From Brevibacillus sp. DP1.3A (lineage in GTDB: Bacteria > Bacillota > Bacilli > Brevibacillales > Brevibacillaceae), in assembly GCF_013284245.2 (NCBI RefSeq), contig NZ_CP085876.1, positions 3,641,001-3,705,000 of the forward strand: DNA of 64,000 bases, in the 5' to 3' direction. The number at the start of each line of letters is the position of its first letter. Positions within the stretch are counted from its first letter, which is position 1. Of the stretch, positions 1 to 64,000 are shown one piece after another. The notes below the pieces were generated by a model. It was not told the DNA's origin. It searched no databases and saw only the letters and a list, made by a program, of their open reading frames with translations. Position numbers and translations under genes: made by a program.

Positions 1-3000
1 AGCTTTTCTCCCCCGAGCACAGCCATTTTCATCGGACTGATCTCGTCGGTGGTGCTGCATTCCAAAATCGCCTGGAACAAACTCGGCACGCACAACGTGT
101 AGCTGCAACTCCATGTTGAGATCAGGTTTTTGAGCGCGATCGGATCTTTGGCTTCTTCATCCTTCGTTAAGACAACAGTTGAACCGGATAGAATCAATGC
201 AAAGAAGGTAAGGACAAAACCATCAAAAGCAAAGGATAGAGCCAACAAGCCTCTGTCATGGACAGATAAGGCAAACTCTTCTTTGTTCCACGTCACACTG
301 TTGACAATACCTCGGTGCTCCACCATGACCCCTTTTGGCTTGCCTGTCGTACCCGATGTGTAAATGATATAAGCCAGATTGGTAGCCGTATGAATCGGGT
401 CAAGGTTTGTCGTGATACGAGAATAGTTACTCTTATCCTCCAGATACAGGCATTCCACTCCAACAGCAACCTTTGCTCCAAGATGCTCGTGAGTAAGCAC
501 CAGACGGGCTTCGCAGTCTTCCAGCATATAGGCAATGCGATCATTCGGATATTCTGGATCGATAGGCACGTATGCTCCGCCAGCCTTGTGAATGGCAAGG
601 ATTCCAATCACCATCTCCAAGGAACGATTTGCCATAATCCCAACTCGTTGGTCAGCCTTTACTCCTTTTTTCCGTAATGTACGAGCAAGCTGATTGGCTT
701 TCTTATTGAGCTCCTGATATGTCAACTTTTTGTCCCCGCAAACCAGCGCGATTTGATCAGGGGTTTTCCCTACTTGTTCTTCAAATAGCTGTGGAAGTGT
801 GCTTTCCAATTGAACAGGCTTGAATGTGTCATTGAACTGGACCAGCAATTCCTGCTTTTCTTGCTCGGTGAGCATCTCCATCTGATAGAGAGCCAAGTCC
901 GCGTTCCGAATGACTTCTTGCAAGATTTGGATGTAATGACGCGACATGCGTTCGATGGTCTCCTGCTTGAACAGCTTGGTGCAAAATTCGAAGCAGAACA
1001 TGAGACCCGCGTGGTCTTGGGTTGCTTCGAGCGACAAATCGAATTTCGCCATTTTGCCTTCTGGCACGTAAGGCGTCACTGTCATGCCTTCGATCTTGAT
1101 CGGATCGGCATCCATGTTTTGCAAAATGAACAATGTGTCAAACAATGGATTACGGCTTCGATTTCGATTGACCGCCAGCTTTTCGACGAGTTCCTCAAAC
1201 GGGTACTCCCCATGCTCAAATGCAGAGAGTGTATTGTCCTTCACTTCTCGTAAAAATTGCTTGAAGCTTTTCGTTGCCACTGGCTGATTTCTCATTGCCA
1301 GTGTGTTGACGAACATACCCGTGATGCTTTCTGTGTCAGGGTGCGTTCTTCCAGCTGTCACGGTTCCGACCACCATGTCTTCTTGCCCGGAGTATTTTGC
1401 GAGCAAAACATGATAGGCAGCCATGAGCACCATGTAGAGCGTAGTACCAGTATCGACCGCCACTCGTTGCAAGCCATCCAGCAGCTGTTTTTCAGAGCGG
1501 AATAGATAACGTTCACCCTCAAAGCTTTGAACAGACGGTCGAGTGTAGTCCAAAGGCAGGTTCAAGACAGGAACTTCACCAGCGAATCGCTCGGTCCAAT
1601 ACGCTTCCTGTTTTCTGTATTCGTCTGTCTGTGCCAGACCTTTTTCCCAAACCGCGAAGTCTTTATATTGAATGCGTTGCTCTGGCAAGGATTTATCTTG
1701 ATAGAGCTGAGCAAGATCATTCAGGATGATTTGCGATGACACTCCATCCGAGATGATATGGTGCATATCGATGATCATGACATGGCGCCGCTCTCCCAGT
1801 TTGACCAGTCCAACCCGACTTAATGGCGCTTTTTCCAAATCAAACGGACGCATGAAATCCGTGATGACTTGATTCAAAGCATCTTCTGTCGTTTCCATGT
1901 AGGCGATTGGTAGTTTGCAGTCCTGATGGATGCGTTGAACCAGCTCACCGTTGATGGTATGGAAGGAGGTTCGCAGCGATTCATGACGACTCACCAGATT
2001 GGAAATGGATTGCTCCAGCTGCTGCACATTCAATGCCCCATCGAGTACCGTCACAACGGGCAAATTGTACACCGTACTAGCCGGATCAAGCTGGTTTAAA
2101 ATGAGCATGCGTTTTTGCGCAGAGGATACAGGATACTGCTCTTGCATGACGACCCGCGGAATAGCGAGATAGGTTACTTCCGCTTCGCCTTCCACATACT
2201 TGGCGATTTCTTGAATGGTTGGTCTCTCAAACAACACGCGAAGCGGAACATCTGCTTGGCAGTCTTTTTGCATCCGGGAAATGAGATGAATCGCTTTTAA
2301 CGAATGGCCCCCCAGTGTGAAAAAATTATCCTGAATGCCAATCGGGGACACGCCGAGTACGCTTTCCCAAATCGCTGCCATTTTCTGTTCCAGTTCGGTT
2401 GTCGGAGCAAGGTAATCTGCTCCCTTAAAAGCATTCCCTTCAGGTATGGGCAAGGCTCTTCTGTCTGTTTTTCCATTAGGTGTGACCGGAATCCGCTCCA
2501 GCTTCATAAAGAAGGACGGGATCATATATTCCGGCAGCGTTCGTGATAAGTACGCACGCAGCTCCTCGTTGCTCACTTCCTCTGTCAAAACGACATAGGC
2601 GCACAAATACTTACCGCCAGTCTCATCCGTTCTATCGATGACCACGGCTTCCTTAATTAAGGCGTGGTTGAGCAAGTGTGATTCGATCTCTCCCAGCTCA
2701 ATACGATGACCCCTGATTTTTACCTGATGGTCGATTCGCCCTAAAAACTCGATATTGCCATCTGGCATCCAACGAGCGAGGTCACCCGTTCGATACATTC
2801 TCTCTCCTGATTGATACGGGTTTTCGAGAAACTTCTCCGCAGTCAACTCTGGATTGTGCAAATACCCTCTTCCTACGTTCGCACCAGAGATATACAGCTC
2901 CCCAACAATGCCCTCTGGTTTCATCTGGAGCTTTTCATCCAGGATATAAATGCCTGTGTTGCTTATCGGTTTTCCGATGGGTGGCAGCTCTGGTATATCC

Positions 3001-5321
3001 ATGCTTGGGTCCATGGTGTAGGTGGTTACCACATGTGTCTCCGACGGCCCGTAATGATTGTGCAAAAATACGTGATGGTTCCGCAGATATTTCTGTAGCT
3101 CATGAGTAACGACGAGCTGTTCCCCTGCTGTGATAATATGCTTGACGCAACGCGGGAAGCTTTGCGCATAATCTTTTTCGTTAAAGATAAATTTCAAGAA
3201 GGATACAGGGAGGGACAAAATGCTGATCTGTTTTTCCTGGATAAATGCAAACAGTTTTTCTACATGACGTCTCATCTCATTCGTGATGAGATAGAGCTGT
3301 CCCCCGGAAAGCAGCGTAGAGAAAATCTCCTGATAGCAAACATCAAAGCTGCATGTGGTATACTGCAATACTTTTTCATGAAAATCGATGTTGGTCTTGG
3401 CAAACGTAAAGTGCATCAGATTTGCCATGTTTTTATGCTCAAGCATGACGCCTTTTGGTTTACCTGTCGTTCCTGAAGTGTAGATAATATAAAACAAGTC
3501 ATCTGGATGATTGATCGTTTCTACAGACGCACTACTCTCTTCCCAGATGGCTGGAGCGCTGATATCTATTTTTTCAGTAGAGGCAGAGACTTTCTCTAGT
3601 AGATGCTGCTGGGTCACTACCAATCGAATCCCGCTATGCTCAAGCATGTAGGCAATTCGTTCTTCTGGAAGCTCTGGATCAATCGGTACAAACGCACCGC
3701 CAGCTTTCAAAACCCCAAGAATTCCAACAATCATCTCGATCGAACGATCCATCATCGTACCAACCAGACTGTCTGCTGCAATCCCTTTTCCTCTCAAAAA
3801 TCTGGCGAGCTGATTGGACTTTTCATCTAGCTCCCGATACGTCAACTGCTGTTCTCCGAATACAACAGCAACCTGATCAGGTGTCCTTTCCACTTGTTCC
3901 ATAAAGAGCTCGTGCATGGTTTTCGTTGGATAGGCAGCGGAAGTATCAAGGTTTCTGGCCATTAGCTGTTGTTTTTCAGTTTCTGTCAGCAAGGTAACCT
4001 GTTGTAGGTTGACCTTCGGATTGTTTGCCACGCAAGCCGCGATCTGCTTGAGGTGGCCAGCCATTTTTTGAATAAAGGCTTCATCGAAAACAGCAGCATT
4101 ATAATCAAACCGCATCGCAATCTCTTCTTTGGGCATTACCATAACGGTCATGTCATAATTGGTAGGCTCAAACATCTCGACATCAGAAATGGTGAAGCCT
4201 ACTTGCTGCGTCGCTACTTTTTTCTGCAAGGCCTCGACTAACGGGTAGTTTTCGATGACCATCAAGTGATCGATCAAATCTTGCTTCAATACGGAATCGT
4301 TTTGAATATCGTACAAAGGCACATGCTCATACGATTGGGATTGCAGTGTTCTTTGGTGCACATCCTGTATCAAATCGGCAAAGGTTTGATCGTTTTTCGC
4401 TTGAATGCGGAATGGAATGGTATTGATGAACAACCCAACCATTTTATCGATTCCAACGATTTCAGTTGGTCGGCCGGATACAACAGAGCCGAATAGCGCA
4501 TCATTCGTACCGTTATAGGACTGGAGGAGAATCCCCCATAAGGTTTGAATCACAGTCGGCAATGTCACTTGATTTTGACTTGCGATCGCAGAAAGCTGCT
4601 GCGTCAGCATGCGGTCCAGCACAAAACGATATTGTGCTGGTAGAAAGGCTTTGCTAGAAGACTTCCCAAATTTCGGCAAGGAAGTTTGCTGTTCAAATTG
4701 TTCCAGATAGCCTCTCCAATATGCGAGGGCAGCCTCTTTATCTTGCTTTTCCAGCCAACGAATAAATTGGCTGTAAGGCTGCACCGGTTCAAGGGAAATC
4801 GGAGCCCCGTTCTTTAAGGATAAATAGACGGAAAGCAAGTCATCAAAAATAATGCTAAAGCACCAACCATCCATGAGTATGTGATGAAAACTCCAGATAA
4901 TTTGGTATTCGCTCTCCGTCATTTGGAAAATAGCCACTCTCATCAACGAATCTTTCGCCAGATGAAAGGTTTTCTCTTGGTCATTCCTTTTGTACTGTGT
5001 GTAGCGCTGCTGTTTTTCTTGCTCGTCGTATGCAGTTAAATCGCAAAATAGGATGGGAATGGGCCGTTCCTTCAAGACAACCTGCAAAGGCTGCTTTAAT
5101 TTTTCATAGAGAAACAGCGTGCGGAACACATCATATCTCTCTACCAGCACATGCAAGCTATTGGTAAACAAACCAACATCAAGATTGCCCTGAATCGAAA
5201 TCGACATCTGTACAAGATGAGAGTTATGTTCTTCGTCTAGCAAGGCGTGAAATAACATTCCCTCTTGCATGGGCGTCAATAAATACATATCTTGTACTTG
5301 TTCTTTGCTAAAAACACTCAT
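1..5321 (-). CDS. TycB/GrsB-like nonribosomal peptide synthetase, C-terminus beyond the left edge
   Basis: Second gene of the NRPS operon, cut by the left window edge after about 1773 codons. Domains in order: condensation (HHILMDG near residue 146), adenylation ([11 protein letters not shown] near 611), carrier protein (LGGHSL serine near 1004), condensation (HHIISDG near 1186) and a second adenylation domain ([11 protein letters not shown] near 1653) that is truncated. Read against GrsA numbering, the first A-domain pocket gives D-V-Q-L-I-A-H-V-V, the known proline code of TycB and GrsB module 1. The second pocket is only partly visible (D-G-L-S-V-G) and I cannot assign its substrate. The ATG has GAGGTG upstream. 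The N-terminus starts directly with a condensation domain, as in TycB, and would accept D-Phe from the upstream synthetase through the short N-terminal docking region. The family call is firm; the product peptide is inferred. Confidence 0.93.
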   Translation of the reverse strand, partial: MSVFSKEQVQDMYLLTPMQEGMLFHALLDEEHNSHLVQMSISIQGNLDVGLFTNSLHVLVERYDVFRTLFLYEKLKQPLQVVLKERPIPILFCDLTAYDEQEKQQRYTQYKRNDQEKTFHLAKDSLMRVAIFQMTESEYQIIWSFHHILMDGWCFSIIFDDLLSVYLSLKNGAPISLEPVQPYSQFIRWLEKQDKEAALAYWRGYLEQFEQQTSLPKFGKSSSKAFLPAQYRFVLDRMLTQQLSAIASQNQVTLPTVIQTLWGILLQSYNGTNDALFGSVVSGRPTEIVGIDKMVGLFINTIPFRIQAKNDQTFADLIQDVHQRTLQSQSYEHVPLYDIQNDSVLKQDLIDHLMVIENYPLVEALQKKVATQQVGFTISDVEMFEPTNYDMTVMVMPKEEIAMRFDYNAAVFDEAFIQKMAGHLKQIAACVANNPKVNLQQVTLLTETEKQQLMARNLDTSAAYPTKTMHELFMEQVERTPDQVAVVFGEQQLTYRELDEKSNQLARFLRGKGIAADSLVGTMMDRSIEMIVGILGVLKAGGAFVPIDPELPEERIAYMLEHSGIRLVVTQQHLLEKVSASTEKIDISAPAIWEESSASVETINHPDDLFYIIYTSGTTGKPKGVMLEHKNMANLMHFTFAKTNIDFHEKVLQYTTCSFDVCYQEIFSTLLSGGQLYLITNEMRRHVEKLFAFIQEKQISILSLPVSFLKFIFNEKDYAQSFPRCVKHIITAGEQLVVTHELQKYLRNHHVFLHNHYGPSETHVVTTYTMDPSMDIPELPPIGKPISNTGIYILDEKLQMKPEGIVGELYISGANVGRGYLHNPELTAEKFLENPYQSGERMYRTGDLARWMPDGNIEFLGRIDHQVKIRGHRIELGEIESHLLNHALIKEAVVIDRTDETGGKYLCAYVVLTEEVSNEELRAYLSRTLPEYMIPSFFMKLERIPVTPNGKTDRRALPIPEGNAFKGADYLAPTTELEQKMAAIWESVLGVSPIGIQDNFFTLGGHSLKAIHLISRMQKDCQADVPLRVLFERPTIQEIAKYVEGEAEVTYLAIPRVVMQEQYPVSSAQKRMLILNQLDPASTVYNLPVVTVLDGALNVQQLEQSISNLVSRHESLRTSFHTINGELVQRIHQDCKLPIAYMETTEDALNQVITDFMRPFDLEKAPLSRVGLVKLGERRHVMIIDMHHIISDGVSSQIILNDLAQLYQDKSLPEQRIQYKDFAVWEKGLAQTDEYRKQEAYWTERFAGEVPVLNLPLDYTRPSVQSFEGERYLFRSEKQLLDGLQRVAVDTGTTLYMVLMAAYHVLLAKYSGQEDMVVGTVTAGRTHPDTESITGMFVNTLAMRNQPVATKSFKQFLREVKDNTLSAFEHGEYPFEELVEKLAVNRNRSRNPLFDTLFILQNMDADPIKIEGMTVTPYVPEGKMAKFDLSLEATQDHAGLMFCFEFCTKLFKQETIERMSRHYIQILQEVIRNADLALYQMEMLTEQEKQELLVQFNDTFKPVQLESTLPQLFEEQVGKTPDQIALVCGDKKLTYQELNKKANQLARTLRKKGVKADQRVGIMANRSLEMVIGILAIHKAGGAYVPIDPEYPNDRIAYMLEDCEARLVLTHEHLGAKVAVGVECLYLEDKSNYSRITTNLDPIHTATNLAYIIYTSGTTGKPKGVMVEHRGIVNSVTWNKEEFALSVHDRGLLALSFAFDGFVLTFFALILSGSTVVLTKDEEAKDPIALKNLISTWSCSYTLCVPSLFQAILECSTTDEISPMKMAVLGGEK

Positions 5322-5410
5322 TCCGGCACCTCGATATCCACATTATTTGTCATATTTACATAAAAATGTAAATCAAGAGTATGTTTAACCCTAAAAATAG
5401 TAGCAAGTAC

Positions 5411-8400
5411 TTATTTAAGCGTACTGTTAAGTAATTCGAAGATGTCGTCCATTTCTTCCATTTCAAGTCCTTTTAGACTAAAGTCACTAGGAGTCCGTTC
5501 GACTTCTTTTTTCTGAGAGCAATGAGTGATGATCTCCCGGAGATGTTTTCGATAGTTCTCACTCAGTTGATGAATGGACTCTTCTCTAAACTGCTCCTCG
5601 CTGTACGTAAACGTGATGAGAAGCTCGCCACCTTCAATTCTTCCTGTAATATTCAAGGCGGTATAAATCTCGGAATCAGGACTCAGATTGTTCTTTCCAT
5701 CCGCACCAAGCGTGTTACCTGAACTATACGGAGAACGGGTAAACAATTCGTTGTTAAGGCCTGAGTCAAATTGCCCCAAGTAGTTAAACGTCACTTCAGG
5801 TTGCAAGAAAAAGGACAAGGAACGTCGTTTTTCCGGTTCTGTCATATATTTTAAAATTTCATAGCCAATGCCTTTATTAGGGATCTTCCTCAGGTTTTCT
5901 TTCGTGCATTTGATATGGTCAGGTAAGTGATTCATTTGACTCAAATCTAGTAAAACTGGATATTGGGACGTAAACCATCCGACTGTTCTTGTCACGTTAG
6001 CGTGTTCGATCACATCCTCGCGCCCATGCCCTTCCATATTAATCACGATTTGGTCAAGCCTGCTCCACTCTGCAACGGCCAGCCCCAATGCTGCCAGTAA
6101 CAAATCATTGATTTCTGTTTGATAAGCAGAATTTGCCTGCTTCAACAATTGTTCGGTTTCTTCTGCTAGCAATCCGACCTGTATGTTGCGGATACTCTTC
6201 TGTTTGCTGCCCACCGTGTCATAATCTTTTGGGAGGGAAGCATTCCTAGCTCCTGATTCGAGATTCTCCCAATACGGGATTTCTCTCATCAATGCATCAC
6301 TGTTCGCATACTCATTCAGCCATACTGCCCAATTTTTAAAAGAATCCGTTTTTTCTGGGAGAACGATTTCTTTTCCTGCTAGTACCTGACTGTATGCAGT
6401 TGCTAGATCCTCAAACAGAATGCGCCAAGAGATTCCATCCATGACTAAATGATGGATGGCCAAAAACAAATGATCGCCTTGGAGCGTATGGAATAGAGCT
6501 GCCTTTACCAGCTGTCCCTCTTGTAAATTCATGCTGCCATGCAATCGTTTTGTCTCTTCTTCGATTGCTTGCTGGGCATCCGAATGCGAGGTCAGATCAT
6601 ATTGAAGGAAATGGAATAATTCGCTATCCAATCCACGATTCTGTTGAACAATTCTCCCATTCTCGTTCCGATAGACCATGCGTAGCGCGTCATGATGCGA
6701 AAGGATTTTATCCAAGGTCTTTCGGATAGCTTCAGGATCAAATCCCTGTTCGCGGTACAACACATACGATTGATTCCAATGGAACATATTCGTAAAGTTC
6801 TTTTCAAAGAACCATTGTTGAATTGGTGTTAAGGTAACAGGGCCTTCGATGATTCCCTGCTCGCTTCTCCTCGTCGTACTTTTGACATAGAGAGCAACTT
6901 GTGAAATTGTCGGGTAATTCAGTAAATCTCTCGTGTCTAGCTTTAGTTGATAGGCATGCAAACGAGCAGCGACCTGGATCGCTTGAATGGAATCCCCACC
7001 GAGCGAGTAAAAATTGTCGCGAATCCCAATTTTCTCAATTCCCAATACTTCTTGCCACACGGTTGCGAGAATCGATTCTGTCTGATTTCTAGGAGGTTCG
7101 TATGCAGGATTTGTCTCAGCAGTAACATCAGGTTCTGGCAAAGCTTTGCGATCAATTTTGTCATTCGGCGTGAGTGGCATTTTATCCAGCTTCACGAAAT
7201 AAGAAGGAAGCATGTACGCAGGAAGCTTTTGAGCGGCATATTCTCTGATCTGCGCAGGAGTTACTTCCAGTTGCGAAATAAAATAAGCGCACAAATAAGG
7301 TTGAGCATGTTGGTCTTCTCTAGGGATTACTACTGCCTCTTTTATTTGTTCATGTTTCAACAAAACAGACTCGATTTCTCCCAACTCGATCCGATGACCC
7401 CTGATTTTCACTTGATGGTCGATTCTGCCGAGAAACTCGATTTCGCCATTCGGCAGCCATTTGGCCAGGTCTCCTGTCCTGTACATTTTCTCTCCTGGTA
7501 CGAACGGATTATCCACAAATTTTTCGGCGGTCAAATCTGGACGATTCCAGTATCCCCTGGCTAGACCTACTCCACCTATGCATAATTCGCCTTCACTGCC
7601 AATTGGCTGCAATTGTAGCTCTTCATTGACAATATAAGTGGACGTATTTTGAATCGGTTTCCCGATTGGGATCGTTTGGTTGACGAGCACATTGGAAGGT
7701 GCCTCCCAAATCGTCGCGCAAATGCTTGTTTCCGTAGGTCCGTATGCATTCACGTACCTGACTTTGTTTTTCCATCTATTCACTAAAGGGAAGTTGGCAG
7801 CTGAACCTGCCGTAATCATGATGCGAAGTGTAGTAAACTGATCTGGGGTGAGGTGGGTCAAATAAGTGGGTGGCAACGTGATGATGGTCAATTCATTTTC
7901 ATTCAAATAATTTTCAAAACTGATGAAATCATGAATCGTCTGTTTGGAAAGGATGTAGAGGCTGGCACCGGTTAGTAAAGCCATGAACATTTCCCATACC
8001 GATGCGTCAAAAGACATGCTGGCAAACTGTCCAATCCTGTCTGCAGGTGTTACGTCGAACGTATTTTGAAAGAATGATTGCAAATTAGCGATCCCTTTAT
8101 GCTCCAGCATGGTTCCTTTCGGCTTGCCGGTTGTGCCTGAAGTATAGATGACATACGCCATGTCAGTAGGTTTACTTGGCAAGTGAAGGTTGGAATCCGA
8201 GCGAGAATCCAGCTGTTCTTCCTCGAGTACGACTACAGGACCACGGTATCCGACATCATAAACAAGTTGGCTGACGTTTTTCTGGGTGATGACGATTTTG
8301 GTTTGACTGTCTTGCAGGATATATTGAATCCGATCTCGGGGATATTCGATATCGATAGGAACATACGCTCCGCCAGCCTTGAGGATGGCCAGAATAGCTG

Positions 8401-8689
8401 TAACATTTTCAATGGATTTCTCCATCATCACACCGATGATGCTGTCTGTTGTAATCCCTTTTTCGACCAGTGCTCTTGCTAATTGGTTGGCCTTCCTGTT
8501 GAGCTCCTGGTAAGTTAAGCGCTCATTTTCATAAACGATAGCAACTCGGTGTGGCACAGCTTCTGCCTGCTCCTCGAACAACTGATGAATCGACTTATCC
8601 TGTGGATATTCAACCTTTGTATCATTAAACAAGGCTACCTGTTCTTTTTCCCACTCCAAGTCGATGAGATTGGCCTGATTTGCTAACAT
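5411..8689 (-). CDS. TycA/GrsA-like initiation NRPS (A-PCP-E, phenylalanine activating and epimerising)
   Basis: 1092 residues, close to the roughly 1090-1100 of TycA and GrsA. A short N-terminal linker leads into an adenylation domain ([11 protein letters not shown] near residue 180), then a carrier protein with LGGDSI (serine near 565), the GGDS form usual before epimerisation domains, then an epimerisation domain with HHLVMDG near 743. The specificity residues read D-A-W-T-I-A-A-I-C, the established Phe code, so the enzyme should load L-Phe and deliver D-Phe. The C-terminus ends in an acidic ELEEMDD-like segment, the position of the known donor docking helix of TycA/GrsA. GGAGGGGA precedes the ATG. 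It lies 89 bp before the next synthetase, and both are probably one transcript starting near 9213. Whether the final peptide is tyrocidine, gramicidin S or a relative cannot be decided here. Confidence 0.95.
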
Positions 8690-9212
8690 ATGTCCCCTCC
8701 GATAATTGGCAAACTTTTGTCTATCATGAAGTGTGACAATACAATGTGATGGCCAAACAAGTGAACGACACTACAAGGAAATGGTCCGCTAAATCTGAAG
8801 ATGAAGCCTCAGTGACGAATGGCTCACATTGGAAACTCCCTCATCAACACCATTTAATATAATGGCCCAATGTAACAAAATATGTGGGTTTTTGTATCTT
8901 TTCTGTAAGTATTACCCATATTCATATTACTATGGTCATGAACCAATTTTCACCTACAAATTCTCCTCGATTTTACATTTTTTCACAATGGGGATAATTC
9001 CCTGTTTGCTCCATGCAGTTTTCAGGACAAAAGTCACCTTCCATTTTTTAATTAAAACGTGTACTCTAGCCCTCTAGCCTAATGGATTCAGGACATGATT
9101 ACTGACCATTTCGAACAATGTAAATACGTTACCTGAAAACAATTGTGCTGGCCTGCACACCTCCTTACAATCCAGCAGAATAACGTATTCATATGCACCT
9201 GTTTGAGAAACT
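8690..9212 (-). other. Long untranslated leader of the NRPS operon
   Basis: About 520 nt separate the best promoter from the first synthetase start codon. I see no convincing gene here on either strand and no recognisable riboswitch or T-box core. The only notable element is the orphan Shine-Dalgarno sequence at 9158-9166. Long leaders upstream of peptide synthetase operons are plausible sites for growth-phase control, but nothing here proves it. Confidence 0.45.
9158..9166 (-). promoter_or_regulatory. Perfect Shine-Dalgarno sequence without a start codon (STAB-SD-like)
   Basis: The minus strand reads AAGGAGGTG about 50 nt downstream of the predicted transcription start and about 470 nt upstream of the synthetase ATG. 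No ATG, GTG or TTG lies at normal spacing: the nearest GTG overlaps or abuts the motif and the first TTG is about 16 nt away. Stand-alone SD sequences near mRNA 5' ends are known to stabilise transcripts by binding 30S subunits (cry3A STAB-SD). That role is an inference here. Confidence 0.45.
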
Positions 9213-9219
9213 GTTATTC

Positions 9220-9248
9220 ATTATAACAGAGAGTGTTTTGGAAATCAG
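9220..9248 (-). promoter_or_regulatory. Probable promoter of the NRPS operon
   Basis: A consensus -10 TATAAT (9220-9225) with an extended TG motif sits in the only intergenic stretch upstream of the synthetases, just after the terminator of the preceding gene. The -35 at 17 bp spacing (CTGATT) is weak, which fits an extended -10 promoter or an activated one. Confidence 0.5.
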
Positions 9249-9311
9249 TTAAAAAATAGGAAATTTTTGTTAATAACACTACTTTTTACCTAAAACGTTC
9301 TTCAATCCTTA

Positions 9312-9354
9312 CAAAAAAAGCTCACACTTTCTAGGTTCATTCGAAAGTGTGAGC
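9312..9354 (-). terminator. Intrinsic terminator after the AI-2E family gene
   Basis: A 12-bp perfect stem (GCTCACACTTTC paired with its complement) is followed on the minus strand by CTTTTTTTG. It separates the permease gene from the NRPS operon. Confidence 0.88.
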
Positions 9355-9397
9355 CTTTTGATTTACGATTTCATTGAGGAATCGAAACGGTGGACAC

Positions 9398-10546
9398 CTA
9401 TTCTTTCAGGATAATATTCTTGTCCTTCAGTCGCTTGTTCGTCGTGCTTCTGACGAGGGTATATACGACGGCAAAAGCAGGGATTCCAAGCAGCATTCCC
9501 ATCAAACCGAACAATGCTCCCCCAACCAATAAGGCTACTATCACCCATAAGCCATCCAATCCAATTGAATTACCTACCACTCTTGGATAGATAAAATTAC
9601 CTTCAATTTGCTGCAAGACAAGAATAAAGACAATGAACCAAATAGCCTTCACGGGATCGATCATTAAAATAATAAAGGCACTCGGAATCGTCCCGATATA
9701 AGCACCAAAAATCGGAATGATGCTCGTTACGCCAATGATCACACTCACAAGCAGTGCATACGGCATGTTAAACGCCCACATACCTACAAAACAAAGCCCG
9801 CCAAGAATGAGAGCCTCTGTTAGCTGGCCTGAGATAAAGCCACTAAATGCGCGATTGGTGATTTGTCCAATTTCTACAGCCCGATCCGCCTTTGCTTTTG
9901 ACGAATAGGCATAAACGAGTTTTTTCGCAATGAGCGTCAACTTTTCCTTATAGAGAAGCAAATAGACGGACAACATCAGCCCCATGATGACATCGATAAA
10001 GCTAACGGTAAACATTTTCGTGTACGTCAGTAATACAGGGATGGAAGTCAGGAAAAAATGGCCTAACTTATTTACAATTTCATTCCACTTCTCCATAAGT
10101 GTATTCCATAAATCACCGGACAAGTTAAACCTCTCTGCAAAACCATCGACGAAAGCCTTTAATGATTGCATGTCATTCGGAATACTTGCCGCGAGCATGG
10201 AAACACTCGTGAGAAGCTGTGGGACAATAAACCACATGAGAAATGTAAAAAAGACCAGGACAGTCGCCAGAGTTAACAGGATTGAAAAAGGACGCCTTAC
10301 TTTTAACCAAATTCGATTGTTACCGCGGTTAAAGGGTGAGAAGAGTCTTTCTTCATAAAATCTCATTAAAATGTTCAAGATGTAAGCAATGGCAATCCCA
10401 TAAATCACAGGATCTAATAAGTCAAATATTTCATAGATAAATGACTTTACAGAAGGAAAATTCCAGACCACAGCAAACAGCAATACGGTGTAAGTCGCGA
10501 TCATTATGTATTTCTTTATATCTCGCCAGTGTACTTTCTCCATCAT
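9398..10546 (-). CDS. AI-2E family transporter (YtvI/PerM-type membrane protein)
   Basis: 382 residues with the family's layout: two N-terminal membrane helices, a polar middle segment, then a C-terminal block of membrane helices containing GLDGLWVIVALLVGG-type sequence near the end. Family members export small molecules such as AI-2 or act as cation/H+ antiporters; the substrate here is unknown. The start MMEK has TAGGAG about 11 nt upstream, so either of the first two ATGs could be used. It appears monocistronic, ending at a strong terminator, and so is transcriptionally separate from the synthetases downstream. Confidence 0.85.
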   Translation of the reverse strand: MMEKVHWRDIKKYIMIATYTVLLFAVVWNFPSVKSFIYEIFDLLDPVIYGIAIAYILNILMRFYEERLFSPFNRGNNRIWLKVRRPFSILLTLATVLVFFTFLMWFIVPQLLTSVSMLAASIPNDMQSLKAFVDGFAERFNLSGDLWNTLMEKWNEIVNKLGHFFLTSIPVLLTYTKMFTVSFIDVIMGLMLSVYLLLYKEKLTLIAKKLVYAYSSKAKADRAVEIGQITNRAFSGFISGQLTEALILGGLCFVGMWAFNMPYALLVSVIIGVTSIIPIFGAYIGTIPSAFIILMIDPVKAIWFIVFILVLQQIEGNFIYPRVVGNSIGLDGLWVIVALLVGGALFGLMGMLLGIPAFAVVYTLVRSTTNKRLKDKNIILKE

Positions 10547-10721
10547 TTTCTAGCTGACTCCTAACCTTTGTGAGTTCTAAGTTGACCTGTTTGTTCATAA
10601 ACTTTTCCATTAATATGTCCACTCAAAAGTATACTATGTTTTTCAACCGTTCGTTATCATTTTTCTACTTTCACTAAAACTTCCCTATAACTTTCCACAA
10701 TCATGGTAACAAAAACACTGC

Positions 10722-10758
10722 TGGAAAAGATAACAGGCTACCGACTAAGGGCAGCCTG
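10722..10758 (-). terminator. Probable terminator after the MarR-MFS operon
   Basis: A CAGGCTGCC stem with one G-U pair closes a 7-nt loop and is followed on the minus strand by TTATCTTTT, about 50 nt past the MFS stop codon. Confidence 0.6.
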
Positions 10759-10804
10759 CATTTCTACTATAGGGGCCAAACTCCCCCTTTTTTACTTGCA
10801 TGAG

Positions 10805-11995
10805 TTAGGTAGCACGTATCAATTCCCGATCTCGTTTGCCGTGTAGCCAGTGATAAAGCGGGATACTGAAAAGGATGAAGGCAACCATCCCGACGAAAAT
10901 CGCACGGTATCCTGTATGCGGTACGATAAATCCGAGCAGATAGGGTCCGATTCCTAATCCTAGATCATACAAAATGTAGTAAGTAGAGGTTGCTAATCCA
11001 AAGCGATGCGGAGCTGTCACCTTCACAGCTACCGTTTGGGCAATGGAGTTAAAGTTTCCGAAGCCTACTCCAATTAATGCAGCAGATAGCAGCAGCATCC
11101 AGGAAGTTGAGGCTTGACTGAATAGAAGCATCCCAAGCGCAAATATCACCAAGCTGGGGTATGTCACGATGTTCGCCCCTCTTGCGTCCATTAGCTTTCC
11201 TGAGAATGGTCGCGAGAGGATAATAACAATGGCATACACCAAGAAGAAATAACTGGAAGCTGAGGATAGATTAATTTCTTCCGCATAAAACGATAGAAAT
11301 GACAAGACACCCGAATAGCTGAAGCCGATTAATAAAGCAATGAATGAAATCGGCAAGGCTTTCGGTTCGATGAATTTCGAAAGCAGAGAACCTTTTGCTT
11401 CCTCTTTCACACTTACGGAAGGAAGCGGAACATTGATTTTTGCCATGGCATAAAACATCAAACAAATCAGGGAAAACACAACATTCATCGTAAAGATCCA
11501 GGTGAAACCATTTTCAAGCCGCAATAAGATTATGCCGAGAAAAGGCCCAATCGCAGTGGCTAAAATCGCACTTAAACTGTAATAGCCAATCCCCTCTCCC
11601 TTGCGAGACGCTGGTAAGATTTGAGCAATAATCGTTCCTGTAGCTGTACTCGCAATACCAACAGCAATCCCTTGCAGCAATCGATTTACCAGTAGCAAAC
11701 TGATATGGACAGCAAAAAAGTAAAGCAACGACGTGACAGCAAAAAATGCTAACCCAATCCAAAGCGTTTTTTTCGTACCAATATGACTAATGGCTCTACC
11801 CGTGAGTAGTCGGCCAATCAATGCGCCAATGATAAAGATACTAGAGACCAATCCGGCTAAACTGGTTGAAGCGTGAAATTCTGTTTTGGCATACGAAGCA
11901 ATCGTAACCATTAGTAAGAAAAACATAAGTGTCAAAAGAAAATTGATGAAAGAAACAATAACGAACTCTTTCGTCCAAAGCCTATCCTTTTCCAC
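10805..11995 (-). CDS. MFS efflux transporter, DHA1-like
   Basis: 396 residues with about twelve hydrophobic helices. The loop between helices 2 and 3 has the MFS signature (GRLLTGRAISHIGTKK), and a PASRKGEG segment follows helix 4. The protein is most likely a drug or metabolite exporter of the cytoplasmic membrane. GTG start with AGAGGG upstream, 3 bp after the MarR gene, so the two are translationally close and almost certainly cotranscribed. Regulator-transporter pairs of this kind are usually substrate-induced by relief of MarR repression. The substrate cannot be read from sequence. Confidence 0.88.
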   Translation of the reverse strand: MEKDRLWTKEFVIVSFINFLLTLMFFLLMVTIASYAKTEFHASTSLAGLVSSIFIIGALIGRLLTGRAISHIGTKKTLWIGLAFFAVTSLLYFFAVHISLLLVNRLLQGIAVGIASTATGTIIAQILPASRKGEGIGYYSLSAILATAIGPFLGIILLRLENGFTWIFTMNVVFSLICLMFYAMAKINVPLPSVSVKEEAKGSLLSKFIEPKALPISFIALLIGFSYSGVLSFLSFYAEEINLSSASSYFFLVYAIVIILSRPFSGKLMDARGANIVTYPSLVIFALGMLLFSQASTSWMLLLSAALIGVGFGNFNSIAQTVAVKVTAPHRFGLATSTYYILYDLGLGIGPYLLGFIVPHTGYRAIFVGMVAFILFSIPLYHWLHGKRDRELIRAT

Positions 11996-11998
11996 TGC

Positions 11999-12415
11999 TT
12001 ACCCTCTTCTCTTTAGATTCATGATTATTTTTTCTAGAGCTGCGGCAGCTGCGTCTCTTTCTTCTGGTGAGATGCCCTCCAATATTTCTTCCAAGAACGG
12101 ATCAGTCGCTTCCATAATCGTCTCATGTAGCGCTTCACCTTTCTCTGACAAATACATAATTTTTTGCCGTTTGTCTGATCCTGATGAAATCGAAATGATT
12201 TCACGCGCAGCTAATTTTTGCGCAATCGGTGTAATGGCTGGCTTCTCTACTTGCCAATAATCGGCGACGTCGCTAAAAGTAGCAGAACCGTTATTTTTCA
12301 GATAACGAATTAGCGCCCATTGCGTGACGGATATACCGAATGGAAGTAACTCCTCTTGCAATTGGTTATTGTATATACGATGTGTGAATGCGACTTTTGA
12401 AAAGAACGGGTACAT
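11999..12415 (-). CDS. MarR family transcriptional regulator
   Basis: 138 residues with a winged helix: helix 3 region DVADYWQVEKPAITPIAQKL followed by a wing with SGSDKRQKI, matching the D-x-R motif of MarR wings, and a helical C-terminus for dimerisation. AAAGGAG precedes the ATG at good spacing. It heads an operon with the MFS transporter, and a palindrome at 12435-12451 directly upstream is the obvious operator for autoregulation. Confidence 0.92.
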   Translation of the reverse strand: MYPFFSKVAFTHRIYNNQLQEELLPFGISVTQWALIRYLKNNGSATFSDVADYWQVEKPAITPIAQKLAAREIISISSGSDKRQKIMYLSEKGEALHETIMEATDPFLEEILEGISPEERDAAAAALEKIIMNLKRRG

Positions 12416-12434
12416 GTTAGCTCCTTTGTATTAG

Positions 12435-12451
12435 TTAATTAATTTAATTAA
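12435..12451. promoter_or_regulatory. Palindromic operator upstream of marR-MFS
   Basis: TTAATTAA-T-TTAATTAA, two copies of an 8-bp palindrome separated by one base, lies 20-36 bp before the MarR start codon. AT-rich palindromes of this size are typical MarR sites. Binding by the adjacent regulator is inferred. Confidence 0.55.
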
Positions 12452-12561
12452 TTATATATCTTTTCTTGCTGTTTGAGAAGGTCTAAATCATGATGGGTTA
12501 CCTTGTGGCTTTTTCGGTGCACATTCGTCTAACCTATATCATCATACAAAAGGAGAAAATC

Positions 12562-12864
12562 ATGCTGGCAAAAAGGTTTTCCGCCATTCCCTTCTTATTA
12601 TTGCTTTTCTTGGTATTTTATTTTCCAATACCTACGCTTGCGAAGGAATCCTCCTTTCAAAATGCGTACTATGTGTTTAGCTGGGATGAGGCAGGCAATG
12701 TCCTTCTTTCCATGGCGACAAAAGCTTCGGAAGTCTACATAAACGGGATGAAGCCATCGCAAAAGAAAGCGGATGGCGATCTTATCTTTTGGTTCGATCT
12801 GGAGCCGAATGCAGTTGCTGTTATTGCTGCGAACAAAGTGGAGAGTATTACACTCCCGAAATAA
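12562..12864 (+). CDS. Small secreted protein of unknown function
   Basis: 100 residues. AAAGGAG precedes the ATG at 12562; an upstream in-frame ATG at 12490 has no ribosome binding site. The N-terminus (MLAKRFSAIPFLLLLFLVFY) is a basic end plus a long hydrophobic core followed by TLAKE, a probable Sec signal peptide. The mature part is about 70 residues with no cysteines and no domain I recognise. It is divergent from the MarR operon and 140 bp before the MerR gene, so it is probably its own unit. The function is unknown. Confidence 0.7.
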   Translation: MLAKRFSAIPFLLLLFLVFYFPIPTLAKESSFQNAYYVFSWDEAGNVLLSMATKASEVYINGMKPSQKKADGDLIFWFDLEPNAVAVIAANKVESITLPK

Positions 12865-12938
12865 AATAAAAATCAGTCACATCCGTTGGTATCGAAACCC
12901 ACCGTTTTTTTCATTGCCCATTCCCCTTCGCTTGCCGC

Positions 12939-12969
12939 TTGACTCTCCCCTTAACTGGAAAGTTATACT
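12939..12969 (+). promoter_or_regulatory. MerR-type promoter with 19-bp spacer and internal dyad
   Basis: -35 TTGACT (12939-12944) and -10 TATACT (12964-12969) are separated by 19 bp, the overlong spacer of promoters activated by MerR proteins through DNA twisting. The spacer region holds a dyad, ACTCTCC and GGAAAGT (6 of 7 positions symmetric). It lies directly before the MerR family gene and its MFS partner, so it should serve the pair. Confidence 0.72.
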
Positions 12970-13004
12970 CGGTACAGAAAAAACGTCAGTAAGGAGGTTG
13001 CCCC

Positions 13005-13820
13005 ATGTTTAAAATCAGTGAATTTGCGAAGATTAGTCAAGTCTCCGTCAAAACACTTCGCTACTATGACCAAGTTCATTTGCTCAAGCCAGCTCATACC
13101 GACAAATTTTCAGGCTATCGGTATTATTCGGCTGACCAAATGTTTCAGCTTAATCGGATTATGGCTTATAAAGAATTGGGTTTCTCCTTGGATCAAATTC
13201 GTCAGATGATGAGCGAGCAAATCCCACTCGAACAAATCAGGGGGATGTTTCGAATCAAGCAAAGCGAGATTCAATCCATTTTGGATAAGGAGCAAGCAAG
13301 ACTGAATCTCATCAAAGATCGTCTGTACGCCATCGAAAATGAAGAGAAAAGCCTGCCTTCGCATGATGTTATTCTCAAAAAAGTAGAATCTCAGCTTGTC
13401 CTATCCTATCGTCAAAGAACTCCGTTCAATAAAATTCCGGAGCTATTTCAAATGTTGGACGATTCCTTGGGGCGTTTAGGTCAATCTTCTCTTTCCAGAT
13501 TGGTTCTTTGGCATGGTTGTGAGGAATGCGATGACAGCATGGATGTGGAAGTGGCACGTCTGCTTTCTCACGATTTGCAGACCGAACCCCCTTTCACCGT
13601 TAAGCAATTGCCGGAAATTCCGTTGATGGCTACGCTCATCCATCATTGCCGGACGACGTGCCGTTGCACTGCGAGTGTCGAATTGGCGATGTGGATTGAA
13701 CGAAATGGATATCGGATCAAAGAGAATGAACCGCGTCGTGAAATTTGTGTTCGTCGTGAAAATCCCGAAGACCCGGACTCTTATGTCGCCGAGCTCCAGA
13801 TTGCCGTAGAAAAAGCGTAA
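13005..13820 (+). CDS. MerR family regulator with cysteine-rich effector domain
   Basis: 271 residues. Residues 1-75 are a MerR winged helix (VKTLRYYDQVHLL, then GYRYYSADQ), followed by a coiled-coil dimerisation helix to about 115. The C-terminal part resembles a GyrI-like effector-binding domain in size and position. It contains two clustered cysteine motifs, C172-E-E-C175 and C215-R-T-T-C219-R-C221, preceded by two histidines. Such clusters are unusual for multidrug-type MerR proteins and could bind a metal or sense thiol chemistry; that is inference. AAGGAGG precedes the ATG. The MFS gene follows after 31 bp, so this protein probably activates its own operon in response to an exporter substrate. 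Confidence 0.9.
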   Translation: MFKISEFAKISQVSVKTLRYYDQVHLLKPAHTDKFSGYRYYSADQMFQLNRIMAYKELGFSLDQIRQMMSEQIPLEQIRGMFRIKQSEIQSILDKEQARLNLIKDRLYAIENEEKSLPSHDVILKKVESQLVLSYRQRTPFNKIPELFQMLDDSLGRLGQSSLSRLVLWHGCEECDDSMDVEVARLLSHDLQTEPPFTVKQLPEIPLMATLIHHCRTTCRCTASVELAMWIERNGYRIKENEPRREICVRRENPEDPDSYVAELQIAVEKA

Positions 13821-13851
13821 CGTTCGAACATGTGGAGAGGAGATTCAGCTA

Positions 13852-15072
13852 TTGAACAGACAGCAAAAGTTCCTAACTTTCGCCTTATTTTTATTGACCT
13901 TCGTTCTGGGTACGAGTGAATTTGTGATCATCTCGCTGCTCAGTGATGTGGCAACTGAGTTGGGCATATCGATTTCAACAGTAGGATCGCTCGTATCAGC
14001 CTTTGCCATTTCGTTTGCCATCGGTACACCAATCTTAACGGCGATATTCAGCCGATTTGCCAAGTATCCACTCATGCTTACATTGATAGGCATCTTTATT
14101 ATAGGGAATATTCTTACTGCCCTATCCGAGACGTATGTGTTGCTTCTTGTTTCCAGAATCTTGACTGCCGTTGTTACCGGGGTTTTGATTGCACTTGCCA
14201 TGGCGGTTGCCAGTGAAACGATGCCTGCTGAGAAGAGAGGGGCTGCTATTTCTATCATTTTTGCGGGCTTCACGATTGCCAGCGTTGTCGGGGTGCCACT
14301 TGGTACTTTTATTGGGCAATGGGGCGGTTGGCAAATGGCCTTTTGGTTTGCGGCTCTACTAGGCGTCCTATCTCTCCTAGCAAGTGCAGCGACCATCCCA
14401 AAAGGATTGAAGGGGTCGAACAGCTCCTTGCAAAAACAAATCGGGTTACTGACCAATAAACGTATCATCATCGCGTTCTTTATCCCGGCATTAAGTATCG
14501 CGGCAACCTACACGGTATACACGTATTTAACTCCTTTGCTGCAAGAAGTGCTCTTCGTACCGAACGAATATATTAGTCTCGTATTTTTATTGTACGGGGT
14601 CATTTCGATCTTTAGCACGTTGATTGGTGGAAAACTAGCAGCTCACAACGGGATAGGAAAGCTCCGGTATGTGTATCTGATGCAAGCTGTTATTCTCGCA
14701 TCTCTTTATGTTTCGTCCCATTCCCATCTCGGTGGATTCATCAGCTTATCATTGATGGCCTTGGTCGTTTATATCATGAATTCCACGATGCAATTGTATT
14801 TTATTGATTTGGCCGATAAACATTTCCCGGCTGCCAGAGATTTGGCGTCCTCATTAACTCCCGTGTCAGTCAATGTCGGGATCGCCCTCGGATCAGCATT
14901 GGGTGGATTTATCACGACAAACCGAGAACTCATTGATGTTTCCTGGGTCGGTGCGATTGTCGCGATCGTTGCATCGTTGTTGACTTTTATCAGCTACAGT
15001 TTAGATCGCAAGGCGATGTCCTTCCCCACTCATACGTTGGAGGACTGTCAAACACGAAAATCATACAAATAA
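13852..15072 (+). CDS. MFS transporter, DHA1 family (AraJ/PbuE-like)
   Basis: 406 residues, about twelve membrane helices. The first helix ends in GTSEFVIISLLSDVA, a pattern typical of the AraJ/YdhP/PbuE branch of drug:H+ antiporter 1 proteins. TTG start at 13852 with GAGAGGAG upstream; no ATG competes nearby. It follows the MerR gene by 31 bp and ends at a bidirectional terminator. The substrate is unknown; the context suggests efflux of whatever the MerR protein senses. Confidence 0.88.
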   Translation: MNRQQKFLTFALFLLTFVLGTSEFVIISLLSDVATELGISISTVGSLVSAFAISFAIGTPILTAIFSRFAKYPLMLTLIGIFIIGNILTALSETYVLLLVSRILTAVVTGVLIALAMAVASETMPAEKRGAAISIIFAGFTIASVVGVPLGTFIGQWGGWQMAFWFAALLGVLSLLASAATIPKGLKGSNSSLQKQIGLLTNKRIIIAFFIPALSIAATYTVYTYLTPLLQEVLFVPNEYISLVFLLYGVISIFSTLIGGKLAAHNGIGKLRYVYLMQAVILASLYVSSHSHLGGFISLSLMALVVYIMNSTMQLYFIDLADKHFPAARDLASSLTPVSVNVGIALGSALGGFITTNRELIDVSWVGAIVAIVASLLTFISYSLDRKAMSFPTHTLEDCQTRKSYK

Positions 15073-15076
15073 AAGA

Positions 15077-15110
15077 AGAAGCTTCCCTTCATGTTTCCAG
15101 GGAAGCTTCT
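15077..15110. terminator. Bidirectional terminator between the MFS gene and tyrS
   Basis: A perfect 12-bp stem (AGAAGCTTCCCT) closes a 10-nt loop between convergent genes. On the plus strand it is followed by TATTCCTT, on the minus strand by TCTTTTATTTG. Confidence 0.85.
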
Positions 15111-15121
15111 TATTCCTTCAT

Positions 15122-16390
15122 CTATTGAGACAATTTTACCAAGCTGTAGTTTTTCTTGCCTTTGCGGATAATGATGAAGCGGCCGCCGATAGCGAGACTT
15201 GGCGTAACTTCCAGTTCCAGATCGGTAACGCGCTCGCCATTCATGGAGATAGCGCCTTTTGTAATATCCTCACGTGCTTGACGCTTGGATGGCTCAATGC
15301 CGATCTCAACGAGCCAGTCGACAATGTTCTTCGTTTCGAGGGTAGATTCGAACGTCGGCATTTCTTTGAAGCCTTGCTCGATCTCATCTGCCGATAGCGA
15401 TTTAATATCACCAGTAAACAAAGCAGCTGTAATGCGCTTCGCCTGCTCCAGCAATTCCTCGCCGTGCACAAATCTCGTCATTTCCTCAGCCAGCGCTTTT
15501 TGCGCCTCGCGTTTATGTGGCTCAGACTGTACTTTTTCAGCCAGCTCTTCAATCTGCTCTTTCGAGAGGAATGTAAAGTATTTCAAGTATTTCACAACAT
15601 CGCGGTCATCGGTATTCGCCCAGAATTGGTAGAATTCGAATGGTGTTGTTTTGTTTGGATCGAGCCAGATGGCTCCTCCTGCTGTCTTCCCGAATTTCGT
15701 ACCATCTGCCTTCAGCATGAGAGGAATAGTGAGTCCGAATGCTTTTGCTTCTGGTCCTTCTTTTTTGCGGATCAGATCGAGGCCGCTAGTAATGTTGCCC
15801 CATTGGTCGGAACCGCCGATTTGCAGCTGAACATCTTCATGTTTGTACAGATGTAGGTAATCCAGCGATTGCAGAATTTGATAGGAAAACTCCGTAAACG
15901 AAATGCCGCTTTCCAGTCTGCTCGATACAACATCCTTGGCAAGCATCGTATTAATGCTGAAGTTTTTCCCGTAATCCCGCAAAAATTCAATGACATTGAT
16001 TTTGTGCGTCCAGTCGTAGTTGTTCACCAAACGGATTTGGTTGTCGCCTTCTGTTACGAACAGCTTCTTCATTTGTGCTGTGAGCGCATCTACGTTCTCC
16101 TGAATTTGTTCCAGTGTTTGCAAAGAGCGCTCGGATTGACGGCCGCTCGGATCGCCAATCGTACCTGTTGCACCACCGATCAAAATGACCGGACGATGAC
16201 CAGCGAGCTGGAAGCGTTTCAGTACCATGAAAGGAATCAAGTGACCGATATGCATGCTGTCACCTGTTGGATCGACACCACAATATAACGAGACTGCTTT
16301 TTCATTCGTTAATTCTCGCAGTCCTTCTGCATCTGTTTGCTGATTGATGGCTTCGCGCCATTCGAGTTCGTCGATAATATTCACTGCCAT
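15122..16390 (-). CDS. tyrS: Tyrosyl-tRNA synthetase
   Basis: 422 residues, normal for bacterial TyrRS. It charges tRNA-Tyr with tyrosine in the cytoplasm. A class I catalytic core is visible with HIGHL near residue 46 and KFGKT (KMSKS equivalent) near 231; the C-terminal 70 residues form the S4-like RNA-binding domain (RQAREDITKGAI). The start is set at 16390, where GAAGGAGTGT precedes the ATG. The longer reading frame to 16450 runs through the T-box terminator and is not translated. Expression is controlled by a tyrosine T-box leader with its own sigma-A promoter. Confidence 0.97.
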   Translation of the reverse strand: MAVNIIDELEWREAINQQTDAEGLRELTNEKAVSLYCGVDPTGDSMHIGHLIPFMVLKRFQLAGHRPVILIGGATGTIGDPSGRQSERSLQTLEQIQENVDALTAQMKKLFVTEGDNQIRLVNNYDWTHKINVIEFLRDYGKNFSINTMLAKDVVSSRLESGISFTEFSYQILQSLDYLHLYKHEDVQLQIGGSDQWGNITSGLDLIRKKEGPEAKAFGLTIPLMLKADGTKFGKTAGGAIWLDPNKTTPFEFYQFWANTDDRDVVKYLKYFTFLSKEQIEELAEKVQSEPHKREAQKALAEEMTRFVHGEELLEQAKRITAALFTGDIKSLSADEIEQGFKEMPTFESTLETKNIVDWLVEIGIEPSKRQAREDITKGAISMNGERVTDLELEVTPSLAIGGRFIIIRKGKKNYSLVKLSQ

Positions 16391-16424
16391 ACACTCCTTC
16401 AATCTCCTATGGTAAAAAACAAAA

Positions 16425-16460
16425 AATCGCCCCTTGTCTATTGTAGACATAGGGACGATT
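16425..16460 (-). terminator. T-box attenuator terminator of tyrS
   Basis: The minus strand carries AATCGTCCC...GGGGCGATT around a GTCTA/TAGAC inner stem, followed by TTTTTGTTTTTT. Its 5' arm lies just after the T-box sequence, as expected for a competing antiterminator. Confidence 0.88.
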
Positions 16461-16688
16461 GAATAACCGTGTTACCACCCATCTTGCACTAATGGACCCA
16501 AGCGCTTGCGCAGGCCATTCATGCCACTCATAGCGAGTTATCGTTCGCGATTCCGCTCGGCATTACCCGAGATACTCCAGAGTGTAATTCGCTCGCTTAT
16601 TGTGTACCGGGTTTCATCAACCCCCGGCTTTCTAGAACAGGGAATAAGCTGCTACTGGGCTCTTTCAACGTATGTTTCATATGAAATT
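16425..16688 (-). promoter_or_regulatory. T-box leader of tyrS (specifier UAC)
   Basis: The minus-strand leader holds the T-box sequence GGGTGGTAACACGG (16467-16480), a stem I distal region with the GGGGGTTGATGAAACCC arrangement near 16605-16626, and a specifier-loop candidate UAC (Tyr) at 16584-16586 followed by ACTCTGGAGT. A terminator hairpin follows. Uncharged tRNA-Tyr would stabilise the antiterminator and permit tyrS transcription, the established T-box mechanism. Confidence 0.9.
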
Positions 16689-16694
16689 AAAGTC

Positions 16695-16723
16695 AGTATA
16701 TTGAATTCAAATAGCAATGTCAA
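16695..16723 (-). promoter_or_regulatory. Sigma-A promoter of tyrS
   Basis: TTGACA (16718-16723) and TATACT (16695-16700) with a 17-bp spacer, giving a start near 16688 at the 5' end of the T-box leader. Confidence 0.85.
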
Positions 16724-16752
16724 CCATGTAGCAATGATTCCGCTACTATCCC

Positions 16753-18252
16753 TTAGTTTATTTTCGTGAGCCCTTCAGAAGTTAGTTCATAAACAGTTGT
16801 TGCGACTTCATGTAAATACCGTCGATCATGCGAAATACTGATAATCACACCGTCAAAAGCCGTTAAAGCGCGGCACAGAACAGGAGTCGTCAAAGGACTG
16901 AAGTTTCGGGTCGGTTCATCCAGTATCAATATTTCGCACTGATCCAAAATCATTTTTACCAGGAGCAATTTCGCTTTCTGTCCCCCAGACAAGTTTATAA
17001 TGGGTTGATGCATCTCATCTTTTGTAAATTTCATACTACCTAAATGCGTATACGCTTTTGTAATCGCATCTTTAACACCCGTTGTTTCCAAGTATTCAAT
17101 CGGTGTTCTGGTCGAATCCAGCCGGTCTTCATAGTTTTGGGGCATGTACCCGATCTTTAATGAGGAGTACTGGATTAGCTCATCCATGATCTTTTTCAAC
17201 AACGTCGTTTTTCCCACCCCATTTTCCCCAATAATCGCGACTTTTTCTGGCCCCTTGATCGATAAGTGAATCTGTTTCGATAGCTGTTTGTTCGCTATTT
17301 GCAGTACATCCAATGAAAAGTCGAGGATTTGCCTACTGCCGGGCACATGCACTGCAGAATCAAACCGGAATTCGCTTGCTTCTTCTACACTTGGTGCCTC
17401 TACAAACGTTTGCGATGCTTTCTCCATACGCTCTCTTTGATTTTTCAGAGACTTGATTTTCTTTTGCAGTCGCGGGTCTGACCGGGATACATTCCGATGT
17501 TGATGTTCTGCCTTATTCCAAACGTCATGCCATTTCTCCATTTGCTTTCTATGATCAGAAGCTTGCTTCCTGGCTATCGTTTCTTGTTTGCTCAAGTGGC
17601 TCTCGCGATTCGCGAGGTAATTCTCATATGGTTCTCTTGAAAACGTATATTTGGGTACTTGTTTGCGCTTCGTCAGTTCCATATGAAGGATACCGTTTGC
17701 TGTATTCGCAATAAATGTTTCGTCATGCGATACATAGATAACAGGAATAGCCGTCTGTTGAATAAATTCTTCCAGCCACTCCATCGTTTGAATATCCAAA
17801 TCATTCGTGGGTTCATCCAGCAATAGAACATCCGGCTTCTGTGCCAGCAGACTTAAAAAGCGGTATTTGAAACGCTCACCACCGGACAGAACACCCATCT
17901 TTTTATCTGAATCCAATGCATGAATGCCGAGGTCATCCATCGCTCTCACCAGTTCTTTGCTCCATTGATTTTCGGCAAAAAAGTCGGCAATGGTCATTTG
18001 TTTCTCTTCGTCCGATAGCTCCTGTGCAAGATAACCCATGGAACATTCGTTTCTCAACACGTTACCTTCAAATGTGCAGTACTCGGCAATCATTTGTTCC
18101 GCGTATATCAATTTTAATAAGCTGCTTTTGCCATTTCCTTCTTCCCCGATGATAGCAATCTTGTCGCTGAGTTGCAGGGTGAGATGCAAATTGTGAATGA
18201 GCGTCCTGTCGTCTTTTTTGGTGGTAATCGTGATATTGTGCAGTTCTACCAT
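16753..18252 (-). CDS. ABC-F family ATPase, probable ribosomal protection protein
   Basis: 499 residues, two ABC domains and no membrane segments. NBD1 has Walker A GEEGNGKSS, signature LSGGER and Walker B LLLDEPTND; NBD2 has GENGVGKTT, LSGGQKAK and LILDEPTRN. A charged helical linker of about 80 residues (from HLSKQETIARKQ) lies between them, the part that reaches the peptidyl transferase centre in antibiotic-resistance ABC-F proteins. The start MVEL at 18252 matches the usual family N-terminus; an alternative ATG at 18288 directly follows a 4-codon frame and could be used by coupling. The promoter, leader peptide and terminator upstream strongly suggest drug-inducible expression. Resistance to a ribosome-targeting drug is likely, but which drug is not visible. 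Confidence 0.88.
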   Translation of the reverse strand: MVELHNITITTKKDDRTLIHNLHLTLQLSDKIAIIGEEGNGKSSLLKLIYAEQMIAEYCTFEGNVLRNECSMGYLAQELSDEEKQMTIADFFAENQWSKELVRAMDDLGIHALDSDKKMGVLSGGERFKYRFLSLLAQKPDVLLLDEPTNDLDIQTMEWLEEFIQQTAIPVIYVSHDETFIANTANGILHMELTKRKQVPKYTFSREPYENYLANRESHLSKQETIARKQASDHRKQMEKWHDVWNKAEHQHRNVSRSDPRLQKKIKSLKNQRERMEKASQTFVEAPSVEEASEFRFDSAVHVPGSRQILDFSLDVLQIANKQLSKQIHLSIKGPEKVAIIGENGVGKTTLLKKIMDELIQYSSLKIGYMPQNYEDRLDSTRTPIEYLETTGVKDAITKAYTHLGSMKFTKDEMHQPIINLSGGQKAKLLLVKMILDQCEILILDEPTRNFSPLTTPVLCRALTAFDGVIISISHDRRYLHEVATTVYELTSEGLTKIN

Positions 18253-18288
18253 TTGGATTCCCCATTTCGTTTTTACGTTTCTCGTCAT

Positions 18289-18303
18289 TTACTCTTTGTT
18301 CAT
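18289..18303 (-). CDS. Four-codon frame coupled to the ABC-F start
   Basis: ATG AAC AAA GAG TAA with GGGGGTGAT upstream; its stop codon directly abuts an ATG in frame with the ABC-F protein. It may couple ribosome arrival to ABC-F translation, or simply reflect a good ribosome binding site. Existence as a translated peptide is unproven. Confidence 0.3.
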   Translation of the reverse strand: MNKE

Positions 18304-18325
18304 CTGTATCACCCCCTTTTTTGAC

Positions 18326-18365
18326 AACAAAAAAGATGCTTCTGTCCAATAAACAGAAGCATCTT
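18326..18365 (-). terminator. Attenuator terminator in the ABC-F leader
   Basis: A perfect 13-bp stem (AAGATGCTTCTGT) with loop TTATTGG is followed on the minus strand by TTTTTTGTTG. It sits between promoter and gene, so it must be bypassed for expression. Its 5' arm plus loop (GCTTCTGTTTATT) can instead pair with AATAAACAAGAAGC inside the leader peptide frame, with a single bulged base. Confidence 0.85.
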
Positions 18366-18412
18366 GCTCTCGTTCTTGAAATCGCTATATGAAAAATAGA
18401 CCATACAGGGAT

Positions 18413-18496
18413 TCAAGATATACATTTGCGGGTGAATTTGGCTTCTTGTTTATTTATTATAGGATTGGCTTTTCCAATAAATAAACAATTGCGCAA
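18413..18496 (-). CDS. Leader peptide of the ABC-F attenuator (27 aa)
   Basis: TTG start 9 nt after GGAGG, followed by 26 sense codons and TGA. An in-frame GTG lies three codons upstream but abuts the Shine-Dalgarno. The frame contains an AT-rich hairpin (TTGTTTATTT paired with AAATAAACAA, with inner ATTGG/CCAAT). A ribosome stalled in the first codons would block that hairpin and free the distal arm to form the antiterminator with the terminator's 5' arm. This fits known leader-peptide control of vmlR- and msr-type genes; translation itself is inferred. Confidence 0.6.
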   Translation of the reverse strand: MRNCLFIGKANPIINKQEAKFTRKCIS

Positions 18497-18529
18497 ATGA
18501 TTCACCCTCCGTTCCAATTAGTTGACTTC

Positions 18530-18559
18530 AATATAGCATGGCCTTCTAAATAATGTCAA
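18530..18559 (-). promoter_or_regulatory. Sigma-A promoter of the ABC-F leader
   Basis: TTGACA (18554-18559) and TATATT (18530-18535) with an 18-bp spacer, just beyond the stop codon of the upstream gene and about 35 bp before the leader peptide start. Confidence 0.8.
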
Positions 18560-18564
18560 TCAAG

Positions 18565-20229
18565 CTATTCGATCAAGGCTAGCACTTGTGCAAGCTTGTC
18601 TTTGATGGGGGAAGATTCCTTTTTTACAGCCTGTGCGAGCTTCTTATTCCCGCCGAAAAGACGATAAATAACGGTTCCCCGCTGGTAATCTTCCATCGTT
18701 GCAAGCTCTCCTATGAGGGCATCCACCAGTTCTGCACGATCGATGGTGATATTTTTCAAAGGCTTCGCCGAGTCGCTACTGCCAAGCACCAGAGAGACGA
18801 GTACTGGCATATTCTCTACAGTTACACCATGCGCCTCCATAAAAGCCATGGCAAAATCGTCTTGGGCAGACTGATGCTCCGTGTCGACCAGCTCCATATA
18901 ACGACGAACAAGTGGAAAATAATCGTTGCTAGACAAGCCGAGAGCCAATACCGCATAAGTGCCAGGCATGACTGATTTCTCACTAGGCTCTACATCTCCG
19001 TACCACGCGAACTCCTCCATCGCTAGCTCGGCATATTCTGCGATTTTCGGGTATAAGGCAGGGTAACGGGACGCATTCGCAAAAAACTGGTGGAGACCTG
19101 ACTTCGCCAGTTTTTTTACTGGCAGGTAGTGCTTTGCGCTGCTCTTCAGCTTGAGCTTGTACCCTTTGGGAAAACCTTCACGCAAAAGGCCGTTGATAAA
19201 ATTGATGGCCTCACCGTAGGTGGCTTCTTCCTCAGATACGATCCGGATGTCGATCTCTTGCAAAACGTCATTGGCGGTCGCTTGAATCAGACTGCTTTTA
19301 TACTCGTTTTCAAAGCGACCGCTGCCTCGTTTTACATAGTCCGCAGCCTGCTTGGAGCCAAGCTGAACAGCGAGGTCCAAGAACTTCTTGCGGGTGTCCG
19401 GTTCCTTGTTCCCAATTGCGAGAGCTACGTACAGGAAAAAATCCAGCTCCTCTGTTTTTAGTTCCTGACGCTCCTGCTCAGGTTTCAAAACCCAATCCAG
19501 TCCATAATGCCCAGTACGATCAAAATAGTTGACTAAAAAACGTTCCTCCGCCCAGCCTTTTAAAGCCAAAGTAAAGTGGTATGTCCATGAATCACTGCGT
19601 TCTTTATTGGAGCGCAGCTTTTCGCTAAGATGCTGGATGAGCGGTTCGATAACCTCCTGCTTTTGTTCCATCAGATCGGGATTGACGAGACAATGAGCGA
19701 AGAAAAAATCGTCTTTTTCATGCGGACGTATAGGAAGCTCCGGCTTGATTTTTGTCTCGATAAATTGATCCAGTGCTTGTTTTAGACTCTCGAGTTTTCG
19801 TTCGTTTACGAAATGGTGAGAATGGCATTGCACCGATTGTTTCCACTCGAATTCAAAGACGAGCTCGAAGCGGTAATCAAAAAAGTGAGAATCATAGTCA
19901 GTGGAATGGAAAAGGGATTCCATTCGATCACACAGTGCGGGGAAAAACTCTTGCATGAGAATTTCCTCTGTAAGCTCCTCCATGTAAGGACCCGCGTCGT
20001 ATTTGTACGAGTCGTCACTCCATTTGAAAGGTTCATGGACATCCACGTGGATTTTGCCATTGGCCCAATTGAGTTTTCCTTTTCTCCATGCCACTCTCAG
20101 GTAGTCTTTGATCCCCGCCTGCAGTTGACTCCAGTCTTTGATCTCGTTGATCCGCTGGTTCTCTTTCTTGTAAATTTCTTGGATGGAAGTCCATACTTCG
20201 TTTAGAAATGCTTCTGCTGCCTGATTCAT
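18565..20229 (-). CDS. DUF6138-like protein of unknown function
   Basis: 554 residues, no signal peptide or membrane helix, rich in charged and aromatic residues with mainly helical character. I think it matches the uncharacterised DUF6138 family of Firmicutes, but this needs a profile search. The ATG at 20229 has GAGGAGGAG at 7-nt spacing; the longer TTG reading frame to 20250 would start inside that ribosome binding site. It lies 36 bp downstream of the SUFU-domain gene and is very likely cotranscribed. No catalytic motif is evident. A role as partner or effector of the SUFU protein is a guess from the pairing only. Confidence 0.75.
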   Translation of the reverse strand: MNQAAEAFLNEVWTSIQEIYKKENQRINEIKDWSQLQAGIKDYLRVAWRKGKLNWANGKIHVDVHEPFKWSDDSYKYDAGPYMEELTEEILMQEFFPALCDRMESLFHSTDYDSHFFDYRFELVFEFEWKQSVQCHSHHFVNERKLESLKQALDQFIETKIKPELPIRPHEKDDFFFAHCLVNPDLMEQKQEVIEPLIQHLSEKLRSNKERSDSWTYHFTLALKGWAEERFLVNYFDRTGHYGLDWVLKPEQERQELKTEELDFFLYVALAIGNKEPDTRKKFLDLAVQLGSKQAADYVKRGSGRFENEYKSSLIQATANDVLQEIDIRIVSEEEATYGEAINFINGLLREGFPKGYKLKLKSSAKHYLPVKKLAKSGLHQFFANASRYPALYPKIAEYAELAMEEFAWYGDVEPSEKSVMPGTYAVLALGLSSNDYFPLVRRYMELVDTEHQSAQDDFAMAFMEAHGVTVENMPVLVSLVLGSSDSAKPLKNITIDRAELVDALIGELATMEDYQRGTVIYRLFGGNKKLAQAVKKESSPIKDKLAQVLALIE

Positions 20230-20265
20230 TGACTGACTCCTCCTCGCCAAAACAGCGCTACCTTC

Positions 20266-21339
20266 TTAACCGATGACCTTGACGACATTGCCCTCGCTAT
20301 CGGTAATATTGGTTTTCACAATGTTGATGGCAATTCCTTTCAGAGATGGGATCTCAAAGCTGCATTCCTTTGGAAGTAACTGCTTGGTAAGCGCAATCGT
20401 TGTCGCATCATCGAGAACAAAGCGAATAACGTCATCTCCTGGAATACATTCAGGATTTTCTCCTGCCTCAAATACAACTCGAACATCAGGTCCCACCAAA
20501 CTCAGGCTTTCCCCTTTGCGCATACGTCCTCGGAGAATTTTCCCGATGACTTCCGCTTGCTTAGCTCCCAGCCTCAGGGTCGAAGGCGTTTTTTTCAAAA
20601 AGCCATTTTTACCTGGCTCCCAGCCAAGCTGGCTGACAAACAAATAGGCAGTGTTGGAGCCTTCTTGTTCCATTCCTTTTTGAACAGCATCTGTAACTGT
20701 AGAGTTGCGAAGGAGAGAATCCCGCTCGAGATCGGTTATGTAGGAAGGCATGTACGGCAATCCAGATTGGAGTACGCCACGTGTATTCCAAGCCATCATC
20801 GCATCGAGTTCATCACCTGTAACCCCGACCATTTGCAAGAATTGCACCCGACCATTCGGCGTATCGATTTCGGCAAGCTGTGGGTCTGTGACAAAAGCGA
20901 GCGCAGTCAGTTGGGTATCGGCGTCCAAGCATATCGGACCGTTTGCATCCAAATGATCCCCTGCCTGAAAAACATTCCCGGTGTTGAATACGTAACGTCC
21001 CATATTTTGAAGCAGATTCAGCGCCCAGGCAGGCGGTTCTTCCTCGTCGTCCTTTCGCGCCAATCGAAACGTCAATTCAAAGCCAAAACCGCTTTCCTCT
21101 TCATTCTCGGACTCTTTTTCATACAACTCGGTAAATCCATAGGTCACAAAATGCCAATGCGGGTATGGCTCGTCTGATTTGTAGGCGCTTATTCCATCCA
21201 ATGGATCGTGACCACCCAGCGCATACGAGATGAGCGTCCCGTAATGCTTAGGCTCCTGCTCTCCATAAATCTTTCTCATCTCCTGATCAATGGCATCCCA
21301 GCCCACTGACATCATTTCTTCATCCATTTCTTCGTTCAT
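20266..21339 (-). CDS. Suppressor of fused (SUFU) domain protein
   Basis: 357 residues. Residues about 12-190 match the SUFU domain: GWDAIDQEM, YGTLISYALGGHDPLDGISAY, then WHFVTYGFTELY and ELTFRL. The C-terminal 150 residues (from about 205) form a second globular part without a name I can give. Bacterial SUFU proteins are widespread and in several genomes act as immunity proteins in polymorphic toxin loci; no toxin gene is visible here. GGAGG lies 8 nt before the ATG. It heads a two-gene unit with the DUF6138-like gene. Cytoplasmic. Confidence 0.88.
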   Translation of the reverse strand: MNEEMDEEMMSVGWDAIDQEMRKIYGEQEPKHYGTLISYALGGHDPLDGISAYKSDEPYPHWHFVTYGFTELYEKESENEEESGFGFELTFRLARKDDEEEPPAWALNLLQNMGRYVFNTGNVFQAGDHLDANGPICLDADTQLTALAFVTDPQLAEIDTPNGRVQFLQMVGVTGDELDAMMAWNTRGVLQSGLPYMPSYITDLERDSLLRNSTVTDAVQKGMEQEGSNTAYLFVSQLGWEPGKNGFLKKTPSTLRLGAKQAEVIGKILRGRMRKGESLSLVGPDVRVVFEAGENPECIPGDDVIRFVLDDATTIALTKQLLPKECSFEIPSLKGIAINIVKTNITDSEGNVVKVIG

Positions 21340-21462
21340 CTCTCTCGCCTCCTATGTAATGACTGTCTTAACAATAGCCAAAATAAAATTTGGATACTCT
21401 ATTAGACGGTCAATACCACTTAGCAAATTACATCGTTCTCATTCCCTTCTATTCAAAAGTCT

Positions 21463-22101
21463 TTAATCGGTTTGTGCTATCCCATTCGGAACGACTGGCT
21501 TCGATAACCAGTGCTGGTCGGTTTGCACATGATTTTTGCGCACAAACTTGGCGGCAGATTGTTTAAAATCTTCGTACGGAAACCTCTCCGTTATTCGTAC
21601 CACATACCCCTCTTGTTCTCCGCCGAAGACAGATTGTTTGGTGTAGCAACTTTTTACGGTCTCTTCCTTCCAAATCCCTCTGTATAAGACAGGTGCTGTT
21701 TTAAAGCCAAGTAATTCGGCCCATTCTACCGTTTCATCCCACGACAAGCATTCATTGTTTTCATTCCAGATCGAGAACACGTAGAAATAGCTCGTTAGGT
21801 GTTCGTAATAGATGGAATGCAGCGCATATACATTTTCCCCACAAATTCTCCAGCCTTCCGGAATATGAAACGAAATCGTCCCGTGCAGCATCTTTACCCA
21901 ATGTCTAGATGCATGATCTTTGCTATCCAGTGACCTTGCGTGGATATGATTTCGGTACAGCGTGGTATTTTCACCATCCAGCTTCTCTGTCACGACTACT
22001 TCTTTTCCCTCGAAATGACTAACCGTTCGCAAGATTTTATCATCGTCGGTTCTACTTCTTGACCAGGGTAAATGAAAGGTTCTCGGGTATTTTTTCAACA
22101 T
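21463..22101 (-). CDS. RNA ligase family protein
   Basis: 212 residues, a compact nucleotidyltransferase. Motif I is EKLDGEN with the probable AMP-accepting lysine K40; motif IV appears as EGYVVR near 164 and motif V as KFVRK near 185-189. This set is that of T4-type RNA ligases/DRB0094-like ligases, which seal 3'-OH and 5'-phosphate RNA ends via ligase-AMP. AAGGAGGTG precedes the ATG. It starts 14 bp after the kinase-HD gene, which would produce exactly the ends a ligase needs, so the two probably form an RNA repair pair. The natural substrate (cleaved tRNA or other RNA) is unknown. Confidence 0.85.
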   Translation of the reverse strand: MLKKYPRTFHLPWSRSRTDDDKILRTVSHFEGKEVVVTEKLDGENTTLYRNHIHARSLDSKDHASRHWVKMLHGTISFHIPEGWRICGENVYALHSIYYEHLTSYFYVFSIWNENNECLSWDETVEWAELLGFKTAPVLYRGIWKEETVKSCYTKQSVFGGEQEGYVVRITERFPYEDFKQSAAKFVRKNHVQTDQHWLSKPVVPNGIAQTD

Positions 22102-22115
22102 CGTTATTCACCTCC

Positions 22116-23078
22116 TTATTTGGCATAGGCATCACCTTCCTTAAAGAAGTACAGCTTCCATAGGTACTCATCGCCCAACAAATGATAAATCTCGGAAATA
22201 TCTTGCTGCGTTCCGTAGTTAATCTTCATGTGCATTTGAATCAGATTGACGACTTCGAAGATAAAATCATCTTCGAATCCTAATTCTTTTAAGAAATGGC
22301 AAGCAATTTGCGCAGAAACATGCTCATGTCCGTAGTAGGAGTAATGGCCTTTCATCGGTTTGTAGGTTTTGCAAAATGGTTTTCCTGTATCGTGAAACAA
22401 GGCGACCACTTGCATGAGAAATTTGTCTTCTTCCGTGTAAAAGGCGTTTACATAATCGAAAACATGATAGGTATGCTTGCACAAAGGGTACTGATGATAA
22501 GGGTTTTCCTGATTAAACTGATACATCTCTTTAAAGATCGGAATAGCATTCAATCTGGCGAATAACTCTTCATAGGAGGGTTCATTTTGAAGCAATTGAA
22601 CGAACTCTTCTTTTTCAATGGCATAAGGAACTGGTTCGTGCAAGAGATGAATGTGATCCCAGCCTTCATTCTTAATGGGAAAATGGAAGTTCTTCCGCAT
22701 CTTTGCCACGATGTATTCGTCTACGGTTCTCTTTCGGGATCGATTGCGCTCCAGGCAAACAGAATAGGGAACATCGACGTAATAGCATTCTTTTTGGACA
22801 TCAGGAAATTTGGCAAGGACCTTCATTCTTTTCTCTCTGTCAATATTGGTTGCATCTAAGATGACATTCTTTCCATTCGCCAGCTCCGTTGCGATTTTCG
22901 AATAAACCGCAAAAAATACTTGCGCTGACTTTTTTTGTTTTCGCTCATCACCAAATAAGTTCTGGCGAATTTCATCCGTAGACACGATGGTTGCCCGTTC
23001 CTTTTTGGCAATTTCTTGTGCCCACTTGCTTTTGCCACTGCCCGCAATGCCTGACAGGACGATTAATTTCTTTTTCAC
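22116..23078 (-). CDS. Polynucleotide kinase-HD phosphohydrolase fusion (RNA end-healing)
   Basis: 320 residues. The N-terminal half is a P-loop polynucleotide kinase (GIAGSGKS at 10-17, then STDEIR, LDATN and an ERNRSRKR lid) that would phosphorylate 5'-OH ends. The C-terminal half is an HD domain (HTYHVFDY, then ALFHDTGK near 227-234 and GHEH), a metal phosphohydrolase fold that could remove 2',3'-cyclic or 3' phosphates. Known HD-Pnk end-healing enzymes have the HD domain first; here the order is reversed. GTG start with AAGGAGGTG upstream. The next gene is an RNA ligase, so healing and sealing lie side by side. The family call is firm; RNA specificity is inferred. Confidence 0.88.
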   Translation of the reverse strand: MKKKLIVLSGIAGSGKSKWAQEIAKKERATIVSTDEIRQNLFGDERKQKKSAQVFFAVYSKIATELANGKNVILDATNIDREKRMKVLAKFPDVQKECYYVDVPYSVCLERNRSRKRTVDEYIVAKMRKNFHFPIKNEGWDHIHLLHEPVPYAIEKEEFVQLLQNEPSYEELFARLNAIPIFKEMYQFNQENPYHQYPLCKHTYHVFDYVNAFYTEEDKFLMQVVALFHDTGKPFCKTYKPMKGHYSYYGHEHVSAQIACHFLKELGFEDDFIFEVVNLIQMHMKINYGTQQDISEIYHLLGDEYLWKLYFFKEGDAYAK

Positions 23079-23131
23079 TTATATCTCACCTCCTTTCAAT
23101 AGAAACTAACTTTTCGACTTACTTTTCCAAT

Positions 23132-23137
23132 ATTATA
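23132..23137 (-). promoter_or_regulatory. Candidate -10 for the RNA repair operon
   Basis: TATAAT about 55 bp upstream of the GTG start of the kinase-HD gene, in a 110-bp gap after the preceding gene. No good -35 is visible, so the call is weak. Confidence 0.35.
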
Positions 23138-23188
23138 CACACTTCGCGTATAGATGGCACCCTTCTTTGTTCCTAGATTTCCCCTTCT

Positions 23189-24007
23189 TTACAGCCACGG
23201 ACCAAAGAAGCTCTGGACAACTTGCTCGGAATAGCTATCTTCCCCCCGCCAATTCACGACGGCGAAAAAGTCGTTCTTCCCGCCACGCCCTGGTCTGTCC
23301 TTGCTTGGAGCCAAGATCCCAGCGGATGCAAGGATTTCCATGAAGACATCCCGTTCGTTCTTGCTAGATGGAAAGACACCATGGAGGCGCTTCTCCAATT
23401 GCCGGGCGGCATCAGTTGGTTCACTGCTCGCGATGATGGCTAGCACTTGACGGAGGATGGCTACATCTTCTTCCTGTACCGTAAGATTTTCTTCTGTACG
23501 TAATAGCTCCAGATCAAGCATGAGGTACGGTAGATAGTTCAGACGGATACCCCCCCACTTGATTCTTTCAAAATTCAGGACATTCAAATCTTCATCCGTA
23601 TATAGCTCTCGTCCAGCGATATAGTAACGGTCGCATTTATGGCAGTCTCCGTACATGGCGAAGTACGTGCCGTTTTCTGGATTCGTATACTTCCCGGCGT
23701 TACTTTCGAATGCATGTACTTTCAAAGGCTCTGTCAAAGCCCAACTAGACAAGGCGCTACGCAGGTACACCTTTCGCGTTGAGAGACTGTGCAAAAATGC
23801 TGTGGCGACTTGTTCTTTCGTCACTTTTTCATGCAGAGCAATGATTTTCTCTATGCACTCCTCGTGACTGATCGTCAGTAGGTCAAACATGAGGCCTTTG
23901 CTTTTGGCGTATTCAAAATCTGCTCCCGTAAAATCGTATGGGCGGCTCTTCCACCCGTTGCTGCTCCAAAATGTTTTCATCAAGATTTGCTTTGCTTTTT
24001 TATCCAT
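23189..24007 (-). CDS. Uncharacterised protein with CxxC motif
   Basis: 272 residues from an ATG with AAAGGAG upstream; a longer frame to 24040 lacks a ribosome binding site. I do not recognise the family. Visible features: no signal peptide, many aromatic residues, a C-H-K-C pair in the middle (GDCHKCDRYY) that might bind zinc with other ligands, and a helical C-terminal half. It lies between selO and the RNA repair cassette on the same strand. A terminator separates it from selO and about 110 bp from the cassette, so it is probably its own unit. Confidence 0.75.
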   Translation of the reverse strand: MDKKAKQILMKTFWSSNGWKSRPYDFTGADFEYAKSKGLMFDLLTISHEECIEKIIALHEKVTKEQVATAFLHSLSTRKVYLRSALSSWALTEPLKVHAFESNAGKYTNPENGTYFAMYGDCHKCDRYYIAGRELYTDEDLNVLNFERIKWGGIRLNYLPYLMLDLELLRTEENLTVQEEDVAILRQVLAIIASSEPTDAARQLEKRLHGVFPSSKNERDVFMEILASAGILAPSKDRPGRGGKNDFFAVVNWRGEDSYSEQVVQSFFGPWL

Positions 24008-24064
24008 AAAACAATTGCTCCTTTTTTCTTTGCTTTCCATATTTTAGCGCAGAGCGGACGTATG

Positions 24065-24100
24065 AAAAAAGAGTCCAACATGTGAAAGATCGTTGGACCC
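24065..24100 (-). terminator. Terminator after selO
   Basis: GTCCAAC/GTTGGAC stem followed on the minus strand by TCTTTTTTC, 14 nt past the selO stop. Confidence 0.75.
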
Positions 24101-24113
24101 TGGTTGCGTGCTA

Positions 24114-25589
24114 TTACGTACCGCAAAACGTTTGGTAAGGACGTGCCGATTCCGCTGGTAAAGTCGTGTATTCTACCTGTTCAGGCGTGTACGCATATGG
24201 ATCAGAAAGGACTGCCAAAAGCCGTTCCATCACCGTGTAGTCGCCCTTTTTCCATGCTGCTTCCAATGCTTCTTCTACACGATGGTTCCGTGGGATGACT
24301 GCCGGATTACTCTTTTTCATAAACTGTTGTACCGCTTCGGTGTCTTCTGGCTGTCTTGTTAGTCGTGCTTTCCACTGCTCATGCCAATCCGTGAATTCGC
24401 TCGTGCCAAACAGCACGGTATCTTCTGGTTGATTGATCGTGAGCGCACGGAATGTATTCGTGTAGTCGGCACGGTGCTCCTTCATCATGTTGAGCAGACC
24501 TTCGATCAATGCTTCGTCTTGTTCCTCTTCGTTAGACAATCCGAGCTTTGCCCGCATTCCTGCAAGCCAATGGCTATGATACAGCTTGCTAAATTCGGCG
24601 AGAGCATCTTCGGCCATTTTCACAGCCTGCGCTTCGTTGTCATGCAGCAACGGCAATAAGGTTTCCGCAAAACGAGAAAGATTCCACACAGCAATGTACG
24701 GCTGATTTCCGTAAGCATAGCGACCCTGAACATCAATGGAGCTAAATACCGTTGCGGGATCATACGTGTCCATGTAAGCACAAGGACCGTAATCAATAGT
24801 TTCGCCGCTGATCGCCATGTTGTCGGTGTTCATGACCCCGTGAATAAAGCCCGCGAGTTGCCACTTGGCAATCAACGCAGCCTGACGCTGGATGACTCCC
24901 TTCAGTAGGAGGAGGTAGCGGTTTTCTTCTGCTTCGATCTCTGGAAAATGTCTTTGCAACGTGTAATCAGCTAACGCGCGGAGATCTTCTATGGAGCACC
25001 ATCTTGCCGCGAATTGAAACGTGCCTACTCTGATATGACTGGCTGCAACACGCGTCAAAATGGCACCAGGCAGCTCGGCTTCGCGATAGATAGACTCGCC
25101 AGTTGTCACTACTGCAAGGCTCCGAGTGGTAGGAATTCCGAGTCCATGCATGGCCTCGCTAATGATGTATTCGCGTAGCATCGGGCCAAGCGCTGCTCTA
25201 CCATCGCCGCCGCGTGAATAAGGTGTTCTGCCGGAACCTTTCAGTTGGATATCAAAGCGCTCGCCGGAGGGTGAAATCTGCTCACCAAGCAGAAGAGCCC
25301 TGCCGTCGCCTAGCATGGTAAAATGACCAAATTGGTGTCCCGCATATGCTTGCGCGAGAGGCATTGCGCCTTCTGGTGCCTCATTTCCCGCGAGCATGGC
25401 TACAGTATCGGCGCTTTGAAGGGCTTCGGCGTTCAGCCCGAGCGACTTTGCCAATGACTCGTTTAGAATGGCGAGCTTCGGTAAATGCACAGGAGGTGGG
25501 CTCAGTCGGGAATAAAAGGATTTCGGCAGCGTTGTATAGCTGTTGTCGAAGTTCCATCCCGGTTCGATCGTTGTTTTTTTGTCTGTCAT
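24114..25589 (-). CDS. selO: SelO/YdiU family protein adenylyltransferase
   Basis: 491 residues, the usual length. SelO proteins are pseudokinases that transfer AMP to Ser/Thr/Tyr side chains using a flipped ATP. Conserved blocks are present: [60 protein letters not shown] and the active-site [20 protein letters not shown] with its metal-binding Asn and Asp. There is no C-terminal selenocysteine motif, as in most bacteria. AAAGGAG precedes the ATG. A TATAAT at 25659-25664 is a possible -10. It appears monocistronic. Confidence 0.95.
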
Positions 25590-25707
25590 TGTATCTCCTT
25601 TTATCGATTGGTGTATTTGAATGGAAGTAACTGTACACTTGATACATTTTGCCAGTTTATTATACCCTTTTCACCAAGATTGGAGCACATTGGTCAGGTG
25701 AAAAAAC

Positions 25708-25736
25708 AAAAAAACGCCGGTTTTCCCCTCGACGTT
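25708..25736 (-). terminator. Possible second terminator of the BVMO operon
   Basis: AACGTCG/CGGCGTT stem with one G-U pair followed on the minus strand by TTTTTTG. It is weaker than the hairpin at 25832-25867. Confidence 0.45.
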
Positions 25737-25831
25737 TTCGTTCTGTGTTAACAATATGATGCTCACTAAAACCATGAGAACCATGGTAACTTGTGTTCGT
25801 TTTCTATCAGCACTCTGCCCATTGCTGGCAG

Positions 25832-25867
25832 TTAAAAAGAGTCTGCTGTGATGACCAGCAGACTCTT
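25832..25867 (-). terminator. Terminator of the BVMO-ALDH-ADH operon
   Basis: A perfect 12-bp stem (AAGAGTCTGCTG) with a 7-nt loop followed on the minus strand by TTTAAC after the stem's own T-run, 28 nt past the alcohol dehydrogenase stop. Confidence 0.82.
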
Positions 25868-25894
25868 CCCAATGTTCGCAATGACTAGCTTTTC

Positions 25895-26923
25895 TTATTC
25901 GAATTTTGTGACAACAAATGTTCCGGTCAGCGTATTTTGGGTCATCCCTTCAAAAATGTCGTTCACTTCAGAAAGAGAAACCTCGCGATTCACCATTTTG
26001 CTAGGAGAAAGTTTTCCTTGCAACACAAAAGAGAGCAAAGACGAGTAACCATGAACCGGCATACCAAAGGTAGAAAGGAAGCGAATTTCTTTCTTGACCA
26101 TATCAGTCACAGGGATCGTAACATTTCCACCATCGTGTGTAATAAGCCCCCCTTGCAAGTGACGTCCGTCCTTTTTGAGGCTGAGAATCGAGTTTACACA
26201 TGTTTCAGAATGGCCCAGTGCATCAACAGACACGTCCGCTCCACCCTTCGTGAGTTCCATGATGGCTTCGACGGGGTTCGTTTTACGACTGTTAATGATA
26301 TAAGCTGCTCCCATCTGCTTGGCTAACGCCAAATTCGTATCTTGAATGTCCACACCGATTACATTTGCCCCCATTGCTGAGGCAATGTTGATCGCAGAAA
26401 GTCCGAGTCCACCACATCCATAAATGGCCACCCACTCCCCAGGCATAACTTGTGCCCGATCGACCAGACCATGGAACGCGGTCATGAAGCGGCAGCCCAA
26501 GGCCGAAGCATCGAGGAAGTCAATTTCCTCTGGCAAGTGGATGACATTCCGGTCTCCTTTTGGAACGGCGACGTATTCTGCGTAGCCGCCATCATAGGAC
26601 ATCCCGGGGAATGACCTGGAGTCACACAGGTTTGACTTCCCACTGAGACAAAAAGGGCAAGTTCCATCACTTCCGATAAATGGGACAACTACCCGATCTC
26701 CCTTTTTAAAATGGGTCACTTCCCTACCCACTTCTTCTACGACGCCGCAGAATTCATGACCCAAAATACGGTTTGCCGGTTGTCCATGCAGCCAAAAATG
26801 CAAGTCACTCCGGCATACTCCATTTGCCATTACTTTAATAAGAATCCCGTCTTTATCAGGTGTGGGATCTTGAACATTTTTCACTTCACATTTCTGTTTA
26901 TCTACGAGTACCAGTGCCTTCAT
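25895..26923 (-). CDS. Zinc-dependent alcohol dehydrogenase
   Basis: 342 residues, medium-chain dehydrogenase/reductase. Catalytic-zinc signature GHEFCGVVEEVG and a preceding CRSDLHFW cysteine; NAD-binding GCGGLGLSAINIA followed by an acidic D (GVDIQD), which favours NAD over NADP. The structural-zinc lobe has only three cysteines (CPFC...C); the first is replaced by Asp. Last gene of the operon, 32 bp after the aldehyde dehydrogenase. In this context it probably oxidises the alcohol or omega-hydroxy acid released after Baeyer-Villiger oxidation and ester hydrolysis, feeding the aldehyde to its neighbour. The substrate is inferred. Confidence 0.92.
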   Translation of the reverse strand: MKALVLVDKQKCEVKNVQDPTPDKDGILIKVMANGVCRSDLHFWLHGQPANRILGHEFCGVVEEVGREVTHFKKGDRVVVPFIGSDGTCPFCLSGKSNLCDSRSFPGMSYDGGYAEYVAVPKGDRNVIHLPEEIDFLDASALGCRFMTAFHGLVDRAQVMPGEWVAIYGCGGLGLSAINIASAMGANVIGVDIQDTNLALAKQMGAAYIINSRKTNPVEAIMELTKGGADVSVDALGHSETCVNSILSLKKDGRHLQGGLITHDGGNVTIPVTDMVKKEIRFLSTFGMPVHGYSSLLSFVLQGKLSPSKMVNREVSLSEVNDIFEGMTQNTLTGTFVVTKFE

Positions 26924-26955
26924 TCTGTTTACCCCCTGATATGGTTTTGATTGAT

Positions 26956-28455
26956 TTAATTGAGGCTGATTAAGACACTTTTCGTTTTTGTGTATGCTTC
27001 AATACCTTGATTGCCCATTTCCACGCCGATTCCGCTTTGCTTATGCCCACCAAAGGGAAGACCATTATCCGATTTGAGGTACGTATTTACCCAGACAGTT
27101 CCTGCTTTTAATGCATCGATGACTTTATGCGCAGTTGTCAAGTTTTGGGTCCATACACCGGCAGCCAATCCATATTCGGTTTCGTTCGCTCTTTCAATGA
27201 CTTCCTCTATCTGTTCAAACGGCATGACGCACAAGACCGGGCCGAATATCTCCTCTTTTACGGCAGTGCAATTTTCTTCGAGATCAGTAAGAATGGTAGG
27301 CTCCAAATAATTACCGCCTGCCAGCTCGCCCTCTTGTATAACGTTCCCACCTGTTAAAACGGTAGCTCCTTCTTTTTGGGCGATTTCAATATAATTTTTC
27401 ACCGATTGCAAGTGCTCTTTGGAAATCAGCGGTCCCATCTGTGTAGCTGGGTCTAGTGGGTTCCCCACTTTCATTTTTTGTGCCATTTCAACCAATTTTT
27501 CTGTGACCTGTTGAAAGACTGACTTTTCCACATAGAGTCGAGTCCCTGCCACACATATCTGGCCCTGGTTTGTAAACATTCCCATAAACGCGCCTTGAAT
27601 CGCTTTGTCCAGGTCGGCATCCGCAAAAATAATGTTTGGTGATTTTCCGCCTAATTCCAGTGTGATTTTTTTCAGAGTGTCAGCGGATTTTCTCATGATG
27701 CCTTTGCCCACTTCCGTTGACCCTGTGAAACCGATTTTGTCGATATCAGGGTGACTCGTGATCGCTTCCCCAATTTTACGACCGGAGCCTGTTACAATGT
27801 TCACCACTCCTGCGGGGAAACCCGCTTCCATGATCAGTTCACCAAGTAACAAAGTTGTTAGGGTGGTTTGCTGGGAAGGCTTCAAAATCACGGTATTCCC
27901 TGCGGCGAGCGGAGCAGCTAACTTCCAGACTGTCCCCAGCAAAGGATAGTTCCATGGTGTGATTTGTCCGCAAACCCCTAAAGGCTCTCTTCGTGTATAG
28001 GCATGAAAATTGCCACCTGATGTAAGCGGTATCGTTTGTCCTGTTAATTTTGTCGCCCATCCTGCATAATAGCGCAAGTGAGCGACTGCACTTGGGACGA
28101 AGCCGTGGCGTGTTAGCGTAATCGTATTTCCGCCATCCAGCGTCTCGAGATAAGCAAATTCTTCGACGCGTTGTTCCAGCAAATCGGCGAGCTTATTGAG
28201 GAATTTTGTTCGTTCTGCAGGAGAAGTTTTGGACCAAGACCCGTTAAATGCTGCTCTTGCTGCACGAACTGCCTGATCTACGTCTGCCTCGTCTCCTTCA
28301 TAAATTTTCGCAATGACCTCCCCATTTGCTGGATTGATAGATTCATAGATTTTGCCGGAGAGAGAAGGAACCCATTCGCCATTGATCAGCATTTGTTTTT
28401 TGTCGGAAAGGAACTGTGCTACGCTTTCTTGCGGTACACCCAAAACTTTGGACAT
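26956..28455 (-). CDS. NAD(P)-dependent aldehyde dehydrogenase
   Basis: 499 residues from the ATG at 28455, which has AGGAG at 9-nt spacing; an ATG nine bases upstream abuts that motif. Typical ALDH landmarks: TPWNYPLL, KPSQQT, GFTGSTEVGKGI, ELGGKSPN near residue 266 and catalytic Cys near 300 in GQICVAGTR, ending with the conserved LPFGGHKQSG. It oxidises aldehydes to carboxylic acids in the cytoplasm. It lies between the monooxygenase and alcohol dehydrogenase genes, so a role in making the acid from the ketone-derived alcohol is likely. Confidence 0.95.
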   Translation of the reverse strand: MSKVLGVPQESVAQFLSDKKQMLINGEWVPSLSGKIYESINPANGEVIAKIYEGDEADVDQAVRAARAAFNGSWSKTSPAERTKFLNKLADLLEQRVEEFAYLETLDGGNTITLTRHGFVPSAVAHLRYYAGWATKLTGQTIPLTSGGNFHAYTRREPLGVCGQITPWNYPLLGTVWKLAAPLAAGNTVILKPSQQTTLTTLLLGELIMEAGFPAGVVNIVTGSGRKIGEAITSHPDIDKIGFTGSTEVGKGIMRKSADTLKKITLELGGKSPNIIFADADLDKAIQGAFMGMFTNQGQICVAGTRLYVEKSVFQQVTEKLVEMAQKMKVGNPLDPATQMGPLISKEHLQSVKNYIEIAQKEGATVLTGGNVIQEGELAGGNYLEPTILTDLEENCTAVKEEIFGPVLCVMPFEQIEEVIERANETEYGLAAGVWTQNLTTAHKVIDALKAGTVWVNTYLKSDNGLPFGGHKQSGIGVEMGNQGIEAYTKTKSVLISLN

Positions 28456-28501
28456 GCTTTTCATCTCCTGTCAATTTGCTTTTCTTCATTTGCATCTACT
28501 T

Positions 28502-30136
28502 CTAGGATATGGTTTCTCTAGTGGACGACGGTGTTAAGGAGAAGCCCTTATAGCCCTTGGCTGCGACCTCGTCGCAAATTTTGCGATAAGCTCCAACACC
28601 GCCTACATAGATGAGGAATCCACGTGGTTTGCCCTCTATATTTGCACCTGTGTACCAGGAATCTGTTTTCGTGTAGAGTGTCGAATCCGCCACTTCACTA
28701 CAATGCTTGCTCCAAGCCTCCTCTGCCTCCACTTTCGCCTCAATAGATGCAATCCCATGTTCGCGCAAATATTCTATGCAATCGCCAATCCATTCCACAT
28801 GCTGCTCAATGGAAACAGGAACGTTGGACAAGGAGGAAGGACTCTCAGGACCAGTAATCATAAACATGTTCGGGAAACCAGCGTTTGCGATGCCAAGGTA
28901 CGTTCTAGTTTGCGGACCTCCCGCCCATTTTTCTTTGAGTGAGATTCCGTCTTTTCCACGAATATCGATCTTAAACAACGGCCCGGTCATCGCATCGTAA
29001 CCAGTTGCAAAAACGAGGATATCCAGTTCATACTCTTCTTCCGTCGTTTTGAGTCCCTTGGGTGTTATCTCGGTAATCGGCGCACTCTTCACATCGACTA
29101 GCGTGACATTATGGCGGTTGTATGTCTCATAATAATTGGTGTCCAGAACAGGCCGTTTCGCAGCGAAATAATAAGTTGGTTTCAAAAGCTCGGCCACCTT
29201 GGTGTCTTTTACAACTTCACTTATTTTAGAGCGAATAAAATCGGCTGCTGTTTCGTTGGCTTCTGCGTTTAGTATCAAGTCATTGTAAGTGCTACCTAAC
29301 CCAAAGCCTCCCCGATCCCAGACCTTTTGATATTCCCGCTGGCGTTCTTCCGGTGTATCTTCCAACGCAGATCGATCATTTTGCACTTTGTGAAGATAGC
29401 CAGTTGCAGATTCACGTGTTTGCCGTTTTATCTCACTATAGTTAGATTTCGTCTGGCGTATAAATTCCGGATCATAGGGATGGTTTCTCGCTGGCGTGCA
29501 ATACCCTGGTGTCCGCTGAAAGACAAACAGATGCTCTGCCTCCTCGGCAATGACGGGGATCGACTGGATGCCGCTTGAACCTGTACCGATCACTCCAACT
29601 CGCTTCCCCTTGAATTCTACTTTTTCGTGTGGCCAATGTCCGGTGTGGTACCACTCGCCTTCGAAGCTATCAAAGCCCTTGAACTTGGGGATATTGGAGG
29701 AGGAGAGATTACCGACCCCCGTAATAAAATACGTCGCCGTTACATGTGTGCCGTCTTCCATTTGGAGTCTCCACCTGTTATGTACCTCATCGTAATAGGC
29801 CGCCGTCATGCGCGTTTTGAACTGGATGTCACGTCGCAAATCGAATTTGTCCGCTACATAGTTGAGGTAACTCAGTATTTCTGCCTGCTCTGGATATCTG
29901 GAGGACCAAGTCCATTCCTGATAGAGCTCCTCAGAAAACATGTAATTGTAAATGATGCTTTCCGAGTCGCATTTCGCTCCCGGATAACGATTGGCATACC
30001 ATACGCCTCCAACATCTGGAGCGACCTCGTAGACTCGTACAGAAAATCCTGCTTCACGCAAGCGATAGAGCATATATAGCCCTGAGAATCCTGCTCCGAT
30101 AATCACCGCGTCGAAGTCGCTATTCGCATTCGTCAT
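28502..30136 (-). CDS. Baeyer-Villiger flavin monooxygenase
   Basis: 544 residues. FAD-binding GAGFSG at 14-19, NADPH-binding GTGSSGIQS around residue 190, and between them a perfect type I Baeyer-Villiger fingerprint F-x-G-x-x-x-H-x-x-x-W-P near residues 156-167. A late FATGYD motif closes the flavin domain. Type I enzymes insert oxygen next to a ketone to give an ester or lactone using NADPH and O2. First gene of a unit with aldehyde and alcohol dehydrogenases; a conserved bipartite element lies 82 bp upstream. With the esterase operon next door this resembles cyclohexanone-type (chnBCDE) pathways. Whether the ketone is cyclic, linear or steroidal is not visible. Confidence 0.95.
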   Translation of the reverse strand: MTNANSDFDAVIIGAGFSGLYMLYRLREAGFSVRVYEVAPDVGGVWYANRYPGAKCDSESIIYNYMFSEELYQEWTWSSRYPEQAEILSYLNYVADKFDLRRDIQFKTRMTAAYYDEVHNRWRLQMEDGTHVTATYFITGVGNLSSSNIPKFKGFDSFEGEWYHTGHWPHEKVEFKGKRVGVIGTGSSGIQSIPVIAEEAEHLFVFQRTPGYCTPARNHPYDPEFIRQTKSNYSEIKRQTRESATGYLHKVQNDRSALEDTPEERQREYQKVWDRGGFGLGSTYNDLILNAEANETAADFIRSKISEVVKDTKVAELLKPTYYFAAKRPVLDTNYYETYNRHNVTLVDVKSAPITEITPKGLKTTEEEYELDILVFATGYDAMTGPLFKIDIRGKDGISLKEKWAGGPQTRTYLGIANAGFPNMFMITGPESPSSLSNVPVSIEQHVEWIGDCIEYLREHGIASIEAKVEAEEAWSKHCSEVADSTLYTKTDSWYTGANIEGKPRGFLIYVGGVGAYRKICDEVAAKGYKGFSLTPSSTRETIS

Positions 30137-30217
30137 TCCTGTTCCAACCTCCCAATGAAATCATTTAGTAGAATAGTTGAAGCGACTACTTAAAGTTTAT
30201 GGTTTTGTTAGTTATCT

Positions 30218-30260
30218 GAATATTCCCAATTCCACACGTGAACATTCCCTCAAAAGGAGA
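30218..30260 (-). promoter_or_regulatory. Bipartite regulatory element upstream of the BVMO operon
   Basis: The plus strand reads GAATATTCCCA, 15 bp, then ATTCCCTCAAAAGGAGA. The same two blocks at identical spacing occur at 34204-34246 upstream of the esterase operon. Seen from the regulated genes it is a pair of GGGAAT direct repeats about 26 bp apart. It is the likely binding site of the cluster's GAF-LuxR regulator. Confidence 0.65.
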
Positions 30261-30271
30261 GGTTCAAAGCT

Positions 30272-31711
30272 TTACTCATTCACTACTTTGATAGCCGGTA
30301 TGACAAAGGTATTCTCCTGTAAAGACTCATCCGGGGTGTAGATTCTTACTACCAAACTAAAATTTGGAGCTGTCGTTGAGGTAGGCGATGGCAGCCAGTT
30401 AGTCTCTTTGCCCTTCGGTGGTGTGCTTTGAATGTAGATATCCAGCGAACCATCCTCATTGTATTTCAGCCCTTCCGTGCGATCGCCAATGGAATAGCGG
30501 TCCAACTCATTATCGATAAAGTGATTTTCAAAATTGTATAGACTAAGCGACCAGAACGATTTTGTCGGAGGGATCTGCTCTTTTTCAAAATGAATCACGT
30601 ATTTTTTCTGTCCGACCAACGGAGTCCCGCCATCATCCACACGAGTTGATGCATAAACAGCTTCTTCCGGTGTATTGGCACCAATTCCATGCATGGCAAC
30701 CATGGCTCTATTTAAATAATAGGTATCATAAATACCCACTCGCTCATTGTTTACTCGCCAATTTCCATTGTTGGGTCTTTGCAGAATACCGATGGAATTT
30801 TTTATGATCTCTTTTGCATCTTTTACTGCTTTCGTCAACCCTTCCCATACAACAGGATCATTGTTTGCGTGAAATGTCCCTGCCTGATAATCCAAGCGGA
30901 TGAACTCAAGCTTGCTTAGGAAAGCTTCGTCCCTTTGTGGTGGCGGGTTAAGCTTCATCAATTCGGCGAGTAATGGGTAAAATTTTGACGGATCATCGAA
31001 ATCCGCCGATTCTATTTTGGGCAGATCGATCGCCCCCGGTTTCTGGTTAGCATCCAAGGACGCTAGCCTATACCCTTCTTGAATTTTATAAACGTTGAGC
31101 AAGTCTTTTTCGCCATTCACAAATGTTCTACCAAGAATCCAAAGCATGTCCGTAGGTGCCCGAACGACCTCTACGTTACTTGGCAGCTTTCCTTCCCACT
31201 TCGGTCCCACAATTACTACTTTTCCACCTTTATATTCATCCAGTTTGGACCCACCAATATACTTGAATGAGTTGCTGTAGGCATCCATCATTTGCAAGGT
31301 GAAGTATCGATCAATTTTGGGATAGCTCAACACTTGCGGACCTTTTGATAAATCCAGCCATGCTGTCGAGTACAACGTGTCATTGTTCGGTTTGACAAAA
31401 TCTTTGAAACTTGCATCTGCCAACACCTTGTCGTGATGGAATGTGTTTAAAGGGGTTTTCTCTGTGAACTGCTGCATCGTTCTTGCCATTTCCACTAGGG
31501 TATAACCGTAAATATATGCATCAACCCCTACACTGTACGCCAAATTGGTTCGGTACGGAGCTTGCACGAGTGGCGCGGAATTTGGTGTGGCCGAAGCTTG
31601 TGGCTGAACACTTCCTGCATGATATTGCTTGTTTTCGTTTGCATATGCACTACCCGTTGCCATTGATGTCAGTACACTCAATGCTGTAATGAACAGTCCT
31701 GCCTTTTTCAC
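30272..31711 (-). CDS. Secreted DUF1254/DUF1214 protein (copy 1)
   Basis: 479 residues from a GTG with GGAGGA upstream; the ATG 15 bases earlier overlaps that motif. A Sec signal peptide (KKAGLFITALSVL... ending in SAYANE) is followed by a DUF1254 domain (YIYGYTLVEMARTMQ, then KPNNDTLYSTAWLDL) and a C-terminal DUF1214 domain (RYVIHF-like KKYVIHFEKEQIPPTKSFWSLSLY). The family is extracytoplasmic and biochemically poorly defined. It is the last gene of the esterase unit and a paralogue of the next protein (shared YIYGY, NDTLYS, FWSLTLY-type blocks). Being encoded with ketone-catabolic enzymes suggests a role in handling or capturing a hydrophobic substrate outside the cell; that is inference. 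Confidence 0.85.
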   Translation of the reverse strand: MKKAGLFITALSVLTSMATGSAYANENKQYHAGSVQPQASATPNSAPLVQAPYRTNLAYSVGVDAYIYGYTLVEMARTMQQFTEKTPLNTFHHDKVLADASFKDFVKPNNDTLYSTAWLDLSKGPQVLSYPKIDRYFTLQMMDAYSNSFKYIGGSKLDEYKGGKVVIVGPKWEGKLPSNVEVVRAPTDMLWILGRTFVNGEKDLLNVYKIQEGYRLASLDANQKPGAIDLPKIESADFDDPSKFYPLLAELMKLNPPPQRDEAFLSKLEFIRLDYQAGTFHANNDPVVWEGLTKAVKDAKEIIKNSIGILQRPNNGNWRVNNERVGIYDTYYLNRAMVAMHGIGANTPEEAVYASTRVDDGGTPLVGQKKYVIHFEKEQIPPTKSFWSLSLYNFENHFIDNELDRYSIGDRTEGLKYNEDGSLDIYIQSTPPKGKETNWLPSPTSTTAPNFSLVVRIYTPDESLQENTFVIPAIKVVNE

Positions 31712-31735
31712 AAGCACTTCCTCCATTGTTTTTTG

Positions 31736-33139
31736 TCAGTTTACTTTTTGCACATTGGGAATTTCGTAATTGCCTTCCAGAACAATCGGCTTGGGTAAAT
31801 ACAGTCTGAGCATCAAGTTAAAATCTTCTGCTGGAGTCGGTAGCCAGTTCGATTCTTTTCCTGCAGGCGGATCTTTCTGGAGGTAAATATCGAGAGAGCC
31901 GTCTGCATTGTATTTCAGTTCCCTCGTGCGATCGCCAATGGCATAACGGTTGAGACGGTTTGGTACGAAGTAATAATCTGCTCCATACAGGGTTAATGAC
32001 CAAAAAGCATCAACAGGAGGAAGGTTATCTTTTGAAAAGCGAATGACATAACGATTCTCTCCGGATAGTGGGTTTCCATCGCGATCCACATCCGTCCTTT
32101 GGTATACGCTCTCACTCGGGATGTTGGCACCGAAGGCCGTACGAGCGACAACTGCTCGCTTTAGGTAATCCACCCCATATGTTCCGTAATCGAGGTTTAG
32201 ACTCCATGAATTTTGTCCTTGTCCTTTGACAGCACTTGCCATTGCAATGATTTCTTCCCCATCTTTTACAGCGCGTCTTAATCCTGCCAGAGTGGCTTCA
32301 TCCAACGCAGTTTCATCAAAATCATGGAAAGGGGAAATTCCAATTTGTTCGAACTGCTTGACGTGAGCTTCATCCGCTGAAGCCGGCTGATTGGATTTCA
32401 TGGAGCTGGTCAGGAGGCCAAAGAACGACAGCGGGTTCTTTTCGTCCAATATCGCTTCAGATGCATTCGAGGAAGAGCTGATCTTCGTTGATTGGACAAG
32501 GGGTGTAATCGTCATCTGTTTTTGAAGGGCGGTTACATTCGGAATATCTGTTTCTCCATCTATTAAAATACGCCCACCAGCAAGCACTGTATTAGTCGGG
32601 GACTTGATGCCTTTCATATTTGCTGGCAGTTCGCCTTTCCAGTTTGGTCCGACGATGACGAATTTGCCTTCTTTTGTGCCAGTGGTTCTCGTCCCGATAT
32701 AGTCAAAAGAATTTGTCCAAGCGTCCATCAATTGGATGGTATAATATCTTTTTCCGAAATCAGGTACGTGCAGAACCAGTGGACCTTGCGCAAGATCAAG
32801 ATAGGCAGCCGAGTACAACGTATCGTGATTCGGGGAGACCACGCCTCTATAATCAGCAGCAGGCAGCGCTTGAAGATGAAAAAACTGATTCAAGGGCCTT
32901 TTGTCTTGTAAAGCACTCCTCTTCTTTTTTTCCAATGTCACAAGAGGATAGCCGTAAATGTAGGCTTGGATACCCAGGCTGTACGCAAGATTCTCACGTG
33001 ACTGTTTCGTTGATACCGTTCCCTGCGATGCCATAGCGTTAGCCTGTGCATGAGCTGTTACAGCAGGGATACTAGCAGAAAAGGATAGCGTTGTCAGAAC
33101 AGTAGCCAGTGATAAAATCAATCGTTTTCCTTTCAACAT
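31736..33139 (-). CDS. Secreted DUF1254/DUF1214 protein (copy 2)
   Basis: 467 residues. N-terminal signal peptide (KGKRLILSLATVL..., probable cleavage after AHAQA), DUF1254 domain with YIYGYPLV and SPNHDTLYSAAYLDL, and DUF1214 domain with RYVIRFSKDNLPP and FWSLTLYGADYYFV. It lies 18 bp after the esterase and 24 bp before its paralogue, so it is the middle gene of a three-gene unit. The two copies differ enough to be an old duplication rather than a recent one. No enzymatic function can be assigned. Confidence 0.85.
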   Translation of the reverse strand: MLKGKRLILSLATVLTTLSFSASIPAVTAHAQANAMASQGTVSTKQSRENLAYSLGIQAYIYGYPLVTLEKKKRSALQDKRPLNQFFHLQALPAADYRGVVSPNHDTLYSAAYLDLAQGPLVLHVPDFGKRYYTIQLMDAWTNSFDYIGTRTTGTKEGKFVIVGPNWKGELPANMKGIKSPTNTVLAGGRILIDGETDIPNVTALQKQMTITPLVQSTKISSSSNASEAILDEKNPLSFFGLLTSSMKSNQPASADEAHVKQFEQIGISPFHDFDETALDEATLAGLRRAVKDGEEIIAMASAVKGQGQNSWSLNLDYGTYGVDYLKRAVVARTAFGANIPSESVYQRTDVDRDGNPLSGENRYVIRFSKDNLPPVDAFWSLTLYGADYYFVPNRLNRYAIGDRTRELKYNADGSLDIYLQKDPPAGKESNWLPTPAEDFNLMLRLYLPKPIVLEGNYEIPNVQKVN

Positions 33140-33157
33140 CGTTCCAAGCCCCCTACC

Positions 33158-34102
33158 CTACTTGGTTACAATCTGATCGATTGTATGCAAAAATTCCGTT
33201 ATGCGAGAAACTGTTGCTTTTATCTGCTCCGGAAATACGGCCATATTCGTAAAATATCCGTGTACTAACCCCTTCTCGCATACCGCTTCGACCTTTACTC
33301 CTGCATTCTTCAAGCGTTCGGCATATGCCATTCCCTCATCGCGCAATACATCACATTCGGCAGTGATCACGATAGCAGGAGGGAGATTGCTCAAATCTCT
33401 CGCTGATAATGGAGCTACATACGGATTGCCTTTATCATACTCATGATTGATATAATGGTTGGAAAACCACAACATCAGGTCCCGATTCAGACCGAACCCT
33501 TCTTGAAATTCCATGTAAGATGGAGAGTCAAAGCGCATATCCGTCACTGGGTAAATAAGGACCTGTGCCTTTATTGCCGGGCCGTTTTGGTCTTTTGCAA
33601 GAAGCGAGAGAACGGCGGAAAGATTTCCTCCTGCACTATCACCGCCAACTACCAAGTCGGAAGCGCTTCCATTAATAGAGGAAGCATTTTCACTCACCCA
33701 CTTTAACGCTGCATAGGAATCAGCGACGGGAACAGGAAACTTATGCTCCGGCGCCAATCGATAATCGACGGATACGACGATTCTTCCTGATAGATGAGCC
33801 AGCATCCGACAGCTAGCATCTACGGTTTCAAGATCACCGATTACCCAACCGCCACCGTGATAATAGACAAAAAGCGGAAACGGACCTTGCCCCTCCGGTG
33901 TGTACATCCTGATGTTTGTTTCGGCATCTGCCCCAGCAGGAATCAGCTTGTCCTCCACTTTTGCTAGAGGTGCAAGCTCTACCTCGATAGCAGGGATCTG
34001 TGCAAATATGTCTCTTACTGCTTGCGGCTCCAATTTATGGAGGGGCGGTAATTGGTTAATCCTTTCCAAATAAACTTTTGCTCTTGGATCTAAATTTGCC
34101 AC
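33158..34102 (-). CDS. Alpha/beta hydrolase, HSL family esterase
   Basis: 314 residues. Hormone-sensitive lipase family landmarks: oxyanion-hole HGGGW near residue 80, nucleophile in GDSAGG near 151, acid in the CDVLRDEG block and catalytic His in VHGYF near 280. Soluble, no signal peptide. GTG start with AAGGATGG upstream. It heads the unit with the two DUF1254 proteins, and the shared bipartite element lies about 100 bp upstream. Cyclohexanone-type pathways use an HSL-family hydrolase (ChnC) to open the lactone made by the monooxygenase, and that is the likely role here. The exact ester is inferred. Confidence 0.93.
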   Translation of the reverse strand: MANLDPRAKVYLERINQLPPLHKLEPQAVRDIFAQIPAIEVELAPLAKVEDKLIPAGADAETNIRMYTPEGQGPFPLFVYYHGGGWVIGDLETVDASCRMLAHLSGRIVVSVDYRLAPEHKFPVPVADSYAALKWVSENASSINGSASDLVVGGDSAGGNLSAVLSLLAKDQNGPAIKAQVLIYPVTDMRFDSPSYMEFQEGFGLNRDLMLWFSNHYINHEYDKGNPYVAPLSARDLSNLPPAIVITAECDVLRDEGMAYAERLKNAGVKVEAVCEKGLVHGYFTNMAVFPEQIKATVSRITEFLHTIDQIVTK

Positions 34103-34203
34103 GAAACATCCATCCTTCCCTTGATATGATGTATACTTGAAGGTAGTAGATTCAGAGAAGAGCTATAATCCTTATCTTAAGCCTACTTTTTTCTGTATAA
34201 TTG

Positions 34204-34246
34204 GAATATTCCCATTTTGTCGTATATCGATTCCCCCAAAAGGAGA
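34204..34246 (-). promoter_or_regulatory. Bipartite regulatory element upstream of the esterase operon
   Basis: GAATATTCCCA, 15 bp, ATTCCCCCAAAAGGAGA, matching the element at 30218-30260 block for block at the same spacing. It lies between divergent genes and overlaps the ribosome binding site of the LuxR-type regulator on the plus strand, so bound protein could also repress its own gene. Confidence 0.65.
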
Positions 34247-34253
34247 TGACAAA

Positions 34254-34946
34254 GTGACTTCAATCTATACCATTGAAGAACAAGTTCGAAAGCTGGATGC
34301 CATAACGAATCATGAAGAAAAATTATATAAAATTCTTGAATTATACCTGGAGCTATTTCCAACTCAGGACGCTTCTTTATATCGCTATTCGCCTATTGGC
34401 TATTTTGGAGAAGGAATTATCTCTCTCTCAGCAAGAGGATTAAGTCATATACGGGAAAAACGTGATGATATTCGAGGATATAGCTTTTTGCAGGATGTCA
34501 TCCGTGAAAGAAAGGCCAAGTACTGTTCTGGCATTGAGTTCTTCAAACAAACCAGCAGCAATTACCCTCATTCCTCAAATGCGCATGCCGTTTTAGTTTC
34601 CCCCATTTGCTACGGTTCGGTCGTCATTGGCTTTATATCCTCCAAAGAATTCCATACGGGAGCAATCATTGATGACAATATCCTTGCGTCTGTCACTCTG
34701 TATGGCAAGCTCGTTGGAAAGTTCATTGAAGACTATCAGCGGGTAGAAAACTCTTTGCAACTAAGCAAACGAGAACTGGAAGTGATGAAAAAAATCGCGT
34801 GGGGTGAGAGTACGAAGGAAATGGCAGATTCCCTGAATATCAGTGAATTAACCGTCAAACAATACGTAAAATCTGCGATTCAAAAGCTGGGCGCCAACAA
34901 TCGTTCCCATGCTGTTGGAGAGCTCTACCGCCAAGGAATTATTTAA
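34254..34946 (+). CDS. GAF-like domain LuxR family transcriptional regulator
   Basis: 230 residues from a GTG with AAAGGAGATG upstream; the longer frame to 34137 has no ribosome binding site and crosses the regulatory element. Residues about 1-160 look like a GAF-type sensor domain (AHAVLVSPICYGSVVIGFISS). Residues about 168-222 are a LuxR/NarL helix-turn-helix (LSKRELEVMKKIAWG, STKEMADSL, ISELTVKQYVKSAIQKLG). No receiver domain, so it probably binds a small molecule directly. It is divergent from the esterase operon and is the natural candidate to act at the element found upstream of both ketone operons. Confidence 0.88.
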   Translation: MTSIYTIEEQVRKLDAITNHEEKLYKILELYLELFPTQDASLYRYSPIGYFGEGIISLSARGLSHIREKRDDIRGYSFLQDVIRERKAKYCSGIEFFKQTSSNYPHSSNAHAVLVSPICYGSVVIGFISSKEFHTGAIIDDNILASVTLYGKLVGKFIEDYQRVENSLQLSKRELEVMKKIAWGESTKEMADSLNISELTVKQYVKSAIQKLGANNRSHAVGELYRQGII

Positions 34947-34966
34947 TCGAATTAGTGGAAGGATAC

Positions 34967-34994
34967 ATAAAAGCCGACAGAGGTTTCTGTCGGC
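34967..34994 (-). terminator. Terminator after the acyl-CoA dehydrogenase operon
   Basis: A perfect 8-bp GCCGACAG stem with loop between convergent genes. The minus strand continues with TTTTATG, so it mainly serves the acyl-CoA dehydrogenase side. Confidence 0.65.
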
Positions 34995-35022
34995 AGTCTG
35001 TTCTGCGTAATAATTCTTTCCC

Positions 35023-36219
35023 CTATAGACCAAGGTTTTTGGCAATAATAGTTTTCATAATTTCCGTTGTACCACCATAGATAGGCATCACGGCAACATC
35101 CCGATAACGACGGGCAATCGGATATTCTTCCATAAATCCGTATCCGCCATGAAGCTGCAAGCAGCGGGCTGACATCTTCCTTGCCATTTCTGTAATGAAC
35201 CATTTTGCCATGGAAATTTGGGTAACGATATTTTCTCCTTGCATATGTTTTTTGGTTAAATCATCAAGGAAGGTCTGGGCCATTTTTAATTCGGTTGCCA
35301 TTTCTGCAATCTCAAATTGCGTGTTCTGAAAGGAACTGATCGGTTTCCCGAAAGCATGCCTTTCTTTTACATAGCTCATAGTTGTCTTGAGCATCTCTTC
35401 TGCTATGACCATTGCACCCAAAGCAATCAACAACCGTTCCTGCTGCAATTTTTCCATCAAGTAGTAGAAGCCCTGGCCTTCTTCACCTAGCAGATTACCA
35501 ACGGGAACACGCGCATCCTCAAAAATCAACTCAACGGTATCTGTAGAATGCTGGCCCAGCTTTTTCAATTTGCGTCCGCGGGAAAATCCGGGTGTATCCG
35601 CATCCACCAAGAGGATGCTGACACCTTTCCGAGCTGGAGTTGCTTTTGGATCGGTTTTGACTGCAACAAAAAACAGCGGTGCATTGATACCATTGGAGAT
35701 AAAGGTTTTCTGCCCGTTTACGATATAGTGATCGCCATCACGAATAGCCGTTGTACTCATACTCGCCAAGTCCGATCCGATCCCAGGCTCTGTCATCGCC
35801 ACTGACGTCGTTACCTCTCCACTCACACATTTGGGCAAATACCTTTTCTTTTGCTCTTCGTTTCCAAATCTTTCGAGGTAAGGGACGATAATCGAAGAGC
35901 TCGTGCTTGCCAACGTACCTACCCCAACACGATGTAACTCTTCCGCCAAGACGAGATTAAAGCCGAAGTCGAGGCCAAGACCGCCATATTCAGGCTGCAC
36001 CTGCGGACAAAGAAACCCTTGCGCACCCAGCTTCTCATAAAATTCTCGTGGCGTGTATTTTTCTTCTTCCCATTTCTCGATGGAAGGGACAGCTTCTTTT
36101 TCGAGAAATTTTTGCAAAGAAGTTCGGAACATATCATGTTCATGGGTGAGAAAACATCTCTCTCTTCTAAATAAATCAAATGTATTTGGTTTTGATGAAG
36201 TCGTCGAATTTGACACCAT
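35023..36219 (-). CDS. Acyl-CoA dehydrogenase
   Basis: 398 residues from the ATG at 36219 with GAGGAGGGG upstream; the longer frame to 36315 lacks one. FAD/acyl-CoA signatures are clear: AMTEPGIGSDLASM and, near the C-terminus, QLHGGYGFMEEYPIARRYRD. The position of the catalytic Glu in short/medium-chain enzymes (YEGT) is YGGT here, as in isovaleryl- and long-chain-type enzymes where the base sits elsewhere. It catalyses alpha,beta-dehydrogenation of acyl-CoA, the first beta-oxidation step. Last gene of the thiolase operon. Confidence 0.94.
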   Translation of the reverse strand: MVSNSTTSSKPNTFDLFRRERCFLTHEHDMFRTSLQKFLEKEAVPSIEKWEEEKYTPREFYEKLGAQGFLCPQVQPEYGGLGLDFGFNLVLAEELHRVGVGTLASTSSSIIVPYLERFGNEEQKKRYLPKCVSGEVTTSVAMTEPGIGSDLASMSTTAIRDGDHYIVNGQKTFISNGINAPLFFVAVKTDPKATPARKGVSILLVDADTPGFSRGRKLKKLGQHSTDTVELIFEDARVPVGNLLGEEGQGFYYLMEKLQQERLLIALGAMVIAEEMLKTTMSYVKERHAFGKPISSFQNTQFEIAEMATELKMAQTFLDDLTKKHMQGENIVTQISMAKWFITEMARKMSARCLQLHGGYGFMEEYPIARRYRDVAVMPIYGGTTEIMKTIIAKNLGL

Positions 36220-36346
36220 GCACCCCTCCTCTTTTTTGGATTGTTCATACATATAGGAAAGACCGTCTATGAGAACCGGGAGGGCTATAGTGGCAACCAA
36301 TTCCACGGTACTCAAGCCGGTCAGTTAGGTAACGCAGACAAATCTA

Positions 36347-36754
36347 TTACCTTGATGGCAATTTCGCCTCAAAGATGCCTGAAACTTTGACTTCTCCTTC
36401 GCTGTTCTTTGCCAGCACTTCTCCTACTACAGTGTTATCCAACTTTTTCTCCAATACTTTTCCGACAATCTGGATCGATTCGCCAGGCAGTGTCATTTTG
36501 CAAAAACGAACTTGAATTTTCTGAATGTTTTTTCGAGAAACCCAGGAAGTAACTCCTTGGGACAGCATCCCCATGACCAGCATTCCGTGAGCGATGATCT
36601 TCATGCCTGCTTTCTCTGCGAACTCTTCCACCAGATGCAGCGGGTGAAAATCGCCGGAAGCACCTGCAAACCGAACGAGCTGCACGCGGGTGATCGGTTC
36701 TTTTTCCAGAACAGGGAACTCGTATCCTTCGCTTACATCCTCATAAAATATCAT
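36347..36754 (-). CDS. MaoC-like hot-dog hydratase
   Basis: 135 residues if started at the ATG with GGAG 6 nt upstream; two in-frame ATGs just upstream are alternatives. Contains the hydratase-2 type active-site pattern, here GDFHPLH (D and H), and the hot-dog fold landmark AHGMLVMG. It would hydrate enoyl-CoA or a related thioester. The neighbouring gene encodes a second single hot-dog protein of the MaoC N-terminal type. Adjacent pairs like this commonly form one heteromeric hydratase, as in actinobacterial steroid side-chain degradation, so the two probably act together. Confidence 0.88.
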   Translation of the reverse strand: MIFYEDVSEGYEFPVLEKEPITRVQLVRFAGASGDFHPLHLVEEFAEKAGMKIIAHGMLVMGMLSQGVTSWVSRKNIQKIQVRFCKMTLPGESIQIVGKVLEKKLDNTVVGEVLAKNSEGEVKVSGIFEAKLPSR

Positions 36755-36781
36755 GGCGTTCTCCATTCTTCTCATCCCCCG

Positions 36782-37240
36782 TTAATGACGATGCACGATC
36801 GTGTTTCTCGTAATGCCTACCAGTTCGCCTCGCTGATTTCGATACTGATTTTCAGATGTGACCAAGTCCATCGACCCGCTGCTTCCTGTCTTCGTTTCGG
36901 CATCGACAACCTTGCTCGTGACTGACAGCACATCTCCCGCGACAATGTCACCCAAGTATTCATAGGATTGCTGTCCATGCAAAACTCTCGCCAGTTTTAA
37001 TCCCAACTTCTCCATTTTTTCAACGGAACCCATGCCGCCCCACAAGTCAATAACCTGCAAAAAGGTTGGCGGGATCGGGATTCCATCGTAGCCTTCTTTT
37101 TTGGCAGCCTCCAGATCGTAATAGATCGGGTTGTCATCACCAATGGCGAGGGCCAATTCTTTTATTTTTCCTTTTTCTACGGGCATGGTGTAAGGTTTAA
37201 ACTCCAGCCCGATCAAATCTTTCACATTTGACACGTTCAT
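36782..37240 (-). CDS. MaoC N-terminal-type (FAS1-like) dehydratase subunit
   Basis: 152 residues, single hot-dog domain of the FAS1-like dehydratase/MaoC_N family: GDDNPIYYD near the front, PPTFLQVIDLWG, then HGQQSYEYLGDIVAGD. Subunits of this type usually lack or contribute only part of the active site and pair with a MaoC partner; the partner gene is 27 bp downstream. The start ATG sits close to GAGGTGA, so a GTG two codons later is also possible. Role in the operon: hydration step of beta-oxidation, inferred. Confidence 0.85.
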   Translation of the reverse strand: MNVSNVKDLIGLEFKPYTMPVEKGKIKELALAIGDDNPIYYDLEAAKKEGYDGIPIPPTFLQVIDLWGGMGSVEKMEKLGLKLARVLHGQQSYEYLGDIVAGDVLSVTSKVVDAETKTGSSGSMDLVTSENQYRNQRGELVGITRNTIVHRH

Positions 37241-37271
37241 TCACCTCATCTGCATAAATTGGACGGAATGA

Positions 37272-38087
37272 TTACGTCAAGGAACCGCCGTTTACCCCAA
37301 GCACTTGTCCATTAATGTAGTTAGACAATGGGGAAGCCAGGAATAGGATACTTTCGGCTGCTTCCCTTGCACTGCCAACGCGTTTTTGAGGGATATTGTT
37401 GATTAACAGGTTCCGTACTTTTTCTGGAATGCCCGCTGCTTCCCCATTGACAATCAATCCTTCTTCTTTCGGTCGTGTAAGCCGTGTATCAATGAACCCG
37501 AATGCTACTGCATTGCTGTTGATGTTGAATTGCCCCCACTCTTTCGCTACCACCTTGGTTAATCCCATGACTCCTGCTTTCGCAGACGAATAGTTAGCTT
37601 GGCCCATGTTTCCTCTTACCCCGGACCCGGAGGAAACATTGATAATCTTGCGGTGATGAACGATGCCTTGTTCGATCTCTTTTTTGGCGACATCGCGCAT
37701 GTATGGGGATGCTTCACGAATCAATCGGAAGGGAGCGATCAGATGGATGTCTAGCATTGCCTGGAATGCTTCGTCCGTCATTTTATGAAGAAGGCCGTCA
37801 ATACAATAGCCAGCATTGTTCACCAAAATATCCAGTCGGCCAAAGGCAGAAATCGTCGCATCTACCAATTTCTTCGGATAGACTGGATCTGTTACGTTTC
37901 CGCAAAATGCGATCGCATCGCTTCCGAGATCCTTGATCGTAGAAACTACTTCTGCTGCCGGTTCTTCATCTCGATCTGCCACAACGACTCGCGCGCCATT
38001 TTCAGCTAATACCAATGCCGTTTCACGGCCGATTCCACGTCCAGCCCCTGTAACAATCGCTACTTGGTTTTCCAACATTTTCGCCAT
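37272..38087 (-). CDS. SDR family 3-hydroxyacyl-CoA dehydrogenase/FabG-like oxidoreductase
   Basis: 271 residues. Classical short-chain dehydrogenase: cofactor motif TGAGRGIG, acidic ADRD after beta-2 (NAD preference), NNAG, catalytic Ser in INVSSGSG and Y-x-x-x-K in NYSSAKAG. Start placed at the ATG 38087 preceded by AAGGAAGAG; a TTG frame to 38120 would overlap the thiolase. The position in the operon suggests oxidation of the 3-hydroxyacyl-CoA. It is closely similar to the truncated SDR at the right window edge over the last 55 residues. Confidence 0.92.
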   Translation of the reverse strand: MAKMLENQVAIVTGAGRGIGRETALVLAENGARVVVADRDEEPAAEVVSTIKDLGSDAIAFCGNVTDPVYPKKLVDATISAFGRLDILVNNAGYCIDGLLHKMTDEAFQAMLDIHLIAPFRLIREASPYMRDVAKKEIEQGIVHHRKIINVSSGSGVRGNMGQANYSSAKAGVMGLTKVVAKEWGQFNINSNAVAFGFIDTRLTRPKEEGLIVNGEAAGIPEKVRNLLINNIPQKRVGSAREAAESILFLASPLSNYINGQVLGVNGGSLT

Positions 38088-38112
38088 TTCCACTCTTCCT
38101 TCCATTTCGTTT

Positions 38113-39291
38113 TTATCCAACTCGATACATAGTTACGACGCAAGCACCACCAAGACCCAAGTTGTGATGCAAGGCAACTCTTGCATTTTCCACTTGCCGT
38201 TTCTGTGCCTGCCCGCGAAGCTGCCAGACAAGCTCCGTGCACTGGGCAAGACCCGTTGCTCCGATTGGATGTCCTTTTGACATCAAGCCACCAGAAGGAT
38301 TGACAACCACTTTGCCACCGTATGTGTTATCGCCATCATTGATCAATTTCTCTGCTCCACCTTCCTCACATATCCCCAGGCTCTCATAGGTAATGACCTC
38401 ATTTGGGGTGAAGCAGTCATGGAGTTCCAAGACATCTACTTCTTCTGGGCCGATGCCTGCCGCCTCATAGACCTGTTTGGCGGCACGACGAGTCATATCG
38501 GCTCCCACCAGATTGAGGATATTGTCGTGACTGACATTCATATCCGTTGTCAGCGCTTGCCCCACAATCTCGACTGCGTTGGAAATCCCGTGCTTTTTGG
38601 CGAATTCCTCACTGCAAACAATAGCGGCGGCTGCACCACACGTAGGAGGGCACGCCATGAGACGAGTCAATTTAGGCATCAATTCCGGCGCACTCATCAC
38701 CTCTTCTACTTTCAGTGTTTGTGTGAATAGCGAGTACGGATTTTGAACGGCATGATTCCTTGTTTTCACGGACACTTTTGCAAAAATGTCTGGATTTGCT
38801 CCATACTTCTCCAGATACTCCTTACCTGCTGAACCAAACAAACGAATGGCATTTGGTGCTTGCGGAACTTCCGGCCACAATTCCCTCAATCGATCCTGCA
38901 ACCAGCCTGTTGCTGGTGTTCGATCATCCCAATGAGATTTCAATGCGCCCGGCTTCATTTCTTCAAAGCCAACTGCCAGTGCGCACTCTACAGCGCCAGA
39001 CTCAACTGCTTGTCGTGCCAGGAACAGCGCATTGGAACCAGAGGAGCAGTTGTTATTGATATTAAAAATCGGAATCCCGGTCATCCCCACCTGATATAAC
39101 GCTCTTTGACCACACGTGCTGTCACCGTAAACGTAACTTGCATATGCTTGCTGGATTTCGGAATAGTCAATTCCCGCATCTTCCAGTGCACCTTTTACCG
39201 CTTTCGCTGCCATGACTTCATAGGGCTCGTGTGCCCCCGGTTTTGTAAACGGTATCATATTGACGCCGATTACTTTTACTTTTTTACCCAA
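38113..39291 (-). CDS. SCP-x-like thiolase (lipid-transfer thiolase)
   Basis: 392 residues. Nucleophilic Cys82 in NNNCSSGSNAL; late active-site blocks HDCFTPNE and GGLMSKGHPIGATG. These are features of the SCP-x/lipid-transfer branch rather than FadA-type thiolases. Branch members cleave bulky or branched 3-ketoacyl-CoAs and often need a DUF35 partner, which is not visible in this window. TTG start with GGAGG at 8 nt. First gene of an operon of thiolase, SDR, two MaoC proteins and acyl-CoA dehydrogenase; the 43-bp element at 39387-39429 lies about 96 bp upstream. Confidence 0.92.
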   Translation of the reverse strand: MGKKVKVIGVNMIPFTKPGAHEPYEVMAAKAVKGALEDAGIDYSEIQQAYASYVYGDSTCGQRALYQVGMTGIPIFNINNNCSSGSNALFLARQAVESGAVECALAVGFEEMKPGALKSHWDDRTPATGWLQDRLRELWPEVPQAPNAIRLFGSAGKEYLEKYGANPDIFAKVSVKTRNHAVQNPYSLFTQTLKVEEVMSAPELMPKLTRLMACPPTCGAAAAIVCSEEFAKKHGISNAVEIVGQALTTDMNVSHDNILNLVGADMTRRAAKQVYEAAGIGPEEVDVLELHDCFTPNEVITYESLGICEEGGAEKLINDGDNTYGGKVVVNPSGGLMSKGHPIGATGLAQCTELVWQLRGQAQKRQVENARVALHHNLGLGGACVVTMYRVG

Positions 39292-39386
39292 TAGTCTCGC
39301 CTCCTTTGTAGAATGGTGAAGTCGCTCGAGATATTTATGAATAATTTGAATCTTTAAATTAATAATAAAATTATGCTCGTATTTAA

Positions 39387-39429
39387 TAAAGTTTAGAACG
39401 CAAAAGGTACATTAAGTAAATATTAATGG
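39387..39429 (-). promoter_or_regulatory. 43-bp LysR-regulon element upstream of the thiolase operon
   Basis: 38 of 43 positions are identical to 43484-43526 in the crotonase-LysR intergenic region. It lies 96 bp upstream of the thiolase start and overlaps the stop codon of the CoA ligase gene. The invariant blocks include TAAAGTTTAGAA, AAAAGGTAC and GTAAATATTAATGG. Likely site of the neighbouring LysR regulator. Confidence 0.7.
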
Positions 39430-41009
39430 GTACGATTTTCCTCAACCAATGTACGACGCAATATTTTGCCCACTGCCGATTTCGGCAATTGCTCCCTGAA
39501 TTCGATCAATCTGGGGACTTTGTATTTCGCCAACCGTTCTTTGCACCATTCCACAATTTCTTCTTCTGTCAGCGAATGGTCTTTCTTCACAACAATGGCT
39601 GCTTTGACGGTTTCTCCACGGTAGGCATCCGGGACACCGAATGTACACGCTTCTGCAACGGCTGGATGCATGTACAGGACCTCATCAATCTCGTTGGGAT
39701 AAATATTGTATCCTCCTGCGATGATCATTTCCTTCTTTCTTCCGACAACATACAAGAAGCCATCCTCATCCATCATCCCGGTGTCACCCGTATAGAGCCA
39801 TCCATCACGTATCGTTTGCGCTGTCTCTTCTGGTTTTTTCCAATATCCTTTCATGATTTGCGGACTTTTCAAAACAATTTCACCCGTTGCTCCCGGTGGC
39901 ATTTCTTCCAAACCTGTTTCAATATCCACGATTTTTACATCGGCATTTGGGACTGGTATCCCTACGCTTCCTGTTTTTCGAATACCTTTTCCAAATACCC
40001 GAACGATAACAGCGTTGGATTCTGTAAGTCCATACGCTTCAGAAATACGGACGCCCGACTTATGTTCAAAGGCTCGCAATACTTCTAACGGGATCGGAGC
40101 AGCACCTGATCTGCATATTTTCAACGAACGCAGATCATCGTCCCGAAAGTCAGGATGATTCACTAATGCTACAAAGACAGTCGGTGAGGCTGAGAGATGA
40201 GAGGGACGATACTTGCGGATGATGGGAAGAGCGTCGTGGATGCGAAAATGCATGATGGGAATGTAGACACCTGCATGGAAGATAGAGGCCATCATGACCA
40301 TCAGGCCTGCACCATGGAACAATGGGAAAACACCAAGAAACCGTTCGCTAGGACGCTGAAGTGCCCCTTCGTCTGTGATCGAGGTATGGTACGTGGTCGC
40401 TACCGTGTTGTAATGCGTAATCATTACCCCTTTAGGTGTTCCTGTCGTCCCCCCTGTGTACTGTAGGACGGCAATATCTTCCTTGCTATTGATTTGCAAA
40501 GGAGGGAGTGTATCGTTTTGTTCTTCGATCCACTGATAGAAGTAGGCATATCCATTTGGATTGTGATCTGTGGTTACGATCATCAGCTTTTTGTGATAGT
40601 TGGTACTTTCTAGTTTCTCAATCTGACTGCTATCACAAATCAACCAGCTCGGCTCCGAGTCATCCAGCATGATAAGCAATTCTCGCTGCTGAAACATGGG
40701 ATTCAGTTGGACGACAATCCCCCCTATTCGCTGAACTGCGAAATAGGCGATGATATATTCTTTGCAATTGTACAGCATGATTCCCAAGCGATCTCCCTTC
40801 TTGCATCCACGTCGATGCAAGGCACCGGCAAAACGATCCACTGCGTGCTTCAATTCGGTATAAGTAAACGCCAGATCCGCTTCGATAATAGCTGGATGAT
40901 GAGGAAAATCTTGTGCAGCTCGCTCAAGGAAATGGTAGATGGAGCACAGAGGAATTTCCATTTCAACAGGGATCGTTTTCGGATAAAAGGCGTGCCATGG
41001 CTTTTTCAA
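39423..41009 (-). CDS. AMP-forming acyl-CoA ligase (copy 1)
   Basis: 528 residues if started at the TTG 41009, which has AAAGGAG at 7-nt spacing; the ATG at 41027 lies before that motif. ANL-superfamily signatures: YTGGTTGTPKG, AYGLTES, YTGDTG, and C-terminal GKILRR with the catalytic Lys. Forms acyl-CoA from a carboxylic acid with ATP. Third gene of the crotonase operon, directly following the second ligase. The acid is unknown; from context it would be the product of the ketone branch or a related fatty or alicyclic acid. Confidence 0.93.
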   Translation of the reverse strand: MKKPWHAFYPKTIPVEMEIPLCSIYHFLERAAQDFPHHPAIIEADLAFTYTELKHAVDRFAGALHRRGCKKGDRLGIMLYNCKEYIIAYFAVQRIGGIVVQLNPMFQQRELLIMLDDSEPSWLICDSSQIEKLESTNYHKKLMIVTTDHNPNGYAYFYQWIEEQNDTLPPLQINSKEDIAVLQYTGGTTGTPKGVMITHYNTVATTYHTSITDEGALQRPSERFLGVFPLFHGAGLMVMMASIFHAGVYIPIMHFRIHDALPIIRKYRPSHLSASPTVFVALVNHPDFRDDDLRSLKICRSGAAPIPLEVLRAFEHKSGVRISEAYGLTESNAVIVRVFGKGIRKTGSVGIPVPNADVKIVDIETGLEEMPPGATGEIVLKSPQIMKGYWKKPEETAQTIRDGWLYTGDTGMMDEDGFLYVVGRKKEMIIAGGYNIYPNEIDEVLYMHPAVAEACTFGVPDAYRGETVKAAIVVKKDHSLTEEEIVEWCKERLAKYKVPRLIEFREQLPKSAVGKILRRTLVEENRTH

Positions 41010-41010
41010 A

Positions 41011-42558
41011 CTACCGACTCCTTTCATTTGAAGAAGTGGATTCGGATTGATGTTTTATGTAACGGCTCCGCAATTCATATTTCAGTATTTTCCCAGAAGG
41101 ATTTCTTGGCAAAACGTCCGTGAAGATTACTGCGCGAGGAATCTTGTAACCAGCGAGATGCTTCCGACAGAATTCTATTAACTCTGTTCTATCGATGATA
41201 TAACCAGGTTTTGCGACGATTACCGCTGCCACTATTTCTCCCCACTTCTCATCGGGAACTCCTATCACTGCTGCTTCCAATACACCATCAAAAGCGTACA
41301 GAATGTTCTCTACTTCAACGGAATAGATGTTGCTGCCACCCGAAATAATCATATCTTTTTTGCGATCAACAAGTGTTATGAAGCCATCTACATCAACGGA
41401 ACACAAGTCTCCCGTATACAGCCACCCGTCACGAATTGCCTCAGCAGTAGCCTCTGGATTTTTATAATACCCCTTCATGATCATGTCACTCCGAAGAAGC
41501 AATTCCCCAATTTCTCCTGGGGCAATTTCTTTTCCATCCTTGTCAACGACTTTGGCTTCCGTCAAGAATCTTGCCTTTCCGCTTGTCCCCAGCTTTTCCT
41601 TGTGTTCCTCCGGATATAAGTAAATCCCGGAAGGTCCGCCTTCTGTCAATCCACAACGGTTGTTAAACTGATCCGTCTTAAACAGTTCCATACTTTTCTT
41701 GATGAGTTCGGGAGACATCGGAGCTCCACCATACCTTAGACTTTCAATCGAGGATAAATCGTATTGGGCGGCATCTGGGACTTGCAGCATCATGTTATAC
41801 ATCGTTGGAACGGCAATAAATGATTGAATTTTGTAATGATCAATTGCTTTTAGAACTTCAACAGGATCAAATTTTTGTTGAATGACAAGTGTTTGTCCCA
41901 AAAATAAATCCTTGAAGAGGATACTGAATCCTGCACCGTGAAAGAAAGGCATGAAATGCAAGATTCGGCTGTTCATTGTTTCCCCACTCAACCCAAGCGA
42001 ATGAAAAATGAACAAAATTGCTCGATGATGATCGAATACGGCTCCTTTGGGTCTTCCTGTCGTTCCGGATGTATACAGGATGTGAGAATCATCATGCTGT
42101 TCAACCACTACATCAGGATCATTTACATTTTCAGTCAGAACCTGTTGCAAAGACAAATGTCCTTCTACTTGCGCATGATGAACAGCAATACAATGAGCGA
42201 CCTTGGCAGATCGAGCCTGTTCAATCAACGATCCAAACTCTTCATCATAAATGACTAGCTTGGCATCCGAATGATCGATGAGGTATGCTGCTTCTGATTT
42301 CGTCAGGCGAACGTTGATCGGAACTGTGACAGCACCGATCTTGGCGGCCGCAAACAAAGCGATCGGGAAGATATTGGAGTTTTTCATCATGAAGCATATT
42401 TTTTCACCTTTCGTGATCCCAAGTGAAAGCAAGCCATGTGCTAATCGATTTACGATTCGATTTAGCTGTTCATACGTGTATGTCTGATCCTGATAGATAA
42501 TCGCAACTCTATCCGGCATCATATTCGCGTTTCTGACAAGTGAACTCCCAATATTCAC
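41011..42558 (-). CDS. AMP-forming acyl-CoA ligase (copy 2)
   Basis: 515 residues from a GTG with GAGGTG upstream; a TTG frame to 42579 is less likely. ANL signatures: YTSGTTGRPKGA, CGLTEGG, YTGDLCSVD, PSGKILKYELR. It lies 33 bp after the crotonase gene and ends one base before the preferred start of the next ligase. The two ligases share only the family motifs and general layout, so they probably have different substrates or act on different intermediates of one pathway. Confidence 0.93.
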   Translation of the reverse strand: MNIGSSLVRNANMMPDRVAIIYQDQTYTYEQLNRIVNRLAHGLLSLGITKGEKICFMMKNSNIFPIALFAAAKIGAVTVPINVRLTKSEAAYLIDHSDAKLVIYDEEFGSLIEQARSAKVAHCIAVHHAQVEGHLSLQQVLTENVNDPDVVVEQHDDSHILYTSGTTGRPKGAVFDHHRAILFIFHSLGLSGETMNSRILHFMPFFHGAGFSILFKDLFLGQTLVIQQKFDPVEVLKAIDHYKIQSFIAVPTMYNMMLQVPDAAQYDLSSIESLRYGGAPMSPELIKKSMELFKTDQFNNRCGLTEGGPSGIYLYPEEHKEKLGTSGKARFLTEAKVVDKDGKEIAPGEIGELLLRSDMIMKGYYKNPEATAEAIRDGWLYTGDLCSVDVDGFITLVDRKKDMIISGGSNIYSVEVENILYAFDGVLEAAVIGVPDEKWGEIVAAVIVAKPGYIIDRTELIEFCRKHLAGYKIPRAVIFTDVLPRNPSGKILKYELRSRYIKHQSESTSSNERSR

Positions 42559-42591
42559 GATGACGCACCTCACCAACAAGGAAATCTCACA

Positions 42592-43374
42592 TTATTTCCC
42601 TTTAAATTGTGGAGCCCGTTTTTCAAAAAATGCAGTAACTCCTTCTTTCAAATCTTCCGTCTGAAAACATACTCCTTGACCAAAGGCTTCCAACTCTAAA
42701 AATTCTTCTAAACTGACATTTGCGCTATAGTGAACGAGTTGTTTGATCAGTCCAATTGACAAGCTTGGCCCTTCTGCAATCTTTTGCGCTATGGAACATG
42801 CCCGCTCCAGCAAGCTGCTATCATCGACTACTTCATTCACCATCCCGAGTTGGTATGCTTGTTCTGCCGAGATGCGCTCTCCCAACATCATCAGTTCTTT
42901 GGCACGGTGAGGCCCCAATGATTGTGTCAAAAAATGAATCCCACCGAAATCGGGAAGAGCCCCCACTTTCACGAAACTTTGAATGAAGAAAGCGGAACGG
43001 GCTGCAATCACCAAGACGCAGGCTAATGCAAGACTGACTCCTGCTCCTGCTGCGGCGCCATTCACCGCTGCTATCATGGGCTTTTCCACTTTTCTCATCA
43101 TGTGGAGTAGCTCATAATACTGTTTCATTCTTTTACGGGTAGAAAAGGCATTCGAAGTATCGCCCTGAACGTTATTCAAATTGCCACCAGCACTAAACGC
43201 ACGTTCTGTACCCGTGATGATAACCGCTTTGACTTGGTCGTCATATTGAATTTCCCTAAAGGTATCGAGTAGTTCCCATGCCGCTTCCGTTAAAGGATTT
43301 CTGATTTCTGGCCTGTTCAATTTGATGATGCAGATTTTGTTTTCAATCGTGGTCACGATGTTTTTTCCCTTCAT
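42592..43374 (-). CDS. Enoyl-CoA hydratase/isomerase family protein, PaaG-like
   Basis: 260 residues. Crotonase fold with oxyanion-hole GGNLNN and GAAAGAG. The first catalytic Glu of true hydratases is not present in the FIQSFVKVG segment, and the second site reads LPDFGG, with Asp as in PaaG-type isomerases. An isomerase or ring-modifying role is therefore more likely than simple hydration, which the MaoC pair could supply. ATG at 43374 with AGAGGTGAG upstream. First gene of an operon with the two CoA ligases. A 15-bp palindrome and the 43-bp element lie upstream. Confidence 0.88.
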   Translation of the reverse strand: MKGKNIVTTIENKICIIKLNRPEIRNPLTEAAWELLDTFREIQYDDQVKAVIITGTERAFSAGGNLNNVQGDTSNAFSTRKRMKQYYELLHMMRKVEKPMIAAVNGAAAGAGVSLALACVLVIAARSAFFIQSFVKVGALPDFGGIHFLTQSLGPHRAKELMMLGERISAEQAYQLGMVNEVVDDSSLLERACSIAQKIAEGPSLSIGLIKQLVHYSANVSLEEFLELEAFGQGVCFQTEDLKEGVTAFFEKRAPQFKGK

Positions 43375-43392
43375 ACGACTCACCTCTTTTCG

Positions 43393-43407
43393 TACTCGGA
43401 CCGAGTA
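43393..43407 (-). promoter_or_regulatory. 15-bp perfect palindrome upstream of the crotonase gene
   Basis: TACTCGG-A-CCGAGTA, 19 bp before the crotonase start and immediately before its ribosome binding site. Position and symmetry suggest a repressor operator, for example of a TetR-type fatty acid regulator. No such regulator is in the window. Confidence 0.5.
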
Positions 43408-43483
43408 TGGTCAGATATCATTAAAACAATAATTCAGATTGTTCGGAATCTTATATTCATGATATTCTGTTATTATCTATTTT

Positions 43484-43526
43484 TAAAGTTTAGAAATGAA
43501 AAGGTACGTTATGTAAATATTAATGG
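43484..43526. promoter_or_regulatory. 43-bp LysR-regulon element between crotonase operon and LysR gene
   Basis: Second copy of the element described at 39387-39429 (38/43 identical, no gaps), 110 bp upstream of the crotonase start and 64 bp upstream of the LysR start. A LysR protein normally binds between itself and its divergent target, which fits. Confidence 0.7.
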
Positions 43527-43589
43527 CTCATATTGGTAAGCATTCCTAAACACATTTTCCATGAAAATCAATGTTACTGGGGTGAAACT

Positions 43590-44513
43590 ATGCGTATCGA
43601 GCAACTTATCTACATAACCGAAATAGCAAAAACAGGATCGATTGCGAACACAGCCGAACGACTTTTTGTGTCTTCTCCAGGTATAAGCCTTGCAATTAGC
43701 AGTTTGGAAGAAGAGCTCGGCGTAAAAATTTTTGAACGCTCACGTACTGGATTAGAGCCCACTGAAGTAGGAAAAAAGTTGATCTTACGCGCGCAGGAAA
43801 TAGTAAACCAGATCGAAGAATTTAAAAATGAGGCGAAATGTGATTCTTCCGAGTTTGAAGGACAGTTATCCATCTCCATAGTCCCAGGCATCTGTCGAAC
43901 ACTCATTCCGAAAACCTTGGCTGCGATTACTACAAAATTCCCAAAGGTCCATCTTCATGTGAAAGAAGCACATCTTATGCAAGTTCGAAAAGATGTTTTG
44001 AATGGGGATGTTGACATTGGCGTCATCTACTCTTTTCCCTCCTCCCATGAAGAAAACAAGTTGCTTACTACTACCCATATCACAGATAGCTCCATGATGG
44101 TCTGTTTTCGAAAGGACTCGGAATTGGCTAGCAAAGAGATCATTTACATGGAGGATTTATATAACTATCCGATTGTGGCATCCACCAATTTGAGTGATAC
44201 AAAAAAATTCTATTCCTATCTATTTGGGGAATTTCACAAAATTAACTTCTCCGTTCAATCGCAAAACTATGAAACAAAAAAACATTTCATCTCGCAAGGA
44301 ATGGCATTGGGGTTTGAAACTCGCCTAACAACGAAAACCGATCCCTTTTTTCAAAGGGAAGATATTATTTGCAAGCCCCTCATTGCAAAAGAACCCGTGG
44401 TCTCCTATTATTGCATCAAATTAAAAAACCAATACGTTTCAGTACCCGGTAAGGAATTTTTAAAGGAACTGCAAGCCCAAGCGAATCAATATAAAGAAAT
44501 AAGTAGACAATGA
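43590..44513 (+). CDS. LysR family transcriptional regulator
   Basis: 307 residues from the ATG 43590 with GGGGTGA upstream; the longer frame to 43533 lacks a ribosome binding site. N-terminal winged helix (MRIEQLIYITEIAKTGSIA, then LFVSSPGISLAISSLEEELG), followed by a substrate-binding-like effector domain. Divergent from the crotonase-ligase operon. It probably activates that operon and the thiolase operon through the repeated 43-bp element, with a pathway acid or CoA thioester as inducer. Confidence 0.92.
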   Translation: MRIEQLIYITEIAKTGSIANTAERLFVSSPGISLAISSLEEELGVKIFERSRTGLEPTEVGKKLILRAQEIVNQIEEFKNEAKCDSSEFEGQLSISIVPGICRTLIPKTLAAITTKFPKVHLHVKEAHLMQVRKDVLNGDVDIGVIYSFPSSHEENKLLTTTHITDSSMMVCFRKDSELASKEIIYMEDLYNYPIVASTNLSDTKKFYSYLFGEFHKINFSVQSQNYETKKHFISQGMALGFETRLTTKTDPFFQREDIICKPLIAKEPVVSYYCIKLKNQYVSVPGKEFLKELQAQANQYKEISRQ

Positions 44514-44532
44514 GTCGATACATGAATGTTAC

Positions 44533-44566
44533 AAAGGAGGTTCAGTAAATCTGATCTCCTTTTTTG
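44533..44566 (+). terminator. Terminator after the LysR gene
   Basis: Imperfect AAAGGAG...CTCCTTT stem with inner TTCAG/CTGA pairing followed by TTTTTTG, 20 nt past the stop. Confidence 0.7.
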
Positions 44567-44603
44567 TATAGTCTTTGATCATTGGAGGAAAAATACCATT
44601 TAC

Positions 44604-44656
44604 ATATAACCAAAAGGTGTTATATCATCATGAAGTAAAACTAAAAGGTGTTATAT
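44604..44656 (+). promoter_or_regulatory. Operator candidate of the SRPBCC-ArsR unit
   Basis: A 7-bp dyad ATATAAC...GTTATAT (44604-44625) and a direct repeat of AAAAGGTGTTATAT (44612-44625 and 44643-44656) spaced 31 bp, three helical turns. It lies in the promoter zone directly upstream of the unit, as expected for autoregulation by the ArsR protein. Confidence 0.5.
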
Positions 44657-44683
44657 TTTCACTACGAAACGGAGAGATTTACC

Positions 44684-45118
44684 GTGGAACAGAACAATCA
44701 ACAAACCGTAGAAGATATTAAACAAACCATTGTTTTCGAAGCCCCTATTCAAAAGGTATGGGAAAAAGTATCCACTGCGGAAGCCATTTCTGCTTGGTTT
44801 ATGCCGAATGATTTTCAACCAGTGGTAGGTCACGAGTTTCATATCCAATCCCCTTTTGGACCGTCCCCATGCAAAGTGTTGGAAGTAGAAGCACCTCATC
44901 GCCTTTCTTTTGCTTGGGATACAGACGGTTGGGTAGTCTCTTTTCTTTTAAAAGACCTGGGAGATAAAACGGAGTTTACCCTCATTCATGGTGGATGGAA
45001 AGCGGCAGATGAGATCATCGGAAAAGCAAACGCGAAGAGCGCAATGATTCGTGAGAAGATGAATCAAGGTTGGGTTGGAATTGTCCACGAGCGTCTGAAA
45101 AAGGTTGTGGAGGGTTAA
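44684..45118 (+). CDS. SRPBCC/AHSA1 domain protein
   Basis: 144 residues from a GTG with CGGAGAG upstream. START-like fold markers: an N-terminal [24 protein letters not shown]-type strand-helix, then [16 protein letters not shown] and [10 protein letters not shown]. The AHSA1 branch binds hydrophobic ligands or assists proteins, but the specific function is unknown. It is immediately followed (stop then ATG) by an ArsR gene; this pair is common in Firmicutes, with the ArsR protein controlling the SRPBCC gene. Confidence 0.88.
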
Positions 45119-45490
45119 ATGTCTGCTTCAGCAGAAAAGGTGGATGTATTTCAAGCGATCGCTGACCCTACTCGTCGAGAAGTACTTCGCTTGCTAGCTG
45201 AAAAAGAATTGCCTATCTCTGCCATTACCTCTCATTTCCCCATAAGCCGAACTGCTGTGGTTAAGCATCTTCATATACTTGCTGACGCAGATTTGGTTAC
45301 GGGACATAAGGTAGGTCGCGAGAAAATCTATCGGTTGCATCCCGGTCCCCTGACAGAAGTAAAGCAGTGGCTATCCTTTTACGAGCAGTTTTGGAACAAT
45401 AAGCTATCTATGTTGAAGCATCTGGTGGAAACCGATGGCGATACGGCATTAACTGTCGTGCAATCGGAACCGGATCAAAAAAGAAAATAG
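45119..45490 (+). CDS. ArsR family transcriptional regulator
   Basis: 123 residues, winged helix: FQAIADPTRREVLRLL, SAITSHFPISRTAVVKHLHIL and a KVGREKIYRL wing. No cysteine metal site, so it is not a metal sensor of the ArsR/SmtB type but belongs to the branch linked to SRPBCC genes. It starts directly after the stop of the SRPBCC gene and would be translationally coupled. It probably represses its own operon at 44604-44656. Confidence 0.92.
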   Translation: MSASAEKVDVFQAIADPTRREVLRLLAEKELPISAITSHFPISRTAVVKHLHILADADLVTGHKVGREKIYRLHPGPLTEVKQWLSFYEQFWNNKLSMLKHLVETDGDTALTVVQSEPDQKRK

Positions 45491-45504
45491 CTTATCATGA
45501 CCTT

Positions 45505-45545
45505 CCCTCTTGCTCGATTGACCCAAGATCAAGAGGGTTTTCTTT
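45505..45545 (+). terminator. Terminator of the SRPBCC-ArsR unit
   Basis: CCCTCTTG/CAAGAGGG stem with a 17-nt loop and a following TTTTCTTT. Confidence 0.78.
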
Positions 45546-45564
45546 AATCAGGCATTTCTTATGC

Positions 45565-45592
45565 AAAAAGACTGCCGATTGCTCGACAGTCT
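45565..45592 (-). terminator. Terminator of the lipoprotein gene
   Basis: AGACTG...CAGTCT stem (extended by CGA/TCG) followed on the minus strand by TTTTTGC, 12 nt past the stop of the lipoprotein gene. Confidence 0.75.
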
Positions 45593-45603
45593 GGGTAGTT
45601 GGC

Positions 45604-46179
45604 TTACTTATTCAACAGCTCAGTCAGTTCAGTGGATTCGGTCATGTGCAACGGTGCCGTTCCATAAGCTTTGCCATCTTCTGAATCAAACATATGGTTT
45701 TTGTTGTCTCCGCTCAATACGAAGAACAGTGTCTTCGCCTTTACTTCTGCTTTGTTATCTGTACCAACAGTCGCTGGCAAAGTGTTTGTCGTTACTTCAG
45801 CGTAGTTGAATTCAACTGCCAAAGCCTCTTTCTTGTCCTTCTCCACCGCTTGGGTGCTGTCATCAAAACGCATGAGGTCCGCAGGTGTTTCAAAACGTTT
45901 ATTCATGAGCGCAAAAATTTCCTTGAACTTATCATCTTCCGGCTTCAGGGATGTTTTTTCCCCTTGCTTGTATACAACGATTTCTTGTGGAGCAACGATC
46001 ACCTGTTGCTCTTCTTTTTTCGCTTCTTCAGGTTTTTGCGTAGTTGCTTCACCCGCTGGTTGTTGGGTACCTGTTGCCGCTTGATTTTGATTTGCTGGTT
46101 GCTCTGCCGTTTGCGTGTTGCCGCAAGCAGTCAGGACTGCTAACAGAAGTGCAGCTGGGATCAATGTAGACTTTTTCAT
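45604..46179 (-). CDS. Putative lipoprotein
   Basis: 191 residues. Signal peptide with lipobox LTAC (Cys at about residue 19), then a low-complexity Gln/Thr/Ala/Pro/Glu linker to about residue 60 and a C-terminal domain of about 120 residues of unknown function (KFKEIFALMNKRFETP, then LFFVLSGDNKNHMF). Anchored to the outer face of the membrane. AAAGGTGG precedes the ATG. It appears monocistronic. The terminal GKAYGTAPLHM region suggests a small beta-rich binding domain, but I do not recognise the family. Confidence 0.8.
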   Translation of the reverse strand: MKKSTLIPAALLLAVLTACGNTQTAEQPANQNQAATGTQQPAGEATTQKPEEAKKEEQQVIVAPQEIVVYKQGEKTSLKPEDDKFKEIFALMNKRFETPADLMRFDDSTQAVEKDKKEALAVEFNYAEVTTNTLPATVGTDNKAEVKAKTLFFVLSGDNKNHMFDSEDGKAYGTAPLHMTESTELTELLNK

Positions 46180-46354
46180 GGTTGAGGACCACCTTTTCCA
46201 TATTCTCTCTCCACTATTTTACTCGTGTAATAGAAATAAGGGCGATCGCGAATAATCACGAACACGCCCGTGCCGTTACTGATACGTGGAGTGCTATTAA
46301 CCCAAGCATTATATTACATATGGATATGAATAGCAAATTACCACTTATTGATTC

Positions 46355-47710
46355 TTACTTTGAAAGCTCCCCTAATCGATGAATCACATGGCATGTACAT
46401 GAAATGCCCTGATAAAAAAGGGCCACTTTCATATTTTCATTCGGTGCATGATTCGCCTCATCTGCATTCGCATACGGGACCATCACGGATGGGACTCCGA
46501 GAATCTGGGTCCAGACATAATCGGGGAGGCTCCCGCCGACTCCAGGTACAAGAAGAGGATCTACTCTGTACGCATCTCTGACTGCCTGTGTAACCACTTT
46601 CACGATCTCCAGTTCAGCAGAAGTACGAGAAGGTTTCATATCTCCTTGATGCAAAACCTCTATGGATGGATTGTGTTTTTTCACATGTTCGCAAAGCTTT
46701 TGAAAAATATCGTCTGGGTCTTGATCGATGACTAGCCGTATATCCATTTTCACACGCGCAGTAGCAGGAATAATCGTCTTGGATCCGTCTCCCCCGTATC
46801 CACTGTGAAAGCCGCAAATATTGAAAGTCGGTTCCAAGGATACCAAGCGATAAAAGGTTTCGGCGTCCGCTTCGATATCTGGATATCCGATCTGCTCGAT
46901 TAACACCTCCCGTTCAAAAGGAAGCTTGCGAAGCAAATCCAGCTCATAGGGAGTCGGTTGGCGGATGTTATCGTAAAATCCTTCGATTAGCACCCTCCCC
47001 TGCTCATCACGCATCGTTTTTAACAAGTCAATTAGCATCCATGCCGGATTGGGTGCGATGTTTCCCATATTTCCCGAATGATGATCCCATTTTGCTCCGT
47101 GTGCTACCAGTTCGACACCAAGAATACCCCTGACACCTAACTCAACAGAAGGAATACCGCTTCCATGCATGGGCCCATCTGATGTGTAAACAAGGTCACA
47201 TGCCAATAGCTCTTTATTCTCTTCAACGAAAGTAGCGAGATGAGGACTACTGTTTTCCTCCTCCCCTTCAAGTACCAGCTTCACATTGACTGGCAACTCA
47301 CCAAAGCTGTCCAAATACGTTTGAATCGCAAGTACCTGAGCCATTAACTGACCTTTGTTGTCTCCTACTCCTCGACAATAAATCCTTCCGTCTCGTATGG
47401 TCGGTTCAAAGGGTGGCGACAGCCATTCCTCGAGCGGCTCAGGGGGCTGGACATCATAATGACCATAGATCAATACTGTGAATGCATTCTCAGCCTTTAT
47501 CCATTCTCCATATACAACAGGATGTCCCGCTGTTTCCATTAGGCGACTCTGTATCCCACATGCCTGCATCATCTCATTCAACAGCTCCGCACATTCTCGT
47601 ACGCCTACATTGGTTGTACTTATGCTTTTCTGTTTCAACAAGGCAAACAGTTGCTGTAAATAATGTTCTTTACGCTCCTCTATTAGACGCTGAACAGTAG
47701 CCAAGCTCAT
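46355..47710 (-). CDS. M20 family metallopeptidase (dipeptidase)
   Basis: 451 residues from the ATG 47710 with TAGGAGAG upstream. Di-zinc M20 landmarks: GHYDVQPP, RGVGDNKGQ, catalytic EGEEENSS, TSDGPMHG and a late His in NHAPNE. It would cleave dipeptides or short peptides in the cytoplasm. It lies 35 bp after the last gene of a peptide ABC importer and on the same strand, so it is probably the operon's processing enzyme. Its terminator is not obvious. Confidence 0.92.
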   Translation of the reverse strand: MSLATVQRLIEERKEHYLQQLFALLKQKSISTTNVGVRECAELLNEMMQACGIQSRLMETAGHPVVYGEWIKAENAFTVLIYGHYDVQPPEPLEEWLSPPFEPTIRDGRIYCRGVGDNKGQLMAQVLAIQTYLDSFGELPVNVKLVLEGEEENSSPHLATFVEENKELLACDLVYTSDGPMHGSGIPSVELGVRGILGVELVAHGAKWDHHSGNMGNIAPNPAWMLIDLLKTMRDEQGRVLIEGFYDNIRQPTPYELDLLRKLPFEREVLIEQIGYPDIEADAETFYRLVSLEPTFNICGFHSGYGGDGSKTIIPATARVKMDIRLVIDQDPDDIFQKLCEHVKKHNPSIEVLHQGDMKPSRTSAELEIVKVVTQAVRDAYRVDPLLVPGVGGSLPDYVWTQILGVPSVMVPYANADEANHAPNENMKVALFYQGISCTCHVIHRLGELSK

Positions 47711-47745
47711 GCTATATTCTCTCCTATCTATGGTTTCCTTTTTGA

Positions 47746-48711
47746 TCAGACATAGAGATGACAAGCCACACTATGTGAATCGGTCACTTGTTGCATATCT
47801 GGTCTGATTACTTTGCATATCTCCATCACATTCGGACATCTACTGGCAAAAGCGCAGCCCAGTGGAGAGTTGGCTGGTGAAGGCACGTCCCCTTGCAAAA
47901 TGATTCGTTCCTTCCTCAATCGGGGATCTGCCACTGGGATGGCGGATAACAACGTCTTGGTATAAGGGTGTAAAGGATTGGCGTACAATTGTTCCGTTGT
48001 CGCAAGCTCCGCCATTCTCCCTAAATACATGACTCCGACACGATTGCATATATGCCGAACTACCCCGAGATCATGGGAAATGAACAAGTAAGTCAGTTGA
48101 AATTCTTCTTGTAAATCCTGCATGAGATTTAAGATTTGCGACTGGATCGATACATCTAGTGCAGAGACGGGTTCATCAGCCACTACTAGCTGTGGTTGAA
48201 GAATCAGTGCACGAGCAATGCCAATTCGTTGCCGCTGCCCTCCCGAAAATTCATGAGCATACCGCTCAGCATACGTGCGATTTAACCCGCAAACCTCCAT
48301 CATATGATGTACTTTTTCCAAACGCTGATGTTCATCACCCAATCTATGGGCTTTTAGCGGCTCATCCAGAATTTCCTTTACCGTCAATCGTGGATTAAGC
48401 GACGAGAATGGATCTTGGAACACCATTTGAAAATGCTTGCGCTGTTGCCTCAGTTCACTCGCTGATAAGGAGGACAGACTCCTGCCTGCAAAGCTGATAT
48501 CCCCTGAAGTTGGTTTTATCAGTTGCAAAATCGCCCTGCCCATCGTCGATTTTCCACATCCGGATTCTCCTACTAGCCCGAGCGTCTCTCCTTGTTTAAT
48601 GGTCAAAGAAACATGATCGACGGCCTTCACTACACTCTTCGTTTTTTGCAGCAGCTTGCTCTTCCCTGGATAAAACACCTGTAACTGTTGTACTTCTACT
48701 AAAGGGTCCAT
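47746..48711 (-). CDS. Peptide ABC transporter ATP-binding protein, OppF/DppF-like
   Basis: 321 residues from the ATG 48711 with GGGAGGTG upstream; the longer frame overlaps the previous gene without a ribosome binding site. Walker [10 protein letters not shown], signature FSGGQRQR, Walker B LVVADEPVSALD, and the C-terminal oligopeptide-importer extension with the cysteine-containing block CAFASRCPNV...C that holds a Fe-S or zinc site in this family. It powers uptake with its OppD-like partner encoded 19 bp upstream. Confidence 0.94.
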   Translation of the reverse strand: MDPLVEVQQLQVFYPGKSKLLQKTKSVVKAVDHVSLTIKQGETLGLVGESGCGKSTMGRAILQLIKPTSGDISFAGRSLSSLSASELRQQRKHFQMVFQDPFSSLNPRLTVKEILDEPLKAHRLGDEHQRLEKVHHMMEVCGLNRTYAERYAHEFSGGQRQRIGIARALILQPQLVVADEPVSALDVSIQSQILNLMQDLQEEFQLTYLFISHDLGVVRHICNRVGVMYLGRMAELATTEQLYANPLHPYTKTLLSAIPVADPRLRKERIILQGDVPSPANSPLGCAFASRCPNVMEICKVIRPDMQQVTDSHSVACHLYV

Positions 48712-48730
48712 CCCAACACCTCCCGTTCTC

Positions 48731-49696
48731 CTAGGCATGTAACCAGCAGCGGCAAGTATGCTTATTGCCGACCGAAACGATCGCGGGGTCTTCCCCCCAG
48801 CAACGGTCAATAACACGATCGCACCGTTCTGCAAAGCGACAACCCTTGGTGATCGACCCTGCTGGCGGGACTTGCCCTTTGATCGTATATAAGCGGCTTC
48901 TCTTTTCTACTGAAGAGGGCATGGATTGCAGCAGACCAATGGTATAAGGATGCTTAGGATTATGGAATAAATCATCGACGTCAGCTTCTTCCACGACTTC
49001 TCCTGCATACATCACCAGAACGCGATCACACATCTCAGCGACCACCCCCAGGTCATGAGTGATTAGCATGATGGCTGTGTTTTCTTTTTCTTGCAATTTT
49101 TTCATCAGGCCTAAGATTTGCAATTGAATCGTTACGTCCAGCGCCGTTGTTGGTTCATCCGCAATCAACAGCTTTGGCTGGCATGCCATCCCAATCGCAA
49201 TCATTACCCGTTGCCGCATTCCACCCGACAATTCAAATGGATAGCTCCGGTAGATTTGCTCAGCACGGGATATACCGACGCGCTTTAGCATCTCGATGGA
49301 TTGTTCTTTTGCTTCCTGTTTGGATGCGCACGTATGCAGTAGAATAATCTCATCGATTTGTCGGCCGATCGTAAAAACAGGGTTTAAGGAGGTCATCGGC
49401 TCCTGGAAAATCATCGAGATCTCGTTTCCTCGGACCACACGCATTTCTTCCTCGGAGAGTTGGGTCAAATCCCTGTTGTTATAAACGATTTGTCCATTCG
49501 TAATGCGGCCGGGTGGGCTGATCAGGCGCATGATCGATAGGGACGTGATGCTTTTACCGCAACCGGATTCTCCAACGATCCCCAAGGTTTCACCCGCATG
49601 AACAATAAAGGAAATACCGTTAACGACAGTTATCTCTTCCATTTCTTTCTTAAAAGAAACCTGTAACTGGTTGACCTCTAAAATAGGCGTATTCAT
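48731..49696 (-). CDS. Peptide ABC transporter ATP-binding protein, OppD/DppD-like
   Basis: 321 residues. Walker [10 protein letters not shown], signature LSGGMRQR, Walker [13 protein letters not shown] and the C-terminal [15 protein letters not shown] cysteine block of the family. It lies 10 bp after the OppC-like permease gene and pairs with the OppF-like ATPase as the heterodimeric motor of a peptide importer. Confidence 0.94.
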
Positions 49697-49706
49697 TCGT
49701 TTACTT

Positions 49707-51251
49707 CTACTCCTTTAGCTTGGGATCGAGCGTGTCTCGCAGACCATCGCCAAACAAATTGAAGCAGACGACAGTCAGTACAATGGCGATCCCAGGAAAA
49801 AATGTTGGGTAGAAAAAATTCCGGCTGTTGTCTTTGGCTGCGCTCAACATCGCCCCCCATTCCGGAGCTGTTATGTCACCACCCAGACCGAGAAAGCTAA
49901 GAGCAGCACCAAGCAGAATCGCTGTACCAATTCTCATCGTCAAATAAACCATGACCACAGGAAGCATACCGGGCAAAATATGCCGTATGATAATCACAAA
50001 ATCCTGCACACCGATTGATTTAGCCGCTTCCACATACGTCATTTGCTTTAACGCTAAAGCACTCCCTCTGACGATGCGGATGAAGATGGGAACCGTAAAA
50101 ACTGCTACTGCAAAAATAATGTTAACCATCCCAGCCCCTAGCACGGCAATCACTGCGATCGCGAGCAATATCCCCGGAAACGCCAACAAAATATCGGTTA
50201 GACGCGTAATGATCGAGTCAATCCACCTTCCGTAATATCCAGCTAATAGGCCAAGCAGCGTCCCAATAACAGCACCGATCCCGACAGATACGAAACCAAT
50301 GAACAGTGTTTCACGAGTCCCAGCCAAGACACGACTGAAGATATCCCGATTTTGATGATCGGTTCCGAACCAGTGCAGTAGGGATGGCTGTTGATGTTTC
50401 CTGTTATCCATAATCGCGATATCCGTTTGATTAGGTTGGATTTGAACGAGTACAGGCTTTTGCATCGGTGTTTCAACAGCAATCGGAACAATGGTAGATA
50501 CGGGCCCGATGGATACTTTTACTTGTCCGATGCCTTGGCCTAGCGCGGTCACCACCCCATCTGGACTTACACGTATTACTTTTTCATCTGTCGATTGGTA
50601 ATGAATTTGCCCGTCTTCTTCCGATTGCTTTTTCTTAGCTGTTAAGAACCCGTTATTTTCATGAGAGTCAGTCTTACTCGCCCCCATTAATTGTTTCAGA
50701 TTGCTACGTATTTGTTCCAAACCGACCAGCTTATCACCGTTTGAAAGGGTGGCCTCCAGCTCAAGCTGTAAGATGTCCCCCTTCTTTACCTTGCCTGTCG
50801 GACCATGAAGTAGCAGCTGCGTGAGAATAGGTGGGGTGTCCTCTACAGAAACGTCGACCTGGATCTGAGTAGCGACATCTCCTTTGGCTATCAGCACGGT
50901 TGTGCTTCCTTGGCCGACTGGCGTTATGGTGATCGTGCCACTCGATTCACTGACCGAGGAAATCTGTCGGTTCGAACTTTGCAGCATAACCTCAGTCACA
51001 GGTCGTTCTGCTCCATCACTCATGATCCCGGTTATTTGAATCATTCCGGTCATATCATTCGTTCTGTCGATTCCCTTTTCCTCATACTGCTCTATTACCG
51101 GCCGATTCGGATCATATGGTGTGATCCATGGCCCTGCCAGACCTAGCAGAAAGATGCCGATTAATATCCAGAAGGCTACTACCGCCATCGTCTGTTTCTT
51201 GAACTTTTTCAAAAATAGCTGAAAGGGAGAGTGAGTATTCTGACTTTTCAT
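49707..51251 (-). CDS. OppC/DppC-like permease with extracellular Ig-like insertion
   Basis: 514 residues, about 200 more than usual for DppC/OppC. TM1 is at about 21-43, followed by PYDPN, and the family motif HWFGTDHQNRDIFSRV starts at 293. Between them lies an insertion of about 240 residues not seen in ordinary members. It contains two segments like bacterial Ig-like group 2 (BIG2) repeats: about 67-136 (TITITPVGQGSTTVLI) and about 143-260, the latter ending in STDEKVIRVSPDGVVTALGQG. The remainder is a normal permease with the EAAKSIG coupling loop. By topology the insert is outside the cell, where it could contact the binding protein, peptide or cell wall. It lies 17 bp after the OppB-like gene. 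Confidence 0.9.
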   Translation of the reverse strand: MKSQNTHSPFQLFLKKFKKQTMAVVAFWILIGIFLLGLAGPWITPYDPNRPVIEQYEEKGIDRTNDMTGMIQITGIMSDGAERPVTEVMLQSSNRQISSVSESSGTITITPVGQGSTTVLIAKGDVATQIQVDVSVEDTPPILTQLLLHGPTGKVKKGDILQLELEATLSNGDKLVGLEQIRSNLKQLMGASKTDSHENNGFLTAKKKQSEEDGQIHYQSTDEKVIRVSPDGVVTALGQGIGQVKVSIGPVSTIVPIAVETPMQKPVLVQIQPNQTDIAIMDNRKHQQPSLLHWFGTDHQNRDIFSRVLAGTRETLFIGFVSVGIGAVIGTLLGLLAGYYGRWIDSIITRLTDILLAFPGILLAIAVIAVLGAGMVNIIFAVAVFTVPIFIRIVRGSALALKQMTYVEAAKSIGVQDFVIIIRHILPGMLPVVMVYLTMRIGTAILLGAALSFLGLGGDITAPEWGAMLSAAKDNSRNFFYPTFFPGIAIVLTVVCFNLFGDGLRDTLDPKLKE

Positions 51252-51268
51252 TCGTCTGCTCCTCTTTG

Positions 51269-52189
51269 TTATTCATAACGTATTTGCGGATTCACAAGAC
51301 TGTAGCTGATATCTACAAGAAGATTGACGATGAGAAACTGGACGGAAAAGAGCAGAATGAGCGCTTGCATGGCCGGATAATCGCGAGCGAGAACGGAATC
51401 AATCAAATACGATCCCAGCCCTGGCCAGGCAAAAACTTGCTCAACTACGACTGCTCCTCCAAGCAAAAAGCCAAATTGCAACCCAGTCATCGTGATCACG
51501 GGAATCAGCGCATTACGCAATACATGCGTCCAAATGATGACTGACTCTCGCTGCCCTTTTGCCTTGGCTGTGCGTACAAAATCTTCCTGTAATACTTCAA
51601 GGACACTGGAGCGTGTAAAGCGGGCAATGATCGCAGACACTCCGAATCCTAGTGTTATCGACGGAAGCAGAAGGTGCGCAAAGGTTCCGCTGCCACTGGT
51701 TGGGAACCACCCCAACTGCACGGCAAACATTTGCATGAGCATGAGTCCGAACCAAAACTCCGGAATGCTAATGATCGTCGTGGTTGAGATAATCCCGATG
51801 CGATCCCAAATCGACTTGCGCCGAGCCGCTGAATAAATTCCGACAACCAGGCCTATAATCAGCGCCCAGAACATGGCGGCAAACGTTAATCCAAGCGTGT
51901 ATAAGAACCGCTTACCGATCTCGTCAGACACATTGGTCTTTGTTTTATAGGAAACACCGAAATCGCCGGACAAAATTTGCTGAAGATAACGACCGTACTG
52001 CACATAGAGTGGATCATGAAAGCCTAGATTCGCTTTTACTTTCTCATAGGTGGCCATATCCATTTCCGCACCGTACATGATGCGGATCGGGTCGCCAGGG
52101 GTAAGATGTACGAACAAAAAAGAAAGGATCGAGATGATCACTAAAATGGGAATCATGCCCAATATGCGACCAAAAATATATCTAGACAT
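51269..52189 (-). CDS. Peptide ABC transporter permease, OppB/DppB-like
   Basis: 306 residues, normal length. Six membrane helices, the N-terminal FVHLTPGDPIRIMYG motif of DppB/OppB proteins and the cytoplasmic coupling loop ...DFVRTAKAKGQ. It forms the membrane channel with the OppC-like protein. It lies 29 bp after the binding-protein gene. Confidence 0.95.
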   Translation of the reverse strand: MSRYIFGRILGMIPILVIISILSFLFVHLTPGDPIRIMYGAEMDMATYEKVKANLGFHDPLYVQYGRYLQQILSGDFGVSYKTKTNVSDEIGKRFLYTLGLTFAAMFWALIIGLVVGIYSAARRKSIWDRIGIISTTTIISIPEFWFGLMLMQMFAVQLGWFPTSGSGTFAHLLLPSITLGFGVSAIIARFTRSSVLEVLQEDFVRTAKAKGQRESVIIWTHVLRNALIPVITMTGLQFGFLLGGAVVVEQVFAWPGLGSYLIDSVLARDYPAMQALILLFSVQFLIVNLLVDISYSLVNPQIRYE

Positions 52190-52218
52190 TTCCTACACCT
52201 TCTCTTTAGAAAACTAAC

Positions 52219-53835
52219 TTATTGTTTGTATGCAGCCTGGAGACGAACTGTATCAAGAGTAACCCCAACATCCAAGACATTTTTCCGTTTTGCGATCACC
52301 ACATCCGGGACGTACAGGAATATCCATGGAGCCTCATCCATGATAACTTTTTGTGCTTCGATGTATTTTTTCTGTGCCATGCTGTTGTCCGTTGCTTTTA
52401 ATGCTTCATTTAGCAGCTGATCGACTTGTTGGTTCTGATAATAGCCAGAGTTATTATAGTTCGGTGGAATTCTGTCAGAGGCAAAGTTTGGTCTCATTCC
52501 CCAATCCGCTTCCGCTGTACCCGTACCCCATCGCCCGATATAGAGATCCGTTCCCTCTCCGGCATCCAGCCTTTCAAATATCGTGCCGCTCTCGTAAGCT
52601 TGCACCTCTACTTTGATCCCTACAGCTTGTAGCTGCATCTTGATATTTTCAGCAATCGCGACGAATTCCGTTGAATTGCGCGTCCACAACGTAGCTGCGA
52701 AACCATCTGGATAACCCGCTTCCGTCAATAGTTGTTTCGCTTTGTCAACGTTGTACGGATAGCCTTGCTGTTTCGCGTAGCCTTTCACCAATGGCGAAAG
52801 CGGTGAGTCGGCAGCTGTGCCATATCCGTCAGCAACCTGACTAATCAACTGTTCTTTGTTTATCGCGTAGTTCATCGCCTGACGCACACGCTTGTCCTTG
52901 TACTTATCCAGCTTTGTATTCATACCGACATAAATCATATTGAGCGATGGACCAGAGTAAACATCCAGATTCGCGTCTTTCCCTATCGTTCGTGCATCCA
53001 GTGTCGGCAAACTTGTCACGATGTCTACTTCTCCAACTTTTAGCATATTGACCCTCGTACTCGCCTCCGTCACAGGCTTAAACAGAATCGCTGCTAGCTT
53101 TGCCGGTTTCTCTTTATCCCAGTAACCATCAAAAGCAACTACCTTCACAAACTGCCCGTTCTTCCATTCGAGGAATTGATACGGCCCAGTACCCACTGGA
53201 TTCCGGTCCAAATTGTATTTCGGATCATCGATCTTTTTTTGCAATTCTTTCAGCGATTTAAAGCTGGCTGAAGGATGTGCCATATAGGCTACCATCGCTG
53301 AGTTGGGTTCGTTCGCCGTAACCGTTATCGTGTACGGGTCTACGACGGTAACCTCCTTGATAAATCCAAAGAAGCTCGCTCTTGCCATGCCATTCTCCTT
53401 GTTGCGTACGTAATCCAGATTCTTTTTCACTACTTCTGCATCAAAGGGTGAACCGTCATGAAAAAAGATTCCTTTGCGTAAATGAAAAGTCAGAGAAGTT
53501 GCATCAGCGCTTAATTTGTAATCGGTTGCAAGTATAGGGACAACCTCCCCATTTTCATCCAGCGTAAGCAGTCCTTCGAACATCGTGGACAAAATGTGTA
53601 GCGTGTTGCTATCCGTGGAATTCCAAGGATCAAGTGAGGTGGCCTCCGCTTCAAGAGCCACTATTAATTCCGCATTTCGTACTGCCTTTGCTGGTACTTC
53701 TTGTTGTTGAGCATTTCCAGGCGCTGGTCCGCTTGTTGGCGGGGGTTGACCAGAATTGCTCGTACAGGCAGATAGCATGGCTGTTGCCATCAAAAAGCTG
53801 ACTGTGAGTAAGCTCACTCTTCTTCTCATCTGCAC
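52219..53835 (-). CDS. Peptide ABC transporter substrate-binding lipoprotein, OppA/GsiB-like
   Basis: 538 residues from a GTG with GGGAGAG at 8 nt; an ATG two codons later is an alternative. Signal peptide with lipobox LSAC, a short Pro/Gly-rich linker, then a family 5 solute-binding protein (LDPWNSTDSNTLHILSTMFEGL, VKKNLDYV, VGTGPY, VRQAMNYAINKE). Captures peptides outside the cell for the OppBC permease. First gene of an operon with permeases, ATPases and an M20 peptidase, under a sigma-54 promoter. Actual ligand unknown; sequence style is close to dipeptide/glutathione-type binding proteins. Confidence 0.94.
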   Translation of the reverse strand: MQMRRRVSLLTVSFLMATAMLSACTSNSGQPPPTSGPAPGNAQQQEVPAKAVRNAELIVALEAEATSLDPWNSTDSNTLHILSTMFEGLLTLDENGEVVPILATDYKLSADATSLTFHLRKGIFFHDGSPFDAEVVKKNLDYVRNKENGMARASFFGFIKEVTVVDPYTITVTANEPNSAMVAYMAHPSASFKSLKELQKKIDDPKYNLDRNPVGTGPYQFLEWKNGQFVKVVAFDGYWDKEKPAKLAAILFKPVTEASTRVNMLKVGEVDIVTSLPTLDARTIGKDANLDVYSGPSLNMIYVGMNTKLDKYKDKRVRQAMNYAINKEQLISQVADGYGTAADSPLSPLVKGYAKQQGYPYNVDKAKQLLTEAGYPDGFAATLWTRNSTEFVAIAENIKMQLQAVGIKVEVQAYESGTIFERLDAGEGTDLYIGRWGTGTAEADWGMRPNFASDRIPPNYNNSGYYQNQQVDQLLNEALKATDNSMAQKKYIEAQKVIMDEAPWIFLYVPDVVIAKRKNVLDVGVTLDTVRLQAAYKQ

Positions 53836-53883
53836 GTAAATCTCTCCCCTTTCTATCAATGAAGTGAAACTACTGAATTAATT

Positions 53884-53899
53884 AGCATGATCTATGCCA
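53884..53899 (-). promoter_or_regulatory. Sigma-54 (-24/-12) promoter of the peptide importer operon
   Basis: The minus strand reads TGGCATAGATCATGCT, matching TGGCAC-N5-TTGCW with the essential GG (53897-53898) and GC (53885-53886) at correct spacing. It is 49 bp upstream of the binding-protein start. A sigma-54 activator gene is divergent next to it. Confidence 0.78.
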
Positions 53900-53991
53900 A
53901 AAAAATAGGCAGCAGTCTATGCTGCTTCCTCGTCCTGAACCGTTGATATTTGCTGGTTTTCTCCATCAATTAATCGTGCAATGAAATACTA

Positions 53992-54063
53992 TTTGGTTTA
54001 CGATATAGAATATTCGGTTATTTCTTGCAATTAATTCAACCAAACACACCCAAATAACCAAAA
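53992..54063. promoter_or_regulatory. Upstream activator sites for the sigma-54 promoter
   Basis: Two TTYGGTT half sites (TTTGGTTT near 53992 and TTCGGTTATTT at 54013-54023) face two inverted copies (AACCAAAC 54038-54045 and AAATAACCAAAA 54052-54063). They lie roughly 100-170 bp upstream of the -24 element, the usual distance for enhancer-binding proteins. Confidence 0.5.
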
Positions 54064-54074
54064 GCGAGGAAGGC

Positions 54075-56090
54075 ATGATGAACGAATTCATTTTACTAGC
54101 TGGCAGCAAAGACACCCGAATCGCGCTTGTCAATCAACTTCAGGAGGTTATGGACGGGTATGTGCGGATGAGTAGTTATTCCGTCGAGGAGGAGCTTCCA
54201 ACATCCCTTCATAATCAATTGGTCGTCCTCTCCCACCCGCTCGTATTAGAAGAGCCAAAAATAAGAGCATGCCTTGGAACAAATTGCAAGCTCATCATCG
54301 CCAATAGGATCATCAATTACGAAAACATCGACAGGCTCTTATACTTACCAGCTGGAACCAAAGCTTATTACGTCAATGACTCCTTAGAAACATGTTTGGA
54401 GTCCATTGAATCACTGAAAAAGCTGGGGATTGACCACATTCATTACATACCGTATTATCCCGGCATTCCGCACGTAGAAAAAATTGATCTCGCAGTGACA
54501 CCAGGGGCGTTCGAGCTAATCCCTGACCATGTTCAAGATGTAGTGAGTATCGGTCCCCGCCTGATGGACATCTCGACGATTCATCAAATACTCGACCATT
54601 TCCAACTGAACGGGCCAGGAGATGTGATCTCTCAGCGCTATTTGCGTAAAATCATTCAATTGAGCAAGCGGCTGGCTGATGCCAACCAGATCGCCACAGA
54701 TTTGAATAAGCATTTGAATGAGGTGCTGGATGGCGTAAACGACGGGATCTTGACAATTACGCAAGATGGCAAGATCACGGTCTTCAATGAGGAGCTCGGC
54801 CTTCTGCTCGGTGTCTCTGCCAAGCGTGTTATTGGCAGACATATTCGTGATGTCATGGATCATCCTGAGCTCATCGACTTTTTATTTGCCCTCTCACAGG
54901 AAGAGGATCGCTGGTTTACGTTCGGTGAGGTTGAAGTCATTGTTCACCGCTTCCCTTTAAACAATGACCAATCACTCGTCGCTACGTTCAAGAATGCGAG
55001 AAAGACAATCGAGTTGGAAAGATCGCTGCGCTCCGAATTGAAAAAGAAAGGCTTTGTGGCCAAATACACATTTGACGATATGATTGGGGAAAGCTCAATC
55101 CTCACGCGCACAAAGGAAAAGGCAAAAAAACTGGCAAAAACAGACCTCACCCTCCTGATCCAAGGAGAGAGCGGCACGGGCAAGGAACTTTTTGCGAGTG
55201 CCATCCACAACGCATCGCTGCGGGATAAGAGGCCTTTTCTCGCTGTCAATTTCAGCGCCATTTCTGAGGATTTGATGGAAAGCGAGCTGTTCGGCTATGA
55301 TGACGGTGCATTCACAGGGGCTAAAAAAGGTGGAAAAGTTGGCTTGTTCGAGCAAGCAAACGGCGGCACGATCTTTTTGGACGAAATCGGTGACAGTAGC
55401 CTGAAGCTACAGGCACGACTTCTGCGGGTCCTGCAGGAAAAAGAGATTATGCGCATCGGGGGAAGCCAAATCATTCCAATCGATGTTCGGATCATTGCTG
55501 CCACTAACAAAAATTTGCTGCATATGATCGAACAAGGGACTTTTCGGGAAGATTTGTATCATCGGCTACGTGTTCTCTTTGTCGATCTCCCCTCCCTGCG
55601 AACTCGAACCGATGACATCCCGCTGCTCGTTCGGCATTTTATCCGACAAAGCGTACACCCACAAGTGACTATCAAGCCGGAAGTCATCGAGAGGCTCACT
55701 ACCCTACCGTGGTTTGGAAATGTGCGGGAGTTAAAGAACACCATCGATTACATGCTGGCTGTCTGTGACGAGGATATCATCCAAATTGAGGACATGCCGT
55801 GGGAAAATAGCTTTTTAAAAAGCGATCATTCACATACCGAAGCGCCGGTCATTCCTGATGAAGAAGACGAGCTGCTGCTTATCTTACGGAGTATTCAAAC
55901 CATCGCTGAACGTGGCGAAAGGCCAAATCGACGGAAAATAACTGAAATGAGCACAGATTGGGCAAAGCCACTGAGCGAGCAGCAGATTCGCAGCCGATTG
56001 GATGTGCTGGAATCGAGAGGATATATTGTGAAAAGCCGAGGGCCTTTTGGGACGAGGTTAACCGAAGCTGGATTAAGGGTATTGAAATAA
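54075..56090 (+). CDS. Sigma-54-dependent transcriptional activator
   Basis: 671 residues. About 1-190: an N-terminal sensor region I cannot name. About 195-310: a PAS domain (VLDGVNDGILTITQDGKITVFNEE). About 335-570: AAA+ domain with Walker A GESGTGKE near 364, the sigma-54 contact loop GAFTGA near 412 and Walker B GGTIFLDE. C-terminus: not a Fis-type helix-turn-helix but a winged-helix-like segment (QQIRSRLDVLESRGYIV). Divergent from the peptide importer, which has a matching sigma-54 promoter, so it is its probable activator, responding to an intracellular ligand. Start at the first of two ATGs with GAGGAAGG upstream. Confidence 0.93.
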   Translation: MMNEFILLAGSKDTRIALVNQLQEVMDGYVRMSSYSVEEELPTSLHNQLVVLSHPLVLEEPKIRACLGTNCKLIIANRIINYENIDRLLYLPAGTKAYYVNDSLETCLESIESLKKLGIDHIHYIPYYPGIPHVEKIDLAVTPGAFELIPDHVQDVVSIGPRLMDISTIHQILDHFQLNGPGDVISQRYLRKIIQLSKRLADANQIATDLNKHLNEVLDGVNDGILTITQDGKITVFNEELGLLLGVSAKRVIGRHIRDVMDHPELIDFLFALSQEEDRWFTFGEVEVIVHRFPLNNDQSLVATFKNARKTIELERSLRSELKKKGFVAKYTFDDMIGESSILTRTKEKAKKLAKTDLTLLIQGESGTGKELFASAIHNASLRDKRPFLAVNFSAISEDLMESELFGYDDGAFTGAKKGGKVGLFEQANGGTIFLDEIGDSSLKLQARLLRVLQEKEIMRIGGSQIIPIDVRIIAATNKNLLHMIEQGTFREDLYHRLRVLFVDLPSLRTRTDDIPLLVRHFIRQSVHPQVTIKPEVIERLTTLPWFGNVRELKNTIDYMLAVCDEDIIQIEDMPWENSFLKSDHSHTEAPVIPDEEDELLLILRSIQTIAERGERPNRRKITEMSTDWAKPLSEQQIRSRLDVLESRGYIVKSRGPFGTRLTEAGLRVLK

Positions 56091-56176
56091 AGAGGGTCTA
56101 TCTATTGCAGTCATGGGAAAAATGATTCATGGTAGTGAAATACGAAATACGGACCCATTTAGTAAGGAGATGCCTG

Positions 56177-57142
56177 ATGAATCATCAAAAAATCATTCAT
56201 TTCAGTGACAAGGACTTGGATGGCGTATCCTGTGCGATCCTGAGCCAGATTGCTTTTTCCAGTCAAGAAGTCGATTCGCGTGGGGTAACTCCTTACACGG
56301 TCAATCAAGAAGTACAGAAGTTTATCGAAGAAGAACTTACCTCCGATATGTTTGTTGTAATTACCGATGTGAGTGTCAATGACGAGGTCGCCACACTCAT
56401 TCAGAAAAAGGGCGATCAGGGACATGCGTTTGTTTTGATCGATCATCACCCAACCGCCCTGCCACTGGCTTCTAAGTACGAATGGGCAAACGTTATCACG
56501 GAAGAAGCGGGGAAAAAGACCTCGGCAACGAGCCTTTATTATGATTATCTGGTAGCCCAGGGATATTTGACTCCTACTGACGTTCTCTCTGACTATGTGG
56601 AGCTGGTTCGTGCCTTTGATACGTGGGACTGGGATGCTACCGGTACTGTTCAAGCCAATCAGCTGAACATTTTATTCTATATGGTCGAGCGAGACACGTT
56701 TGTTCAAAATGTGCTGGGACGCTTGCGTGGTGAGGGTGCTGATACGGACCAATTTGTATTTGACGAAGTAGAATCGATCCTCATCTATACAGAAGAAAAA
56801 CGAATTGATGAATTTGAGCAAAAAAAGCTGAAGCAAATGAAGCTGATTCCGGTAGAAATCGATTTAGATGAGCCAAAAACGTATCAAGTGGGCGTAGTTT
56901 TCCTCGAACAATATCACTCCACAACAGGCAATTTCTTATGTAAGAATGCGGAAATGATTGATTTCGTCGCGATGCTCGATCCTGGGAAAGGCAGAATCAG
57001 CTTTCGAACCATTCGCGAAGACGTGAATCTGTCTGTGATCGCCCAGCATTACGGTGGTGGTGGTCATCCAAAGGCTTCTGGATGTTCCTTTACGGGTGTT
57101 ACGTTAAAGGCTTTCGTGTACCCTGCTTTACGAACGAATTAG
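56177..57142 (+). CDS. DHH family phosphoesterase
   Basis: 321 residues from the ATG 56177 with AAGGAGATG upstream. DHH motifs: HFSDKDLDGVS near the start, VITDVSV, IDHHP near residue 94, and a C-terminal DHHA1 domain with GGGGHPKASG. Relatives degrade short RNA, pAp or cyclic dinucleotide products; the exact substrate is not visible. It is shorter than GdpP and lacks membrane and PAS/GGDEF parts, so it is a stand-alone cytoplasmic enzyme. About 86 bp after the sigma-54 regulator on the same strand, ending at a bidirectional terminator. Confidence 0.88.
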   Translation: MNHQKIIHFSDKDLDGVSCAILSQIAFSSQEVDSRGVTPYTVNQEVQKFIEEELTSDMFVVITDVSVNDEVATLIQKKGDQGHAFVLIDHHPTALPLASKYEWANVITEEAGKKTSATSLYYDYLVAQGYLTPTDVLSDYVELVRAFDTWDWDATGTVQANQLNILFYMVERDTFVQNVLGRLRGEGADTDQFVFDEVESILIYTEEKRIDEFEQKKLKQMKLIPVEIDLDEPKTYQVGVVFLEQYHSTTGNFLCKNAEMIDFVAMLDPGKGRISFRTIREDVNLSVIAQHYGGGGHPKASGCSFTGVTLKAFVYPALRTN

Positions 57143-57152
57143 AGCAAAAAAC

Positions 57153-57199
57153 AAAAAGTCCAATTCTTCATCCATGAAATGAGAACTTGGACTTTTTTT
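57153..57199. terminator. Bidirectional terminator between DHH and DHFR-like genes
   Basis: AAAAAGTCCAA...TTGGACTTTTT stem, extended by TTCT/AGAA, between convergent genes; T-runs on both strands. Confidence 0.82.
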
Positions 57200-57202
57200 G
57201 TT

Positions 57203-57793
57203 TTATTCTCCTTGTGCCTCTCCGATCTCATATCGCAGTTGAATGGAACCACTTTTTCCGTAAAGCTTTGTTTCTATCAGCTTCATGTCGTGACGTGTAT
57301 GGATGTTGTCAAAATAATATTTGCCGCTGCCCATTAAGACCGGATGAATAATGATTCGGAGTTCATCCAGCAAACCAGCATTTATCAAACTTTGAACAAG
57401 ACCCGCACTTGCAGGAACAATGATATCACCCTTGATTTGTTTTTTTAGCTCCTTTATTTTCGTCATGACATCAGAATGAAGGAGTGTAACCGTATCGGCG
57501 TAGTCCCCCCAATGAACTTCCGTAAGCTCACTATTATTGGTTACGACAAACTTTTGTGTCTTATTCATAGCATCAGCCCAATCTCCCTCTTGGAACGGCC
57601 AATAGCTTGCAAAACCTTCATAGGTGACTCGCCCCATCAAGATTGCGTCGACCTTCTGGAAGAACGCAAGACCATCCTCAGTGGCGTCCATGATTCCAGG
57701 CAACGCCCAGCTAACCATATTGTCTTCTTCTCCTGTCGGCCCCGTATAGATACCATTCAATGTGCTGCTTACGTTTGCAATTATTTTCCCCAT
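57203..57793 (-). CDS. Dihydrofolate reductase/RibD C-terminal family protein
   Basis: 196 residues. RibD_C fold landmarks: IIANVSSTLNGIY at the start, ILMGRVTYEGFASYWP and IIIHPVLMGSGKYYF. NADPH-dependent reductases of the YwjB/YyaP type; physiological substrate unknown. It is not the main DHFR (FolA). GGAGATCCG precedes the ATG. Monocistronic between two terminators. Confidence 0.88.
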   Translation of the reverse strand: MGKIIANVSSTLNGIYTGPTGEEDNMVSWALPGIMDATEDGLAFFQKVDAILMGRVTYEGFASYWPFQEGDWADAMNKTQKFVVTNNSELTEVHWGDYADTVTLLHSDVMTKIKELKKQIKGDIIVPASAGLVQSLINAGLLDELRIIIHPVLMGSGKYYFDNIHTRHDMKLIETKLYGKSGSIQLRYEIGEAQGE

Positions 57794-57887
57794 CGGATCT
57801 CCGCCATTCTTTCATATAGTATTATCTAAAAATTAACACATTTCACTACTTAGTATTTCTTCTCGATTGCTCAAATTTCCCTTCCGA

Positions 57888-57934
57888 CAAAAAAAGAAGG
57901 TGAGGAAAACGAAACGGTTCTCCCCACCTTCTTT
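57888..57934 (-). terminator. Terminator after the Lsa-type ABC-F gene
   Basis: AAGAAGGTG...CACCTTCTT stem with an interrupted inner helix (GGTT/AACC-like) and minus-strand TTTTTTTG, 23 nt past the stop. Confidence 0.8.
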
Positions 57935-57956
57935 CTTTTAGACACTTTTCGTCCTA

Positions 57957-59435
57957 TTACAGTTCAACAATCTTTGTAGCGATGTTATTGCAGAATTCCC
58001 TGTCATGCTCTACAAAAAGAATCGTTGGCGAATGTTCGAGGAGCAGCTCCTCGATTTGCATGCGAGAAATGACGTCAATAAAGTTTAGCGGCTCATCCCA
58101 AATATGAAGATGTGCTTTCTCGCATAGACTTTTCGCAATGAGTACTTTCTTCTTCTGCCCGCCACTAAAAGCGGAGATATCCTTCTCGAATTGCACCCGG
58201 GAAAAATCCAGCTTGCGCAAAATTGATTTAAACAAGCTCTCTTCGATCTCGTTGTCTCGCGCAAAGTCAGTGAGATTGCCCTTTAGATGGGAAGTGTCTT
58301 GAGAAACATACGAGATTTTCAATTGACTCCCCTTTCTGAAGGTCCCCGTTTGTTGGATGTTCTCTCCGCAAATGAGCTTGAGTATGCTGGATTTTCCTGA
58401 ACCGTTCTTTCCCGCCAGCGCAATGCGCTCTCCTTGCTCAATCGTAAAGTTGACATCTGCGCAGACGAGCCTCTCTCCGTAATAAATCGAGACCTTCTCC
58501 AGTTCGGCTAGTTGATTTTTATGATAAGCAAGCTGTGCAATTTTTAAGCTATCCTGGTTTTCAATGTTTTTGAGTAGCTTCGATTTGTCATCAATCGCGG
58601 ATTGCTGTCGTTTCTCAATCGACTTGGAGCGTTGCATCATTTTCGCAGCCTTGTGTCCAATATACCCTTTGTCTACTTTGGAACCAGAATTTAATGTCCC
58701 GTTTTTCGTCTTTTCCACAGCGTCCGACCAGTTGCTTGTACGTTTGGCTGCGTCCGACAAGCGTTTAATGTCTTTTTTGAGCTTCTCATTCTCAGCGAGT
58801 TCATAGTTATCCTGTCTCTGTTTATTTTCCCACCAATCAGAGAAATTCCCTTTTTGCACCTCGATGTTCGTCTTGTTGATGGACAGGATGTGATCGACAC
58901 AGTTGTCTAGAAATGCCCGGTCGTGAGACACCAAAATATAACCGCTTTTGGAATGAAGATAATCACTGACGAGCTCCCTTGCATGCATGTCGAGGTGATT
59001 GGTTGGCTCATCAATTAACAAAAAACTGTTTTCCTTTAGAAATAAGGCGGCTAACATCACTTTCGTTTGCTCTCCGTTAGACAAAGATTCAAAGGGACGA
59101 TAGAGAACATCCTCAGAAACCTTTAAGAGGGAGAACTCGCGCATTAATTCCCATAACTGATAGTCAGGGACAATGTCTTGAACGATATCAATGGTCAGAT
59201 ATTCTTTGTTCTCGACTTGGAAAGGAAAGTATTCAAAGCTGACATGAGCATTAATCTTTCCACTGTATTCATATTTACCAAGCAACAGATTGAGAAAGGT
59301 CGTCTTCCCTCTCCCGTTTCTTCCCGTAAACCCCAATTTCCAATCCGTATCGATTTGGAAGCTCACGTTTTCAAAAATGTTATCGAAACTGCCTTCATAG
59401 GCAAACGTCAAGTTATTTACATTGATTAATGACAT
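57957..59435 (-). CDS. Lsa-type ABC-F ribosomal protection protein
   Basis: 492 residues, two ABC domains. NBD1: Walker A GRNGRGKTT, signature LSNGEQ, Walker B LLIDEPTNHLD. NBD2: GKNGSGKSS, FSGGQKKK, LHIWDEPLNFID. The interdomain helical linker contains the lysine/serine-rich MMQRSKSIEKR segment of the Lsa group. Lsa proteins displace lincosamides, pleuromutilins and streptogramin A from the ribosome; I place this protein in that group from overall resemblance to Lsa(A)/Lsa(B). AGGAGGATGATT precedes the ATG. A promoter, short leader peptide and attenuator lie upstream. Resistance spectrum is inferred. Confidence 0.9.
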   Translation of the reverse strand: MSLINVNNLTFAYEGSFDNIFENVSFQIDTDWKLGFTGRNGRGKTTFLNLLLGKYEYSGKINAHVSFEYFPFQVENKEYLTIDIVQDIVPDYQLWELMREFSLLKVSEDVLYRPFESLSNGEQTKVMLAALFLKENSFLLIDEPTNHLDMHARELVSDYLHSKSGYILVSHDRAFLDNCVDHILSINKTNIEVQKGNFSDWWENKQRQDNYELAENEKLKKDIKRLSDAAKRTSNWSDAVEKTKNGTLNSGSKVDKGYIGHKAAKMMQRSKSIEKRQQSAIDDKSKLLKNIENQDSLKIAQLAYHKNQLAELEKVSIYYGERLVCADVNFTIEQGERIALAGKNGSGKSSILKLICGENIQQTGTFRKGSQLKISYVSQDTSHLKGNLTDFARDNEIEESLFKSILRKLDFSRVQFEKDISAFSGGQKKKVLIAKSLCEKAHLHIWDEPLNFIDVISRMQIEELLLEHSPTILFVEHDREFCNNIATKIVEL

Positions 59436-59454
59436 ACAATCATCCTCCTGTATA

Positions 59455-59495
59455 AAAATAGAAAAGCTACAAGAAAGTTACCCTCTCTTGTAGCT
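59455..59495 (-). terminator. Attenuator terminator in the Lsa-type leader
   Basis: AGCTACAAGA paired with TCTTGTAGCT, loop of 11 nt, followed on the minus strand by TTTCTATTTTT, 20 nt before the ABC-F ribosome binding site. Bases 59470-59481 (minus GTAACTTTCTTG) can pair instead with 59566-59577, perfectly over 12 bp, which would destroy the terminator. Confidence 0.85.
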
Positions 59496-59565
59496 CAAAT
59501 AAATACAGCAAATCCAACTCAAACAAGAGTTAGATATGGATATATTGATTGAGTGAAAAGATAAT

Positions 59566-59640
59566 GTAACTTTCTTGCGTATAAAGAATAAAACATGCGA
59601 AGGATTTCGCTTTTTTGTTTTATTTTTTAGGCAAGAAAAG
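59566..59640 (-). promoter_or_regulatory. Antiterminator arm and leader hairpin of the Lsa-type attenuator
   Basis: Arm CAAGAAAGTTAC (59566-59577) is the antiterminator partner. Its first 8 nt, GCAAGAAA (59571-59578), can alternatively pair with TTTCTTGC inside the leader peptide frame (59631-59638). An AATAAAAC/GTTTTATT hairpin (59587-59624) brings the two together. Ribosome position on the peptide would decide which fold forms. Confidence 0.65.
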
Positions 59641-59647
59641 AATCCAT
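59627..59647 (-). CDS. Six-residue leader peptide of the Lsa-type attenuator
   Basis: ATG GAT TCT TTT CTT GCC TAA (MDSFLA) with AAAGG 5 nt upstream, about 35-40 nt after the promoter. Codons 3-6 contain the sequence that masks the antiterminator arm, so a drug-stalled ribosome here would release that arm. Translation is inferred from position and the ribosome binding site. Confidence 0.6.
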   Translation of the reverse strand: MDSFLA

Positions 59648-59681
59648 TATACCTTTCAGCTCCCGTCATTAATTTAACAGC

Positions 59682-59710
59682 ATTGTATCATATCCAAATT
59701 TTAGTTTCAA
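59682..59710 (-). promoter_or_regulatory. Sigma-A promoter of the Lsa-type ABC-F gene
   Basis: TTGAAA (59705-59710) and TACAAT (59682-59687) with a 17-bp spacer, preceding the leader peptide. Confidence 0.8.
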
Positions 59711-59870
59711 CAGGTTTCACTTTTTATAATTCTGACGACAAGACTCCCTCGACCACTTAGGATCAAGAATTTTTTTCCATAAAAAGAAGGAATTTTCATT
59801 TTTGTTTTGAATTCTCATACTTATTGAAATTCATTTTTCACTTATTGCATTCATACGGAGGAGTACAGCT

Positions 59871-60500
59871 ATGAAAAAAGTGGTAAGAAGTTTGGGTATT
59901 CTCGTCTTGGCATCATCATTCCTGATCGTCCCGACTCAAGCAGCAGATGCAGTAGGAAAAGGAAAAGACTCTATCGTCCGTCCACAAAAAAATATCTTTG
60001 AAGGAAACTGGCGGTACGGTGATACGTTAGTAGTGGCATACGATACTTTCTTTCCGAATGGATGGATTTCGATTGAAAAAGAGCCACATCGTGGAACACA
60101 GCGTGGATATGAAATAGCAAAATATATTGTTGGCGCTAATTATGGGCAAGTGGAAAGAAGCTTAAGCTTTAACATCCCTTCTGGTTGGGTAGAAATCGGT
60201 CGAGGTTATAACAGCAAGAGACAGGCTTATATAGATATCAGAAATGAGAATAAAAAACGCTACCAACCTCAAGAGCTGGAGAATAAATGGGTCGGTACCG
60301 GTCAGCCTGTACCATATGGCTGGGTCGTGGTAAATGTTAGTCTCTATGAAAAACATATCGTAAATATCACCAGTATCCCTACTGAATCCAGCATTGAAGC
60401 GGTCAAGCATCCTTCGCCAGCCTTTGCTTATGAAATCCCAAGAGGCTGGGAAATCACTGTAGATGGAGAGCATTCTCGAATTCTCACAAGAAAGTACTAA
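59871..60500 (+). CDS. Secreted protein with repeated PxGW motifs
   Basis: 209 residues, signal peptide (KKVVRSLGILVLASSFLIV, probable cleavage after TQAADA), mature protein about 185 residues. Four copies of a P-x-G-W motif occur along the chain: FFPNGWISI, NIPSGWVEI, PVPYGWVVV and EIPRGWEIT, each at the end of a short strand. This suggests repeated beta units. No cysteine, no catalytic motif and no family I recognise. GGAGGAG precedes the ATG. Monocistronic, ending at a strong terminator. Confidence 0.78.
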   Translation: MKKVVRSLGILVLASSFLIVPTQAADAVGKGKDSIVRPQKNIFEGNWRYGDTLVVAYDTFFPNGWISIEKEPHRGTQRGYEIAKYIVGANYGQVERSLSFNIPSGWVEIGRGYNSKRQAYIDIRNENKKRYQPQELENKWVGTGQPVPYGWVVVNVSLYEKHIVNITSIPTESSIEAVKHPSPAFAYEIPRGWEITVDGEHSRILTRKY

Positions 60501-60539
60501 TCATAACGGATACAATCTGTTACGAAATGAGATAATGAA

Positions 60540-60590
60540 ACGACCTGTAGGTAGCACGATGGAAAATCATTCGTGCAACCCACAGGTCGT
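60540..60590. terminator. Bidirectional terminator between the PxGW protein gene and catE
   Basis: ACGACCTGT/ACAGGTCGT outer stem and GCACGA/TCGTGC inner stem between convergent genes; TTTTCGTT follows on the plus strand, TTTCATTATC on the minus strand. Confidence 0.85.
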
Positions 60591-60629
60591 TTTCGTTATT
60601 CAAAAGGAAAACTCTCCTGCGGCTTCCAA

Positions 60630-61478
60630 TCAAATGTGCAGTTGAATCCGATTGCCAGAAGGATCCTCCGTAACAAAATGGCCGCTCTCCTCCTGAACAG
60701 ATGCGCCGATTTCTCTTAACTGAGTGATTACACGATTTCTCGCTTCCTCATTCGGGAGCACCATGACAAACGATTCGAGTCCTGGACTCTTAGGATGTGG
60801 CGGTGGAGCACCGACACCCGCCCACGTGTTCAACCCGATATGATGATGGTACTTTCCAGTGGAAATGAACAGTGCTTGTGCTCCATATCGGTTTACTACC
60901 TCAAAGCCAAGTCCTTTGGTATAAAACTGTTCCGCTTCATTCAACTTCGATACATGCAGATGAATATGTCCCATGATGGTACCAGCAGGCAGACCCTTCC
61001 ACGCGCTTTCTTCCCCACTGGACAACAAATCTGTAAAATTCAATGGTTCCGTTGCCATGTCTACGGTGCCCTCATGCCAGCTCCATTGATCAGAATCACG
61101 ATCGGCATAAATTTCAATCCCATTTCCATCCGGGTCTGATAAGTATAGCGCTTCACTAACGAGATGATCCGAAGACCCGATACGCATATTCAACGCAGAG
61201 AAGTGTCTCACTACATTTGCCAAATCAGAGCGTTTTGGCAACAATAGCGCAAAATGATACAAACCTGTCGTATGATTTTGTTTCGGTAATGCATCATGGA
61301 GTTGCTCGATAGAAAGCAACGCGGTTTTGCCGTCCGTTGTCAGTTCCGCCTTTGTGGCAGATTGGTTCAAGATTTTGAATCCGATCACTTCCTGATAATA
61401 AGCCAGGGAGCGATCCAGGTTTTGCACCTTGAGATTGACTTGTCGGACAAACGTATGGGGACTTTGATGAAAATTCAT
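60630..61478 (-). CDS. catE: CatE-like VOC family catechol-2,3-dioxygenase
   Basis: 282 residues with two vicinal-oxygen-chelate halves. Half one: VNLKVQNLDRSLAYYQEVIGF, ending in DPDGNGIEIYAD. Half two: GHIHLHVSKLNEAEQFYTKGLGF with iron-binding His in GHIHLH, YHHHIGLNTW and Glu/His positions near ESGHFVTEDPSGN. This matches B. subtilis CatE, which opens catechol at the 2,3 position and is part of quinone/catechol defence. GAGGAGGAAC precedes the ATG. A dyad operator lies upstream. A role in aromatic detoxification rather than growth on aromatics is likely. Confidence 0.88.
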   Translation of the reverse strand: MNFHQSPHTFVRQVNLKVQNLDRSLAYYQEVIGFKILNQSATKAELTTDGKTALLSIEQLHDALPKQNHTTGLYHFALLLPKRSDLANVVRHFSALNMRIGSSDHLVSEALYLSDPDGNGIEIYADRDSDQWSWHEGTVDMATEPLNFTDLLSSGEESAWKGLPAGTIMGHIHLHVSKLNEAEQFYTKGLGFEVVNRYGAQALFISTGKYHHHIGLNTWAGVGAPPPHPKSPGLESFVMVLPNEEARNRVITQLREIGASVQEESGHFVTEDPSGNRIQLHI

Positions 61479-61574
61479 AAGCGTGTTCCTCCTCGTTTAT
61501 ATACATGAGCGTTCTTCGTACTACTGTCAAGCTGACCATAAACGACTGTATCTATTCAGTGATGGAGTTGCGCC

Positions 61575-61601
61575 GTAACTTACTATTAGTAATAAAGTTA
61601 C
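61575..61601 (-). promoter_or_regulatory. Nested dyad operator upstream of catE
   Basis: GTAACTT...AAGTTAC encloses a perfect palindrome TTACT-ATT-AGTAA (61580-61592), about 100 bp before the catE start. B. subtilis catDE is repressed by quinone-sensing MarR/DUF24 proteins at AT-rich palindromes; a similar control is inferred. Confidence 0.5.
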
Positions 61602-61647
61602 CATAATACATCTGATGCCAATTGTCACGAAAAATCCTCCCCAAACA

Positions 61648-61674
61648 AAAAAAGAGCGGTCTCTCGCTCTTTTC
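61648..61674 (-). terminator. Terminator after the FadF-like gene
   Basis: AAAGAGCG/CGCTCTTT stem with a 6-nt loop and minus-strand TTTTTTTG, 20 nt past the stop. Confidence 0.85.
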
Positions 61675-61693
61675 TTTGACGTTCTTTTATCTT

Positions 61694-63739
61694 TTAGATC
61701 GCTTTCTCTACGATTTCTGCAATGTCCAGCGTTTTGACGAGGTGCTCCATTTCTTTTGCCTTTGTCCCGTCACTCATCATCGTGAGACAGTATGGACAGT
61801 TACTGCCGATTGTCGTTGGATTCAGACGGAGTGCCTGCTCTGCACGCTCAATATTTACCCGTTTTCCTTGTGTTTCTTCCATCCACATCATCCCGCCACC
61901 TGCCCCGCAGCACATCGCATCTTGTTTGTTGCGCGCCATCTCCAGCACTTGAACGCCCGGAATGTGGGTAAGGATTTGCCGCGGGATATCGTAAATATCG
62001 TTATAGCGTCCAATGTAACAGGAGTCGTGATAAGCAATGGATTCTTCGACTTCCTTCGTCGGCTTGATCCGTCCTTCCTGCATCCACTTCCAGATCAATT
62101 CTGTATGATGATAGACTTCTGCCTCCAAGCCGAATTCAGGATACTCATGCTTAAACGTGTTGTACGTATGTGGGCAAATCGTGACGATCTTCTTTACGCC
62201 ATATACTTGGAAGTTCGCGATGTTTTCCTGGCAGAGCTGCTGGAATAAAAACTCGTTCCCCATCCGGCGGGCTGTATCCCCGGAATTGCGTTCCTCATTG
62301 CCCAGAACAGCAAAGGAAATACCTGCCGTATTCATAATTTTAACGAAAGCCTGTGCGATCTTTTGGCTGCGAAGATCAAACGATCCCATGGAGCCGACAA
62401 AGAATAAATATTCGAACTCCTCTACCTCACTCACGGTAGGCACATGGATGTCTTCCCGCCCCTCTCGCCACTTCAACCGTTCTTTACGGTTAATCCCCCA
62501 CGGATTGCTTTGTCGTTCGATATTTTGGAAATAGCGAGATGCTTCATGCGGCATACTACCTTCCGTTAACACGAGATAACGGCGCATATCAATAATTTTT
62601 TCCACATGTTCATTCGCTACCGGACATTGGTCCTCACAATTTCTGCATGTCGTACAAGCCCATAGCACTTCTTCTGTAATGACGTCCCCGATCAACTCGG
62701 GCGCTTGTTCTGCGGTAACAGCCACTTCATCGTGCATGGGAAAGCTCCCTCTTGCCTGCGCAAACACAAAGGATGGCATCCATGCTGTACGTGATGTAAT
62801 TGCTGAGCCTTTTTCCGTCAAATGATCGCGCATTTTCACAATCAGATCCATCGGCGATAGCGTTTTGCCTGTACCGGAAGCAGGGCACATATTGGTGCAT
62901 CTCCCGCATTCCACACAAGCGTACAGGTCGATCAACTGATTTTGCCGGAAATCCTCGATCTTTCCGACGCCATAAGTCTCTTGCTTTTCATCCTCAAAAT
63001 CAATGGATGTAAGCTTCCCGACAGGTTTGGTATCGCGCAACATTATATTTACAGGCGCGAATAGTACATGCGCGTGCTTGGATTGCGGGACATAGACCAT
63101 AAACGCAAGTAGCGTAAGTAGATGAACCCACCAAAACAGATAGAACAGTGCACCAGCTATTTCAGGATGCATGCCAGCGAACAAGCTAGCGATCAACGAT
63201 GAGATGGGAGCATACGACCCACCTGATCCTTCCAACCATAGATGCTCAAATGCCAAGGTAAAGAAAATCGAAAGCATCAGTGTTGTTAAAAAGATAATCA
63301 CGAGCCCTGATTTAAACCCTCGTTTCAGACGCTTTAGTTTTTCGATATAGCGACGATAGTAGGCATAACCAACGGCGAGTAGCACGAGAAAAGTCGTAAT
63401 CTCCTGACTGAGACTGAAAAACTTGTGAGCCTCGCCTATCGGGTATTCAAAGCCCTTAACGAACCCTTTGATAATGAGTTCAATCGCCCCAAACTGAAGA
63501 ATGATAAAGCCATAAAACATGATGATATGCATGACACCGCTTTTCGGATCTTTCAGCAGCGTGGTTTGGCCGAATACTTGCGTGAGAAATTCATTGACCC
63601 GTATCGCAGCATCCTTTTTCAGGATTGCTTTTTTGCCGAGCTTGATAAAGACGATTCGGCTGTACACGATTTGTACGAATAAGTATGTGGCATACCCTGT
63701 TATGGCGAGAAATGCTACAAAGTTTAGGAAGGATAACAT
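61694..63739 (-). CDS. fadF: FadF-like membrane Fe-S oxidoreductase (heterodisulfide reductase type)
   Basis: 681 residues. About 1-240: five or six membrane helices in a NarI/HdrE-like arrangement with several His that may bind haem. About 270-400: two 4Fe-4S motifs, CVECGRCTNMCP and CTTCRNCEDQCP. About 430-681: two CCG-type cysteine-rich domains (HDSCYIGR, MCCGAGGGMMW and CPYC). B. subtilis FadF (YwjF) has this layout and lies with electron-transfer flavoprotein and fatty acid degradation genes. It probably passes electrons from ETF/acyl-CoA dehydrogenases to the quinone pool, which fits the beta-oxidation genes in this window. GAGGAGG precedes the ATG. Confidence 0.9.
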   Translation of the reverse strand: MLSFLNFVAFLAITGYATYLFVQIVYSRIVFIKLGKKAILKKDAAIRVNEFLTQVFGQTTLLKDPKSGVMHIIMFYGFIILQFGAIELIIKGFVKGFEYPIGEAHKFFSLSQEITTFLVLLAVGYAYYRRYIEKLKRLKRGFKSGLVIIFLTTLMLSIFFTLAFEHLWLEGSGGSYAPISSLIASLFAGMHPEIAGALFYLFWWVHLLTLLAFMVYVPQSKHAHVLFAPVNIMLRDTKPVGKLTSIDFEDEKQETYGVGKIEDFRQNQLIDLYACVECGRCTNMCPASGTGKTLSPMDLIVKMRDHLTEKGSAITSRTAWMPSFVFAQARGSFPMHDEVAVTAEQAPELIGDVITEEVLWACTTCRNCEDQCPVANEHVEKIIDMRRYLVLTEGSMPHEASRYFQNIERQSNPWGINRKERLKWREGREDIHVPTVSEVEEFEYLFFVGSMGSFDLRSQKIAQAFVKIMNTAGISFAVLGNEERNSGDTARRMGNEFLFQQLCQENIANFQVYGVKKIVTICPHTYNTFKHEYPEFGLEAEVYHHTELIWKWMQEGRIKPTKEVEESIAYHDSCYIGRYNDIYDIPRQILTHIPGVQVLEMARNKQDAMCCGAGGGMMWMEETQGKRVNIERAEQALRLNPTTIGSNCPYCLTMMSDGTKAKEMEHLVKTLDIAEIVEKAI

Positions 63740-63764
63740 CGATGAACCTCCTCAAGTAGGACGG

Positions 63765-63804
63765 GCAAATAATCGGAGCCTCTTTTCATGCACCGATTAT
63801 TTGC
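63765..63804. repeat. 12-bp inverted repeat between SDR and fadF
   Basis: GCAAATAATCGG and its exact complement flank a 16-nt loop. There is no T-run on the minus strand, so it is not a standard terminator for the upstream SDR gene. It may be a processing or stabilising hairpin between two cotranscribed genes. Confidence 0.5.
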
Positions 63805-63824
63805 TTGGGAAGCCTATTCTCTCC

Positions 63825-64000
63825 TTACGTATAAGAACCGCCGTTGATTTGCAGGACTTGACCGTTGACATAATTGGAAAGCGGAGAAGCCAGATACAAA
63901 ATGCCGGCGGCAGCTTCCTTCGCATCTCCAGGACGCTTTTGCGGAATTTTATCGATAAACATATTTCGGACTTTCTCCGGAATACCTAGCTGTACACCGT
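63825..64000 (-). CDS. SDR family oxidoreductase, 3' end only
   Basis: About 57 C-terminal residues visible before the right window edge. They contain IPEKVRN, IPQKRPG, LYLASPLSNYVNGQVL and end in NGGSYT, the conserved C-terminus of FabG-like SDRs. The stretch closely matches the SDR of the thiolase operon at 37272-38087. It lies 86 bp upstream of fadF on the same strand, so it probably belongs to another beta-oxidation unit that includes FadF. Confidence 0.85.
   Translation of the reverse strand, partial: GVQLGIPEKVRNMFIDKIPQKRPGDAKEAAAGILYLASPLSNYVNGQVLQINGGSYT

Follow-up and report, generated by a model that had tools for sequence, protein, structure and literature searches.

Permeases of the OppC/DppC type customarily, though not by strict definition, combine a short TM1-TM2 linker with a chain of about 300 aa, and the locus described here raises the question of what such a protein would do with two immunoglobulin (Ig)-like domains inserted into that linker. 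The locus lies in a stretch of 64,000 nucleotides from the genome of Brevibacillus sp. DP1.3A, analysed as a whole and called the window below. The open reading frame at 49707-51251 reads from the minus strand, begins with ATG and encodes 514 aa; AAAGAGGAG stands upstream of it. The gene, its parts and its neighbours are listed in window coordinates.

49707..51251, minus strand: OppC/DppC-type permease of 514 aa carrying a tandem Ig-like insert (Pfam and ORF)
51120..51251, minus strand: N-terminus and TM1, residues 1-44 (OppC_N)
50373..51119, minus strand: TM1-TM2 loop holding the insert, residues 45-293
51069..51119, minus strand: N-terminal insert root PxDPxRPVTxQYxxKGI, residues 45-61, near-invariant (20-sequence alignment)
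50850..51047, minus strand: probable first Ig-like (Big) domain, about residues 69-134 (predicted strands and LigA match)
50475..50825, minus strand: predicted second Ig-like (Big_2-like) domain, about residues 143-259 (Pfam and predicted fold)
50613..50684, minus strand: length-variable, low-confidence loop of the second domain, residues 190-213, with an NGF motif at 200-202
50343..50399, minus strand: C-terminal root KHQxPSxxHxFGTDHQNRD, residues 285-303 (alignment)
49710..50372, minus strand: permease core TM2-TM6, residues 294-514 (DppC structure match)
51269..52189, minus strand: OppB/DppB-type permease (profile match)
52219..53859, minus strand: substrate-binding lipoprotein, SBP (SBP_bac_5, GsiB-like, lipobox LSAC)
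48731..49696, minus strand: ATPase D
47746..48834, minus strand: ATPase F, whose true start probably lies downstream of the listed one
46355..47764, minus strand: M20-family dipeptidase
54075..56090, plus strand: divergent sigma-54-dependent activator (PAS and AAA+)
53884..53899, minus strand: probable sigma-54 -24/-12 element ahead of the SBP gene, TGGCAT-N5-ATGCT

The permease has the domains and fold of the OppC/DppC type, in agreement with the first-pass annotation, which had called it OppC-like: OppC_N covers residues 8-49, BPD_transp_1 covers residues 330-513, and the core superimposes on DppC of Escherichia coli (8z1w; TMt 0.76, rmsd 1.4, 40% identity). That annotation had also proposed an insertion of about 240 residues between TM1 and an HWFGTD motif, and the size holds: the segment from PYDP (residue 45) to H293 spans 249 residues, some 230 of them extra, against a linker of 20-22 residues in 56 of 57 insert-less homologues. 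In the remaining homologue, a 363-aa OppC-type protein from Bacteroidota (L090 5605-6696), this loop holds a different and shorter insertion, nearly 100 residues long. Despite the long linker we count the Brevibacillus protein as an OppC/DppC variant because its fold and operon are those of the type, with an SBP_bac_5 protein, a second permease and two ATPases all present. Its C-terminal root reads HQNRD in place of the usual xxGRD. Five K/R and not a single D/E lie in residues 1-22, while the insert is free of cysteine and of any TM-like stretch; this charge distribution and the lack of a membrane-spanning segment fit an extracellular insert, as had been supposed.

Two Ig-like segments had been read from the sequence, and a check against BIG2 profiles suggested, with a divided outcome: Big_2 scores 24.3 bits on the insert scanned alone, above the Pfam gathering score of 22.8 and for the second segment only, and 21.2 bits on the full-length permease, below it. 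Among 12 inserts scanned with Pfam (E <= 0.01), the Big-like family PF22359 matches 11 and Big_2 matches 9. No Pfam match to the first segment was found in the insert or the full protein, and its phmmer matches, to LigA (insert residues 23-87, E 0.006) and to a teneurin-like protein (E 0.0014), are both weak. An AlphaFold model of the insert alone (mean pLDDT 75.4, pTM 0.70, from 6 sequences) has a predicted Ig fold, with LigA (E 4.3e-8, 210 columns) and SbsC as the best Foldseek matches in the PDB and S-layer domains of SbsC and Sap beside LigA at the top. A structure prediction devoid of an Ig fold had been named at first pass as a refuting outcome, and it did not occur. VIA-align superimposes the second domain on LigA with Z 8.5 and an rmsd of 1.9 over 87 residues; its matches cover mainly insert residues 94-218 and barely probe the first domain. 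The second Ig-like (Big) domain is thus a well-supported prediction, and the first less so, being drawn from the two-domain Foldseek match and the weak phmmer matches. In the whole-permease model (mean pLDDT 78.0, from 14 sequences) pTM is just 0.55, so that the direction of the arm is not fixed by the model.

The insert proved uncommon, and it travels with one kind of core. An assembly artefact or frame fusion, already doubted at first pass, is ruled out because independent genomes share the architecture: in total, 23 of the searched genomes carry the insert in an unbroken frame, at 26 loci. We counted carriers relative to the genus, order, class and phylum of the source genome (Brevibacillus, Brevibacillales, Bacilli and Bacillota). 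They make up 8 of 26 genomes of the genus, 10 of 39 of the order (13 loci), 12 of 199 of another order of the class and 1 of 13 searched in another class of the phylum; evenly drawn samples gave 9/398 genomes for the class (full-length matches) and 2/398 for the phylum. Another family of the class (that of G041), a group without a positive control, gave 0/197, and the plasmids searched had no match. Named carriers are Brevibacillus fortis, B. reuszeri (two), B. fluminis and B. massiliensis. The Brevibacillus group also gave weak insert matches within frames ranging from hundreds of residues to 4,000 aa; by frame length and partial coverage these were taken for unconnected proteins with Ig-like repeats. 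Several long betaproteobacterial frames (L037, L040, L078, L080, L083, L085 and L092; 487-787 aa) have normal linkers of 21-22 residues.

Whether insert and core travel together was asked with core-only searches of the home order and the second order. All 13 matches at 82-100% identity in the former and all 12 at 80-83% in the latter are open frames of 507-691 aa, and no insert-less version of a core at least 80% identical occurs among these 25. Core matches at 51-61% identity (42 in the second order and 19 in the home order among the matches listed) are 296-376 aa long and have no insert, and 16 further OppC-type permeases of the source genome (277-339 aa; weaker matches not counted) have none either. 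The paralogues, the core searches and the 57 insert-less homologues rule out a general OppC feature, an outcome that had been named as fatal to the original reading. The insert is the mark of one old importer subfamily. A tree built from core and OppB, rooted against three outgroups, puts the insert-bearing permeases on a long stem, and within them the focal clade (the window with L147, L150, L152 and L153; named L031-L034) separates from the rest with 100% support; deeper branches have 21-42%, so that a 'cyanophycin first' order of events is only plausible.

Among known systems, the solved E. coli DppABCDF and Mycobacterium tuberculosis DppABCD and OppABCD share the permease fold and operon make-up, and their chains (287-302 aa) are without an Ig arm, unlike the 514-aa permease. 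The best-scoring NCBIfam models for the SBP, B and C subunits are those of the glutathione importer GsiB/GsiC/GsiD, all scoring under the curated cut-offs (permease against GsiD, NF011662: 344.5 vs 484 bits); GsiD-like betaproteobacterial homologues have no insert. The inserted domains share their predicted fold with the Big_2 repeats of LigA/LigB and with SbsC and Sap, which are surface or adhesion proteins, whereas those of the permease lie within a transport protein. No published description of such an insert was found, judging by titles and the beginnings of abstracts, and literature on the combination of MalF, P2 and an Ig-type insert yielded nothing; in the part of a Bacillus subtilis ABC transporter survey available (PMC11466899), the words 'Ig-like' and 'immunoglobulin' do not occur. 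The insert-bearing permease is thus genuine and conserved, an uncommon form of a familiar kind of importer, without a description in the literature found. Its architecture, conservation, place in a single subfamily and operon context were all computed in this analysis.

One explanation for the insert, already offered at first pass as an alternative to docking of the lipoprotein, is that the arm binds the cell wall or S-layer and so fixes the importer in the envelope below the point where peptides arrive. S-layer domains of SbsC and Sap are among the top matches and Brevibacillus possesses S-layers; against this, Big domains are generic modules, Pfam found no SLH, LysM or SH3 wall-binding domain in the permease, and the insert is present in other families of the phylum too. 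We consider wall anchoring improbable.

The order SBP-B-C-D-F recurs in all 18 fetched loci; in L139 (9870-11489) the SBP is broken into two frames of 118 and 400 aa, which may reflect a pseudogene or an error in the sequence. A sigma-54 activator lies near the operon in 16 of the 18 (L143 has none and L145 ends at the contig end). The region ahead of the SBP gene was scanned for TGGCAC-N5-TTGCW in the window and in 17 fetched loci, all but L145. Of these 18 loci, the element is exact in eight, with one mismatch in three, two in four (including the window), three in two and four in one (L150, where only a short stretch was scanned). On the opposite strand of the same loci none is exact and the best has two mismatches. 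The window form, TGGCAT-N5-ATGCT, occurs once in the window against 0.03 expected.

The enzymes encoded beside the importer differ between clades. Focal-clade loci carry the M20 dipeptidase; among the 14 non-focal fetched loci, nine have a cyanophycinase match, six an IadA match and 13 at least one of the two. Two of these cyanophycinase matches are long proteins of 928 and 897 aa (L137 11358-14144 and L138 2654-5347), the latter under the TIGR02069 cut-off, and in L138 the S51 part begins near residue 490, behind a long N-terminal part. Of the 39 genomes of the order, 7 encode a cyanophycinase that scores above the cut-off; these are precisely the genomes that have a non-focal insert permease, and the two genes share an operon. 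Cyanophycin utilization loci combining cyanophycinase, isoaspartyl dipeptidase and a transporter are described in the part of PMC10206079 consulted; sister clades of the insert-bearing importer lie in such loci, from which the focal locus differs in having the M20 dipeptidase instead. Most likely, the sister-clade importer takes up beta-Asp dipeptides released from cyanophycin, and the focal importer brings in dipeptides that are cleaved inside by the M20 enzyme. The focal genome has no cyanophycinase match (E <= 0.001) and no match to the isoaspartyl dipeptidase IadA, so we leave its substrate as a dipeptide of unspecified kind; a beta-linked one would be a guess. An Asparaginase_II (PF06089) gene adjoins the secreted cyanophycinase in L144, L145, L146, L148, L149, L151 and L142, that is, in the clade-B operons and one deeper operon. 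Because IadA is absent from all seven cyanophycinase genomes of the order, Asparaginase_II is a candidate for the isoaspartyl dipeptidase of Firmicutes, an enzyme termed undiscovered in the same excerpt of PMC10206079. The first-pass annotation, right about the architecture, had overlooked the strand and the old subfamily that the insert defines, as well as sigma-54 control of the operon and the connection of the sister clades with cyanophycin.

A further possible role is recruitment: the arm would bring the secreted cyanophycinase, or cyanophycin, to the importer, whose mouth would then capture the dipeptides as they are released. The perfect coincidence of enzyme and non-focal insert permease in the seven genomes speaks for it; yet an arm is present in the focal genome and its close relatives G006 and G013, none of which yields a cyanophycinase match, and 5 of the 14 non-focal loci are likewise without one. 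We give recruitment little credence.

Insert and core evolve at very different rates. Between the focal proteins and those of other clades, identity is highest for the core (77-84%), followed by OppB (63-74%) and the binding protein (49-55%), and drops to 30-36% for the insert. Omega is 0.16-0.28 for the insert vs 0-0.03 for the core (ten pairs with unsaturated dS; an eleventh was saturated), and values well under 1 place the insert under purifying, though loose, selection. Root residues P45, V52, Q55, Y56, G60, K285, H286, Q287, P289, S290 and H293 are identical in 20/20 sequences. A [N/D/S/G]GF motif (G201 in 20/20, F202 in 19/20) sits in a stretch of variable length with pLDDT < 50, and this flexible loop might be a contact motif. 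A passive role, with the insert tolerated as a spacer or shield and binding no specific partner, would suit its very loose constraint relative to the core, but is decidedly unlikely given 0/25 cores without it, the low omega and the conserved roots and GF motif.

One comparison within the focal clade bears on a partner. The window and G006 (L152) share 99.1% identity in OppB and 98.8% in the core, but only 94.5% across the SBP and 87.4% across the insert; dS is 0.03 in OppB and 0.05 in the core against 0.21 in the first domain, 0.40 in the second and 0.35 in SBP residues 201-400. The operon (46355-53859) is thus a mosaic relative to G006, with insert and mid-SBP far more diverged, also synonymously, than the near-identical OppB and core around them. 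This contrast implies that the insert and the SBP middle have a history unlike that of the segments between them, as if both had been exchanged, or spared, together. Three other close pairs, G020/G021 (both copies) and G021/G024, have no comparable dS excess; the mosaic is that of one genome pair only.

We favour the reading in which the insert is a putative docking arm for the lipoprotein SBP, placed next to the outer gate, similar in action to MalF-P2 and probably of independent origin; docking had been proposed at first pass too, and the evidence leaves it about evenly balanced. The operon encodes a type I peptide importer made of the lipoprotein SBP, OppB, OppC and two ATPases, probably switched on by the sigma-54 activator, with the tandem-Ig outer arm on OppC. 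Held by its conserved roots, the arm would flank the gate on the side of the C subunit, across from where the DppB scoop approaches the SBP; it would catch and orient the membrane-tethered SBP above the gate, with the GF-bearing loop as a candidate contact, and substrate would be passed on with less loss. Like this arm, MalF-P2 is a large extracytoplasmic region on one permease subunit with an Ig-like fold; it is a single domain in a different loop, and MalF differs in belonging to another permease family and to a Gram-negative system. No MalF chain is among the matches listed by Foldseek, VIA-align or phmmer, an absence that is not proof. MalF-P2 comprises residues 91-271 and contacts MalE, as stated in the part of PMC3150292 consulted. 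In E. coli DppABCDF, as the available part of PMC12136057 describes it, the SBP caps DppB and DppC, a scoop between TM1 and TM2 of DppB enters the SBP cleft, and DppC is unlike DppB in this region; the scoop motif that meets DppA is that of DppB. OppB of the window aligns with TM1 and the scoop region of DppB. As the arm is placed in the C-subunit counterpart of the scoop loop, it may be expected beside the docked SBP.

Docking is favoured by the linkage of core and insert, the insert omega, the conserved roots and GF motif, the predicted Ig fold and the dS excess between window and G006 in both extracellular parts, insert and SBP residues 201-400; DppB scoop/DppA and MalF-P2/MalE offer precedents by analogy. 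Against it, the insert (30-36% identity vs 49-55% for the SBP) changes faster than would be expected of an all-interface surface, the mosaic is from a single genome pair, and the 16 OppC paralogues of the source genome, presumably also paired with lipoprotein binding proteins, manage without an arm. A broader proposal, rather unlikely as a whole, would have an independent tandem-Ig docking arm define a sigma-54-controlled subfamily for beta-linked (cyanophycin-type) dipeptides, with arm and SBP co-adapting and recombining together and the focal clade re-purposed by an enzyme swap.

Extracytoplasmic docking devices on type I importers are already known from MalF and from the scoop motif of DppB, and the tandem-Ig arm on OppC, if docking is true, would be a further independent way to hold a tethered SBP over the gate. 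The same operons propose a cyanophycin-dipeptide importer in Firmicutes, and they offer a candidate for the isoaspartyl dipeptidase which, in the part of PMC10206079 consulted, is still termed undiscovered there.

Follow-up and report, generated by a model that had tools for sequence, protein, structure and literature searches.

A putative ribosome-mediated transcription attenuator with a minimal, mostly one-codon uORF upstream of lsa and cfr genes in Brevibacillus, Paenibacillus and relatives

The window analysed here is a 64,000-nucleotide stretch of Brevibacillus sp. DP1.3A (NZ_CP085876.1, positions 3,641,001 to 3,705,000). It carries a gene for an ABC-F ribosomal protection protein that scores 773.6 bits against the NCBIfam Lsa-family model NF000167 (cut-off 750, residues 1-492) and has Lsa(A) as its nearest solved structure (7nhk, E 3.6e-127). 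From this family membership, the protein is predicted to provide resistance to lincosamides, pleuromutilins, and streptogramin A. Upstream of the gene lies a leader (Table 1) in which an intrinsic terminator is placed between a sigma-A promoter and the ABC-F gene, and in which a small uORF with its own Shine-Dalgarno sequence overlaps one side of a predicted anti-antiterminator. The combination of Shine-Dalgarno sequence, ATG, segment 1, and arm 2 occurs only once in the window when both strands are considered.

The first-pass annotation had described four ordered elements (segment 1, arm 2, a complement of arm 2, and a terminator), a six-codon frame reading MDSFLA, and a hairpin between segments 1 and 2, all of which were located on the minus strand. 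The 12-nt complement had, however, been assigned to the 5' region of the terminator, whereas it consists of the last four loop bases and the first eight bases of the terminator's 3' arm. The promoter and the second hairpin with its pause-type motif had been overlooked. Two other candidates were set aside: ATAATG as a -10 box, since the hexamer is not conserved and a better sigma-A promoter is found farther upstream, at an almost constant spacing, and a 63-aa frame from the ATG at 59669 as the sensor, since this ATG is ACG in many relatives and is without a Shine-Dalgarno sequence. Elsewhere in the window, a T-box leader (16448-16677, minus strand, 101.5 bits) is the sole Rfam match at gathering score.

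Table 1. Features of the lsa leader and its surroundings, in window coordinates
Feature	Position	Strand	Remarks
Upstream neighbour gene	59871	+	opposite strand to leader
-35 box TTGAAA	59705..59710	-	17-nt spacing to TACAAT
-10 box TACAAT	59682..59687	-	sigma-A promoter with TTGAAA
Predicted transcription start	~59673-59675	-	
Shine-Dalgarno GGAGCTGA of uORF	59656..59663	-	extended type GGAGNTGA
uORF MDSFLA (ATG GAT TCT TTT CTT GCC TAA)	59627..59647	-	ATG-stop in most relatives
Segment 1 TTTCTTGC, inside uORF	59631..59638	-	5' side of anti-antiterminator
Hairpin between segment 1 and arm 2 (AATAAAACA...TGTTTTATT)	59587..59624	-	
Arm 2 GCAAGAAAGTTAC	59566..59578	-	3' side of anti-antiterminator or 5' side of antiterminator
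Second hairpin ATCTAACTC...GAGTTGGAT	59512..59535	-	resembles vmlR SL-2 pause hairpin
TTNTTT motif (TTATTT)	59497..59502	-	NusG-pause-like; 3' of second hairpin
Intrinsic terminator hairpin	59464..59496	-	14 bp, loop GGTAA; U-rich run to 59452
Segment 3 GTAACTTTCTTG	59470..59481	-	perfect 12-nt complement of arm 2
Lsa-family ABC-F ribosomal protection gene	57957..59435	-	492 aa; downstream of leader

Folding the 276-nt leader gave a predicted energy of -83.3 kcal/mol, whereas 200 dinucleotide shuffles averaged -49.5 +/- 4.4 and none was as low (z = -7.7). The predicted structures contain each of the three proposed pairings (1-2, 2-3, and 3-4), and these would form a mutually exclusive anti-antiterminator, antiterminator, and terminator. 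Arm 2 imitates the 5' arm of the terminator, and segment 1 imitates its 3' arm. As segment 3 comprises the terminator loop and 3' arm, the antiterminator would work by sequestering the nascent 3' arm.

Homologous leaders were gathered by drawing the regions upstream of ABC-F homologues from 110 loci, and a covariance model of the anti-antiterminator (R1) was then searched against whole genomes. Matches were found in 30 of 39 Brevibacillaceae genomes, 208 of 394 from the Paenibacillus family, and 49 of 398 that were sampled from the class, giving a total of 199 distinct leaders from Brevibacillus, Paenibacillus, Cohnella, and relatives; because these leaders are related, their counts are not independent events. 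Terminators are common in intergenic regions, and one could suppose that this one simply ends an upstream transcription unit, with chance complementarity and no regulation. That explanation is very improbable and, as judged by sequence comparison, is already contradicted: the arrangement is conserved in 199 leaders with a promoter, a uORF, and two mutually exclusive folds, the fold z-score is far from that of shuffled sequence, and the upstream neighbour lies on the other strand.

The geometry of the leader is conserved. The best promoter match has a -10 box ending 17-21 nt before the Shine-Dalgarno sequence in 95 of the 109 leaders scored. The constant features that follow are the Shine-Dalgarno sequence, the AUG, and the distance from the AUG to segment 1. 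In an alignment of 77 leaders, the GG of the Shine-Dalgarno sequence is invariant and most of A, G, and TGAA are conserved at 90% or above. The A of the AUG lies 15-21 nt (mode 16) from the end of segment 1. The hairpin between segment 1 and arm 2 is paired in 94.7% of cells, with two pairs changed on both sides. A second hairpin of at least 5 bp is present in 169/184 leaders, and TTNTTT occurs within 28 nt of the terminator stem in 140/184 (135 at one fixed offset), as compared with 5/99 upstream control stretches. Several pairs of the terminator stem covary across 89 distinct terminators, with A-U/G-C and U-A/C-G/G-C exchanges. The 1:2 and 2:3 cores of the aligned leaders, in which TCTTGC of segment 1 and GCAAGA of arm 2 are both invariant, offer no covariation signal, as would be expected where one segment has two partners to match.

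A key finding from the comparison concerns the uORF itself. The window copy has six codons and had been considered unusually short, yet MDSFLA is among the longer forms: in about 80% of relatives, the AUG is followed directly by a stop, without a second sense codon. Among the 181 leaders with a matched terminator, codon 2 is a stop in 145 (TAA 90, TAG 41, TGA 14), and in the first set of leaders the figure was 66 of 90; GGAGTTGAAGAGGATAATGTAATATTTCTTGC is a typical example. UGG was seen as the second codon three times. On an ABC-F tree of 159 proteins, stop identity changed at least 28 times, and start-stop and longer uORFs interchanged at least 13 times. In one of the leaders with TGG as second codon (L157, MWNFLADFIK), the downstream gene is, by its sequence, apparently replaced by one resembling a group II intron reverse transcriptase.

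These data bear on whether the nascent peptide could itself sense the drug in the exit tunnel, as the MsrDL peptide (MYLIFM) does for macrolides. MDSFLA has the same six-codon length as MsrDL (PMC10314930), and MD(S/N)FLA is kept within the closest relatives of the window. Across the family, however, the peptide is variable (MDSFLA, MDNFLA, MDFSC, MDISC, MINLSC, ME, MK) or reduced to M in roughly four of five leaders, and the longer uORFs read TTTCTTGC in different frames (FLA versus FSC/LSC) while its spacing and pairing stay the same. A peptide sensor is thus quite unlikely, and the best reading of the sequences is that the amino acids of the uORF are probably not what is sensed. Since the peptide is not conserved, the arrest site is most likely the start codon. 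The earlier proposal of ribosome-mediated attenuation is accordingly retained, on the strength of the 199 leaders, the covarying terminator, and the predicted switch, but its stall on the peptide is not.

Whether the AUG-stop is translated at all must also be considered. ATAATGTAA could be a mere 5' helix half pairing with arm 2, with the switch operated by a ligand, a protein, or RNA polymerase pausing. Indeed, in most leaders (92.6% of cells) the GUAA following AU forms base pairs with the UUAC in arm 2, and UGA and UAG preserve this pairing by wobble, such that UAA, UGA, UAG, and UGG are all admitted. Conservation of the stop is therefore partly confounded with pairing, and the choice among these four codons was dropped as a demonstration of selection on the stop, because G-U wobble opposite arm 2 tolerates all of them. 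Independent signs nonetheless point to translation. The AUG frame closes within nine codons in 40/40 longer uORFs, as compared with 22/40 in each other frame (reverse-strand or spurious detections, L268 minus, L099 minus, and L210 minus, were left out of this count). In leaders whose AUG is shifted by one codon, the reading frame of the former stop is retained (ATG GAG TAA, ATG AAG TAA), as it is for the GTG of a GTG AAG TAA variant, and a Shine-Dalgarno sequence is held at a near-fixed distance. Moreover, no credible Rfam family was found for the leader at gathering scores or at permissive E-values, and nearly all recognised downstream genes are lsa or cfr, both of which protect the ribosome. 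An untranslated switch is, in our view, unlikely.

We postulate that the leader is a ribosome-mediated transcription attenuator in which the sensor is ribosome arrest at the start codon of the uORF, a reading to which we assign a probability of roughly 0.8. When drug is absent, a ribosome would initiate on the tiny uORF and depart quickly, segment 1 would pair with arm 2, the terminator would form, and transcription would end before the resistance gene. A drug that freezes initiation, such as a pleuromutilin, lincosamide, or streptogramin A (the usual substrates of Lsa proteins), would hold the ribosome on the AUG, where its leading edge would cover segment 1 and leave arm 2 free. Arm 2 could then pair with the emerging terminator loop and 3' arm, and RNA polymerase would read through into lsa. 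In the vmlR leader of Bacillus subtilis, the initiation-complex toeprint lies 16 nt from the A of the uORF start codon (Takada et al., 2022; PMC9226507); together with the 15-21 nt between AUG and segment 1 end, this means that a ribosome waiting on the AUG should just cover segment 1. The distance from GGAG to ATG (8-13 nt, mostly 12) is long, and this counts against start-codon arrest.

Structure prediction is consistent with such a switch. Unmasked minimum-energy folds contain the 1:2 helix in 184/185 leaders, and the terminator forms in 185/185. When the region from the Shine-Dalgarno sequence to +16 was masked to mimic an initiating ribosome, the 2:3 antiterminator was predicted in 185/185 nascent RNAs (those ending at segment 3) and in 142/185 full-length RNAs. 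In the other 43/185 masked full-length folds, the terminator still wins at equilibrium, and the model thus relies on folding order. Among 90 leaders, the number of full-length RNAs that switch rises with the mask edge, from 5 at +3 to 17 at +10, 45 at +12, and 64 at +16. Nascent RNA already switches in 57/90 with the edge at +3, since the AUG region is itself part of the outer helix; the effect of the edge is therefore graded, and these predictions do not prove that the exact footprint edge is critical.

Regulation of this kind is not unprecedented, and assignment of the leader as a putative attenuator of the vmlR/msrD kind is well supported by its architecture, the covarying terminator, and the predicted switch. 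The vmlR leader also has a short uORF with a Shine-Dalgarno sequence in an anti-antiterminator, a pause hairpin with TTNTTT, a terminator, and an ABC-F gene acting against the same drug classes; its uORF start codon is essential, the uORF sequence is partly exchangeable, and NusG-dependent pausing matters (PMC9226507). The likeness is one of architecture: the vmlR uORF has three codons (MIN) whereas most of the family described here has one, the vmlR leader carries a further hairpin that sequesters a Shine-Dalgarno sequence, and the protein in the window belongs to the Lsa subfamily, unlike VmlR. Short uORFs also precede the ABC-F genes of LsaA (MAGN) and cplR (MR[I/M]), and stalling on them after initiation is predicted for the same drug classes (Obana et al., 2023; PMC10201436). 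The LsaA consensus is, however, a four-residue peptide, and cplR also employs translational attenuation. The tool used in that study, uORF4u, has a default minimum of three codons (PMC10219788), a setting at which AUG-stop uORFs would be missed.

Attenuation of msrD likewise involves transcription and a drug-stalled ribosome on a six-codon uORF. There, macrolides cause a peptide-specific arrest after six codons, and the first half of the terminator is occluded directly by the stalled ribosome; an anti-antiterminator of the present kind is not described in the sections drawn on here (PMC10314930). Ribosome profiling of Escherichia coli and Campylobacter has revealed sites at which a stop comes directly, or almost directly, after a start codon, as in most relatives of the leader (PMC11955535). 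The Campylobacter sites are internal and out-of-frame, with only potential functions (PMC11955535), whereas the start-stop described here is conserved in about 145 leaders inside what appears to be a resistance-gene attenuator.

The leader is also associated with cfr. A second, start-stop copy lies outside the window in the same genome (G000:C1:3914575-3914685, minus strand; L121, L273). Downstream of it are the remains of an ABC-F gene, reading ISLIKVTNLTFAYDGRYDNNFENVS and then AKSLYERVHLHLWN before a stop, next a small ORF, and finally the gene of a 343-aa protein that scores 636.8 bits against TIGR04432 (cut-off 550), as expected of a Cfr 23S rRNA A2503-C8 methyltransferase. Full-length cfr is the first recognised gene behind 18 leaders, all of them start-stop, and ABC-F remnants persist in L121, L130, L132, L193, and L261. 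An intact ABC-F gene followed by cfr was found in 12 entries representing 11 distinct loci (L016, at the same position as L135; L047, L048, L055, L085, L086, L089, L092, L099, L103, and L105). The simplest history would be an ancestral leader-lsa-cfr cluster from which lsa was lost and the leader kept for cfr, although the order of events can only be surmised. That the leader is intact behind a dead ABC-F gene argues that it functions. L129, L191, L231, L131, and L121 share a small conserved ORF just before cfr; it has about 36 codons, ends in IDRCT (e.g., MFEVVNVHVNRSLSVSTVHDQTKRMPGHYPSIDRCT), has no Pfam match, and is possibly a second leader peptide for cfr.

We further lean towards regarding these leaders as a widespread attenuator family of Paenibacillaceae and Brevibacillaceae in which the AUG-stop acts as a peptide-free sensor. 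As an AUG-stop has no elongation step, the only drugs expected to trigger it are those that prevent formation of the first peptide bond or release at that codon, such that the sensor may be selective for peptidyl-transferase-centre drugs of this type and ignore elongation inhibitors. One cassette would then serve two unrelated mechanisms, Lsa protection and Cfr methylation, having been passed on when the first gene of the lsa-cfr cluster decayed. While attenuation of the vmlR/msrD kind is already known, a family with mostly one-codon uORFs that is common to lsa and cfr is new; no prior report of a start-stop attenuator, or of a Cfr leader in Brevibacillus or Paenibacillus, was found in the open-access literature.

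If this is true, the AUG-stop would be the smallest possible regulatory ORF serving as a drug sensor, and it would account for the ability of a leader to sense initiation-arresting drugs in the absence of a peptide code. Cfr confers resistance to five drug classes, and because one attenuator would be common to ABC-F and Cfr, silent but inducible copies could escape standard susceptibility tests. Perhaps start-stop uORFs elsewhere have been overlooked as well, given that they are too short for the default settings of a uORF finder employed in the field. The model is easy to test, as few base changes convert start-stop to longer uORFs and both variants exist naturally.

Some leaders stand in other or decayed contexts. 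In two genomes (L134, 505-2155; L124/L271 region), a start-stop leader lies upstream of a gene for a Mor-type regulator and an extra ribosomal protein L4 gene, with matches to PF08765 and PF00573, respectively, in L134; neither lsa nor cfr was found near these leaders. Decay of cfr is seen in L128, where the leader breaks off before the terminator, and in L126, which keeps both leader and terminator before a truncated cfr.
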